The notes beneath the pieces are model-generated. The model made no database searches. It was not told the origin of the DNA and saw only the letters and a list, made by a program, of their open reading frames with translations. DNA of 42,728 nucleotides from the NCBI GenBank assembly GCA_913048435.1, contig CAJWWC010000010.1:1-42728 (forward strand). Reading direction: 5' to 3'. Positions 1 to 42,728 of the stretch are shown here, piece by piece. Numbering within the stretch: the stretch's first letter is position 1; the number at the start of each line of letters is the position of its first letter. Made by a program: the position numbers and the translations under genes. The stretch is from an uncultured Flavobacteriales bacterium. GTDB lineage: Bacteria; Bacteroidota; Bacteroidia; Flavobacteriales; UBA7312.

Positions 1-2813
1 TTGTAGGGAAAAGTTCCTCCAGAAATATTTGAATTTATTATTCCATCAGAACCACCATAACAACTTACATCAGTTGTAAATAGCTCAGCTCTTAATTTTT
101 GTGGTTGATTAATAAATATAGTATCAGCTTTTGTACATCCCAATTCATCTTCAACAACCACCCAATACTCACCAAAACCTGAGGTAATAGATGATGAACT
201 ATCACCAGTTGACCACATGTAAGTTAAATTTCCAGAGCCTCCATTACTGGAAATGGTAGCTGTCCCATCTAAAGATTCAAAACATGACGTTGGTGTTGAA
301 CTCAACTGAGAAAAAATTTCATCATTTTCATGAATAAATACTGAATCAATTACACTACAGCCTCTAGAATCAATAACTTCAACAAAATAAATACCCGAAC
401 TCAGTTGTTCAGCATAAGATTCTACATGTCCACTACTCCAATTGTAAAAATATGGTGGAGTACCACCATCAACCTGAACATTTGCAGATCCTGTTGCAGA
501 ACCGTGACAACTAATATTTACATTTTGTAATTGAATATCTAATGGTGTAGGTGATTCTGTTATGTCTACACTCAAACTACTCAAACAGTCATTATTATCA
601 GTAATTTCAAGATTATAAGTGCCTGATTCTAAGTTAAAAAGAAAAGGAGAATTTATATTACCGTTGTTGACCCAATCAAATTCATATGGTGGAGTACCAC
701 CACCAGTAATATTTACTATTATTTGTCCATCATTACCTCCATGACAAGAGATATCATTTTTAGTGTATGAAACAGAAATAGGATTTGGATGAGTGACTGA
801 AACCTCATCGGTTGCTTGACAACCATTATCATCTTCAACTATCAAATAATAACTTCCCGCAGGAACTGTCAATAAAGAATCTGAACCTACAACTTGATCA
901 GTTCCAGAATTAAACCAAGTGTAAGAATATCCTAAACTTACATTTCCACCTGAAATTTCTTGTACTTGAACAGTTCCTGTACTATCACTTGCACAATTAA
1001 CATTTGTAGATTCTGTCAAAACTTGTATTGCAGGTTGTGCGGAGCCAACACCGACACTATCACTAATAATACAACCGATTCCATCTTTAACCTTTATATC
1101 ATAAAAACCAAAATCAAGATCATTAAAATTATAAAAATCAAAATAATTTATACCACCATCTATAGAATATTGAATTGGTGAAATAGCAGAATTTTCAGCT
1201 AAAATTATTATAGAACCATCAGAATAACCTTGACAACTTACTGGTTGACTAAAAATATCTAAACTAAAATCATCTGCTGCTGTTGTTGGTACCAAGATTG
1301 TACTTGAACAACCTACTGAGTCAACTCCTTGAAGAGTGTAAGTAATTGAAGACAATGTAGAAATTTCAATTGAACTTCCAGTATCAGATGATATAGAAAT
1401 ATCTGGAGTCCAATAAAAATTTTCAGCACCGAAAGCATTAACTTCAACTGGTATTCCACCACAAACTAATATTTCTTGAGGTGAATATGATATTTCAGGC
1501 AATGATTGTTCAAATAGTTCTAATTCATGAGTATCAGAACAACCATTGAAATCTGTAATTGTTAAACTATAAATTCCTGGCTCATTTACTGTAATTTGAT
1601 TGGTACTACCAAAATCTCCCCAATCAAAATTAAAAGGAGGTGTTCCACTGTTTACAATAGGATCAATTATATATACATCTCCGTCGCAATAACTGTCTTG
1701 AAGAGGTAAAACTATTTCTGGAACAGGCTGTGAATATACTCTCAATGAATCTGATTGAACAGTACAACCTGTTGAGTCAGTAGCTTGTACCCAATAGTAC
1801 CCAGGAGTAGCAGAAATACTTTGAGTAGTTTCTCCAGTATTCCAAAGAAAATCAAAATTTTCTCCTCCAACATTAGCTGTTAGTATTATTGGAGTCCCAC
1901 AATTAGTGAATATTTCATTAGAATCAACATCAAGACTATTTTCAACAGTCAAAGGTGGTGATGAAAAACTACCAGCTTCTAGTAAAACAAATGATGACAG
2001 TCCAGTATCTGTACCATCGGCTATAGCTAATCTAATATGATATGTTTCTCCACAAAGAACATTAGCTTCTGCTGTGATAACTGTAGTAAAACCATCTATA
2101 ATTGGATTTATTGTATTATCACCGTTGTCTTGATTAGACACAAAAAGTGCAGGATTGTAAGTAGAATTAACTGAAGATATAGTTATAGGCAAATCTACTC
2201 CTAAGCTGTTAGCTTCTGTACTTTCAAATGTAGCAATATTAATACTTCCATTGGGATATTCAGGAGGACTAGAGTATGGTCCAATTATATTTGGACCGGA
2301 AATAAAAAAACCAAAAACGTCATTGAATTGAGTATTTTCATAGGCAAAGTACTCTTCAGAAGCAAAAACATATTGAAACGAAAGGTATGAAGAAACTGGT
2401 ACAAAGTCAAATTCTAATATAGCAACATCGTTTACAGACGTTACATCAAAATCTTGTCCAATTAGGTCAGGAACAGAACTTGCTAATTCTAATAAATCAG
2501 GATCATTTACAGCATTAGCAAAAAAACCTCCAAAAGCACCAGGAACAATTTCCAGTATATCACCTGTTCCCATTATTATTCCACTGTCTAAACCAATATT
2601 ACTATTTTCTCCATTAAAAAAACCTATTTGTAGTGGATCTCCTTCAAAAATATGATTTGTGGCAAATACTCCTTCACCTAATAATAAACTGTCAACAAGA
2701 AAAACCGGAGAATTAAAGGGAGGATTAGAATTTGTAGTGATTTGACTAAATAAGTATGAATAATTTACAGTAGCAAATAATATTAGTAAAAAAAGAGGTT
2801 TAAAAGCAATCAT
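1..2813 (-). CDS. Large secreted/surface protein with choice-of-anchor L domain and SprB-like repeats (N-terminal part, runs off left edge)
   Basis: An open frame of about 937 codons runs from an ATG at 2813 to the window edge with no stop. It begins MIAFKPLFLLILFATVNYSY, a plausible signal peptide. Residues of about 35-265 match the choice-of-anchor L domain, with the hallmark FASEEYFAYENTQFNDVFGF around residue 150. After that come Ig/PKD-like modules of roughly 80 residues, with phrases such as YYWVQATDSTGC and GIYSLTITDFNGCSD. The visible C-terminal half holds about six SprB-like repeats, for example ISCHGGNDG followed by GGGTPPYEFDW, and VSCYGGSDG at the edge. Each carries a conserved Cys. 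The family is typically exported by the type IX system and acts as an adhesin or gliding-related surface protein; a C-terminal sorting domain would lie beyond the window. No good promoter was found: a TAAATTG element lies 24 bp from a TTTG, which is a poor fit. Confidence 0.85.
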   Translation of the reverse strand, partial: MIAFKPLFLLILFATVNYSYLFSQITTNSNPPFNSPVFLVDSLLLGEGVFATNHIFEGDPLQIGFFNGENSNIGLDSGIIMGTGDILEIVPGAFGGFFANAVNDPDLLELASSVPDLIGQDFDVTSVNDVAILEFDFVPVSSYLSFQYVFASEEYFAYENTQFNDVFGFFISGPNIIGPYSSPPEYPNGSINIATFESTEANSLGVDLPITISSVNSTYNPALFVSNQDNGDNTINPIIDGFTTVITAEANVLCGETYHIRLAIADGTDTGLSSFVLLEAGSFSSPPLTVENSLDVDSNEIFTNCGTPIILTANVGGENFDFLWNTGETTQSISATPGYYWVQATDSTGCTVQSDSLRVYSQPVPEIVLPLQDSYCDGDVYIIDPIVNSGTPPFNFDWGDFGSTNQITVNEPGIYSLTITDFNGCSDTHELELFEQSLPEISYSPQEILVCGGIPVEVNAFGAENFYWTPDISISSDTGSSIEISTLSSITYTLQGVDSVGCSSTILVPTTAADDFSLDIFSQPVSCQGYSDGSIIILAENSAISPIQYSIDGGINYFDFYNFNDLDFGFYDIKVKDGIGCIISDSVGVGSAQPAIQVLTESTNVNCASDSTGTVQVQEISGGNVSLGYSYTWFNSGTDQVVGSDSLLTVPAGSYYLIVEDDNGCQATDEVSVTHPNPISVSYTKNDISCHGGNDGQIIVNITGGGTPPYEFDWVNNGNINSPFLFNLESGTYNLEITDNNDCLSSLSVDITESPTPLDIQLQNVNISCHGSATGSANVQVDGGTPPYFYNWSSGHVESYAEQLSSGIYFVEVIDSRGCSVIDSVFIHENDEIFSQLSSTPTSCFESLDGTATISSNGGSGNLTYMWSTGDSSSSITSGFGEYWVVVEDELGCTKADTIFINQPQKLRAELFTTDVSCYGGSDGIINSNISGGTFPY

Positions 2814-2919
2814 ATTGAATCATAAATAAACTAGTGCAATTTAATAAAAGAATTCTTATAAAATAAACAAAATATTTTATAGGATATTTATCAATCAAAT
2901 AATTTTTTTAAATAAATAT

Positions 2920-4671
2920 TCAACTATTTTTAAGTTGGAGATTATGTAAAAGTTTATATTTACCATTATAAGAGAGTAACTCCTCATGATTTCCTTCTTC
3001 TATTATTCTTCCCTTTTCTAACAAAATTATTTTATCTGCATTTTGAATTGTTGCCAATCGATGTGCGATCACAATTGAAGTTCTTTCTTTTGTTAATTTT
3101 TCTGAGGCGCATTTTAAAAGAGATTCACTCTCAGAATCTATATTTGATGTAGCCTCGTCTAAAATCAATATTTTAGGATAATTTAGATAAGCTCTCACGA
3201 ATGAAATTAATTGTTTTTGACCTAGTGATAACATTCCACCTCTTTCTCTAACATTGAAGTGATATCCATTTGGAAGGGATTTAATAAAATCGTCAATTTC
3301 AATTTCCTTTGCATAGGCTCTAACCTTTTCCAAATCTATCTGCCTTCCTAATACAATGTTATTATAAATACTATCAGAAAATAAAAACACGTCTTGCAAT
3401 ACAACAGAAACATTTTTTCTTAGTGATTTTAGATCATATTCGAGATAATTTACACCATCTATATAGATAGCTCCCTGATTAATTTCATAATTTCGAGTCA
3501 ATAAATTAATAATAGAGGACTTTCCTGCACCAGTTGCTCCAACTAAAGCTAAGGTTTCTCCTGCAGAAACTTTAAATGACACGTCTCTCAACACCCAATC
3601 CTTAGCATTATATGCAAACCAAACATTCTTAAACTCTATATCACCTCTACAATTATCAAGTGAGATTTTGCCTAAATTTGAAATTGATTCATTTGTATCT
3701 ATTACTTTGAAAACTCTTTCTGAAGCAACCATACCCATTTGTAAAACATTAAAACGATCAGCTAACTGACGAATAGGCCTAAACAACATGTGAATGTATA
3801 ATATAAAAGCTATCAATTCTCCAAGTGTAACGTCTGTAGTCGTTGCAGCCTGGACACCTCCCCACCAGATAAGTAATCCTATAGAAATAGCTGATAAAAT
3901 TTCAACAATTGGAAAAAATATAGAATAATACCAAATTGACCTAATATGAGCTTTTTTATGATTATCATTAATAGATTTAAATCTTTCAAACTCAATATCT
4001 TGTCTGTTAAACAACTGAACTATATACATTCCAACAATATGCTCTTGAACAAAAGTGTTTAAAGCAGACACTTGTTTTCTAACATCTTGAAATGCTTCTT
4101 TAATGGAACGCTTAAACCAGTATGTAGCTACTAGCAATAATGGAATTGATGCTAAGCTAAATAATGCCAATCGCCAATTGGTTATAAACATAACGACAAT
4201 GACAATAATTAACTTTAGAATATCAGCAATGATAACTAATAAGCCTTGAGAAAATATGTCTGAAATGGTTTCTATATCAGAAACAACCCGAGTCACCAAA
4301 GCTCCTATCGGATTCTTATCAAAGTATTGTTGTTTAAAATGAATTATTTTTTTGTAAACCTGCAATCTCAAGTCTCTAATTACACTTTGACCTAAAAAAT
4401 TGGACCAATATGTGTAAAAGTATTGTAATATACTTTCGGCAAATAATAAACCTACTAATAAAAGAGTTATAATAAGTAGTTTATCTTCATTTGGAGTTAA
4501 AATGTAGTTATCAAAAGCGTACTGTATTAATAATGGTCGTGCTGGTGACAAAAAAGCAATCAAAATTGCAAATATTGCTGTACCACAAAAAATATTTAAA
4601 TACGGTTTTACATAGTTTAAAACTCTCTTTAACAATGGTGCATCAAAAGTTTTACCGCTTACTTCAGTCAT
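2920..4671 (-). CDS. ABC transporter, fused permease and ATPase (MsbA/MdlB-type exporter)
   Basis: A half-transporter of 583 residues that would work as a dimer in the inner membrane. A six-helix transmembrane domain (about residues 20-310) precedes a nucleotide-binding domain (about 345-575). The NBD shows Walker A GATGAGKSS near residue 376, a Q-loop (VVLQD), signature LSLGQKQL near 480, Walker B ILILDEAT near 502 and H-loop IVIAHRL near 533. LSLGQ instead of LSGGQ is normal for MdlB-like exporters. I chose the ATG at 4671 because it overlaps the truA stop as ATGA; a TTG two codons upstream is possible. It is thus translationally coupled to truA. The substrate (lipid, drug or peptide) cannot be told from sequence. 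Confidence 0.93.
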   Translation of the reverse strand: MTEVSGKTFDAPLLKRVLNYVKPYLNIFCGTAIFAILIAFLSPARPLLIQYAFDNYILTPNEDKLLIITLLLVGLLFAESILQYFYTYWSNFLGQSVIRDLRLQVYKKIIHFKQQYFDKNPIGALVTRVVSDIETISDIFSQGLLVIIADILKLIIVIVVMFITNWRLALFSLASIPLLLVATYWFKRSIKEAFQDVRKQVSALNTFVQEHIVGMYIVQLFNRQDIEFERFKSINDNHKKAHIRSIWYYSIFFPIVEILSAISIGLLIWWGGVQAATTTDVTLGELIAFILYIHMLFRPIRQLADRFNVLQMGMVASERVFKVIDTNESISNLGKISLDNCRGDIEFKNVWFAYNAKDWVLRDVSFKVSAGETLALVGATGAGKSSIINLLTRNYEINQGAIYIDGVNYLEYDLKSLRKNVSVVLQDVFLFSDSIYNNIVLGRQIDLEKVRAYAKEIEIDDFIKSLPNGYHFNVRERGGMLSLGQKQLISFVRAYLNYPKILILDEATSNIDSESESLLKCASEKLTKERTSIVIAHRLATIQNADKIILLEKGRIIEEGNHEELLSYNGKYKLLHNLQLKNS

Positions 4672-5414
4672 AACCAAATAGATTTAGGATATCTAATTTT
4701 TGTAAGATATAAAGCATTTGCAGGAACAGAAGTTCCGGCCTGTGCCCTATCTTTTGACTTTATGATTTGTACAAAATCATCAATACTTATTTTACCTACA
4801 CCAACATTGATTAAAGTACCTACAATAGCTCTTACCATATTTCTCAAAAATCGGTCAGCTTGAATAGTAAAAATAAGCGTATCACCCTTTTGCTCCCAAA
4901 CTGCTTTATTTATTTTACAATTATTAGTCTTAGTTTGTGTATGTAATTTAGAAAATGAAGTAAAATCAATGAAATCAAATAACCGACTTGCGGCTTTATT
5001 CATCAATTCCATATCAACATGCTTGTGTAATAAATAAGCTCTATTTACCATAAACGGATTTTTATTTTTATAAACTACATACTCATAGGTTCTTGAAATC
5101 GCATCAAATCGACAATGCGCAGTAGTTTTTACCTTTCTGATAGATTTTACAGAGATGTCTTCAGGAAGAAAAGAATTAAGACGATAAACGATATTACTGC
5201 AAGTTAGATTGGAGTCGTAATCAAAATGAGCAAAAAATTGCTTAGCATGAACCCCTGCATCAGTACGTCCAGCTCCCATTACTCCAATTTTTTCACTCAA
5301 TATTGTAGCCATAGCTTTCTCTAATTGCTCCTGAACTGTTATAGAATTAGATTGAACCTGCCACCCATGATAGTTAGAACCATCATACATTATTTCAATA
5401 AAATATCGCTTCAT
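4668..5414 (-). CDS. truA: tRNA pseudouridine(38-40) synthase TruA
   Basis: This enzyme isomerises uridine to pseudouridine at positions 38-40 of the anticodon arm of many tRNAs. At 248 residues it has the usual TruA length. The catalytic aspartate is Asp52 in the family motif GRTDAGVHA, and FRCDAISRTYEY-like text (seen here as HCRFDAISRTYEYVVY) and the C-terminal FLRNMVRAIVGTL also match. It is the first gene of a two-gene unit with the ABC exporter, whose ATG overlaps the truA TGA. A TATCTTCG element about 14 bp upstream on the minus strand is one mismatch from the -7 consensus, without a clear -33 partner. Confidence 0.96.
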   Translation of the reverse strand: MKRYFIEIMYDGSNYHGWQVQSNSITVQEQLEKAMATILSEKIGVMGAGRTDAGVHAKQFFAHFDYDSNLTCSNIVYRLNSFLPEDISVKSIRKVKTTAHCRFDAISRTYEYVVYKNKNPFMVNRAYLLHKHVDMELMNKAASRLFDFIDFTSFSKLHTQTKTNNCKINKAVWEQKGDTLIFTIQADRFLRNMVRAIVGTLINVGVGKISIDDFVQIIKSKDRAQAGTSVPANALYLTKIRYPKSIWL

Positions 5415-5440
5415 GTTTTGAATATTGCGAAGATATTCAA

Positions 5441-5584
5441 ATGAAATTAGAAAATAACTATTTGACTAAATTTAAAAATAATAACATAATTAATAAATTG
5501 CTTAGAAATAAAATTTCATTCAAAAAAGCAATAGATTTAGATTTGTGGCGTTTGATCCTTGAAAAAATTAAAGCACTTTATTAA
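5441..5584 (+). CDS. Candidate small ORF (47 aa) upstream of moxR
   Basis: An ATG-started frame of 47 codons ends in TAA inside the -7 box proposed for moxR. The product would be basic, beginning MKLENNYLTKF and ending in an amphipathic-looking stretch, LDLWRLILEKIKALY. Chance open frames of this length are not rare in AT-rich DNA. I recognise no homologue, and no promoter or ribosome-binding signal supports it. It could be a small regulatory peptide, a gene remnant or chance. Confidence 0.2.
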   Translation: MKLENNYLTKFKNNNIINKLLRNKISFKKAIDLDLWRLILEKIKALY

Positions 5585-5589
5585 ATTTG
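5559..5589 (+). promoter_or_regulatory. Bacteroidota-type promoter for the moxR-bat operon
   Basis: A -33 TTG (5559-5561) is separated by 20 nt from a perfect -7 box TAAATTTG (5582-5589), which fits the TTTG/TAnnTTTG consensus used by the primary sigma factor of this phylum. The box ends 20 nt before the moxR ATG. No further such promoter was noticed in the overlapping genes downstream. Confidence 0.6.
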
Positions 5590-5609
5590 CATTTATTTAA
5601 ATTTAAACT

Positions 5610-6611
5610 ATGGATTCAACTTCAAATGTCAGTATCAAAGAATTAAACGACAAAATCAATAAAGAAAGCGCTTTCATCGATATGCTAATGATGGAAATGA
5701 ACAAAGTAATCGTAGGTCAAAAACATATGACAGAACGCCTTCTTATAGGATTACTTTCCAATGGTCACATTTTATTAGAAGGTGTGCCTGGCCTAGCAAA
5801 AACACTAGCTATAAATACTCTAGCAAATACTATTGATGCTAATTTCAGCAGAATACAATTTACACCTGACTTATTACCTGCCGATGTTTTAGGAACACAA
5901 ATATATAGTCCCAAAAACGAAACATTTTCGGTTAAAAAAGGACCTATTTTTGCTAATTTCATATTAGCTGATGAAATCAATCGTGCACCAGCTAAAGTTC
6001 AATCAGCTCTTTTAGAAGCTATGCAAGAGCGTCAAATCACAATAGGCGATGAAACGTTTAAGTTAGATGAGCCATTTCTAGTTTTAGCCACACAAAACCC
6101 AGTTGAGCAAGAAGGAACTTACCCTCTACCAGAAGCGCAAGTTGATCGATTTATGCTAAAAGTAATTATAGACTACCCTACAAAAGATGAAGAAAAACTA
6201 ATAATAAGAAATAACTTAGCAAAATCTTTCCCTCAAGCCAGTCAAATTCTCAAACCCAAGCAGATAATTACTGCTAGAGAACTTGTTAAAGAAGTGTATA
6301 TGGACGAAAAAATCGAGCAATATATTGTAGATATTGTTTTTGCAACGCGTTTTCCAGAAAAATTTGGCTTAACAAAATTCAAAGACTTGATAAGTTTTGG
6401 CTCTTCACCAAGGGCAAGTATCAGCTTGGCATCTGCAGCTAAAGCATTTGCATTTATACAACGAAGAGGGTATGTAATACCTGAGGATGTTCGTTCTATT
6501 TGCCACGATGTTCTTAGACACAGAATAGGTTTGTCTTACGAAGCTGAAGCTGAAAATATTAGTAGCGAAGATATTATTACTGAAATTCTAAATACTGTTG
6601 AAATTCCATAA
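5610..6611 (+). CDS. moxR: MoxR family AAA+ ATPase, first gene of the bat operon
   Basis: A cytoplasmic AAA+ ATPase of 333 residues, the usual MoxR length. Walker A is GVPGLAKT (residues 58-65) and Walker B is LADEIN (119-124), followed by the MoxR-specific RAPAKVQSALLEAMQE; sensor-1 lies in LATQNPVEQEGTYPLPEAQ. MoxR proteins are thought to act as chaperones that assemble or activate von Willebrand factor A (VWA) partners, and three such proteins (one DUF58, two Bat) are encoded just downstream. The stop and the next start overlap as TAATG. In Bacteroides the neighbouring bat genes were named for aerotolerance, but their molecular role remains unsettled. Confidence 0.95.
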   Translation: MDSTSNVSIKELNDKINKESAFIDMLMMEMNKVIVGQKHMTERLLIGLLSNGHILLEGVPGLAKTLAINTLANTIDANFSRIQFTPDLLPADVLGTQIYSPKNETFSVKKGPIFANFILADEINRAPAKVQSALLEAMQERQITIGDETFKLDEPFLVLATQNPVEQEGTYPLPEAQVDRFMLKVIIDYPTKDEEKLIIRNNLAKSFPQASQILKPKQIITARELVKEVYMDEKIEQYIVDIVFATRFPEKFGLTKFKDLISFGSSPRASISLASAAKAFAFIQRRGYVIPEDVRSICHDVLRHRIGLSYEAEAENISSEDIITEILNTVEIP

Positions 6612-7480
6612 TGGAGACCAGTGAATTATTAAAAAAGGTTCGAAAAATTGAATTGAAGACTAAAGGTCTTTCCAATCATATTTTTGCAGGAGAATACCAC
6701 ACTGCATTTAAAGGTAAGGGAATGGCTTTTAGCGAGGTTAGAGAATATCAGCCAGGTGATGACATCAGAACCATAGACTGGAATGTCACGGCTCGTTTCA
6801 ATAACCCATTTGTAAAAGTTTTTGAAGAAGAAAGAGAAATGACCGTCATACTTATGATTGACGTTAGTGGCTCTAAAAACTTTGGAACACAAAATCAAAT
6901 GAAACAAGAGTTGGTGACTGAATTATCGGCAGTCATTGCTTTTTCAGCTATACAAAATAACGATAAAATTGGAGTTATTTTCTTTAGTGACAAGGTCGAG
7001 AAATTCATTCCGCCAAAAAAAGGAAAGTCACACATTCTAAGAATTATTAGAGAATTAATTGCATTTGAACCCGAAAACAAAGGAACTAATATTGGCGAAG
7101 CATTACGCTATTTCAATAATGTTATAAAAAAACGTAGCGTTTGTTTTGTATTATCTGATTTCATTGCTGATGACTTTGACGCACCACTAAAAATAGCCAA
7201 CAAAAAACACGACTTAGTAGCCATCAGGATTCATGATTTAAGAGAAGAGGAATTACCAAACGTAGGACTTGTTCAATTGAGAGACTCCGAAACAGGACAA
7301 ATCAAATGGATTGACACAAGTAGCAAAGAAATAAGAAACTCTTATCAAAAAAGTTATATAGAAAATGAAAAGTCCATAAATCAATTGTTTAAAACAAGCG
7401 GTGTTGATACTATTCAACTGCGTACTGATAATGATTACATTAAGCCATTAATCCAATTTTTTAAACGAAGAGGTAAATGA
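6611..7480 (+). CDS. DUF58 protein with VWA-like fold
   Basis: A 289-residue soluble protein with the DUF58 core GMAFSEVREYQPGDDIRTID (residues 38-57), followed by a VWA-like fold with a MIDAS-type DVSGS at 84-88. DUF58 proteins almost always sit directly after moxR and are presumed clients of that ATPase; metal binding through the MIDAS site is inferred. The start overlaps the moxR stop (TAATG), and its own TGA overlaps the next start (ATGA). There is no signal peptide or membrane segment, so it is probably cytoplasmic. Confidence 0.93.
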   Translation: METSELLKKVRKIELKTKGLSNHIFAGEYHTAFKGKGMAFSEVREYQPGDDIRTIDWNVTARFNNPFVKVFEEEREMTVILMIDVSGSKNFGTQNQMKQELVTELSAVIAFSAIQNNDKIGVIFFSDKVEKFIPPKKGKSHILRIIRELIAFEPENKGTNIGEALRYFNNVIKKRSVCFVLSDFIADDFDAPLKIANKKHDLVAIRIHDLREEELPNVGLVQLRDSETGQIKWIDTSSKEIRNSYQKSYIENEKSINQLFKTSGVDTIQLRTDNDYIKPLIQFFKRRGK

Positions 7481-8346
7481 AAAAGCTAATAATACTTCTT
7501 CTACTACCCAGCGCTTTGTTTGCACAATTAAGCGTCAAAGTTGATAGCACCAATATACTTATTGGTGATCAAATAAACTTTAGCATAAAGGCAAATGTTT
7601 TCGAGGGCGAAAACCTTCCTTATTTTACTGATACTATAGGTGCTCTAGAAATTGTTTCTAAATCGGTATTAGATAGCACAAAAACGGATGAAGGATGGCA
7701 ACTCATACAAAACTATGTATTAACAGCTTGGGATAGCGGGGTTTATTATATACCTTCTATTCAGTTTAAGTCGTTTGTTAGTGACTCTATTGCAATATTA
7801 GTTAACACAATAGAAATGGCAGAAGATGCTGAACTTAAGGACATTAAAGCACCAATACACACTCCTATTACTTTTGAGGAACTAAGCCCCTACCTTCTAG
7901 CACTTCTCATTCTTAGCCTTTTAATTTACGCCATAAGATGGTATTTCAAAAACAGAAAGATAACTCAAGTAGAAACCGAAACTTTTAAAAGAGTAGTACC
8001 ACCCTACGAAATTGCTCTTAACGAACTTGAAAAACTAAATGCTAAAAAATTATGGCAAGAAGACAATGTAAAAGAATATTATAGTGAACTTTCTGAAATC
8101 ATTAGAACTTACATTGAAAACGGTATTGGTACTCCAGCAATGGAAATACCAACTCAAGAAATTCTTTTTCAGCTTCACCAAAAAGGAATTGATACTACTA
8201 AGCTAAAAGAACTTTTGACTAGAGCTGATTTAGCCAAATTCGCCAAGGCAAAGCCTTTAAAAATAGAAAATGAAGAAAGTCTAAAAATAGGATACGACTT
8301 TGTTCACCAAACAAAACCTCAAAAAGAAATCGATGATGTGGAATAA
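7477..8346 (+). CDS. BatD-like membrane-anchored protein of the bat operon
   Basis: A 289-residue protein with an N-terminal signal sequence (MKKLIILLLLPSALFAQ), a β-rich extracytoplasmic domain to about residue 130, one transmembrane helix at about 138-157 (LSPYLLALLILSLLIYAIRW) and a cytoplasmic helical tail of about 130 residues. The plan resembles a shortened BatD, with an Ig-like oxygen-tolerance domain, a helix and a helical C-terminus. It lies between DUF58 and batA, where Bacteroidota bat operons often have such an extra gene. Its function is unknown; an accessory partner of the VWA proteins is inferred. The gene overlaps its upstream neighbour by 4 nt and batA by 11 nt. Confidence 0.85.
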   Translation: MKKLIILLLLPSALFAQLSVKVDSTNILIGDQINFSIKANVFEGENLPYFTDTIGALEIVSKSVLDSTKTDEGWQLIQNYVLTAWDSGVYYIPSIQFKSFVSDSIAILVNTIEMAEDAELKDIKAPIHTPITFEELSPYLLALLILSLLIYAIRWYFKNRKITQVETETFKRVVPPYEIALNELEKLNAKKLWQEDNVKEYYSELSEIIRTYIENGIGTPAMEIPTQEILFQLHQKGIDTTKLKELLTRADLAKFAKAKPLKIENEESLKIGYDFVHQTKPQKEIDDVE

Positions 8347-9328
8347 TTGGACATTCTATAACCCCGATTTTTTATACGCCCTAGCATTAGTGCCATTATT
8401 GTGGGTATGGTATTACTTTAGACAAAAAGAACAAGCTGCACAACTACAAATTTCTTCTTTAAAAGGTATTACTCAAAATAGCTGGAAGGCAAAAGGACGC
8501 CATCTTTTATTTCTATTTAGGACCATAGCTTTATCCATTCTAATAATTGCATTTGCCCGACCACAATCGACCTTGTCTTGGGAAGATATGACCACAGAAG
8601 GTATTGATATTGTCATCTCAATGGATATTTCGGGGAGTATGTTAGCTCAAGATTTAAAACCCGATAGATTGGAAGCTTCAAAAAATGTGGCTATAAATTT
8701 CATTTCTGGACGTTCTAATGATAGGATTGGACTAGTGATTTTCAGTGGCGAGAGTTTTACTCAATGTCCATTAACTACAGACCACCAAGTGTTGCAAAAC
8801 TTATTTGCAAATGTTAAAAGTGGAATGGTTGAAGATGGAACTGCCATCGGTATGGGCTTAGCTACTGCTGTAAACAGGCTAAAAGAAAGTGAGGCTATAA
8901 GTAAAGTTATTATTCTATTGACCGATGGAGTCAATAATCAAGGCTCGGTAGCCCCTTTAACAGCTGCTAAGATTGCACAGAAGTTCGGCATAAGAGTTTA
9001 TACCATTGGTGTTGGTACACAAGGATATGCCCCTTACCCTTTTAAAACACCTTTTGGTACAACAGTATATCAAGATGTCGAAGTACAAATAGACGAAGAA
9101 ACACTACAAAATATAGCCTCTGTGACTAATGGTCAGTATTTTAGAGCAACTTCAAACAAAACTCTAGAGTCTATTTATAGAGAAATCGATCAACTGGAAA
9201 GGTCAAAAATTGAAGTCAAAGAATATCATAAGAAGAAAGAAGAGTTTTTTCCTTTTGCACTTTTGGCATTAACTTTATTAATTATTGAATTTACACTCAA
9301 ACACACTACATTTAGAAGTATAACATAA
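8336..9328 (+). CDS. batA: BatA, membrane-anchored VWA protein
   Basis: A 330-residue VWA protein. Two N-terminal hydrophobic segments (about residues 11-28 and 57-75) flank a short cytoplasmic piece, the VWA domain covers about 90-290, and a final helix (FFPFALLALTLLIIEF) anchors the C-terminus. The MIDAS motif DISGS is at 97-101, with a later LTDGVNNQGS. I chose the ATG giving MWNNWTFYNPDFLYALALVP because BatA proteins start with such an N-P-x-F-L segment; an adjacent ATG one codon upstream is equally possible. It overlaps the preceding gene by 11 nt and batB by 1 nt (TAATG). Confidence 0.93.
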   Translation: MWNNWTFYNPDFLYALALVPLLWVWYYFRQKEQAAQLQISSLKGITQNSWKAKGRHLLFLFRTIALSILIIAFARPQSTLSWEDMTTEGIDIVISMDISGSMLAQDLKPDRLEASKNVAINFISGRSNDRIGLVIFSGESFTQCPLTTDHQVLQNLFANVKSGMVEDGTAIGMGLATAVNRLKESEAISKVIILLTDGVNNQGSVAPLTAAKIAQKFGIRVYTIGVGTQGYAPYPFKTPFGTTVYQDVEVQIDEETLQNIASVTNGQYFRATSNKTLESIYREIDQLERSKIEVKEYHKKKEEFFPFALLALTLLIIEFTLKHTTFRSIT

Positions 9329-10371
9329 TGTTGAGATATGAAAATAGCGAATGGTTGTTTTTATTGGTTCTGATACCGATAATAATATTCGGATTTATCC
9401 TTTCTTCAAGATGGAGAAAAAAAGCTATTGGAGTTTTTGGACAACTTAAGCTAGTATATAAACTTATGCCTATGGCCTCAGAGTTTAAGCTACTATTCAA
9501 ATTTATTTTATTCGCTATTGCAATTGGCTCACTCATTATAGGCATTGCCAACCCTCAGATTGGCTCCAAAATGGAAGAGGTAAAAAGAGAAGGAGTCGAT
9601 TTAATGATTGCTATTGATTTATCAAATAGTATGTTGGCTGAAGACCTGCAGCCTAATCGCTTAATGAGAGCTAAACAATCCATATCTAAATTGATTGACA
9701 GACTTGATGGCGACAGAATAGGACTGATTGTTTTTGCTGGTGATGCTTATGTACAGCTGCCAATTACAACCGACTACTCTGCTGCTAAGTTATTTTTAAC
9801 TTCCATTAATACTAGTATAGTACCTACTCAAGGAACAGCAATAGGAAAAGCTATTGAATTATCAATAAAAAGTTTTAATTTAAATAATGACCAAAACAAA
9901 GCCATCATTGTTATCACAGATGGTGAAAATCACGAAGATGATGCCATTGAAAAGGCTAAAGAAGCACAAGAATTAGGTATTTTTGTACATACTATAGGAA
10001 TGGGTTCAGCTGAAGGTGGCCCTATTCCAATTAAAAATAGATACGGCACTATAACATCTTATCAAAAAGACAGAGAAGGTAATACTATTATTACTAACTT
10101 AAATGAAGAAATGCTCAAACAAATAGCCCAATCAGGTGGAGGCTCCTATATTCGAGCTAATTCAACACAAAGTGGTTTGAATGCTTTATTCAAAGAAATA
10201 AACAAAATGGAGAAAAAGGAAATTGGCTCAAAATTATTTACCGATTATAAGGACCGATTCCAATGGTTTATTGGATTGGCTATAATTCTTCTAATTATAG
10301 AAACACTTATAAAGGGAAGAAAAAATAAATGGAGTAGTAAAATTAATTTATTTGAAGAAGATGAAAATTAG
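9328..10371 (+). CDS. batB: BatB, membrane-anchored VWA protein
   Basis: A paralogue of the preceding gene, 347 residues, with the same plan: two N-terminal helices (about residues 9-26 and 53-73), a VWA domain, and a C-terminal helix (FIGLAIILLIIETLI). The MIDAS motif is DLSNS at 97-101, at the same residue numbers as in BatA, and ITDGENHED provides the later aspartate. BatA and BatB are thought to form a complex in the inner membrane with periplasmic Bat partners. Tandem duplication is the likely origin. The start overlaps the batA stop by 1 nt. Confidence 0.94.
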   Translation: MLRYENSEWLFLLVLIPIIIFGFILSSRWRKKAIGVFGQLKLVYKLMPMASEFKLLFKFILFAIAIGSLIIGIANPQIGSKMEEVKREGVDLMIAIDLSNSMLAEDLQPNRLMRAKQSISKLIDRLDGDRIGLIVFAGDAYVQLPITTDYSAAKLFLTSINTSIVPTQGTAIGKAIELSIKSFNLNNDQNKAIIVITDGENHEDDAIEKAKEAQELGIFVHTIGMGSAEGGPIPIKNRYGTITSYQKDREGNTIITNLNEEMLKQIAQSGGGSYIRANSTQSGLNALFKEINKMEKKEIGSKLFTDYKDRFQWFIGLAIILLIIETLIKGRKNKWSSKINLFEEDEN

Positions 10372-11080
10372 ACTCACATTATTTGTTATTCTACTAAACA
10401 CAGTTGTTGTTTTTGCTCAACACCCCAATAATAAAATTAGAAAAGGTAATACAGCATATAAAGACAGTTCCTACAACGAAGCTGAACAACAATATAGAGA
10501 AGCATTGATGAAAGACCAAAGCTCATATGAAGCTTCTTTTAATATGGCTGATGCTATCTACAAACAAGAACGTTACAGTGAAGCTAATTCATTATTCAAA
10601 GCTCTATCAGAAAAAACTGATGATAAAATAAAAAAGTCAGAAAGCTATCATAACTTGGGAAATTCATTACTTAAAGAGCAAAAATTAGACGAAGCCATAG
10701 AAGCCTATAAAAATGCACTACGAAACAACCCAAAAGACTTGGACACTAAACACAATTTGGCATACGCTATGCGAATGAAAAATCAAAGTCAAGAGCAAGA
10801 AAAAGAAGAGCAAAAGGAAGAAGAAAAAGAAGAAGAAAACAAGGAAGAAAAAGAGGAACAAAAAGAAAAAGATAAAGGTGAAAACCAAAATGAAAAAGGA
10901 GAACAATCAGAAGAAGAGAAAAAAGAAGAACCTAAACAACCTCAAGATCCCAATGAGATGACTGAAGAAGAAGCTCAACAAATTTTAGATGCATTACAAC
11001 AACAAGAAAAAGAACTTCAGGAGGACTTACAAAAAAAGAAACAAAAGGGGGTAAAACTCAAAATTCTTAAGGATTGGTAG
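10361..11080 (+). CDS. batC: BatC, exported TPR protein with Lys/Glu-rich tail
   Basis: A 239-residue protein with a signal peptide (MKIRLTLFVILLNTVVVFAQ), about three TPR repeats (residues 25-140, including the phrase SYHNLGNSLLKEQKLDEAIE) and an extremely charged Lys/Glu/Gln segment at about 145-205. The C-terminus carries the PNEMTEEEAQQILDALQQQE motif typical of BatC. I chose the ATG at 10361, inside the end of batB (11-nt overlap); an in-frame TTG three codons upstream is less likely. Its TAG is directly followed by the batD ATG. A role as a scaffold for Bat proteins is inferred from the TPR repeats. Confidence 0.92.
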   Translation: MKIRLTLFVILLNTVVVFAQHPNNKIRKGNTAYKDSSYNEAEQQYREALMKDQSSYEASFNMADAIYKQERYSEANSLFKALSEKTDDKIKKSESYHNLGNSLLKEQKLDEAIEAYKNALRNNPKDLDTKHNLAYAMRMKNQSQEQEKEEQKEEEKEEENKEEKEEQKEKDKGENQNEKGEQSEEEKKEEPKQPQDPNEMTEEEAQQILDALQQQEKELQEDLQKKKQKGVKLKILKDW

Positions 11081-12853
11081 ATGAAAAATTGGATTATTTA
11101 CATATTTGCTTTTTTACCTTTCCTCTCATTCGGACAAAGCTTAGAGTTAAGTATTAGCAAAAATCCAGTAGCTGTTGGCGAAGAATTTAGAATAGATTTC
11201 AATCTAAATGGAGAAGGTACAGGCTTTAATCCGCCTAACTTGAACGGGCTAAGGAAAATCAGTGGACCTAATCAATCTTCAAGCAGTAGTATGCAAATAA
11301 TTAATGGCAAAATTAGCCGTTCTCAAAGCACAACATACTCATACTACGTAACTGCACTGAGGGAAGGCGAACTCAAGATTGGAGAAGCAAGTATTACTTC
11401 CAATGGAAAGCTAATTCGTTCTAAAGCAGGAATAATAAATGTAACCAAGGCTAACCCTAACACCAAAACTAGTGCCAGTTACAACATAGCTGAAAACGTT
11501 TATATAAGGGCTACAGTCAATAAAAGAAACATCTATCAAGGTGAACAAATAGTGGTCAGCTATAAATTGTACTCAAAAATAAACTTAGCTGATATTAACA
11601 TATCAACTATTCCTGAACTTAATGGCTTTTGGAAAGAAGATGTAGATACTAAATCAACGCCTATATTAGAGGTTATAGATGGTGTAAGACACAACGTTTG
11701 GGAAATAAGTCGATTTATCTTAACACCTCAAAAAAGTGGTAAGTTAAATATTGACCCTATGGAAATAAATGTCACTGTGCAAGTTAAAAAACAACGTAAC
11801 AGAAGAGACCCATTTGGAGATCCGTTTGGAATGTTTGGTTCTTATCAAAATATTGAAGAAAATATACTATCAAAAAATATTACGGTTAATGTAAAAGATT
11901 TGCCCGATGGTGCGCCTGAAAATTTTAATGGTGCAGTTGGTCAATTTGAAATTAAATCGTCTGTAGACAAAACAACGGCTGATGCCAATGAAGCTATTAA
12001 TTACAAACTGACCCTTTCGGGAAATGGCAATATCCACTTAATAGATAATATCCCTATTGACTTCCCATCAAACTTTGAAGCTTATGACCCACAAAAAAAA
12101 GATAAGACATTTAGTACAAAAAGTGGAATTGGAGGAAGTGTCGAATTTGAACACCTATTGATACCAAGATACAAAGGGGAATACACCATAGAAGGAGTAG
12201 GATTTAGCTACTTTGACACCAAAACAAAGACATACAAAAGTCTTAAAACTCAAGATATAACAATAAATGTTCTAAAGGCAGAAAACAACGAAAACTCCTA
12301 CTTATCTTCTGAAGAACTTAAAAACAACAATAATTCTCAAGCATTCAGTACAATAAAAGCAAACACAACGCTTGAACAATTTGACAACAGTCCTTTCAAC
12401 AAATGGCTATTTATTATATTAGTTTCAATACCAATTTTAGCTGTTATTGCCTACTTCGTTTATTTATATTATGAGGAAAAGAACAATAGAAATCCTGTTT
12501 TGAGAAAATATAGAAAATCACTTGTTTTTGCTCAAAAAAGACTCAAAAAAGCCCAAAAAAACCTCGAAAATGATGAAAAAGAGCAGTTTTTTGAAGAAAT
12601 AGAAAAGTCACTTTGGAATTATTTCTCCAATAAGTTTAACGTAAATATGGCTGATCTGTCAAAAGACACTATCAATGACTACTTTAATAAAAATGGAGTG
12701 ACTGAAACAGTAATAAACAACTTCACATCAATTATAGAAAAATGTGAGTTTTGTCGTTTTGCACCTTCAGCATTAGAAACTGAAGATATGAAAGAGGTTT
12801 ATGAAAAAGCTACAGCAGTAATAATTGAAGTAGAACAAGACCTAAAAAAATAA
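11081..12853 (+). CDS. batD: BatD, oxygen-tolerance family protein
   Basis: A 590-residue protein with a signal peptide (MKNWIIYIFAFLPFLSFGQ), a long β-sandwich periplasmic region (about residues 20-420) with repeated Ig-like domains, one transmembrane helix at about 443-465 and a cytoplasmic tail of about 120 residues. Family features include VGEEFRIDFNLNG near the N-terminus and YQGEQIVVSYKLYSK in the second domain. A Phe/Gly/Pro-rich loop (DPFGDPFGMFG) sits near residue 247. It starts directly after the batC stop and shares TAATG with batE. The tail resembles that of the shorter BatD-like protein earlier in the operon. Confidence 0.94.
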   Translation: MKNWIIYIFAFLPFLSFGQSLELSISKNPVAVGEEFRIDFNLNGEGTGFNPPNLNGLRKISGPNQSSSSSMQIINGKISRSQSTTYSYYVTALREGELKIGEASITSNGKLIRSKAGIINVTKANPNTKTSASYNIAENVYIRATVNKRNIYQGEQIVVSYKLYSKINLADINISTIPELNGFWKEDVDTKSTPILEVIDGVRHNVWEISRFILTPQKSGKLNIDPMEINVTVQVKKQRNRRDPFGDPFGMFGSYQNIEENILSKNITVNVKDLPDGAPENFNGAVGQFEIKSSVDKTTADANEAINYKLTLSGNGNIHLIDNIPIDFPSNFEAYDPQKKDKTFSTKSGIGGSVEFEHLLIPRYKGEYTIEGVGFSYFDTKTKTYKSLKTQDITINVLKAENNENSYLSSEELKNNNNSQAFSTIKANTTLEQFDNSPFNKWLFIILVSIPILAVIAYFVYLYYEEKNNRNPVLRKYRKSLVFAQKRLKKAQKNLENDEKEQFFEEIEKSLWNYFSNKFNVNMADLSKDTINDYFNKNGVTETVINNFTSIIEKCEFCRFAPSALETEDMKEVYEKATAVIIEVEQDLKK

Positions 12854-13590
12854 TGAAGTATAGAATAATCATCTTTTTTATATTATTGTCATTAATAGGA
12901 TTTTCTAAAACCCATTTAGATAGCCTATTTATTACTGCCAACGAACATTACCAGACTGAAAAATACGCTGAGGCAATAGACAATTACCAAACTATTTTAG
13001 ACTCCAACTATTTTTCTTTTGAGCTTTATTTTAACCTAGCTAATGCAAATTATCAATTTGGCAAAATTCCTTTAAGTATTTATTATTACGAAAAAGCACT
13101 TCAAATAAAAAAAGATAAAAATGCTTTAAACAACCTAGCTTTAGCTCAAAACAGAATCACTTTAATCGAACCTATACCTCAATTGTTTTATATCAGATGG
13201 TGGAACAATATCACTCATCAACTTTCAATGAAGATATGGAGCGTTTTATTAATAACTGGAATATGGCTTTCATCAGCATTTTTAATATTATTTATCAAAA
13301 ATAGAAAAAAGTGGAAGTTTAATGGATTACTTTTAAGTATCATAATTACTTTTTTAATGGGGGCTCAGATGTATAATGCCAACATTCAAGAAAACAAAGT
13401 CTATGGTATAATTCTTAAAGAAGCCAAGTTATTTGATGATAATATCAACTATGAGTCTAGTGGAAATGTAGGCAGAGGTAATAAAGTATTACTATTAGAT
13501 GAAAGTGAAGATATGTTTCTTATCAAAATTCTGGATGGGCAAAGTGGTTGGGCAGAAAAAAATCGTATAAAAACACTAGAAATATATTAA
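12853..13590 (+). CDS. batE: BatE, TPR and SH3-like membrane protein
   Basis: A 245-residue protein with a signal or anchor sequence (residues 1-18), TPR repeats (about 25-95, including YFNLANANYQFGKIPLSIYY), two transmembrane helices (about 128-150 and 155-175) and a C-terminal SH3-like domain (about 185-245) ending in GQSGWAEKNRIKTLEIY. This is the standard BatE arrangement. It is the last canonical bat gene, but its TAA overlaps the start of the phosphoesterase gene (TAATG), so the transcript very likely continues. Confidence 0.92.
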   Translation: MKYRIIIFFILLSLIGFSKTHLDSLFITANEHYQTEKYAEAIDNYQTILDSNYFSFELYFNLANANYQFGKIPLSIYYYEKALQIKKDKNALNNLALAQNRITLIEPIPQLFYIRWWNNITHQLSMKIWSVLLITGIWLSSAFLILFIKNRKKWKFNGLLLSIIITFLMGAQMYNANIQENKVYGIILKEAKLFDDNINYESSGNVGRGNKVLLLDESEDMFLIKILDGQSGWAEKNRIKTLEIY

Positions 13591-14081
13591 TGAAAATTGG
13601 TCTACTTTCTGACACACATTCTTATTTACACACCAAAGTGTTTAAACACTTTAAAAATTGTGATGAAATTTGGCATGCTGGAGATATTGGCACCGTAGAA
13701 GTGATAAACCAACTATCTGCTTTCAAACCATTAAGAGCCGTATATGGCAACATAGACAACCACAAAATTAGAGCTATTTGCCCAAAAGATATACGTTTTG
13801 AATGCGAAGGTGTTAAAGTATGGATAACACATATTGGTGGCTACCCCTATAACTATACTAAAAAAATTAGGGAAGAATTAGATGTAAATAGTCCTGATTT
13901 ATTCATTTGTGGACATTCTCATATATTGAGAGTTATTTATGATAAGAATCGTGAAATATTACACATGAACCCAGGTGCAGCAGGAAACTACGGTATTCAT
14001 AAAGTCATTACGATGTTAAGATTCGATATCGAAAAAGGAGAGGTAAAAAATCTAGACGTTATAGAGTTTAACAGAAACTAA
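13590..14081 (+). CDS. YfcE/MJ0936-type metallophosphoesterase
   Basis: A compact 163-residue calcineurin-like phosphodiesterase. All metal-binding motifs are present: SDTH (7-10), GDIG (31-34), GNID (53-56), the histidine of ITHIGG (81) and GHSH (108-111). The family hydrolyses phosphodiesters with two divalent metals; the natural substrate is usually unknown. I placed the start at MKIGLLSDTHSYLH, where the ATG overlaps the batE stop by 1 nt, because family members begin there. It ends 4 nt inside the convergent DUF4293 gene. Confidence 0.93.
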   Translation: MKIGLLSDTHSYLHTKVFKHFKNCDEIWHAGDIGTVEVINQLSAFKPLRAVYGNIDNHKIRAICPKDIRFECEGVKVWITHIGGYPYNYTKKIREELDVNSPDLFICGHSHILRVIYDKNREILHMNPGAAGNYGIHKVITMLRFDIEKGEVKNLDVIEFNRN

Positions 14082-14467
14082 CGGATTCTATCAGCCGATT
14101 GAACCAAATTCTCGTCTTTTTTAATGAATCTATTAGCTAAAAGTATGAGTAAATAAGGAATAATAAAAACAAACATACCTCTGGCAGGAAAAAGTTCTCC
14201 TTTAGTAAAGAACAAAATGAAAAAAGTAACTGACAGTAAAAACTTACTAAACTGATTAAATAGCAATTGTTTTTTTCTATTCTTGAATAAGAAAATAGAA
14301 CATAGTAATAAAAAAGATGACACTAAAATTGATATATGAGCATAAATGAATTGATGAGTGAAAAAGACCTCACCTTCTTCATTAATCAAAACTGGTAAAA
14401 AATAGGTTATTCCTACCATAAATAATATAGAAAAAAATAAATAAACGGATTGAACTCTTTGAATCAT
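14078..14467 (-). CDS. DUF4293 family membrane protein
   Basis: A 129-residue integral membrane protein with about four helices. The start, MIQRVQSVYLFFSILFM, and the C-terminal SADRIR match the Bacteroidota family DUF4293, whose function is unknown. It is transcribed towards the phosphoesterase gene, with a 4-nt overlap of the two stops, and away from rho. In this phylum DUF4293 genes commonly lie beside rho, as here. Confidence 0.85.
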   Translation of the reverse strand: MIQRVQSVYLFFSILFMVGITYFLPVLINEEGEVFFTHQFIYAHISILVSSFLLLCSIFLFKNRKKQLLFNQFSKFLLSVTFFILFFTKGELFPARGMFVFIIPYLLILLANRFIKKDENLVQSADRIR

Positions 14468-14522
14468 AATCTTTAAATATGGAATTGGAACAAAATTAAA
14501 TCATTAAAATCAAAGACATCAC

Positions 14523-14552
14523 TTGTTTTGAAATAAATTATTAGTATAATTG
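14523..14552 (+). promoter_or_regulatory. Probable rho promoter
   Basis: A TTG (14523-14525), a 19-nt spacer and TATAATTG (14545-14552) match the phylum consensus with one mismatch in the -7 box. Transcription would begin near 14558, giving an untranslated leader of about 75 nt that starts with a hairpin. Confidence 0.45.
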
Positions 14553-14557
14553 CACTC

Positions 14558-14573
14558 GAGTTCGACTGAACTC
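14558..14573 (+). promoter_or_regulatory. Inverted repeat at the predicted 5' end of the rho leader
   Basis: GAGTTC-GACT-GAACTC forms a perfect 6-bp stem with a 4-nt loop. It begins where transcription from the proposed promoter should start, so it could protect the 5' end or take part in rho autoregulation. It could also be a copy of a short dispersed palindrome; no second copy was noticed in this window. Confidence 0.4.
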
Positions 14574-14632
14574 TATAAAAATACCCATTCTTTTTATAAT
14601 AATTCACAACATAAATAAATTTTTAATATCAA

Positions 14633-16051
14633 ATGATTGATATACACACATTAAACAAAAAGTTATTACCAGAGCTTAAAACTATTGCAAAAGATTTAGG
14701 TGTACCACGCTACCAAAAATTAAAAAAACAAGAACTTGTTTACGAAATACTTGACATTCAAGCTAAACAACTATCTATTGATCAAAAATCACAAAAGGAT
14801 ATACAGCCGAAAGAGAAAAAAAATCAAGAAAATCAAAAGTCGAGACGTTCAAACAATGTCAATAATTTAAATGAAAAAAATAATATTAATAGACAAAAAC
14901 CAAATAATAAAAAGAGTAATGATGAACATGAATTTGATGGAATCGTTTCTGCTGAGGGTGTTCTAGAAATAATGCCTGATGGTTTTGGATTCCTAAGATC
15001 TTCAGATTACAATTATTTAAGTTCTCCTGATGACATATATGTATCTCACTCTCAAGTAAGATTGTTTGGATTAAAAACAGGTGATACAGTAAGGGGTACT
15101 GTACGTCCGCCAAAAAAAGGAGAAAAGTATTTTCCTTTAATTAGAGTTGAAAAAATCAATGGTAGAGATCCTAACATTGTAAGAGACAGAGTGCCTTTTG
15201 AATTTCTTACTCCATTATTTCCAGATGAGAAGTTTCGTCTCACCGAAAATGGCAAAAGCTCTCTTTCTACGAGAATGATTGACTTATTTGCTCCTATTGG
15301 AAAAGGACAAAGAGGACTTATTGTAGCACAACCCAAAACAGGTAAAACTGTTCTACTAAAGGAAGTGGCTAACGCTATTGCAGCTAACCACCCTGAAGCT
15401 TACCTTATGATTTTACTGATTGATGAAAGACCAGAAGAAGTTACCGATATGGCAAGAAGTGTTAATGCCGAAGTAATAGCATCTACCTTTGATGAGCCTG
15501 CTGATAGACACGTTAGAATTGCAAATATTGTTCTTGAGAAAGCAAAAAGACTAGTCGAATGTGGTCATGATGTTGTTATTCTTTTAGATTCTATTACACG
15601 TTTAGCAAGAGCTTATAACACAGTGCAACCAGCTTCAGGTAAAATACTAACTGGTGGTGTTGATGCTAATGCCCTACAAAAACCCAAACGATTCTTTGGT
15701 GCTGCCAGAAAAATTGAAAACGGTGGTTCACTAACAATTCTAGCTACTGCATTAACAGAAACAGGTAGCAAAATGGATGAAGTTATTTTCGAAGAATTTA
15801 AGGGTACTGGTAATATGGAGCTTCAATTAGATAGAAAAATATCTAATCGCAGAATATATCCTGCTATTGACGTTACTTCTTCTAGTACTCGAAGAGAAGA
15901 CCTACTACTTGGAAAAGATTTAACTCAAAAAATTTGGGTACTGAGAAACCACCTTGCAGATATGACTCCTGTAGAATCTATTGAATTTATGCGAGATAGG
16001 CTACTAAGAACCGAGACAAATGAAGAGTTTATTGTTACTATGAACAGCTAA
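14633..16051 (+). CDS. rho: Transcription termination factor Rho
   Basis: A 472-residue hexameric RNA helicase that ends transcription at unstructured C-rich RNA sites. Residues 1-45 form the Rho N-terminal helical domain ([18 protein letters not shown]). A Lys/Asn/Gln-rich, presumably disordered insert follows at about 48-99. The cold-shock-like RNA-binding domain starts near 105 ([15 protein letters not shown]). Walker A AQPKTGKT lies near 231-238 and the ATPase segment [10 protein letters not shown] near 264-273. [21 protein letters not shown] segment, the Q/R-loop region, precedes the C-terminus. The insert is what makes it longer than E. coli Rho (419 aa), as is common in Bacteroidota. 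It ends at a hairpin shared with mpl. Confidence 0.97.
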
Positions 16052-16080
16052 TAAAAAGCCATCAAATAAGGTTTTTTATT
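16050..16080. terminator. Bidirectional intrinsic terminator between rho and mpl
   Basis: AATAAAAAGCC (16050-16060), a 9-nt loop and GGTTTTTTATT (16070-16080) form an 11-bp stem with one G-U pair. Because the outer part of the stem is A-rich on one side and T-rich on the other, a U-run follows the core on both strands, so it can serve both convergent genes. The left arm overlaps the last two bases of the rho stop codon. Confidence 0.7.
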
Positions 16081-16083
16081 AAA

Positions 16084-17436
16084 TTAACTTTCCAATAAGT
16101 CTTCTGCTAGACAGTTAAAATCAATACCATCAAAATTACCTGAAGTCATTAATAAAAGGTTTCGATTTTTCCACTCTAAAGACTTCAAAAACTTTTGTAA
16201 ATCTTCCGATTCCGTAAATACCCTTAAATCTTGTCGACCAAAGGCTTGATAAACTTGCTCTTCAGAGATATCTTCTAACTTTTTGTGAGCTATGGCCGCT
16301 TTACTAAAATACACTACAGCTATATCGGGTGTGTCCATAGCACCCAAATACTCTTTTAAAAAATCCTTATTCAGACTAGAAAAAGTATGCAATTCCATAC
16401 AAGCAACCAATGTTCTATTAGAGTATTGTTTTTTCATGGCCGATGAAGTTGCTTTTAGTTTTGATGGAGAATGAGCAAAGTCTTTATAAACAACTGAGCT
16501 CTCTACTCTTTTTACTAACTCTAATCTTTTAGACGCACCTTTAAATAAGGAGATAGCTTTGTAAAAATCACTCTTTTGAATACCTAATTCTTGACATACT
16601 AATAAAGCAGCATTCAAATTCTGTAAATTATGCTCTCCGAATATTTCAAGCCTGTATTTAGACTCTCCATCTATTAGGTAAGTGACACCATCTTCAACAC
16701 AATGATTTGGAACGCTATACGATTCTGATCGGCAAGTAGAATCTTCTTGGCATAAATCAGTTAATACCTTATCGTCATCACAATAAAAAAGTACATCCTC
16801 AACATCATTTTTAAAAATCCTAAACTGATTGACATAATTTTCAAATGTTGGAAACACATTAATATGATCCCAAGCTATACCACTAAGAATAGCTATATGA
16901 GGCTTATACCAATGGAATTTAGGCCGTCTATCAATTGGAGAGGAAAGATATTCATCACCTTCCAAAACAATTACTGGAGCTTCAGCAGTTAACCTAACCA
17001 TAGTATCAAAACCATCTAACTTAGCTCCTACCATGTAATCACAATCCATATTGCAATGATGTAAAACGTGTAGTATCATGGCTGTAATAGAAGTTTTTCC
17101 ATGACTTCCCCCTATCACAACTCTTTTCTTGTCAGTACTTTGATTATAAATATACTCCGGATATGAATAAATAGGAATTTTCAACTCTTGAGCTTTAATT
17201 AACTCAGGATTATCAATTCTAGCATGCATGCCCAAAATGATAGCATCAAGGTGTTTATGTATTTTTTCGGGAAACCAACCCATCTGTTGTGGTAATAAAC
17301 CAAAAGCTTCAAGACGACTTTTAGACGGTTCAAAAATAGCATCGTCAGAACCCGATACTTGAAAGCCTTTATGATATAATGCTAAAGCTAAATTATGCAT
17401 TGCACTTCCTCCGATTGCTATTAAATGTAATTTCAT
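16084..17436 (-). CDS. mpl: UDP-N-acetylmuramate:L-alanyl-γ-D-glutamyl-meso-diaminopimelate ligase (Mpl)
   Basis: A cytosolic ATP-dependent Mur-type ligase of 450 residues that attaches the recycled tripeptide L-Ala-γ-D-Glu-mDAP to UDP-MurNAc in peptidoglycan recycling. The N-terminal nucleotide-binding segment is HLIAIGGSAMHNLALAL, where Mpl differs from MurC. The ATP-binding motif is GGSHGKTS (109-116), followed by the Mur central-domain segments VLEGDEYLSS and AWDHINVFPT, and DFAHSPSKLKAT in the C-terminal domain. Assignment to Mpl rather than MurC rests on the GGSAMHNLA signature and overall similarity. Confidence 0.9.
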   Translation of the reverse strand: MKLHLIAIGGSAMHNLALALYHKGFQVSGSDDAIFEPSKSRLEAFGLLPQQMGWFPEKIHKHLDAIILGMHARIDNPELIKAQELKIPIYSYPEYIYNQSTDKKRVVIGGSHGKTSITAMILHVLHHCNMDCDYMVGAKLDGFDTMVRLTAEAPVIVLEGDEYLSSPIDRRPKFHWYKPHIAILSGIAWDHINVFPTFENYVNQFRIFKNDVEDVLFYCDDDKVLTDLCQEDSTCRSESYSVPNHCVEDGVTYLIDGESKYRLEIFGEHNLQNLNAALLVCQELGIQKSDFYKAISLFKGASKRLELVKRVESSVVYKDFAHSPSKLKATSSAMKKQYSNRTLVACMELHTFSSLNKDFLKEYLGAMDTPDIAVVYFSKAAIAHKKLEDISEEQVYQAFGRQDLRVFTESEDLQKFLKSLEWKNRNLLLMTSGNFDGIDFNCLAEDLLES

Positions 17437-17482
17437 TAAAAAAATTTATTTCAATTGTAAATTATAGATAATTGACATTTTA

Positions 17483-17490
17483 TACATTTG
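17483..17490 (+). promoter_or_regulatory. -7 box upstream of the MBL-fold gene
   Basis: TACATTTG matches TAnnTTTG exactly and ends 20 nt before the ATG. Nearby TTG triplets (17455 and 17472) are not at the usual spacing, so only the -7 element is supported. Confidence 0.4.
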
Positions 17491-17510
17491 AAAAAATTAA
17501 ACTTTTCAAC

Positions 17511-18350
17511 ATGAAGATGTATACAATTAACACGGGTTATTTTAAGCTGGATGGCGGAGCTATGTTTGGAGTTGTACCTAAAGTTTTGTGGAGCAAAACT
17601 AATCCAGCAGATGAAAATAATTTATGTACTTGGGCCATGCGTTCTTTACTCGTAGAAGATGGCAACAAACTTATTCTAGTAGACAATGGTATTGGCAACA
17701 AACAAGACGATAAATTTTTAAAGCATTATTATTTGCATGGTGATGTTTCCTTAAATAGCTCACTTGAAAATTTGGGCTATTCACCTTCTGACATTACAGA
17801 TGTTTTTTTGACACACCTTCACTTTGACCATTGTGGAGGTAGCGTCAAATGGAATAAGGATAGAAGTGGTTTTGAAATGGCTTTTAAGAACGCTAAGTAT
17901 TGGAGTAATAAAGACCATTGGCAATGGGCAATACAACCCAACAATAGAGAAAAAGCTTCATTTTTAAAGGAAAATATAATCCCTATTCAAGAAAGTGGGC
18001 ATTTAAATTTTGTTGAAAAAGAAGGAGAGCTTTTTAAAGACTTTTCTACTCTTTTTGTAAATGGACATACAGAGGGACAAATGATACCTCATATACAATA
18101 TAAAGGTAAAACTCTAGTGTTTGCAGCCGATTTACTTCCTAGCACAGGACATATACCTCTTCCCTATGTTATGGGCTATGATACAAAGCCATTAGTCACT
18201 TTGACCGAAAAAGAAAAATTTTTAAACGAAGCAGCTGATAAAGAATATGTCATTTTTTTACAGCACGACAATTACAACGAATGTTGTACTGTACAGCATA
18301 CCGAAAAAGGAGTTAGGCTAAAAGATACGTTTAAACTTAATGAACTGTAA
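17511..18350 (+). CDS. MBL-fold metallo-hydrolase
   Basis: A 279-residue metallo-β-lactamase-fold hydrolase. The metal-binding motif THLHFDHCGG (residues 101-110) supplies HxHxDH; NGHTEGQM supplies the third histidine, AADLLP the bridging aspartate and FLQHDN a final histidine. I chose the ATG giving MKMYTINTGYFKLDGGAMFG, because family members begin with this strand; upstream in-frame codons overlap the promoter. The layout is like lactonases and other AttM/YtnP-type enzymes, but the substrate cannot be assigned. It lies 49 nt before the yqgE-like gene on the same strand. Confidence 0.88.
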   Translation: MKMYTINTGYFKLDGGAMFGVVPKVLWSKTNPADENNLCTWAMRSLLVEDGNKLILVDNGIGNKQDDKFLKHYYLHGDVSLNSSLENLGYSPSDITDVFLTHLHFDHCGGSVKWNKDRSGFEMAFKNAKYWSNKDHWQWAIQPNNREKASFLKENIIPIQESGHLNFVEKEGELFKDFSTLFVNGHTEGQMIPHIQYKGKTLVFAADLLPSTGHIPLPYVMGYDTKPLVTLTEKEKFLNEAADKEYVIFLQHDNYNECCTVQHTEKGVRLKDTFKLNEL

Positions 18351-18399
18351 TTTAATCTAATACATGTAACAATTCTATTAAACTATTCGTTATAGATAT

Positions 18400-18957
18400 A
18401 TGAAAAACATTAAACCCAAAAAAGGAAGATTATTAATTTCAGAGCCAAGTATGTTGGACTCAAATTTCAAGCGTTCCGTATTACTTCTTACAGAACATAA
18501 CGATAATGAAAGTATCGCCTTTATACTTAATCAGCCTACCAAAATTAAAATTCACGACTTGTTTGAAGACTTTCCCTCTTTTGATGCTAATGTGCATGTT
18601 GGAGGTCCAGTTGAAAAAAATACACTTCACTATATACATAGCCTAGGAGACAAAATTGACAATTCAATACCAATTAGTGATAATTTATATTGGAGTGGAA
18701 ATTTTGACACTCTAAAAAAACTGATAAAAAATAAAGAGGTAAAAGCTACAGAAATACGCTTTTTTGCTGGCTATTCGGGTTGGAGTCCAGGACAACTAGA
18801 ACACGAGCTCAATGAAAGGTCTTGGATAGTATGTAATGAAAATGTAAAACATCTTCTTTATAATAACGATAAACACATGTGGCGAAATTTCATTAAAAAA
18901 ATGGATAGAGAGTACGCTATTTGGTCAAATATGCCCGAAGACCCCGAATTAAATTAG
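18400..18957 (+). CDS. YqgE/AlgH family protein (UPF0301)
   Basis: A 185-residue cytoplasmic protein of the widespread YqgE/AlgH family. Conserved features are GRLLISEPSMLDSNFKRSVL near the N-terminus, the AFILNQPT motif, HVGGPVE, and FAGYSGWSPGQLEHEL in the C-terminal half. The biochemical role is not established. It converges with the class IV aminotransferase gene, overlapping it by 9 nt at the 3' ends. Confidence 0.9.
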   Translation: MKNIKPKKGRLLISEPSMLDSNFKRSVLLLTEHNDNESIAFILNQPTKIKIHDLFEDFPSFDANVHVGGPVEKNTLHYIHSLGDKIDNSIPISDNLYWSGNFDTLKKLIKNKEVKATEIRFFAGYSGWSPGQLEHELNERSWIVCNENVKHLLYNNDKHMWRNFIKKMDREYAIWSNMPEDPELN

Positions 18958-19749
18958 TGAATTTAATCTTTTGACGACTTTCTTTGATATCGTATTGGTG
19001 TAGTCATCATACTGCCCAAACTTCTTGACACAGCGAACGCTATTGCAGTTAGTAAAAAAAATCTCATCAGCTATTTGAATATCTTTTAAATTTAAAGCTA
19101 CCTCCTCAACTGCGAAATGGTCTAACACAAATGAGCGCATACAACCCAACAGAGGTCCTTCAGAAAGTGGAGGTGTAAAAATATTACCATCTTTAGAAAT
19201 AAATAAATTAGAGTTAGTGCCCTCGATAGGTCGTTTGTCAGAATTAAGTAACAACAATTCATCTAAGTTTTTGCTTTTCTTTTCTAATGATGCCAATACA
19301 TATAAATTTGCGCTAGAAGACTTTATTGTGGATAGTAAACCTTTAGATTTGAGGTGATTGTCATAAACTCCTATCTTTAGACCATCACCTAATGAAAAAC
19401 AATCAGATGCCTCGCTCATAGTTTCTATTACATAACTAGCAAGAAGTGTATCTGGAGTATATAAGCCTCCTGAGTTTCTATATATTGAAATTCTAGCGCT
19501 ACAAGTAGTTAGTCCATTTTGATTAGCTAAATACTCTGCTTGTTCAAAAAGCTCATCTATAGAAACTGAAATCTCAAGTTGTAACTCTTTCAATGAAAAA
19601 GATAATCTGTTATAATGATTTTGTCTATTGAAAACTTGACCGTTAAACAGTCTAAGGCGTTCAAACAAGCCATCTCCGTACAAGAAAGAACGGTTATTCA
19701 TCTCAAGATGAACAGCACTTACAATTTTACCATTCTGATTATAAAACAT
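18949..19749 (-). CDS. Class IV aminotransferase (PabC/IlvE-like PLP enzyme)
   Basis: A 266-residue fold-type IV PLP enzyme. The start region NNRSFLYGDGLFERLR is the usual family signature. Lys143 in STIKSSS is the probable PLP lysine, and EGTNSNLF (176-183) is the conserved cofactor-binding segment. The size fits aminodeoxychorismate lyase (PabC) or a small branched-chain or D-amino-acid aminotransferase; the sequence alone does not decide between them. I placed the start at the ATG of MFYNQNGKIV because family members begin shortly before an N-G motif; a TTG seven codons upstream is possible. It is divergent from rsmE with 86 nt between starts. Confidence 0.85.
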   Translation of the reverse strand: MFYNQNGKIVSAVHLEMNNRSFLYGDGLFERLRLFNGQVFNRQNHYNRLSFSLKELQLEISVSIDELFEQAEYLANQNGLTTCSARISIYRNSGGLYTPDTLLASYVIETMSEASDCFSLGDGLKIGVYDNHLKSKGLLSTIKSSSANLYVLASLEKKSKNLDELLLLNSDKRPIEGTNSNLFISKDGNIFTPPLSEGPLLGCMRSFVLDHFAVEEVALNLKDIQIADEIFFTNCNSVRCVKKFGQYDDYTNTISKKVVKRLNSLI

Positions 19750-19819
19750 ACTCCAATTGATAAAGGTCAAACATAATGAACAAAGAAAATAAAATTAGAT
19801 GAGTAAATTTAGTTTTTTA

Positions 19820-19827
19820 TACTTTTG
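19820..19827 (+). promoter_or_regulatory. -7 box of the rsmE operon, close to the start codon
   Basis: TACTTTTG matches the phylum -7 consensus exactly and ends only 8 nt before the rsmE ATG, so the mRNA would have almost no leader. No TTG lies at the expected -33 position. Confidence 0.4.
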
Positions 19828-19835
19828 AAAATATT

Positions 19836-20540
19836 ATGCAATTGTTTTATACGCCAGACATAAATTCAGATGAATATACCCTTTCAAAGGAAGAGAGTAG
19901 ACATTGTATTCAAGTATTACGCAAAAAAATCGAAGATATTATTTATCTTGTCGATGGTAAAGGCGGGTTCTACAAAGCAATATTGATTGGTGACAATCCA
20001 AAATCCTGTCATCTAAAAATTGATAAGGTAGAACGTAACTATGGTAAAAGTGACCTACATATTCATATAGCCATTGCACCTACAAAAATAAATGAGCGTT
20101 TCGAATGGTTTTTGGAAAAGTCTACAGAAATAGGGATTAATGAGATTACACCAATCCTATGTGAACATTCTGAAAGAAAAGTCTTGAAACTTCAGCGAAT
20201 GAATAAAATACTTGTGACTGCTATGAAGCAATCAAAACAAGCCTACCTCCCAAAACTTAATGCGGCTGTTTCATTTGATAGTTTTGTTAGCAACAATACT
20301 ACAGAAGAACGATACATTGCTCATTGTGTTGAAAATGACGAAAAAAAACAACTTAAGGAAGTCATTAAAAAAGGTGCTGATACGTTAGTATTGATTGGTC
20401 CAGAAGGCGATTTTAGCCCAAAAGAAATAAAACATGCTCTGAAACATGGTTTTTCTGCAGTTTCACTAGCAAACAATAGACTTAGAACAGAAACTGCTGC
20501 AATAGTAAGTTGCCATACTATAAATTTAATAAATCAATGA
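19836..20540 (+). CDS. rsmE: 16S rRNA (uracil1498-N3)-methyltransferase RsmE
   Basis: A SPOUT-class methyltransferase of 234 residues that methylates U1498 of 16S rRNA using SAM. The N-terminal PUA-like domain contains EESRHCIQVLRKK. The knotted C-terminal SAM-binding region shows LIGPEGDFSPKEI (about residues 186-198) and LANNRLRTETAA, both diagnostic. Also present are KSTEIGINEITPILCEHSER and TAMKQSKQAYLP. It opens a four-gene operon: its TGA overlaps the next ATG (ATGA). Confidence 0.96.
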   Translation: MQLFYTPDINSDEYTLSKEESRHCIQVLRKKIEDIIYLVDGKGGFYKAILIGDNPKSCHLKIDKVERNYGKSDLHIHIAIAPTKINERFEWFLEKSTEIGINEITPILCEHSERKVLKLQRMNKILVTAMKQSKQAYLPKLNAAVSFDSFVSNNTTEERYIAHCVENDEKKQLKEVIKKGADTLVLIGPEGDFSPKEIKHALKHGFSAVSLANNRLRTETAAIVSCHTINLINQ

Positions 20541-21190
20541 AAAAGCTAATTTTCCTCAGTATTATCATAATAGTATTTGGTTTTTCTTTTCCATCGTATA
20601 AAATCGCTGTGTTAAAATATCATGGTGGTGGCGATTGGTATTCTAATCCAACTGCACTCAATAATCTAATTGTTTTTTGCAATGAAAATTTAGGGACTAA
20701 TATCGACAGAAAATACGATGTAGTTGATGTAGGTAGTACGGATATTTTCAATTATCCTTTCGTACATATGACAGGACATGGAAATGTTATATTTTCAACA
20801 GAAGAAAGCGAAAACTTAAGAAAATATTTAATTGGTGGTGGATTTCTTCATATAGACGATAATTATGGTATGGATAAGTTTGTAAGACCAGAGATGAAGA
20901 AAATTTTTCCTGAAAGTGAATTTGTAGAATTACCCTTTTCTCACCCTATATATCATCAGACTTATGATTTCTATAACGGCCTGCCAAAAGTACACGAACA
21001 CGACGCTAAACCGTCACAAGGATTTGGATTATTTCACGAAGGTAGAATGGTCGTATTCTATTCTTACGAAAGTGATTTAGGTGATGGCTGGGAAGATGCT
21101 GAAGTACACAACGATAGTCCTGAAATTAGGCTAAAAGCCTTAAAAATGGGAGCTAATATTATAGATTTTGTTTTTTCAAACCAAAACTAA
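20537..21190 (+). CDS. DUF4159 domain protein, exported
   Basis: A 217-residue protein with a signal peptide (MKKLIFLSIIIIVFGFSFPS), followed directly by the DUF4159 domain (YKIAVLKYHGGGDWYSNPTA, then YPFVHMTGHGN, and GGGFLHIDDNYGMD). The fold resembles a glutamine amidotransferase-like Rossmann domain, but function is unknown. In other phyla DUF4159 is found fused to or next to Bat/MoxR-type membrane proteins. I set the start at the ATG overlapping the rsmE stop, which gives a proper signal peptide. It lies 12 nt before the AI-2E family gene. Confidence 0.87.
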   Translation: MKKLIFLSIIIIVFGFSFPSYKIAVLKYHGGGDWYSNPTALNNLIVFCNENLGTNIDRKYDVVDVGSTDIFNYPFVHMTGHGNVIFSTEESENLRKYLIGGGFLHIDDNYGMDKFVRPEMKKIFPESEFVELPFSHPIYHQTYDFYNGLPKVHEHDAKPSQGFGLFHEGRMVVFYSYESDLGDGWEDAEVHNDSPEIRLKALKMGANIIDFVFSNQN

Positions 21191-21202
21191 TACATTAGAT
21201 AA

Positions 21203-22285
21203 ATGAACCGCACCCTCAAAAACAGCATTATACTCGTTGCATCAATTATTGGAATAGTGTTAGTTTTTTATCTCAAAACAATTGTTGTTTACTTAATAGT
21301 ATCACTAGTGTTGGCACTTATTGGTAGGCCAATAATGAAATTGCTAAGTAGAATCGAGATCAAAAAAAGAAATTTACCCAACGCCCTAAAAAGTGTTATT
21401 ACGCTACTGGTTCTATTGACATTCTTTACTGGTTTTTTCGCTCTTTTTACTCCTTTAGTGATGGAAGAAGCTAGAATCATATCTAATATTAATTTTGAAG
21501 CAGTATCATTAGAACTAGAGGAACCTATAAATGATTTAGAAAATTGGCTAAAAGACAAGCATTTATTGGATGAAAAATCTTCTATTGATAATGAGATAGT
21601 TCAATTATTCAGTCTTACCGATGTAAAATCTATTTTCAATTCTGCAGTGGATATTTTGGGAAATAGTATTATCGCTTTATTTTCTATTATTTTTATAACC
21701 TTTTTCTTCTTAAAAGAAAAAAAGCTATTTAGTGATTTTTTGTTAGCCCTAACTCCTGAAAATAAAACAAATAAGATTCTGAACGTGTTGAAAAACACAA
21801 AACGATTATTAAGTAGATACTTTATTGGAATAATCTTACAAATAAGTATTATTACAATTGTAGTTAGTACTGGACTTTCTATTCTAGGAATTAAAAATGC
21901 TATTCTAATTGGGTTTTTAGCTGCAATTATTAATGTTATACCATACATAGGGCCTATGATTGGAGCTATAATTGGTGTTATAATTGGTATTTCAACTAAT
22001 TTAGATTTGGACTTTTACACACAAATTATTCCATTAAGTTTAAAAATATGTGTCGTATTTGTCATTATGCAATTAATTGACAATTTCGTTCTACAGCCAC
22101 TCATATTTTCTAATTCAGTAAAGGCACACCCATTAGAAATTTTCATAATTGTTATTTCAGCAGGTACATTGTGGGGTGTTTTAGGAATGATTATAGCCAT
22201 ACCATTTTACACACTTTTTAGAGTAATTGCCAAAGAGTTTTTATCTGAATTTAAACTTGTTCAAGAATTGACTAAAAATATTTAA
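21203..22285 (+). CDS. AI-2E family (PerM/YdiK-type) transporter
   Basis: A 360-residue membrane protein with about eight helices, of the AI-2E exporter superfamily. Visible family features are paired N-terminal helices, a hydrophilic region with an amphipathic stretch (about residues 95-135), and the conserved segment GFLAAIINVIPYIGPMIGAI, followed by DNFVLQPLIFSNSVKAHPLE and GTLWGVLGMIIAIP. Members include efflux and Na+/H+ antiport proteins, so the substrate is open. Its TAA overlaps the next start by 1 nt (TAATG). Confidence 0.92.
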   Translation: MNRTLKNSIILVASIIGIVLVFYLKTIVVYLIVSLVLALIGRPIMKLLSRIEIKKRNLPNALKSVITLLVLLTFFTGFFALFTPLVMEEARIISNINFEAVSLELEEPINDLENWLKDKHLLDEKSSIDNEIVQLFSLTDVKSIFNSAVDILGNSIIALFSIIFITFFFLKEKKLFSDFLLALTPENKTNKILNVLKNTKRLLSRYFIGIILQISIITIVVSTGLSILGIKNAILIGFLAAIINVIPYIGPMIGAIIGVIIGISTNLDLDFYTQIIPLSLKICVVFVIMQLIDNFVLQPLIFSNSVKAHPLEIFIIVISAGTLWGVLGMIIAIPFYTLFRVIAKEFLSEFKLVQELTKNI

Positions 22286-23484
22286 TGTCTAGCGACTTTA
22301 AGAATAAATACAACTTTCTGAACGATGATTTTTGGCAAGATTTTATAGCAAAAAATTATAAGAAACCTCTTGACAAGATTCTGTTTTCATTAAATCAAAA
22401 ATTAGAATTAGATAGTGGAATATTAGCCAATCAACTCAAAGCTAGACAAATAATTGAAACAAAAATACCCTCATGGCAAAATCATAAAAATCTTATCTTT
22501 CCTAAACAACTTAGTATTGAACAAAGCTCATCTGAGAATACTGCTTTATATAAATCCAAAATCTGTAGTGGCGAATCTTGTATTGACTTAACAGGGGGCT
22601 TGGGGATAGACAGTTTTTTTATCAGTAAATCTTTTAAAAATACTATTCACTGCGAAAAGGATTTGGAACTTCAATTTATTGCACAACATAATTTTAAGTG
22701 CTTACAAGCAAAAGTTGAATCTCATTTTACTGATGGTATTGAATATTTAAAACATACTAATCAGAGCTTTGACTTGATTTACGTTGATCCCACTAGAAGA
22801 AACGAAAACAATACCAAAGTCGTAAAACTTGATGAATACACTCCAAATATAATACTGTACTTAAACCTACTTTTAGAAATGGGAAAGCAAATCTTGGTTA
22901 AAACCTCACCTTTGCTTGATATTAGACAAGCTATGGAGCAATTGCCTCAGCTCAAAGAAATACATGTCATAGCAGTAAATAATGAATGTAAAGAATTATT
23001 GTTTCTAATTGATGCCAATTCAAATCAAAAGCAAACACCTATAATTTGTAAAGATTTACTAAAAGACTTCACTTTTAAATTTGACAATGAGCAAGAACTC
23101 AATTACAAAATAAACTTATCATTACCTCAAAATTACATTTACGAACCCAATGCAAGCATATTAAAAGCTGGTGGATTTAAGTCTATTGGCGTATCTTTTA
23201 AGTTAAGTAAACTTCACGCTAACAGTCATCTCTATACTTCAGAAAAGTATATAAAAGATTTTCCTGGAAGATGTTTTAAACTGAATACAATTTGCCGATT
23301 AAATAAAAAAGAAATTCAAATGACCATAAAGTCTAAAAAAGCAAATATTTCTAAAAGAAACTTTCCTAATTCAGTAAATGAGATTCGTAAAAAATTAGGT
23401 CTTAATGATGGAGGTAATGATTATATTTTTGCCACTACTTTAATGAATGAAGAAAAAAGACTTCTGATCTGTAAAAAGTGTTAG
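22285..23484 (+). CDS. THUMP-like domain class I SAM-dependent methyltransferase
   Basis: A 399-residue protein resembling Porphyromonas PG_1098-type methyltransferases. An N-terminal helical segment is followed by a Rossmann methyltransferase core with CIDLTGGLGIDSFFISKSF (about residues 96-114) as SAM-binding motif I and the catalytic-type DLIYVDPTRR near 160-170. The C-terminal part (about 330-399) matches a THUMP-like ferredoxin-like domain, which suggests RNA, probably tRNA or rRNA, as the target. Being coupled to rsmE through the operon supports an RNA-modification role, but the modified base is unknown. It overlaps hutH by 4 nt at the 3' ends. Confidence 0.9.
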   Translation: MSSDFKNKYNFLNDDFWQDFIAKNYKKPLDKILFSLNQKLELDSGILANQLKARQIIETKIPSWQNHKNLIFPKQLSIEQSSSENTALYKSKICSGESCIDLTGGLGIDSFFISKSFKNTIHCEKDLELQFIAQHNFKCLQAKVESHFTDGIEYLKHTNQSFDLIYVDPTRRNENNTKVVKLDEYTPNIILYLNLLLEMGKQILVKTSPLLDIRQAMEQLPQLKEIHVIAVNNECKELLFLIDANSNQKQTPIICKDLLKDFTFKFDNEQELNYKINLSLPQNYIYEPNASILKAGGFKSIGVSFKLSKLHANSHLYTSEKYIKDFPGRCFKLNTICRLNKKEIQMTIKSKKANISKRNFPNSVNEIRKKLGLNDGGNDYIFATTLMNEEKRLLICKKC

Positions 23485-24974
23485 TATAATAAACTTTCAT
23501 CCAAAGATAAATTCTGAATAAATTGCTTCGATTTCATCATTTCATCATGAAGTAAAATATCCTTAGATAAAACAGGTACTTCTTGTCTAAAACTATTTAC
23601 AAAACTTTCAATAAAATCAGAGGACTTTTTAGTTCTGAAAGATAAGGCTTGAGATGAAGTCATCAACTCAACACTTAATATTCTTTCGATATTTTCTGCG
23701 ACTCTATACAGTTTTGTAGCAGCATTTGCTCCCATACTAACGTGATCTTCTTGGCCATTGGATGATACAATACTATCTACAGATGCAGGAGTACATAATT
23801 GTTTATTTTGACTAGCAATGCTTGCAACCGTATACTGTGGTATCATAAAACCAGAATTCAAACCAATATTAGGTGATAAGTAGGGAGGTAAACCTCTTTG
23901 TCCCGATAACAATAGATAAATTCTACGTTCGGAAATGCTTCCTAGCTCAGATAATGCTATTGCCATATGATCCATCACTAATGCCAAAGGCTGTCCATGA
24001 AAATTTCCTGCTGATATTATTTTACCTTCTTTAGCAAAGACATTAGGGTTATCAGTAACTGAATTTATTTCTGTGATAATCGTATTTTTAGCATATTCTA
24101 TAGCATCTTTGGATGCTCCATGCACTTGAGGCATACAGCGAATAGAGTAAGGATCTTGAACGTTAACTTTATCCTGTTTAATTAAATCACTTCCCTCTAA
24201 AAATTCTGAAATATTTTTTGCGGTCTTCAACTGCCCATTGTGAGGACGTATAATGTGTACTAATTCATTAAATGGCTCTAGTCTACCATCAAAAGCTTCT
24301 AAAGAAATAGAACCTATTAAATCGGCTAGATAAGAAAGTTTGTAAGACTTAAAAAGAACATCTAGTGCGTATGCACTCATAAATTGAGTACCATTCAACA
24401 AAGCCAAACCTTCTTTAGACTTTAAACATATAGGCTTCCAAGACATTTCTTTTAAAACTTGATCTGAATTGACTTTCTGACCTTTGTAATACACTTGACC
24501 CAAACCAAGCAATGGTAGTGAAAGATGAGCTAAAGGAGCTAAATCTCCAGAAGCACCTAGAGAACCTTGCTGATAAACAACAGGTAAAATATCTTCATTA
24601 TAGAAATCAATTAGTCTATTGACAGTTTTTAGCTGTACTCCTGAAAAACCTTGTGATAAAGACTTAATTTTCAAAAGAAGCATAAGTTTTACAATAGAGC
24701 TAGGAACCTCTTCACCTAAACCACAAGCATGAGAAATGACTAAATTAACTTGTAGTTTTTCTAAGTTTTCATGAGAAATTGATTCGTTGCACAAGGAACC
24801 AAAACCTGTATTAACACCATAAATTGGTATGCTGTTATCATATTTTTCATCTAAAAAAGAACGACAATCTAAAATTCGCTTATTGGCATCAATAGATAAC
24901 TCAACACTCAATTGTTCATGAACAATTTTATGTAGTTTTTCTAAGGTCAAATATTTATTATCAATTTTATACAT
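23481..24974 (-). CDS. hutH: Histidine ammonia-lyase
   Basis: This enzyme deaminates L-histidine to urocanate, the first step of histidine degradation. It has 497 residues, near the usual 500. The tripeptide Ala141-Ser142-Gly143 in GSLGASGDLAPLAH cyclises to the MIO cofactor. The catalytic tyrosine lies in IYGVNTGFG (51-59), and GNFHGQPLALVMDHMAIAL and QEDHVSMGANAA are family-typical. I used the ATG giving MYKIDNKYLT; a TTG two codons upstream is possible. It is the last gene of SDR-aroK-hutH, 17 nt after aroK. The histidine-specific SxxH context argues against phenylalanine or tyrosine lyases, though MIO enzymes can be misassigned. Confidence 0.93.
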   Translation of the reverse strand: MYKIDNKYLTLEKLHKIVHEQLSVELSIDANKRILDCRSFLDEKYDNSIPIYGVNTGFGSLCNESISHENLEKLQVNLVISHACGLGEEVPSSIVKLMLLLKIKSLSQGFSGVQLKTVNRLIDFYNEDILPVVYQQGSLGASGDLAPLAHLSLPLLGLGQVYYKGQKVNSDQVLKEMSWKPICLKSKEGLALLNGTQFMSAYALDVLFKSYKLSYLADLIGSISLEAFDGRLEPFNELVHIIRPHNGQLKTAKNISEFLEGSDLIKQDKVNVQDPYSIRCMPQVHGASKDAIEYAKNTIITEINSVTDNPNVFAKEGKIISAGNFHGQPLALVMDHMAIALSELGSISERRIYLLLSGQRGLPPYLSPNIGLNSGFMIPQYTVASIASQNKQLCTPASVDSIVSSNGQEDHVSMGANAATKLYRVAENIERILSVELMTSSQALSFRTKKSSDFIESFVNSFRQEVPVLSKDILLHDEMMKSKQFIQNLSLDESLLY

Positions 24975-24991
24975 AAACAATCTTTATTATT

Positions 24992-25486
24992 TTATTGACA
25001 GTATAATTGTAGCTGCTTGACAGATATGTCACTTCCATCAACTATTTTGTGAGCTTTATTGTAATACCCTTTTCTTTCATTTAAATTTTCAAAAACAAAA
25101 TTTGATAATTCATTATCTTTTAAACTGGCAATTAATGGTCGATTTTTTTTTGATAATCGTAATCTTGATATCAGTTCAGTTGGATGCATGTCAATATATA
25201 TTGTTAAACCATTTTCTTTCATTAATTGCATGTTATTAAAATAACATGGAGTACCACCACCAACAGCAATTACAGTATTTTTAGTTTCCATTGCGCTTTG
25301 AAGATAAACTCTTTCTATTTTTCTAAAATAATCTTCACCATTTTTAAAAATTTCATTTATTGATTTGGATTCTTGATCTTGTATGTAAATATCTAAATCA
25401 ATAAAATCATATTCAATGTTTAAAGCTAATTTTTTTCCTAAAGTACTCTTACCACAACCCATAAATCCAATTAAAAAAATTATCAT
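24992..25486 (-). CDS. aroK: Shikimate kinase
   Basis: Phosphorylates shikimate at the 3-hydroxyl in aromatic amino-acid synthesis. At 164 residues it has normal length. The P-loop is GFMGCGKST (7-15), the shikimate-binding aspartate lies in FIDLDIYI (29-36), the arginine in YFRKIE (53-58), and GGGTP (76-80) is the conserved glycine loop; NRPLI carries the lid arginine. It is sandwiched between the SDR gene (20 nt gap) and hutH (17 nt gap) on the same strand, an unexpected joining of a biosynthetic and a catabolic gene. Confidence 0.95.
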   Translation of the reverse strand: MIIFLIGFMGCGKSTLGKKLALNIEYDFIDLDIYIQDQESKSINEIFKNGEDYFRKIERVYLQSAMETKNTVIAVGGGTPCYFNNMQLMKENGLTIYIDMHPTELISRLRLSKKNRPLIASLKDNELSNFVFENLNERKGYYNKAHKIVDGSDISVKQLQLYCQ

Positions 25487-25506
25487 AATAAATTTAATTT
25501 TTTGAA

Positions 25507-26310
25507 TTAGAAGGGTGAGTCAGGTTCTTTTTTAAAATGATTGTAAACTAATAGGTCTACTAAACTAGGAATTATCTTATTCAAAAATAATGTTAGTTTT
25601 CCATTAATAGTCAATGTTAATGAATTTTGTCTATTAACAACAGCATAATAAATATATTCTGCAACTTTCTCAGCAGTCATCATTTTACTTTCATCTCTAG
25701 GGCTTTCAATCTGAATTTTTCCATCTTTTGATAAGGCTGTATTCCGAATATTGGAAGCTGTAAAACCAGGGCAAGCAATAAGAACATGTAATCCTTTTTT
25801 TAAATTTTCTATTCTTAAAGATTCCAAAAATCCCTGCATAGCAAACTTTGAAGCTGAATAGGCAGTTCTTGCGGGTAAACCTTTATATCCTGCTATGGAA
25901 GAAATACCAACAACAGAACCTTTAGATTTTAAAATATAAGGTAGAGCATATTTGGTACAAAATATAGTTCCGTAAAAATTGATATCCATAACTTTTTTCA
26001 TTACAAATAAATCCATTTCCTCAAAAGTTGCTCGCATTGATATTCCAGCATTGTTAATAAGAACATCAATTTTTTTGAACCTCTTAATAGTTTCTGAAAC
26101 TAAAAATTGACAATCTTTATTTATACTAACATCTGCTTTTATTGTAAGAACTTTAAAACCGGCTAACATCATTTCATCACCAATTTCTTTAAGCTTATCA
26201 TCGCTTCTGGCGACTAAAACAACCTTACTACCATTTTTGGCAAAATGCCATGCACAAGCCTTTCCAATTCCGGATGATGAACCTGTTATGACAACTACTT
26301 TGTTTTTCAT
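25507..26310 (-). CDS. Short-chain dehydrogenase/reductase (SDR)
   Basis: A 267-residue NAD(P)-dependent classical SDR. The cofactor motif is TGSSSGIG (9-16), with NNAG at 86-89, the catalytic serine at about 138, and Tyr151/Lys155 in YSASK. An arginine after the second strand (VLVARS) suggests NADPH. The C-terminal 30 residues are hydrophobic (LFLNKIIPSLVDLLVYNHF), which may attach the enzyme to the membrane, as in lipid-acting SDRs such as DHRS7-like or 3-ketosphinganine reductases; that substrate is only a guess. It starts the SDR-aroK-hutH unit, divergent from the GNAT-like gene 44 nt away. Confidence 0.9.
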   Translation of the reverse strand: MKNKVVVITGSSSGIGKACAWHFAKNGSKVVLVARSDDKLKEIGDEMMLAGFKVLTIKADVSINKDCQFLVSETIKRFKKIDVLINNAGISMRATFEEMDLFVMKKVMDINFYGTIFCTKYALPYILKSKGSVVGISSIAGYKGLPARTAYSASKFAMQGFLESLRIENLKKGLHVLIACPGFTASNIRNTALSKDGKIQIESPRDESKMMTAEKVAEYIYYAVVNRQNSLTLTINGKLTLFLNKIIPSLVDLLVYNHFKKEPDSPF

Positions 26311-26354
26311 TTAAATTTCAGCTTATTTTGTTCTTACAAAGAAACGTAATTTAA

Positions 26355-27518
26355 ATGACAATAATAGAAGTAAAAACATCTGCTCAAATAAAAGCTTTTC
26401 ACAAAATTCCTTTTGATATTTATAAAAATGATACTAATTGGATACCACACATTAAACAAGATGTAGAAAAGGTTTTCAGTCCAAAGGATAATAAGTTTTT
26501 TAGACATGGTGAAGCTGCAAGATGGATTTTAAAGAATAATGATAATATTTACATTGGTCGAATTTCTGCTTTTATCGACAGAAAAAAAGCATTTTCGGAA
26601 AAACAACCCACTGGTGGTATAGGTTTTTTTGAGTGCATAGATGATCTTAATGCATCATCTATCTTGTTTAACACTACCAAAAAGTGGCTTAAAGATCGAG
26701 AAATGCAAGCTATGGATGGACCAATAAATTTTGGAGAAAGGGATAGATATTGGGGCCTACTAGTTGAGGGCTTTGAAAATAGACCTATTTACGCCAACCC
26801 TTACCAACCTGCTTATTATCAAAAGCTGTTTGAACAATATGGATTTTTAACCTATTTCGAACAATATATGTATTGTCGAAATATCAGTGATAATATTCCC
26901 ATCAAATATAAGGAACGCTCAGCTAGAATATTAAAAGATAAAGGATATAGCTTTAGACATCTAGAAACTAAAAAAATGTTCGACTATGCTGAAGATTTTA
27001 GAACTGTTTATAACAAAGCTTGGAAAACACACAGTAACTTTAAAGGAATGTCTGCCTTACAAGCTAGGTCAATTATGAAAAAAATGAAACCTGTTATGGA
27101 TGAAAAACTAATTTGGTTTGCTTATTATAATAATGAGCCAATAGCATTTTTTATTGCATTGCCAGAAATAAATCAAATATTTCAACGCATAAGAGGAAAT
27201 TTAAATTTGATTGGTAAGCTGAAGTTTTTATATCACAAGTTTAAAGGAAGTTGTAATAATGTATTTGGACTTGCCTTTGGAGTAGCACCTGATTTTCAAA
27301 AAAAAGGATTAGAAGGTGCAATAATAATGGCAGTAAAAAAACAATTTGAAAATGAAAGTACTCAATACAAAAAACTCATAATTACTTGGATTGGTGATTT
27401 TAATCCAAAAATGATAAGGATCGTACAAAATTTAGGAACTGAAAAATATATGACATTAAGAACTTACAGAAAATTATTTGATGAAAAAGCAACTTTTGAG
27501 CGTTGTAAAACAATTTAA
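26355..27518 (+). CDS. GNAT-like acyltransferase family protein
   Basis: A 387-residue soluble protein that begins MTIIEVKTSAQIKAFHKIPF. The C-terminal part (about 225-375) looks like a GNAT acyltransferase fold, with VAPDFQKKGLEGAIIMAV as the likely acyl-CoA-binding loop (the R/QxxGxG/A region). The N-terminal half (about 1-200) is a second, divergent GNAT-like unit, with GFFECIDDLNASSILF and MDGPINFGERDRYWGLLVEG conserved in Bacteroidota homologues. The substrate is unknown. Its promoter region of 44 nt is shared with the divergent SDR gene. Confidence 0.75.
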   Translation: MTIIEVKTSAQIKAFHKIPFDIYKNDTNWIPHIKQDVEKVFSPKDNKFFRHGEAARWILKNNDNIYIGRISAFIDRKKAFSEKQPTGGIGFFECIDDLNASSILFNTTKKWLKDREMQAMDGPINFGERDRYWGLLVEGFENRPIYANPYQPAYYQKLFEQYGFLTYFEQYMYCRNISDNIPIKYKERSARILKDKGYSFRHLETKKMFDYAEDFRTVYNKAWKTHSNFKGMSALQARSIMKKMKPVMDEKLIWFAYYNNEPIAFFIALPEINQIFQRIRGNLNLIGKLKFLYHKFKGSCNNVFGLAFGVAPDFQKKGLEGAIIMAVKKQFENESTQYKKLIITWIGDFNPKMIRIVQNLGTEKYMTLRTYRKLFDEKATFERCKTI

Positions 27519-27549
27519 ATGTTATCATCAAAAATTTGATTTTATTTTC

Positions 27550-27579
27550 TTGCTGATTGAAATAATGGATTTATATTTG
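27550..27579 (+). promoter_or_regulatory. Promoter of the tRNA-Lys gene
   Basis: TTG at 27550-27552, a 19-nt spacer and a perfect -7 box TATATTTG (27572-27579) precede the first base of tRNA-Lys by 13 nt. This is one of the best consensus promoters in the window. Confidence 0.65.
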
Positions 27580-27592
27580 CAAAAGTAAACAT

Positions 27593-27666
27593 GACCTGGT
27601 AGCTCAGTTGGTAGAGCATCTCCCTTTTAAGGAGAGGGTCCTGGGTTCGAGCCCCAGCCAGGTCAC
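27593..27666 (+). tRNA. tRNA-Lys (anticodon TTT)
   Basis: The cloverleaf is complete. The acceptor stem is GACCTGG/CCAGGTC, followed by an unpaired A at the 3' end; the D-arm is GCTC-AGTTGGTA-GAGC. The anticodon stem TCTCC/GGAGA carries the loop CTTTTAA with TTT at 27627-27629, and the T-arm contains GGTTCGAGCC. The CCA end is not encoded and must be added by the nucleotidyltransferase. Confidence 0.97.
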
Positions 27667-27670
27667 ACCA

Positions 27671-27694
27671 CCCGTTCGTTCGGGTTTTTTTTTA
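27671..27694 (+). terminator. Intrinsic terminator between the two tRNA genes
   Basis: ACCCG (27671-27675), a 6-nt loop and CGGGT (27682-27686) form a stem directly followed by a run of nine T (27686-27694). It starts 5 nt after tRNA-Lys and ends 3 nt before tRNA-Leu. Confidence 0.7.
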
Positions 27695-27696
27695 CA

Positions 27697-27778
27697 CCCA
27701 GGTGGTGGAATTGGTAGACACGCAGTCTTGAGGGGGCTGTGCTTTCGAGCGTATGGGTTCAAATCCCATTCTGGGTAC
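27697..27778 (+). tRNA. tRNA-Leu (anticodon GAG)
   Basis: A class II tRNA of 82 nt. The acceptor stem is ACCCAGG/TCTGGGT, with an A-T first pair and a G-T last pair. The anticodon stem CAGTC/GGCTG carries the loop TTGAGGG with GAG at 27731-27733. A long variable arm (27741-27752 region, with a TTCG turn) and the T-arm GGGTTCAAATCCC follow. CCA is not encoded. It has no obvious promoter of its own and lies just behind a terminator. Confidence 0.94.
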
Positions 27779-27788
27779 AAGTTTTAAC

Positions 27789-27807
27789 TAGCCAATTAGA
27801 TTGGCTA
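27789..27807 (+). other. Hairpin downstream of tRNA-Leu
   Basis: TAGCCAA-TTAGA-TTGGCTA is a perfect 7-bp stem 10 nt after tRNA-Leu. No T-run follows, so it could end or protect the tRNA transcript but is not a standard terminator. The remaining region to trmD (about 190 nt, very AT-rich) shows only one other structure, a palindrome near 27938. Confidence 0.3.
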
Positions 27808-27931
27808 TAACTAGCAAACTAATTATTATATTTTAGTCAATATTAATAATATACAAGCAATAAATTAAAATAATAAAAGATTTATATGTTTAACATAAAT
27901 AATTGATTTTTAAGGACATATAAATATAATT

Positions 27932-27944
27932 TGACATTTTGTCA
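27932..27944 (+). promoter_or_regulatory. Perfect palindrome upstream of trmD (possible operator)
   Basis: TGACA-TTT-TGTCA is a perfect 5-bp dyad with a 3-nt centre, 54 nt before the trmD start in otherwise featureless AT-rich DNA. It could bind a dimeric regulator. I vaguely associate similar dyads with stress-gene promoters in this phylum but cannot confirm this here. Confidence 0.35.
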
Positions 27945-27998
27945 TGCGACTCTTTTTTATAAAAATCTCTTTAATCTAATTATTTATTCAACTTAAAA

Positions 27999-28673
27999 AT
28001 GAGAATTGACATCTTAACTATACACCCCGAGCTACTAAAAAGTCCCTTTGAACATTCAATTCTACAAAGAGCAATTGATAAAAAAATAGTAAAAATTAAG
28101 CTACATGACTTGAGAAAATATTCAAATAACAAACACAGTAAAGTTGATGATTATCAATTTGGTGGCGGAGCAGGTATGGTTATGTGTATTCAGCCAATTG
28201 CAAATTGTATAGATAAACTGAAAGCTAAAAGAAATTATGATGCAATTATTTATATGACACCCGATGGGAAGCGTTTAAATCAGTCCAAAGCCAATCATTA
28301 CTCAACTTTTAAGAATTTAATTATTCTTTGCGGACACTACAAAGGTGTAGATCAACGTGTTAGAGATCACTATATAACCCAAGAAATTTCCATTGGAGAT
28401 TATGTACTCACTGGCGGTGAATTAGCTGCAGCAGTATTATGCGATAGTATAATTAGACTCATTCCTGGAGTAATCTCTAATGAAACTTCTGCCCTTAGCG
28501 ACTCTTTTCAAGATAACTTACTTGCCCCTCCAATTTACACAAGGCCCGCAGAATATAATCAATGGAAAGTACCAAAAGTTTTAATATCGGGTGACTTAAA
28601 AAAAATTGAAAAATGGAGACATGATAAGTCTGTTGAACTTACAAAAATTAAAAGACCAGACATACTCGACTAG
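27999..28673 (+). CDS. trmD: tRNA (guanine37-N1)-methyltransferase
   Basis: A SPOUT-class homodimeric enzyme that methylates G37 next to the anticodon, which prevents +1 frameshifting. It has 224 residues. It carries the N-terminal [20 protein letters not shown] (55-62), the knot segments [12 protein letters not shown] and [13 protein letters not shown], and a C-terminal [20 protein letters not shown]. It precedes rplS by 78 nt on the same strand, as is usual in Bacteroidota, where rpsP and rimM lie elsewhere. Confidence 0.96.
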
Positions 28674-28718
28674 TATTTTTTTTATTAAAATTCTTAAGTC
28701 TAATTTAAAATTATATCG

Positions 28719-28726
28719 TAATATTG
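28719..28726 (+). promoter_or_regulatory. Weak -7 box upstream of rplS
   Basis: TAATATTG differs from the -7 consensus at one position and lies 25 nt before the rplS ATG. No -33 TTG is at the expected distance, so rplS may instead depend on trmD read-through. Confidence 0.25.
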
Positions 28727-28751
28727 CAACCTTTTAAGCAAACTTTCTGAA

Positions 28752-29099
28752 ATGGAACAGATACACTACGTAGAAAAAGAATTACTCAAAAGCAACAACC
28801 ACATGAACTTTGGTTCAGGTGATACGGTTACTGTACATTACAAAATCAAAGAAGGTGATAAAGAAAGAACACAGCTTTTTAAAGGCGTAGTAATACAGAG
28901 AAGAGGTAAAAACACAACAGAAACATTTACAGTTCGTAAAATTTCAAGTGGAGTTGGTGTAGAAAGAATATTCCCTTTATCATCACCTGCAATAGAAAAA
29001 ATTGAAGTCAACAAAGAGGGATCCGTAAGAAGGGCTCGTATTTTTTACATGAGAGGACTTACAGGTAAAAAGGCTAGAATTAAAGAGAAAAGAAAATAA
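28752..29099 (+). CDS. rplS: 50S ribosomal protein L19
   Basis: Ribosomal protein L19 at the 30S-50S interface, 115 residues, a normal length. Conserved text includes [51 protein letters not shown] and the C-terminal [20 protein letters not shown]. It is the second gene of trmD-rplS, followed 23 nt later by a strong terminator hairpin. Confidence 0.98.
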
Positions 29100-29121
29100 C
29101 TTTTCGATTTTAAAATTATTT

Positions 29122-29148
29122 AACCTACACAAACATGTAGGTTTTTTT
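29122..29148 (+). terminator. Intrinsic terminator after rplS
   Basis: AACCTACA (29122-29129), a 6-nt loop and TGTAGGTT (29136-29143) form an 8-bp stem followed by a T-run to 29148. It also lies just beyond the 3' end of the convergent PorE-like gene, though its minus-strand tail is a poorer U-run. Confidence 0.75.
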
Positions 29149-29152
29149 GTAT

Positions 29153-31075
29153 CTATTTTGCAATAATAAAGAACTCTGTTCTTCGATTAGTTGCTTTGCC
29201 CTCATGTGAATCATTTGCAACCAAAGGTTTTGACTCTCCAAAACCTCTAAAAGATAAGCGATTAGCGTCAACACCTAGGGATATTAAATAATCATGAACT
29301 ACTTGTGCTCTTTTTGCAGAAAGCACTAAATTAGATGTATTATCTCCAACATCATCAGTATGGCCATGAATTGCTACAATAACGCTTGGATTTAATTCCA
29401 TGAACTCAGAAAAACTTATTAAAATATTTTTAGCTTGTTCATTCAATTCGAAAGCATCTGTATCAAAATAGATGTTATTTATGCGAAAAGATTTACCTTC
29501 TTCAATAGCCTGCATTTCAAAATCTAATTTAGCTGGCTTAAGAAAATAACTATCATTAGAAGTAATGTACCTTGAGTTAAAAGCATAATCTTTACTCTTA
29601 ACTGTAACCATTACATCTTCATCTTCTTGAATATTGACTACACCTACATACTGACCACTCTCTTGATTAACGTCAATACTAGTAACTTTCTTTGAATTCA
29701 TTGACTTTACCTCAACAACAGCATCAAATAATATTTCGCCTTGTTCAGCTTTAACATCTCCTTTTATAAAAAGTACTTTTTCAGGTCTTGCGGCTCTGTG
29801 TAATGGAAATTCATATAAATCCCAACCCCCAATTCCGGACAGCTTATTTGACGAGAAATAAGCTGTTTTACCATCAGTACTTACAAAAAATGCTAAATCA
29901 TCATTTTCACTATTTATGGGATAGCCTATATTAATTGGATTTGCCCAATTACCTGTAGAATCTTTTTTACAATAGAATATATCTAGTCCTCCCAATCCTA
30001 AATGCGTATCAGAAGAAAAATACAAGGTTTCACTATCTGGATGTAAAAAAGGTGATTTTTCATTACCTTCTGTATTAACATTAAGAGATTTTAAGTTGCT
30101 CCAATTACCATTTTCATCTCTATTTACACTATATAAATCCGAACCACCTAGACCTCCTTCTCTAATACTACTAAAAATAAGCGTATTTCCATCGGAAGAA
30201 ATAGTAGGTTGGGACTCCCAACTATCGCCTTTATTAATGGGGTATTTTAATCGCTTTAATTCCGACCAATCCTCGTATTTTTTCTTTGTATAATAAATGT
30301 CACAATTCTTATAACCATTTTCATTGGCACAAATAGTAAAAAATAACTCTCTATTATCTATTGACAAACTAGGTCCTCCCTCATTTGGCCGCATATTAAA
30401 GGGATATGGCATAATTTTTCCTTCATCAAATTTACCATCTTTCTTTACTGAAACTGTAAACTCCTCTACTGTTTCAGGTCGTAGCATGCCTATTTTTTGT
30501 TTTGTACTTCTTCGTGTGTAATAAGCAAACTCATTGTCTGGCGATAATACTGAGAGATATTCGTCATTTGTTGTACTAACACCTTTGACAGCTTTTGGAG
30601 CAAAAGGCACAGGGTTTGAATAAATATTGTCGTAAAACTCAGCGGTTTTAATTTTCTGTCTGGCAATAGCCTTATTTTGTTCAGTTAAGGAAAGAAAATC
30701 TAAATAGCTATTTAAATATTTCTTGGCTTGTTTGAATGATTTATCTTCCATCTCTACACTAGCCAAAAACCAATATACTAGTGGTGAGTGCATAGGACAT
30801 ACTTCGATAGTTTTTTGGTAGTAAAACTTCGCATTATCCATATCCTTTTTAAGCTCATATATCCTACCCATTAAAAAATAGGCATTAGGGTAATTGGATT
30901 GAATCTCAAGAGCTTTTTTTATATTATGAATGGATTCTGAATAGCGGAGATCATCAGCTAATCGTTTAGCTTTGTTATAATACTTTTTTGCAGCCGCATC
31001 AACATCAAGATTACAATTATCTTGAGCAAATACAGTAAAATTGAAACACAAAAATATATAAATTAATACTCTCAT
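29153..31075 (-). CDS. PorE-like OmpA family protein (TPR-PD40-CRD-OmpA)
   Basis: A 640-residue exported protein (signal MRVLIYIFLCFNFTVFAQ, no lipobox seen). TPR repeats cover about residues 25-165 (YPNAYFLMGRIYELKKDMDN). PD40/WD40-like β-propeller repeats run from about 170 to 430, with phrases such as SWESQPTISSDGNTLIFSS and NEKSPFLHPDSETLYFSS. A carboxypeptidase-regulatory-like β-domain (about 432-515) follows. The OmpA peptidoglycan-binding domain (about 530-640) has IHGHTDDVGDN and NRRTEFFI. This order equals that of PorE, a periplasmic type IX secretion protein, but Bacteroidota encode several paralogues, so PorE identity is not certain. It shares TAATG with the upstream symporter gene. 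Confidence 0.88.
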   Translation of the reverse strand: MRVLIYIFLCFNFTVFAQDNCNLDVDAAAKKYYNKAKRLADDLRYSESIHNIKKALEIQSNYPNAYFLMGRIYELKKDMDNAKFYYQKTIEVCPMHSPLVYWFLASVEMEDKSFKQAKKYLNSYLDFLSLTEQNKAIARQKIKTAEFYDNIYSNPVPFAPKAVKGVSTTNDEYLSVLSPDNEFAYYTRRSTKQKIGMLRPETVEEFTVSVKKDGKFDEGKIMPYPFNMRPNEGGPSLSIDNRELFFTICANENGYKNCDIYYTKKKYEDWSELKRLKYPINKGDSWESQPTISSDGNTLIFSSIREGGLGGSDLYSVNRDENGNWSNLKSLNVNTEGNEKSPFLHPDSETLYFSSDTHLGLGGLDIFYCKKDSTGNWANPINIGYPINSENDDLAFFVSTDGKTAYFSSNKLSGIGGWDLYEFPLHRAARPEKVLFIKGDVKAEQGEILFDAVVEVKSMNSKKVTSIDVNQESGQYVGVVNIQEDEDVMVTVKSKDYAFNSRYITSNDSYFLKPAKLDFEMQAIEEGKSFRINNIYFDTDAFELNEQAKNILISFSEFMELNPSVIVAIHGHTDDVGDNTSNLVLSAKRAQVVHDYLISLGVDANRLSFRGFGESKPLVANDSHEGKATNRRTEFFIIAK

Positions 31076-32367
31076 TAGCTCATTAATTCTTTATCCGTTA
31101 CATATTTCAATTGTCCCTCACTAGCTGCAACTACAGAAGCTACAGTAGCATCTCCAGTAACATTTACCACAGTTCTCAACATATCCAAAAGTCTATCTAC
31201 AGCAAAAATAAGTGCTATTCCCTCAGGATCTATCCCAATAGAACTAAGTACTATTACTAACATAACCATTCCAGCACCAGGAACTGCCGCTGCACCAATA
31301 GAGGCTAGTGTTGATGTTAGAACTATTGTAAGTTGCTGACTTAAATCTAAATCATATCCAAAAGCTTGAGCAATAAATACAGCCGCTACAGCTTGATATA
31401 AGGAAGTTCCATCCATATTTATAGTAGCCCCCAATGGCAAAACAAAAGATGATACTTCTTTGGAAACACCCAGATGATCTTCACATCTTTCCATAGTAAC
31501 AGGTAAGGTTGCAGCACTTGAACTTGTAGAAAATGCTAACATTTGTGCAGGAGCAATGCTCTTAAAAAAATCAAAATATTTAAGCTTAGTAAAAGATTTT
31601 AAAATAAGAGGATATACGACCATTATCATTAAAAGCAATCCAATTGCAACACTTAATGAATAAATACCTAAAGCTTGGAATAGCTCGACGGAGCCTCCGA
31701 AATCAACAACTAAGCCTCCAAGTAATGCAAATACCCCATAGGGAGCGGATAGCATTATTAAATCCACTATTTGTAAAATAATATCATTAATACCATCAAA
31801 GAAACCTTTGACTATAGAAGTTTTTTCTGAAGGAAGCATTACCATAGCAATACCAAAAAGAATAGCAAAGAAAATGACTTGAAGCATGTTTCTATTGTTG
31901 CCTGTTGCTTGAATAAAATTACTAGGCACCATATCAACAATAAATTGTAAAGGGCCATTTTCTTTAACATCTTTGGCAGATGCTATTTTACTAGCAGCAT
32001 TTGAAGCATATTGCTCTTTCAGCTCCATTCTTTTGTCGTTAGAAAAGGATTTACCAGGTTGAATAATATTAACCAATAATAAACCAAAAGTCACCGCCAC
32101 AACAGTTGTAAAAAGGTATATACCAATAGTTTTACCTCCAATTCTAGAAAGTTTAGAAATATCACTCAAGCTACTAACCCCTTTAATAAGCGAAGCGAAG
32201 ACTAATGGAACAGCTATTAATTTTAATAAATTGATAAAGATTTTACCCCATGGCTTTATCCAGTCGTTGGTGAAGTCTACCCAACCAATTTTACTAGCTA
32301 ATAAACCGTAAAATACTCCCAGAATCATTCCTATAATTATTTTCCAATGTAAAGCGAGCTTTCTCAT
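31075..32367 (-). CDS. Dicarboxylate/amino acid:cation symporter (DAACS family)
   Basis: A 430-residue inner-membrane transporter of the glutamate/aspartate/C4-dicarboxylate family. The serine-rich loop SSSAATLPVT precedes hairpin loop 1, then come NMDGTSLYQAVAAVFIAQAFG with the cation-binding NMDGT, a second hairpin (SIGAAAVPGAGMVML) and DRLLDMLRTVVNVTGDATVA, whose aspartates bind substrate. Glutamate or aspartate uptake with Na+ or H+ is likely. It follows aroC after only 2 nt and overlaps the PorE-like gene by 1 nt. Confidence 0.93.
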   Translation of the reverse strand: MRKLALHWKIIIGMILGVFYGLLASKIGWVDFTNDWIKPWGKIFINLLKLIAVPLVFASLIKGVSSLSDISKLSRIGGKTIGIYLFTTVVAVTFGLLLVNIIQPGKSFSNDKRMELKEQYASNAASKIASAKDVKENGPLQFIVDMVPSNFIQATGNNRNMLQVIFFAILFGIAMVMLPSEKTSIVKGFFDGINDIILQIVDLIMLSAPYGVFALLGGLVVDFGGSVELFQALGIYSLSVAIGLLLMIMVVYPLILKSFTKLKYFDFFKSIAPAQMLAFSTSSSAATLPVTMERCEDHLGVSKEVSSFVLPLGATINMDGTSLYQAVAAVFIAQAFGYDLDLSQQLTIVLTSTLASIGAAAVPGAGMVMLVIVLSSIGIDPEGIALIFAVDRLLDMLRTVVNVTGDATVASVVAASEGQLKYVTDKELMS

Positions 32368-32369
32368 CT

Positions 32370-33428
32370 TTAAAGTTTTGAATTTTTATTGAGTAGATAC
32401 ATGTCGGCTAGAACCAATGCTGTCATAGCCTCAACAACAGGGACTGCTCTGGGAAGTACACAGACATCATGGCGACCTTTACCCCTCAATACAAGATCTT
32501 GTCCTCTTGTATCGATACTTTTTTGCTGTTTCATCAAAGTAGAAACTGGCTTAAAAGCTACTCTAAAATAGATGTCCATACCATTACTTATACCTCCTTG
32601 AATTCCACCAGAAAAATTGCTTTTGGTTGTTCCATCAGAATTAAAAATATCATTGTGCTGACTACCTCTCATTTCAGTAGAGCAAAAACCACTACCAAAC
32701 TCTATTCCTTTAACAGCATTTATTGATAAAAGTGCTTTTCCTAAACTAGAGTGTAACTTGTCAAAAATTGGTTCGCCCAATCCCTTTGGAACATTTTGAA
32801 CTACTCCAGTAATAATACCACCAATGGTATCGCCATCATTTTTAACTTCCTCTATCAAGGCCATCATTTTATCTGCCGTAACTGAATCAGGGCAACGCAC
32901 ACTATTAGTTTCAATGTGTGAGAAATCCAATTCTTGATATGGTTTATCAATAGAAATTGCCCCTACTGATGAAACAAAAGCATTAATATTTATATCTGAT
33001 AGTAATTGCTTAGCAATTGCACCAGCAACCACCCAATTGGCAGTTTCTCTAGCCGAAGAACGACCGCCACCTCTATAATCTCTAAAACCGTATTTCTTGG
33101 TATAACTAAAGTCGGAATGAGACGGCCTAAAAGTATCCTTCAAATGACTGTAGTCTTGAGATTTAGAATCTTTATTAGAAATAGTAAATCCTATAGGTGC
33201 TCCTGTTGTTTTACCTTCAAAAATTCCAGAGTGAAACTGAACAATATCACTTTCTTTTCTCTGAGTACTAATAGAAGATTGACCAGGTTTTCTTCTATCC
33301 AGTTCATATTGGACACGTTCTAATTCTAATGATAATCCAGCAGGACAACCGTCAATTGTTCCACCTATAGCAGCACCATGAGATTCTCCAAATGTAGTTA
33401 AACGAAACAGCTTTCCTATTGAATTCAT
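32370..33428 (-). CDS. aroC: Chorismate synthase
   Basis: Converts EPSP to chorismate with reduced FMN, the last shikimate-pathway step. It has 352 residues. Diagnostic segments are [19 protein letters not shown] at the N-terminus, [29 protein letters not shown] and [20 protein letters not shown] at the C-terminus. I set the start at [18 protein letters not shown] since family members begin there; an in-frame ATG 11 codons upstream would add a non-conserved tail. It is the first gene of a three-gene unit with the symporter and the PorE-like protein. Confidence 0.96.
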
Positions 33429-33507
33429 ACTCCACAAATATAAGCAAATATCAAGGAGCATTTTATGAGCTATTTTTTCTATTTTCGCTAAGATTTAATC
33501 ATTACTA

Positions 33508-34755
33508 ATGAAAACAGTAATAAAAAATATTTCTGAGCTTATTCAGGTTGAACACCAAATCAGAAAGTGGGTCAAAGGATCTGAAATGAGTAAAATTGAT
33601 ACCATAAAAGACGGTTTTATAGAGATTCATGACGGAATTATTACTGCTTTTGGTAGTATGGACCAATGGACAGGTATTGACGACTGGAACAATACCGAAA
33701 TTATTGATGCTAACGGAGGAATGGTATTCCCTACATATTGTGATAGCCATACGCATTTAGTTTTTGCAGGAAATAGAGAAAACGAATGGGAGCAGCGAAT
33801 AAAAGGTGCTAGTTATGAAGATATTGCAAAAAATGGTGGCGGTATTTTGAACTCCGCCAAAAAGCTACAAGCAACTTCTGAAGACGAACTAATAGAAAAA
33901 GCGTTACAACGTACCAAAGAAGTTATGAAAATGGGTACTGGTGCTATCGAAATTAAAAGTGGTTATGGGTTAACAACAGAAGCTGAACTAAAAATGCTTC
34001 GAGTAATAAAAAGACTAAAAGAAATCTCCCCACTAACTATCAAAGCCACATTCCTAGGGGCACACGCTATCCCTCAAGAATTCAAGACTAATAAATCGGC
34101 TTACTTAGATCTCGTAATTGATGAAATGCTACCTCAAATTGCACAAGAAAAGCTAGCAGAATACATCGATATATTTTGTGAAGAAGGTTATTTTTCTGTA
34201 AAAGATACAGAAAGACTTCTTGAGGCTGCCCAATCCTATGGTTTAATACCCAAAACGCACGTCAATCAGTTTACAATACAAGGCGGCGTAAAGACAAGTG
34301 TCAAATACAAAGCCTTGTCTGTTGATCACTTAGAAATAATGAACGAGGAAGATATAGAGGCATTAAAAGGTAGCAAGTGTATGCCAACTTTTTTACCATC
34401 ATGTTCGTTCTTTTTAGGCATACCCTACGGACCTGCTAAGAAATTGATAGAAAATGATTTGCCTGTGGCTCTTGCTACTGACTATAACCCCGGCTCTAGC
34501 CCTAGTGGAAATATGAATTTCGTGGCTTCACTAGGCTGTATTAGAATGAGAATGACACCAGAAGAAGTCATTAATGCCACTACAATTAATACTGCTTACG
34601 CTATGGGACTGAGTCAAGAACTAGGAAGTATTGCTGTTGGTAAGAAAGCTAATTTATTCATTACTAAACCTATAACATCTTATGCTTTTTTGCCCTATTC
34701 TTTTGGACATCAGTATATAGATAAAATATTCATCAACGGAAAAATACAATCTTAA
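33508..34755 (+). CDS. hutI: Imidazolonepropionase
   Basis: An amidohydrolase that opens imidazolonepropionate to N-formimino-L-glutamate, the third step of histidine degradation. It has 415 residues. Metal ligands sit in CDSHTHLVFAGNRENEW near residue 75, then TFLGAHAIPQE, KTHVNQF and VDHLEIM, and the catalytic aspartate in ALATDYNPGSSP near residue 325. It is followed after 4 nt by the formimidoyltransferase-cyclodeaminase gene, which takes its product. It is divergent from aroC. A TATTTTCG element (33480-33487) is one mismatch from a -7 box. Confidence 0.95.
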   Translation: MKTVIKNISELIQVEHQIRKWVKGSEMSKIDTIKDGFIEIHDGIITAFGSMDQWTGIDDWNNTEIIDANGGMVFPTYCDSHTHLVFAGNRENEWEQRIKGASYEDIAKNGGGILNSAKKLQATSEDELIEKALQRTKEVMKMGTGAIEIKSGYGLTTEAELKMLRVIKRLKEISPLTIKATFLGAHAIPQEFKTNKSAYLDLVIDEMLPQIAQEKLAEYIDIFCEEGYFSVKDTERLLEAAQSYGLIPKTHVNQFTIQGGVKTSVKYKALSVDHLEIMNEEDIEALKGSKCMPTFLPSCSFFLGIPYGPAKKLIENDLPVALATDYNPGSSPSGNMNFVASLGCIRMRMTPEEVINATTINTAYAMGLSQELGSIAVGKKANLFITKPITSYAFLPYSFGHQYIDKIFINGKIQS

Positions 34756-34759
34756 AATA

Positions 34760-36463
34760 ATGAAAAGACAACTCGTAGAATGTGTTCCAAATATCTCTGA
34801 AGGTAGAGATACCAAAAAAATTCAAGAAATCGCTAATGTAGTCGAAACTGTTGAGGGTGTAAAACTACTAAATGTAGATCCAGGAAAAGCTACTAACAGA
34901 ACCGTAATAACCTTTGTAGGAGAACCTCAACAGGTCATTGACGCTGCATTTTTATTGATACAAAAGACACAAAACCTCATTGATATGAGTAAACATAGTG
35001 GAGAACACCCCAGAATGGGTGCTACCGATGTTTGCCCTTTAGTACCTATAGCAGACATTACAATGGAAGAAACTGCAAAGTGGGCTCATAAACTCGCAGA
35101 AAGAGTTGGCAATGAACTGAACATACCTATTTACTGTTATGAAAGTGCCGCTAAAGAAGAAAAAAGAAAAAATTTAGCCAATTGCCGTTCAGGAGAATAC
35201 GAAGGCTTAAAGCAAAAATTAATTGACCCTAGTTGGAAACCAGACTTTGGTCCTGCCGAATTTAACAACTCTGTTTCTAAATCTGGAGCAACTGCTATTT
35301 CAGCAAGAGACTTCTTAGTCGCTTATAACATTAACCTCAATACGACCTCTACTAGACGTGCAAATGCTGTAGCTTTTGACATTAGAGAAGCTGGAAGACT
35401 AAAGAGAGAAGGCGATTCTTTAACAGGAAAAATATTGAAAGATGAAAATGGAGAACCATTACGACAGGCTGGATTGTTTAAGCACGTCAAAGGTATTGGT
35501 TGGTATATTGAAGAATATGGCGTAGCACAAATTTCCTATAATCTAACTAACATTAATATATCTCCACTTCATAAAGTGTTTGATAAAACATGTGAACGTG
35601 CTCAAGCTAGAGGACTTCGTGTTACTGGCTCAGAATTGATTGGGCTAGTTCCTAAAAAAGTACTTATTGAAGCCGGAGTTCACTTTTTAAAAAAACAAGA
35701 ACGATCCATCGGGATTTCAGAGCAAGAAATCATGAAAATTGCTATCAAAACCCTTGGACTTGATGAGTTATCGCCCTTTATTATAGAGGAAAGGGTTATA
35801 GAATATATACTCGATAATAAAACTACTAAGCGTTTGGTTGATATGAACCTAAGTGAATTTACTAACGAAACTTCTAGTGAAAGTCCTGCACCCGGCGGAG
35901 GCTCTATTTCTGCTTATTGTGGAGCTATGGGTGCTGCACTAGGTACTATGGTTGCCAACCTTTCTGCTCATAAAAGAGGTTGGGACGATAAATGGGAGGA
36001 ATTTTCGAGTTGGGCAGAAAAAGGAATTGCTTTTCAAAACGAACTATTGAGATTAGTAGATGAAGACACCAATGCCTTCAACAAAATAATGGAAGCTTTT
36101 CGTTTACCAAAAGACAGTGAAGAGGAAAAAGTAATGAGGGACGATGCTATTCAACAGGCTACTAAATTTGCTGTAACTACACCTTTTAAAGTTATGCAAA
36201 CGGCCTACAACTCTATAAAAATTATGAAAGCTATGACTGATTTTGGAAATCCAAACTCAATAACTGATGCTGCAGTTGGTGTATTGTGTGCAAGAACCGC
36301 AATTCGGGGAGCATTTCTAAATGTTAAAATTAACTGTATAGAACTTAAGGATAAAGAATTTGTAAATGATATTCTTACAAAAGGGCAAGAATTAATTGAT
36401 AAAGCTGCTGAATTAGAAAAAGAAATAATGACTACTACTAATAGTAAGCTTAAAAAGGTATAA
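34760..36463 (+). CDS. Fused glutamate formimidoyltransferase / formimidoyltetrahydrofolate cyclodeaminase
   Basis: A bifunctional protein of 567 residues. The first part (about 1-330) is the formimidoyltransferase, with CVPNISEGRD, HSGEHPRMGATDVCPLVP and RGLRVTGSELIGLVP. The second part (about 355-567) is the cyclodeaminase, with PAPGGGSISAYCGAMGAALG, TTPFKVMQTAY and DAAVGVLCARTAIRGAF. Together they move the formimino group of formiminoglutamate to tetrahydrofolate and convert it to methenyl-THF with release of ammonia. This is the arrangement of mammalian FTCD; many bacteria use separate genes or HutG/HutF routes. It is coupled to hutI and converges with lpxB, 1 nt apart. Confidence 0.94.
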   Translation: MKRQLVECVPNISEGRDTKKIQEIANVVETVEGVKLLNVDPGKATNRTVITFVGEPQQVIDAAFLLIQKTQNLIDMSKHSGEHPRMGATDVCPLVPIADITMEETAKWAHKLAERVGNELNIPIYCYESAAKEEKRKNLANCRSGEYEGLKQKLIDPSWKPDFGPAEFNNSVSKSGATAISARDFLVAYNINLNTTSTRRANAVAFDIREAGRLKREGDSLTGKILKDENGEPLRQAGLFKHVKGIGWYIEEYGVAQISYNLTNINISPLHKVFDKTCERAQARGLRVTGSELIGLVPKKVLIEAGVHFLKKQERSIGISEQEIMKIAIKTLGLDELSPFIIEERVIEYILDNKTTKRLVDMNLSEFTNETSSESPAPGGGSISAYCGAMGAALGTMVANLSAHKRGWDDKWEEFSSWAEKGIAFQNELLRLVDEDTNAFNKIMEAFRLPKDSEEEKVMRDDAIQQATKFAVTTPFKVMQTAYNSIKIMKAMTDFGNPNSITDAAVGVLCARTAIRGAFLNVKINCIELKDKEFVNDILTKGQELIDKAAELEKEIMTTTNSKLKKV

Positions 36464-36464
36464 A

Positions 36465-37553
36465 TTATTTACCCAATGAGTAAATAGCCTTAGCAGCTCT
36501 TTTTGATGCACCAACATCGCCAAGAAGATTTATTATATTTTCATAATCTTTGAAAATTTGCTTTCTGTATTTGTTATTTAAAATTTTTCTTAATTCTTGG
36601 ACTAGACTATCCACATTGAAATCATTTTGTATTAATTCCTTAACAACCTCTTTATTACAAATTAGATTTACTAAAGCAATGTATTTTACATTAATAAATA
36701 TTCTAGCCAAACAATATGAAATTAGCGATGTTTTGTAGCATACAATTTGAGGTACTTTAAGAATTGCAGCTTCTAATGTTGCTGTTCCGGAAGTAATTAT
36801 GGCAGCTTTACACTCTTTTAACAATGCATGTGTCTGATTTGATAAGACTGGTATGTTTGAATGCTTTGTAATAGAACGGTAATATTCTCTAGAAATAGAG
36901 GGGGCACCTGCAATAATAAATTGATAATTCTCAAAATACTTGGCAACTTCAATCATTACAGGTAACAGTTGTGATATTTCTTGCTTTCTACTACCTGGTA
37001 AAATAGCAATTATTGGCTTTTCAGATTCTATATTTTTACTATTTAAATCTTCTAAAGCATCAATTAAAGGATGTCCTACATAATTAACATTTATATTATG
37101 TTTAGCAAAAAATGAAGGCTCAAATGGTAATATAGGCATTAGTAAATTCACATCTCTTCTCAACTTATTAATTCTTGATTCTTTCCATGCCCATACTTGA
37201 GGAGTTATATAATACACAACCTTTATTTTATGTTTTTTTGCAAATTTCGCTATTCTTAAATTAAATCCTGGATAATCTACTAATACTAAAACATCTGGCT
37301 TAAATTCAAGAATCTCATTTTTAACAACTTTAAAATTCTTTAATATCGAAAAAAAATTAACCAATACTTCCCAAAACCCCATAAATGCCATATCTTTATA
37401 ATGTTTTGTTAAGTCAAGACCAGCTTTTTGCATCAGGTCGCCACCAAATCCCTTAAAAGTAGCCGTTTTCTCTAACTTTAATAATTCATCAATCAAGTTT
37501 GCCGCATGTAAATCTCCTGAGGCTTCTCCTGCTATAAAATAATAACGTTTCAA
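36465..37553 (-). CDS. lpxB: Lipid-A-disaccharide synthase
   Basis: A GT-B glycosyltransferase (362 residues) joining UDP-diacylglucosamine and lipid X to form the lipid A disaccharide at the inner membrane. Motifs are YFIAGEASGDLHAANL at the N-terminus, GFWEVLVNF, VYYITPQVWAWKESR, ILPGSRKQEI and TSGTATLEAAIL. The start codon is TTG: it overlaps the stop of the upstream small gene as TTGA, and no ATG precedes the invariant GEASGD motif. It closes the surE-small membrane protein-lpxB unit. Confidence 0.95.
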   Translation of the reverse strand: MKRYYFIAGEASGDLHAANLIDELLKLEKTATFKGFGGDLMQKAGLDLTKHYKDMAFMGFWEVLVNFFSILKNFKVVKNEILEFKPDVLVLVDYPGFNLRIAKFAKKHKIKVVYYITPQVWAWKESRINKLRRDVNLLMPILPFEPSFFAKHNINVNYVGHPLIDALEDLNSKNIESEKPIIAILPGSRKQEISQLLPVMIEVAKYFENYQFIIAGAPSISREYYRSITKHSNIPVLSNQTHALLKECKAAIITSGTATLEAAILKVPQIVCYKTSLISYCLARIFINVKYIALVNLICNKEVVKELIQNDFNVDSLVQELRKILNNKYRKQIFKDYENIINLLGDVGASKRAAKAIYSLGK

Positions 37554-37837
37554 AATAAAAATTTGTTGATCATTACTAACAAGGCTATGAAAATAGTTGT
37601 CATCAGAATACCCCTAGCTGACTTTTCAAGATTAGTTCTCATGAAAATAAGAAATGGAATTAAATTTAAAAGTGTACACAAACTAAGTACATGTGAATGT
37701 ACTCCCATAACTTTAAGCTGCTTATATAGAGCCCATGCATCGCCATCGAAAGTAGCAATAGAATACACTAAAAATGCAAGCGTTGGGAGTATTAATCCTA
37801 ATATTGCGCCTTTAAAAAATAATGAATCATAATTCAT
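37550..37837 (-). CDS. Small membrane protein between surE and lpxB
   Basis: A protein of about 95 residues with three predicted helices (about residues 9-28, 46-64 and 74-92) and a polar loop (FDGDAWALYKQLKVMGVHSH) after the first. I recognise no named family. I chose the ATG that overlaps the surE stop as ATGA; an ATG three codons upstream (37846) is possible. Its own stop overlaps the TTG of lpxB. The coupling suggests an envelope-related role, but this is inference from position only. Confidence 0.75.
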   Translation of the reverse strand: MNYDSLFFKGAILGLILPTLAFLVYSIATFDGDAWALYKQLKVMGVHSHVLSLCTLLNLIPFLIFMRTNLEKSARGILMTTIFIALLVMINKFLF

Positions 37838-38601
37838 AAATTCCATGATTTTAATTCAGATATAAAATCGTAAGATGTAATATCGTATTGAACTGGTACA
37901 ATAGAGACATAACCATTAGCTAAAGCCCATTCGTCTGTATCTTTACCATAATCATGATTTTGGAAAATTCCTTTTAACCAATAATAAGTTTTTCCAGTTG
38001 GGTCTTTTCTTACATCAAAATCTTCCTTCCAACTAGCATCAGCTTGTCTACAAATTTTGTAACCATTTATTTCAGAAAATGGTAATTTTGGAATATTTAC
38101 ATTTAAACATCTTCCTGTAGCTAAGCCTTCTTTTAAAATCTTATTAACTATATTTTTAACTACTATTTTAGATGTACTAAAGTCAGCATCATGTGAATAG
38201 TCTAACAAAGAAAAACCTATTGAAGGCACACCTCCAATAGCACCCTCTAAAGCTGCAGACATTGTACCCGAATAAATCACATTTATTGATGAATTTGCAC
38301 CATGGTTAATTCCTGAAATACATAAATCTGGCTTCCTTTTAAGTATTACACTAAGTCCTAATTTAATACAATCAGCAGGTGTTCCTGAACATTCATATTC
38401 TTTTTGTGGTCCTTTATCTATTTGAATTTCATCACATCTTAAGGAGGAATTTAATGTAATAGCATGTCCCATTCCCGACTGTGGTTTATTAGGAGCAACA
38501 ACAACAACTTCACCAATTTCGCGTACAATCTCAATTAATGCTCTTATTCCAGGTGCTAAAATACCATCATCGTTGGATACTAAAATTAAAGGTTTACTCA
38601 T
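37834..38601 (-). CDS. surE: 5'/3'-nucleotidase SurE
   Basis: A metal-dependent nucleoside monophosphatase of 255 residues. The metal-binding NDDG (10-13) lies in ILVSNDDGILAPGIRAL. Other family text is VVVAPNKPQSGMGHAITL, CSGTPADCIKLG, ISGINHGANSSINVIYSGTM and EGAIGGVPSIGFSL. It is the first gene of a three-gene minus-strand unit and is divergent from the DUF4442 gene, with 64 nt between starts. Confidence 0.96.
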   Translation of the reverse strand: MSKPLILVSNDDGILAPGIRALIEIVREIGEVVVVAPNKPQSGMGHAITLNSSLRCDEIQIDKGPQKEYECSGTPADCIKLGLSVILKRKPDLCISGINHGANSSINVIYSGTMSAALEGAIGGVPSIGFSLLDYSHDADFSTSKIVVKNIVNKILKEGLATGRCLNVNIPKLPFSEINGYKICRQADASWKEDFDVRKDPTGKTYYWLKGIFQNHDYGKDTDEWALANGYVSIVPVQYDITSYDFISELKSWNL

Positions 38602-38650
38602 AATACATAGATTTACAAATCAAATTTACCAAAAGAAAGTTAAGAACTTA

Positions 38651-38658
38651 TATTTTTG
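38651..38658 (+). promoter_or_regulatory. -7 box of the DUF4442 gene, close to the start codon
   Basis: TATTTTTG matches TAnnTTTG and ends only 7 nt before the ATG at 38666, implying a nearly leaderless mRNA. There is no clear TTG at -33. Confidence 0.4.
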
Positions 38659-38665
38659 TAATTAT

Positions 38666-39187
38666 ATGTCAAAAATAAAAATAAGCAATCATAAGTTCAG
38701 TTCAAAAATATTAAGAAAGATCTTAAATTATTTTCCGCCTCTATTAGTTAACCGAATAAAAATAGTTGAAAACGATTCTGATTTCATGAATCTAAAAGTC
38801 GAAATAAAATATTCTTGGTTTAATAAAAATCTCCAAAAAAGTATTTTTGGTGGCACAATATTTAGCGCTGTTGACCCTTACTACGCAGTAATGTATTGGC
38901 AAATATTCAACAACAAGAACATTCCAATGGAAATATGGATTAAAAAAGTTGATATAAGATATTGTAAAGCAGCAACATCAAATCTTGAAATTTTTTTTAA
39001 ACTAACTAATTTTGATATAAAAAATGCTTTAAATAATTTATCAAAAGAAAATAAATTCGAAGTTTGGCATAAAGTTAGTGTAGTTGACACAAATCAAGAA
39101 ATCTGTGCTGAGGCTAATGTTTTAGTACATATCAAAAATTCACAAAATCATAATCTTAGTAAGCTAAAAACACAATGTTACATATGA
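38666..39187 (+). CDS. DUF4442 hotdog-fold protein (thioesterase-like)
   Basis: A 173-residue protein matching DUF4442. The core segment FGGTIFSAVDPYYAVMYWQI (about residues 55-74) aligns with the family's G-T-H-F-G-G-S-L-Y-A-M-x-D-P-x-F pattern, and KVDIRYCKAATSNLEIFFKL fits the following strand. The fold is that of hotdog thioesterases, but activity and substrate are unknown. I chose MSKIKISNHKF as start because the upstream in-frame region contains the -7 box and overlaps surE. Confidence 0.78.
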   Translation: MSKIKISNHKFSSKILRKILNYFPPLLVNRIKIVENDSDFMNLKVEIKYSWFNKNLQKSIFGGTIFSAVDPYYAVMYWQIFNNKNIPMEIWIKKVDIRYCKAATSNLEIFFKLTNFDIKNALNNLSKENKFEVWHKVSVVDTNQEICAEANVLVHIKNSQNHNLSKLKTQCYI

Positions 39188-39314
39188 ATTTATAAAATTA
39201 AATAGTCTTGATTACAGATTAATTTTTCATTATTTCCAAACTCTATTTATTTAAAAAACTCAGTTGTTTTTTTTATAGTATTTCTAAAAATTAATTAGTT
39301 TTACTAAAAAAAAT

Positions 39315-39749
39315 ATGAAACACATAACTTTATTTTTTGGCGTCTTAATTAACATCACATGTTATGCTCAAAGCAGTACTATTGTCGGTAATTGGTATAA
39401 TCAAGAAAAAGATGCAGTAATAAATATTAGCAAAACTGAAGATAACACTTTTCAAGGTCAAATAGTATGGATGTTAAATCCAAACGATGAAAATGGCAAT
39501 CCAAAAGTTGATAATTTAAATCCAAAAGAATCGTTGAGAACAAGACCACGCATGGGAATGATTATGATGTATGACTTTTCCTATGATGAGGATAATGTTT
39601 GGCAAAATGGTGAAATTTATGACCCTAAAAGTGGTAATACATATAGTGGAACTATTACACTAACCTCTGAAAATATGCTTGATTTAAGAGGGTATGTTGG
39701 ACTACCTATTTTTGGTAGAACAAGTAAATGGACAAGAAAAATAGACTAG
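39315..39749 (+). CDS. DUF2147 family exported protein
   Basis: A 144-residue protein with a signal peptide (MKHITLFFGVLINITCYAQ). The mature part is the DUF2147 domain: IVGNWYNQEKDAVINISK, a central TRPRMGMIMMYDF, then NGEIYDPKSGNTYSGTITL and DLRGYVGLPIFGRTSKWTR. It is a β-barrel-like extracytoplasmic domain of unknown function, common in Bacteroidota and Proteobacteria. It stands alone, with 127 nt of AT-rich sequence before it in which I see no clear promoter. Confidence 0.9.
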   Translation: MKHITLFFGVLINITCYAQSSTIVGNWYNQEKDAVINISKTEDNTFQGQIVWMLNPNDENGNPKVDNLNPKESLRTRPRMGMIMMYDFSYDEDNVWQNGEIYDPKSGNTYSGTITLTSENMLDLRGYVGLPIFGRTSKWTRKID

Positions 39750-39779
39750 GAATTTCAAACTTCAATTTTCTAAATACCT

Positions 39780-39787
39780 TATCTTTG
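39780..39787 (+). promoter_or_regulatory. -7 box of ribBA-tsaD
   Basis: TATCTTTG is a perfect match to TAnnTTTG and ends 16 nt before the ribBA ATG. No -33 TTG is seen at standard spacing. Confidence 0.4.
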
Positions 39788-39803
39788 CAAGAAAAAAGAA
39801 TTG

Positions 39804-41015
39804 ATGCTTAATACAATCGAAGAAGCAATCGAAGATATAAAAAATGGTAAGATTATCATAGTTGTTGACGATGAAAACAGAGAAAATGAAGGGGATTTTT
39901 TAGCTGCTGCTGATAAAGTCACTCCTGAAATGATTAATTTTATGGCTATTCATGGAAGAGGACTTATTTGCGCACCATTGATTGAAGATCGATGTGATGA
40001 ATTAGATCTTAAATTAATGGTTGGTAAAAATACAGCTGAATTTGAAACACCTTTTACAGTATCTGTCGATTTAATTGGTTATGGATGTACTACCGGAATT
40101 TCAGCTAATGACAGAGCAAAAACTATTAAAGCATTAGTTAACCCCAAAACTAAATCAGAGGAACTAGGTAAGCCTGGACATATTTTTCCTTTAAAAGCCA
40201 GAAAAGGCGGTGTACTTAGAAGAGCTGGTCATACTGAAGCTGCAATAGATTTAGCAAGACTAGCAGGTCTTTATCCAGCGGGTGTCATTGTCGAAATTAT
40301 GAATGATGACGGAACAATGGCGCGAATGCCCGAACTTCAACTCATTGCAAAAAAACACCAACTTAAGATTATTACAATTAAAGACTTAATTGCGTTTAGA
40401 ATACAAAATGAAAGTTTAATTGAAAAACAAATAGAGGTTAAATTACCAACTCCAATTGGAGATTTTAGACTACATGCATTTCGACAAATAACTAACGATC
40501 AAACTCATTTAGCTCTTGTAAAAGGAAAATGGAATAAAGATGAACCGATACTTGTTAGGGTTCACTCATCTTGTATCACTGGGGATATATTTGGCTCATG
40601 CCGTTGTGATTGTGGACCTCAACTAGAGACTGCAATGCAAATGGTAGAAAACGAAGGAAAAGGAGTTATTGTTTATATGAATCAAGAAGGTAGAGGAATT
40701 GGATTATTAAACAAATTAAAAGCTTATAAGCTTCAAGAAGAAGGAAGAGATACAGTTCAAGCTAACGAAGATTTAGGTTTTAACGCTGACCACAGAGATT
40801 ATGGTGTGGGAGCACAAATTTTACGATCATTAAACGTAAATAAAATAAAATTGATGAGTAATAACCCAAAAAAACGCTCTGGTCTAATTGGTTATGGTTT
40901 AGAAATCGTAAAAAATATTCCTATTGAGATTGAATCAAATAAGCACAATGAATTTTATTTAAAAACTAAAAGAGATAAGTTAGGTCATATACTATACAAA
41001 ATAAATAATGAGTAA
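39804..41015 (+). CDS. ribBA: Bifunctional DHBP synthase / GTP cyclohydrolase II
   Basis: The fused entry enzyme of riboflavin synthesis, 403 residues. The RibB part (about 1-200) converts ribulose 5-phosphate to dihydroxybutanone phosphate and shows [40 protein letters not shown] and [11 protein letters not shown]. The RibA part (about 205-403) opens the GTP ring and has the zinc ligands of SCRCDC within [20 protein letters not shown], then [18 protein letters not shown] used the ATG of [15 protein letters not shown] rather than the TTG directly before it. It overlaps tsaD by 8 nt. Confidence 0.96.
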
Positions 41016-42033
41016 ATCCATTATAATTCTCGGAATTGAATCATCTTGCGATGACACAAGCGCTGCAATAATAAAAAATGGTAGAGTTTTATCAAATATT
41101 ATAAGCTCTCAAAAAGTTCATGAACAGTACGGTGGTGTAGTTCCAGAATTAGCCTCAAGAGCTCACCAAAAGAATATAATTCCTGTTATTAATCAAGCTA
41201 TCAAAAAAGCTAAAATAAATAAAAATCAAATTTCCGCAGTTGCGTTCACAAGGGGGCCAGGTTTACTTGGTTCCCTATTAGTTGGTATTTCATTTGCTAA
41301 ATCTTTTGCCTTGGCTATGAATATTCCAATAATTGATGTAAATCACATGCAAGCTCATATCCTTGCTCATTTTATAAAAGAAATAGATGGAAAAAGTAAT
41401 TCTCCTAACTTTCCATTTTTATGCCTTACTGTTTCTGGTGGGCATACTCAAATTGTTAAGGTTACTGAATACCTAAACTTTGAACTAATGGGTGAAACAT
41501 TAGATGATGCCGCAGGTGAGGCTTTCGATAAATCTGCAAAGCTTTTGGGACTTCCCTACCCAGGAGGACCACTTATTGACAAATATGCTAAAGATGGAAA
41601 TCATAAAACATTTTCTTTTGGGGAACCTAAAGTAGATGGACTTAACTTTAGCTTTAGTGGACTTAAAACAAGTATACTTTACTTTATCAAAAATAAAACA
41701 AAACAAAATCCTAATTTTATAACTGAAAACCTGAATGATATTTGTGCTTCAATTCAACATAGTATAGTCAACATCTTAATAAAAAAAATAGAAAAAGCTG
41801 TCAAAGAGACAAATATTTATAATGTTGCTATTGCTGGCGGAGTTTCAGCTAACTCAGAACTAAGAAAACAACTGAAATCAAAAGAAGATTCTCATAATTG
41901 GAAGACATATATCCCAAATTTTTCATATTGCACAGACAATGCAGCTATGATAGCTATTACAGGTCATTATAAATATCTTAATAACCAATTTTGTGATCAA
42001 AAAATTACTGCTAAAGCTAGACTTAGTGTTTAA
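41008..42033 (+). CDS. tsaD: tRNA N6-adenosine threonylcarbamoyltransferase TsaD
   Basis: Transfers the threonylcarbamoyl group to A37 of ANN-decoding tRNAs, together with TsaB and TsaE. It has 341 residues in the ASKHA fold. Motifs are [27 protein letters not shown], the metal-binding histidines of [40 protein letters not shown] and [13 protein letters not shown]. The ATG lies 8 nt inside ribBA, so translation is probably coupled. No terminator is seen in the 24 nt before the convergent cargo gene. Confidence 0.97.
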
Positions 42034-42057
42034 TTTACATAACAATAAATATTAATA

Positions 42058-42728
42058 CTATTCAATAATTAAAATCTGATTTGTGATTTTATTTTGATAG
42101 ATAATGTTTATATTGTATAATCCCTTAGCTTTATCACTCAAATCAATTAATTCTTGGCACTCACCTGTTTTGTTTTCAAATATTTTTGTAAATATTAACT
42201 TACCTAAAGGATTAGTTATATTAATTCTTATATCTTGATTTTCTATATTTTCTAAATTTAAATAAAGATTAAATATCCCCTTAGACGGATTTGGATAAAT
42301 AGCTATATCATTTATTTTAAACTCACTTTTAGTATTGACATTTTTTGAAGAACCAAGCATATAATATTCGTAACTTGTAAATGGAGTTGCCCATGAAGTT
42401 CCATTTTCACCACATGCACCTCTAATTCTCCAAAAATATTCTCCTGAAATTAATCCATATTTTGATTTAGAATTTGATGTTCCAGGAATATTATTCCATT
42501 GCCAAACCTGTCCTGTCGCAGAATTAGTAAGTTCCAAAAAGTAGTGATCTGGAGCGCCACTTTCTGGAGTATCCCATAACATTGTTAATGCTGTTAGTAC
42601 ATTATTTGCAGCAGTAGTTGATAAGTTTTCTGGTAATTTATCACAATATGACTCGGTAGTAAATGAATTAACTTCTCCCCATCCTGAGTGATACTGAGGA
42701 TCTGGGTTACCATCGGCATCAACGTTAC
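42058..42728 (-). CDS. T9SS type A sorting-domain protein (C-terminal part, runs off right edge)
   Basis: The open frame continues to the window edge without a start: codons upstream of 42582 read on as NVDADGNPDPQYHSGWGEVN, so the Met at 42582 is internal. About 223 residues are visible. A fibronectin type III-like module (LWDTPESGAPDHYFLEL to YFWRIRGACGENGTSW) is followed by a linker, then a C-terminal sorting domain of about 75 residues starting INDIAIYPNPSKGIFNLYL and ending QILIIE. The IYPNPSKGxF pattern is the hallmark of type IX secretion cargo, whose domain is cleaved during export. The passenger's function lies outside the window. Confidence 0.88.
   Translation of the reverse strand, partial: NVDADGNPDPQYHSGWGEVNSFTTESYCDKLPENLSTTAANNVLTALTMLWDTPESGAPDHYFLELTNSATGQVWQWNNIPGTSNSKSKYGLISGEYFWRIRGACGENGTSWATPFTSYEYYMLGSSKNVNTKSEFKINDIAIYPNPSKGIFNLYLNLENIENQDIRINITNPLGKLIFTKIFENKTGECQELIDLSDKAKGLYNINIIYQNKITNQILIIE

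Follow-up and report, generated by a model that had tools for sequence, protein, structure and literature searches.

SprB, the gliding adhesin of Flavobacterium johnsoniae, is a very large surface protein of the type IX secretion system (T9SS) that carries SprB repeats (PF13573) and has a type B sorting domain. The genes described here differ from it in having a type A domain and a choice-of-anchor L head, and in forming a gene set with a common stalk. The closest analogue of this set is rgpA/kgp/hagA of P. gingivalis. The repeats of these genes are described as identical within and between genes, automated assembly was incomplete with a contig break in each gene, and domain rearrangement is described as well (PMC5266723). 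As in the present set, these are T9SS proteins of Bacteroidota with different N-terminal parts and identical shared regions; in that account the C-terminus is formed by a conserved domain of about 80 aa, a further likeness. There, however, cleaved adhesin and DUF2436 modules, arranged in varying order, make up the shared parts, with protease heads in rgpA and kgp, whereas the present set has SprB repeats and one collinear tract that is homogenised nearly to the last codon.

Recombination between copies of surface protein genes has been described elsewhere. Intragenomic recombination between paralogous surface adhesins is reported for babA/babB of Helicobacter pylori (PMC3444412), where the proteins are unrelated to those of the present set. 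For Flavobacterium psychrophilum, a 10-kb repeat with an adhesin gene and a PorP/SprF gene is reported in two recombining copies (PMC5808330); these are given as inverted copies that flank an inversion, whereas here the copies are direct and only their 3' parts are alike. A SprB-repeat gene set of the present kind was not found in the open-licence literature among the matches listed, judged by title and start of the abstract. The surface-protein type is already known, and what appears new is the variant with a set-wide homogenised stalk. Our main reading, to which we assign a probability of roughly 0.8, is that these are surface proteins of the T9SS type A class, in which each N-terminal head is private while the C-terminal SprB stalk is homogenised by gene conversion.

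The window, i.e. the whole stretch of 42,728 bp that was analysed, is the entire contig C10 of a draft genome (G000; 1.24 Mb, 36 contigs, 65.7% complete). As its left edge is the end of the contig, gene A (Table 1) cannot be extended leftwards in this assembly. The original prediction had described a frame that is not closed at the edge and that codes for a full choice-of-anchor L domain and at least six SprB-like repeats with a period near 80 residues, and all of this was borne out. The NF038133 match scores 177 bits (cut-off 27) and spans profile positions 4-219 of 219. PF13573 reaches 102.8 bits (cut-off 28), with five stretches passing individually at E 1, and a motif scan places unit starts at residues 523, 603, 686, 765, 840 and 914, a period of 74-83. 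The prediction of a large partial surface protein holds, and relatives indicate that its missing part has further repeats and a T9SS sorting domain; in the visible part of gene A, where the gene end is missing, the sorting-domain match (residues 797-816) is below threshold with 19 bits (cut-off 23). Gene A is a member of the known surface-protein type that combines choice-of-anchor L with SprB repeats. AlphaFold2 models of the head, run on five sequences, had a mean pLDDT of 35.9 and were unusable, and a sequence comparison with the PDB gave no match to the head at E 0.1 or below.

Table 1. Gene A and its neighbourhood at the start of the window (positions in the window; residues refer to the gene A product).
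Feature	Position	Strand	Evidence
Gene A, 5' part	3..2813	-	937 aa, ATG start, no stop up to the edge; 3' end lost at contig edge
Probable signal peptide, about residues 1-24	2742..2813	-	translation judged by eye
Choice-of-anchor L domain (head), residues 41-283	1965..2693	-	NF038133, E 3.7e-52
Six SprB-type units, about residues 519-937 (stalk start)	3..1259	-	PF13573, E 6.9e-30, and motif scan
18-bp copy 1: GGTPPY, residues 783-788	451..468	-	frame one base off the 18-mer
18-bp copy 2: GGTPPY, residues 705-710	685..702	-	exact 18-mer match
ABC transporter gene adjoining A; conserved neighbour of A in relatives	2920..4677	-	PF00664 and PF00005
tRNA pseudouridine synthase, next conserved neighbour	4668..5414	-	PF01416, E 5.8e-33

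An 18-bp stretch had been noted to recur exactly within gene A, encoding the GGTPPY of two repeats, and we confirm this. Elsewhere in the window it has no match within two mismatches, and the sole further match within three lies at 25242-25259, with 3 mismatches. Shuffled sequences gave a mean of 0.04 matches, a null which disregards that both places encode one motif. Given GGTPPY twice, the probability of identical codons is about 0.004 (codon usage from the gene A ORF and 14 neighbouring ORFs). In the four relatives from the same genus (G001-G004), GGTPPY is kept at both places and the two DNA copies are identical in none; in a further relative (G006) the peptides at the two places differ. 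When the motif is held in register, 24 of the 66 nt that precede the six codons are identical, as are 30 of the 105 nt downstream. A gapped alignment of the two repeats, which puts the motif out of register, has the same codon at 13 of 24 identical residues, against 10.3 expected. Across all pairs of the six units, the codon is the same at 138 of 243 shared residues (106.4 expected), and this general excess speaks for some common history or for a local codon bias of the repeats.

The repeat had been taken as a hint of duplication or conversion. As a conversion tract it is unsupported past six codons, and because the four same-genus relatives keep both peptides with other codons, the 18 bp are weak evidence of conversion. 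From the sequences compared we read it as a very short match and probably not as a trace of conversion, whatever its length, though the surplus of same-codon residues among the six units counts against this. In kind, the hint proved right: conversion does appear to occur in this gene family, but it involves different genes and stretches of the 3' half that are hundreds to thousands of bases long.

A total of 60 genomes, including that of the window, were searched and 47 had a match. In family f11, where 48 of 52 genomes match the tract in some form, complete genes with shared 3' parts are available. A two-contig genome (G019) has three large genes on one contig of 1.39 Mb, namely H1 (1647 aa), H3 (1471 aa, with a start that by eye resembles that of gene B, described below) and H2 (1537 aa, with a choice-of-anchor L head). 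The 3' parts of the three are 98.75-99.97% identical over 2.9-3.2 kb. As a control, nine distinct ORFs of at least 900 aa from the G019 stretches examined were compared, and only the three-gene set shares tracts at 85% or more. Among 18 f11 genomes, which were picked for strong or multiple matches and are thus a biased choice, 11 contain one or more pairs of genes, or of gene pieces, with 2.3-3.2 kb in common at 97.7% or more. No such pair was found in the other seven (G057, G104, G070, G066, G085, G069 and G090), for each of which one stretch was examined. A further head type, starting approximately with QCTV..YIWPDTNN, was observed in G088 on a 1222-aa gene (L167), the 3' part of which is 99.1% identical over 2.35 kb to the H3-type gene of that genome. 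The same head type occurs in G070 on a 1435-aa gene (L172).

Heads and tails were compared for 17 complete genes from seven f11 genomes, with the last 900 aa (2.7 kb) taken as the tail; G062, G091, G088 and G050 were omitted because one or more of their copies are broken or cut. Tails that belong to different heads of the same genome have a mean DNA identity of 99.3% (13 pairs, 98.6-100), with 99.0-100% at fourfold sites. Tails from different genomes are on average 65.1% identical if they belong to the same head (42 pairs) and 64.3% if their heads differ (81 pairs), with a mean of 47.0% at fourfold sites. Head proteins behave in the opposite way: those of one genome are 19.7% identical to each other, whereas the same head has 62.8% identity across genomes. 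Accordingly grouped are the trees: in the tail tree each of the seven genomes forms its own group with support 1.000, while the head tree groups by type, H1 at 1.000, H2 at 0.995, and H3, as all the rest, split off at 1.000. The near-identity at silent sites argues for recent common DNA and not for protein constraint alone. In BLAST comparisons the shared tract falls 4-14 codons short of the stop codon in 10 of the 13 pairs and reaches or passes it in the remaining three.

It might be supposed that heads are actively switched, as in phase or antigenic variation, with crossovers in the stalk exchanging heads between loci within a population. H2 is indeed not tied to one locus, as it follows the ABC transporter gene in three genomes (G099, G100 and G102; L166 = G102:C6) and lies beside fusA in G019 (L125 = G019:C2). 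Head and locus are therefore not strictly coupled, and some head movement has happened. However, in all ten f11 genomes that have copies on one contig the copies are on the same strand, so that switching by a simple inversion is not possible; crossing over between direct copies would lead to loss or duplication of the DNA in between. We consider active switching unlikely.

The window's own family, f1, comprises ten genomes (G000-G009), in which neighbouring genes were named by sequence resemblance, with elongation factor G confirmed by Pfam in L158 only. A head-bearing orthologue of gene A was found in eight of them (G000-G007) and runs off a contig edge in every case; for G008 and G009 no head match for A was listed. 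A second gene with another head, gene B, runs off a contig edge in all five genomes that were read for it (G001, G002, G003, G004 and G006). The same five genomes contain two tail pieces, T1 directly before gene C, which codes for a choice-of-anchor L protein, and T2 directly before the genes for elongation factor G and ribosomal proteins. That A ends at contig edges is likely because A and B share near-identical 3' sequence within a genome. In G006 the head of A and the T2 tail are about 100 kb apart, as they form the left and right ends of one contig (G006:C5, 100583 b).

The complete architecture is seen in A', a third relative in G002, and in H2 of G019; both consist of a choice-of-anchor L domain, seven SprB stretches and a type A sorting domain. 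The type A T9SS domain (TIGR04183) was found in A', in H1, H2 and H3 of G019 and in both tails of G001. A' is a complete gene for 1646 aa, arranged in tandem, which has 67% identity to A and is not homogenised. A remnant of A' was noticed in G004 (G004:C39; L063:4965-5582), where the early head joins the sorting domain in frame; the stalk is gone and there is one internal stop. No protease head was found, as heads match choice_anch_L or, like B, H1 and H3, none of the named head families. Close to a head, Pfam gave a single match above cut-off, to BiPBP_C (residues 419-464 of H3 in G019). Cleaved adhesin domains are absent from the Pfam matches of P0001 (at E 1) and of seven related proteins (at E 0.01). 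From fragments, gene A would have a length of about 1,650 aa in G003 and 1,647 aa in G004, so that the window shows slightly over half of the gene.

The end of the window gene is most likely carried by another contig of its genome, C8, with about 600 residues missing in between. At its right end C8 codes for a stretch of 88 residues that matches a type A sorting domain (E 2.6e-13), followed by gene C (770 aa, NF038133 E 5.6e-55). C8 is preferred as the continuation because relatives place an A-type gene between the ABC transporter and a gene resembling gene C, and this assignment thus follows from synteny; in G100 (L157) the ABC transporter gene is followed by H2, and H2 in turn by a gene whose product has a type B domain. 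Gene C itself is like A in having the same head domain and in adjoining an A-type tail, but its sorting domain is of type B and it lacks a SprB match at E 0.01, although its counterpart in G100 has such a match. Two other 5'-cut repeat genes, whose orientation would fit, were considered as the continuation. The one at the right end of C5 (L022:4005-5468) has a type B domain, unlike the relatives of A, and the one at the right end of C4 (L024:5184-7568) is less preferred than C8 on the synteny of relatives. The C5 and C4 stretches examined have no identical word of at least 16 bases in common with gene A.

Neither a second copy of the end of A nor one of the C8 tail was found in the 36 contigs of the window genome. 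The best match to the B head outside gene A has 41% identity (residues 54-329) and belongs to an 849-aa gene on C12 with its own ending (L023:3447-5993), which is perhaps another user of a B-type head. Gene A could accordingly be an ordinary single SprB-repeat surface gene that is broken at its own internal repeats, which do exist. We regard this as quite improbable: the visible internal repeats, at 63-77% in the longer families, have diverged too far to interrupt an assembly, the orthologues in the genus break together with B, and the window genome is only 65.7% complete. Since no partner gene was found in this incomplete genome, we infer the participation of the window gene in conversion from its relatives.

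For the f1 relatives, the contig ends were compared in detail. In G004, the last 141 bp of A are identical to the last 141 bp of B and to the first 141 bp of T1. The ends of A and B share 139 bp in G002 and G006, and so do the starts of T1 and T2. In G003, 55 bp are common to the end of A and the starts of both tails, while the end of B has no match. Exact end matches of 55-141 bp look like assembler overlaps at branch points, and independent evidence at these ends comes only from the flanking stretches that contain mismatches. Around the overlaps, A and B are 97.3-97.9% identical over 237-399 nt in G001, G002 and G004, and 97.3% identical in G006 over only 150 nt, which hardly exceeds the overlap. 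Near-identical ends of A and B thus occur in four of the five genomes, G003 being the exception. Before this jump in identity, which sits at a different place in each of the four, identity of the two genes is 32-57% where the heads are aligned and, for the most part, 50-77% in the middle. When the same gene is compared between genomes in the columns of the jump, means per window are 55-83% (with the close pair G002/G003 left out).

The tails continue this picture. Up to column 440, T1 and T2 are 88.9% identical in G001, 97.8% in G002, 92.6% in G004 and, on short coverage, 84.9% in G003 and 100% in G006. In G001 both tails are assembled over about 500 aa, and it is to this length that the 88.9% refers. 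Between genomes, tail windows have a mean of 72% (range 52-90, pair G002/G003 left out). For this close pair the two T1 tails are 91.9% identical, so that the short T1/T2 comparison of G003 (84.9%) falls below it. All f1 genomes are drafts, in which the shared middle is mostly unassembled.

We also counted, for each pair of genomes, the sites that unite the four sequences by locus and those that unite them by genome. In head columns 600-980, before the jump, grouping by locus leads in all ten genome pairs, narrowly so in pairs with G006 (e.g. 69 to 61). In tail columns 240-440 grouping by genome leads in all ten (e.g. 114 to 2 for G001/G004). In the last columns (455-512) grouping by locus leads again in the six pairs without G006, while grouping by genome leads in the four with G006, which is consistent with a longer tract in that genome. 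In the alignment, T2 ends in FSEKK (G001-G004) or FAEKK (G006), and T1 is without that ending. Locus identity is thus kept in the heads, in the flanks and, in four of five f1 genomes, in the last residues, and the part in between is uniform within a genome. Being uniform within and diverged between genomes, with flanks that remain true to the locus, this part has the pattern of gene conversion between paralogues.

The same identity could simply reflect age, if the stalk had been duplicated recently in each lineage and fused to other heads. The 99-100% identity at silent sites fits any recent copying, and the additional tandem relative A' in G002 shows that duplication occurs. However, the same head types recur across genomes and group by type, neighbours are conserved in two families (the ABC transporter beside A, and fusA downstream on the B/H3 side), and duplications that arose independently would need to have hit the same loci every time. 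As head types and neighbours recur across two families, we consider fresh duplication very unlikely. It is least credible that assembly or binning has produced the shared tracts by collapsing or wrongly copying repeats, for although contigs of draft genomes break exactly here in f1 and meet in exact overlaps of 139/141 bp (G002, G006 and G004) or 55 bp (G003), these overlaps are flanked by mismatches, both tails of G001 are assembled over some 500 aa at 88.9%, and f11 genomes have two to three copies with different heads on one contig.

Six other genomes were examined, and shared tracts were seen in two of them (G022 and G031), while none were found in the parts examined of G042, G055, G026 and G015. 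In G031 (G031:C21; L182:1794-12851), adjacent genes for 1802 and 1883 aa have different N-termini and a common 3' part of 4.2 kb with 95.6% identity. In G022 (G022:C1:225001-254000; L177 and L178), tracts of 0.5-2.8 kb that are 98-100% identical recur in adjacent ORFs with SprB repeats; these ORFs are perhaps one very repetitive or broken gene. Four titled loci from one contig scan are all from uncultured or MAG Flavobacteriales, one of them a member of Cryomorphaceae, and by our reading of the isolate names the carriers are probably marine.

With gene conversion as the preferred reading, the following scheme can be proposed. The product of gene A would have about 1,650 residues, comprising a signal peptide, the choice-of-anchor L head, a SprB-type stalk and, at the C-terminus, a sorting domain of type A. 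It would be encoded by one of two or three genes per genome that have unlike heads and near-identical 3' parts, covering the stalk and most of the sorting domain. These 3' parts would be kept alike within a genome by gene conversion, i.e. non-reciprocal homologous recombination. Type A proteins are reported to be bound covalently to anionic lipopolysaccharide (PMC9143113). Because the T9SS signal is C-terminal, the common stalk would be located at the cell surface with the private heads pointing outward, so that putative adhesins with different tips would stand on one stalk. Conversion may be selected, a common stalk serving a common anchoring route, or it may be a by-product of the identity.

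In two families of uncultured marine Flavobacteriales, the 3' parts of these genes thus point to concerted evolution over kilobases that leaves the identity of the heads intact. This offers a reason why draft genomes break inside such genes, the pieces of which will be annotated as separate proteins. It also provides a testable setting in which a common anchoring stalk is kept while the displayed tip diversifies. More tentatively, and with considerable doubt on our side, the homogenised stalk might act as a standing substrate for recombination in a tip-and-stalk system of free-living marine Bacteroidota, the anchoring part staying uniform while heads move between loci over evolutionary time. 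If so, new combinations of surface tips would arise without a phage, a transposon or an invertase.
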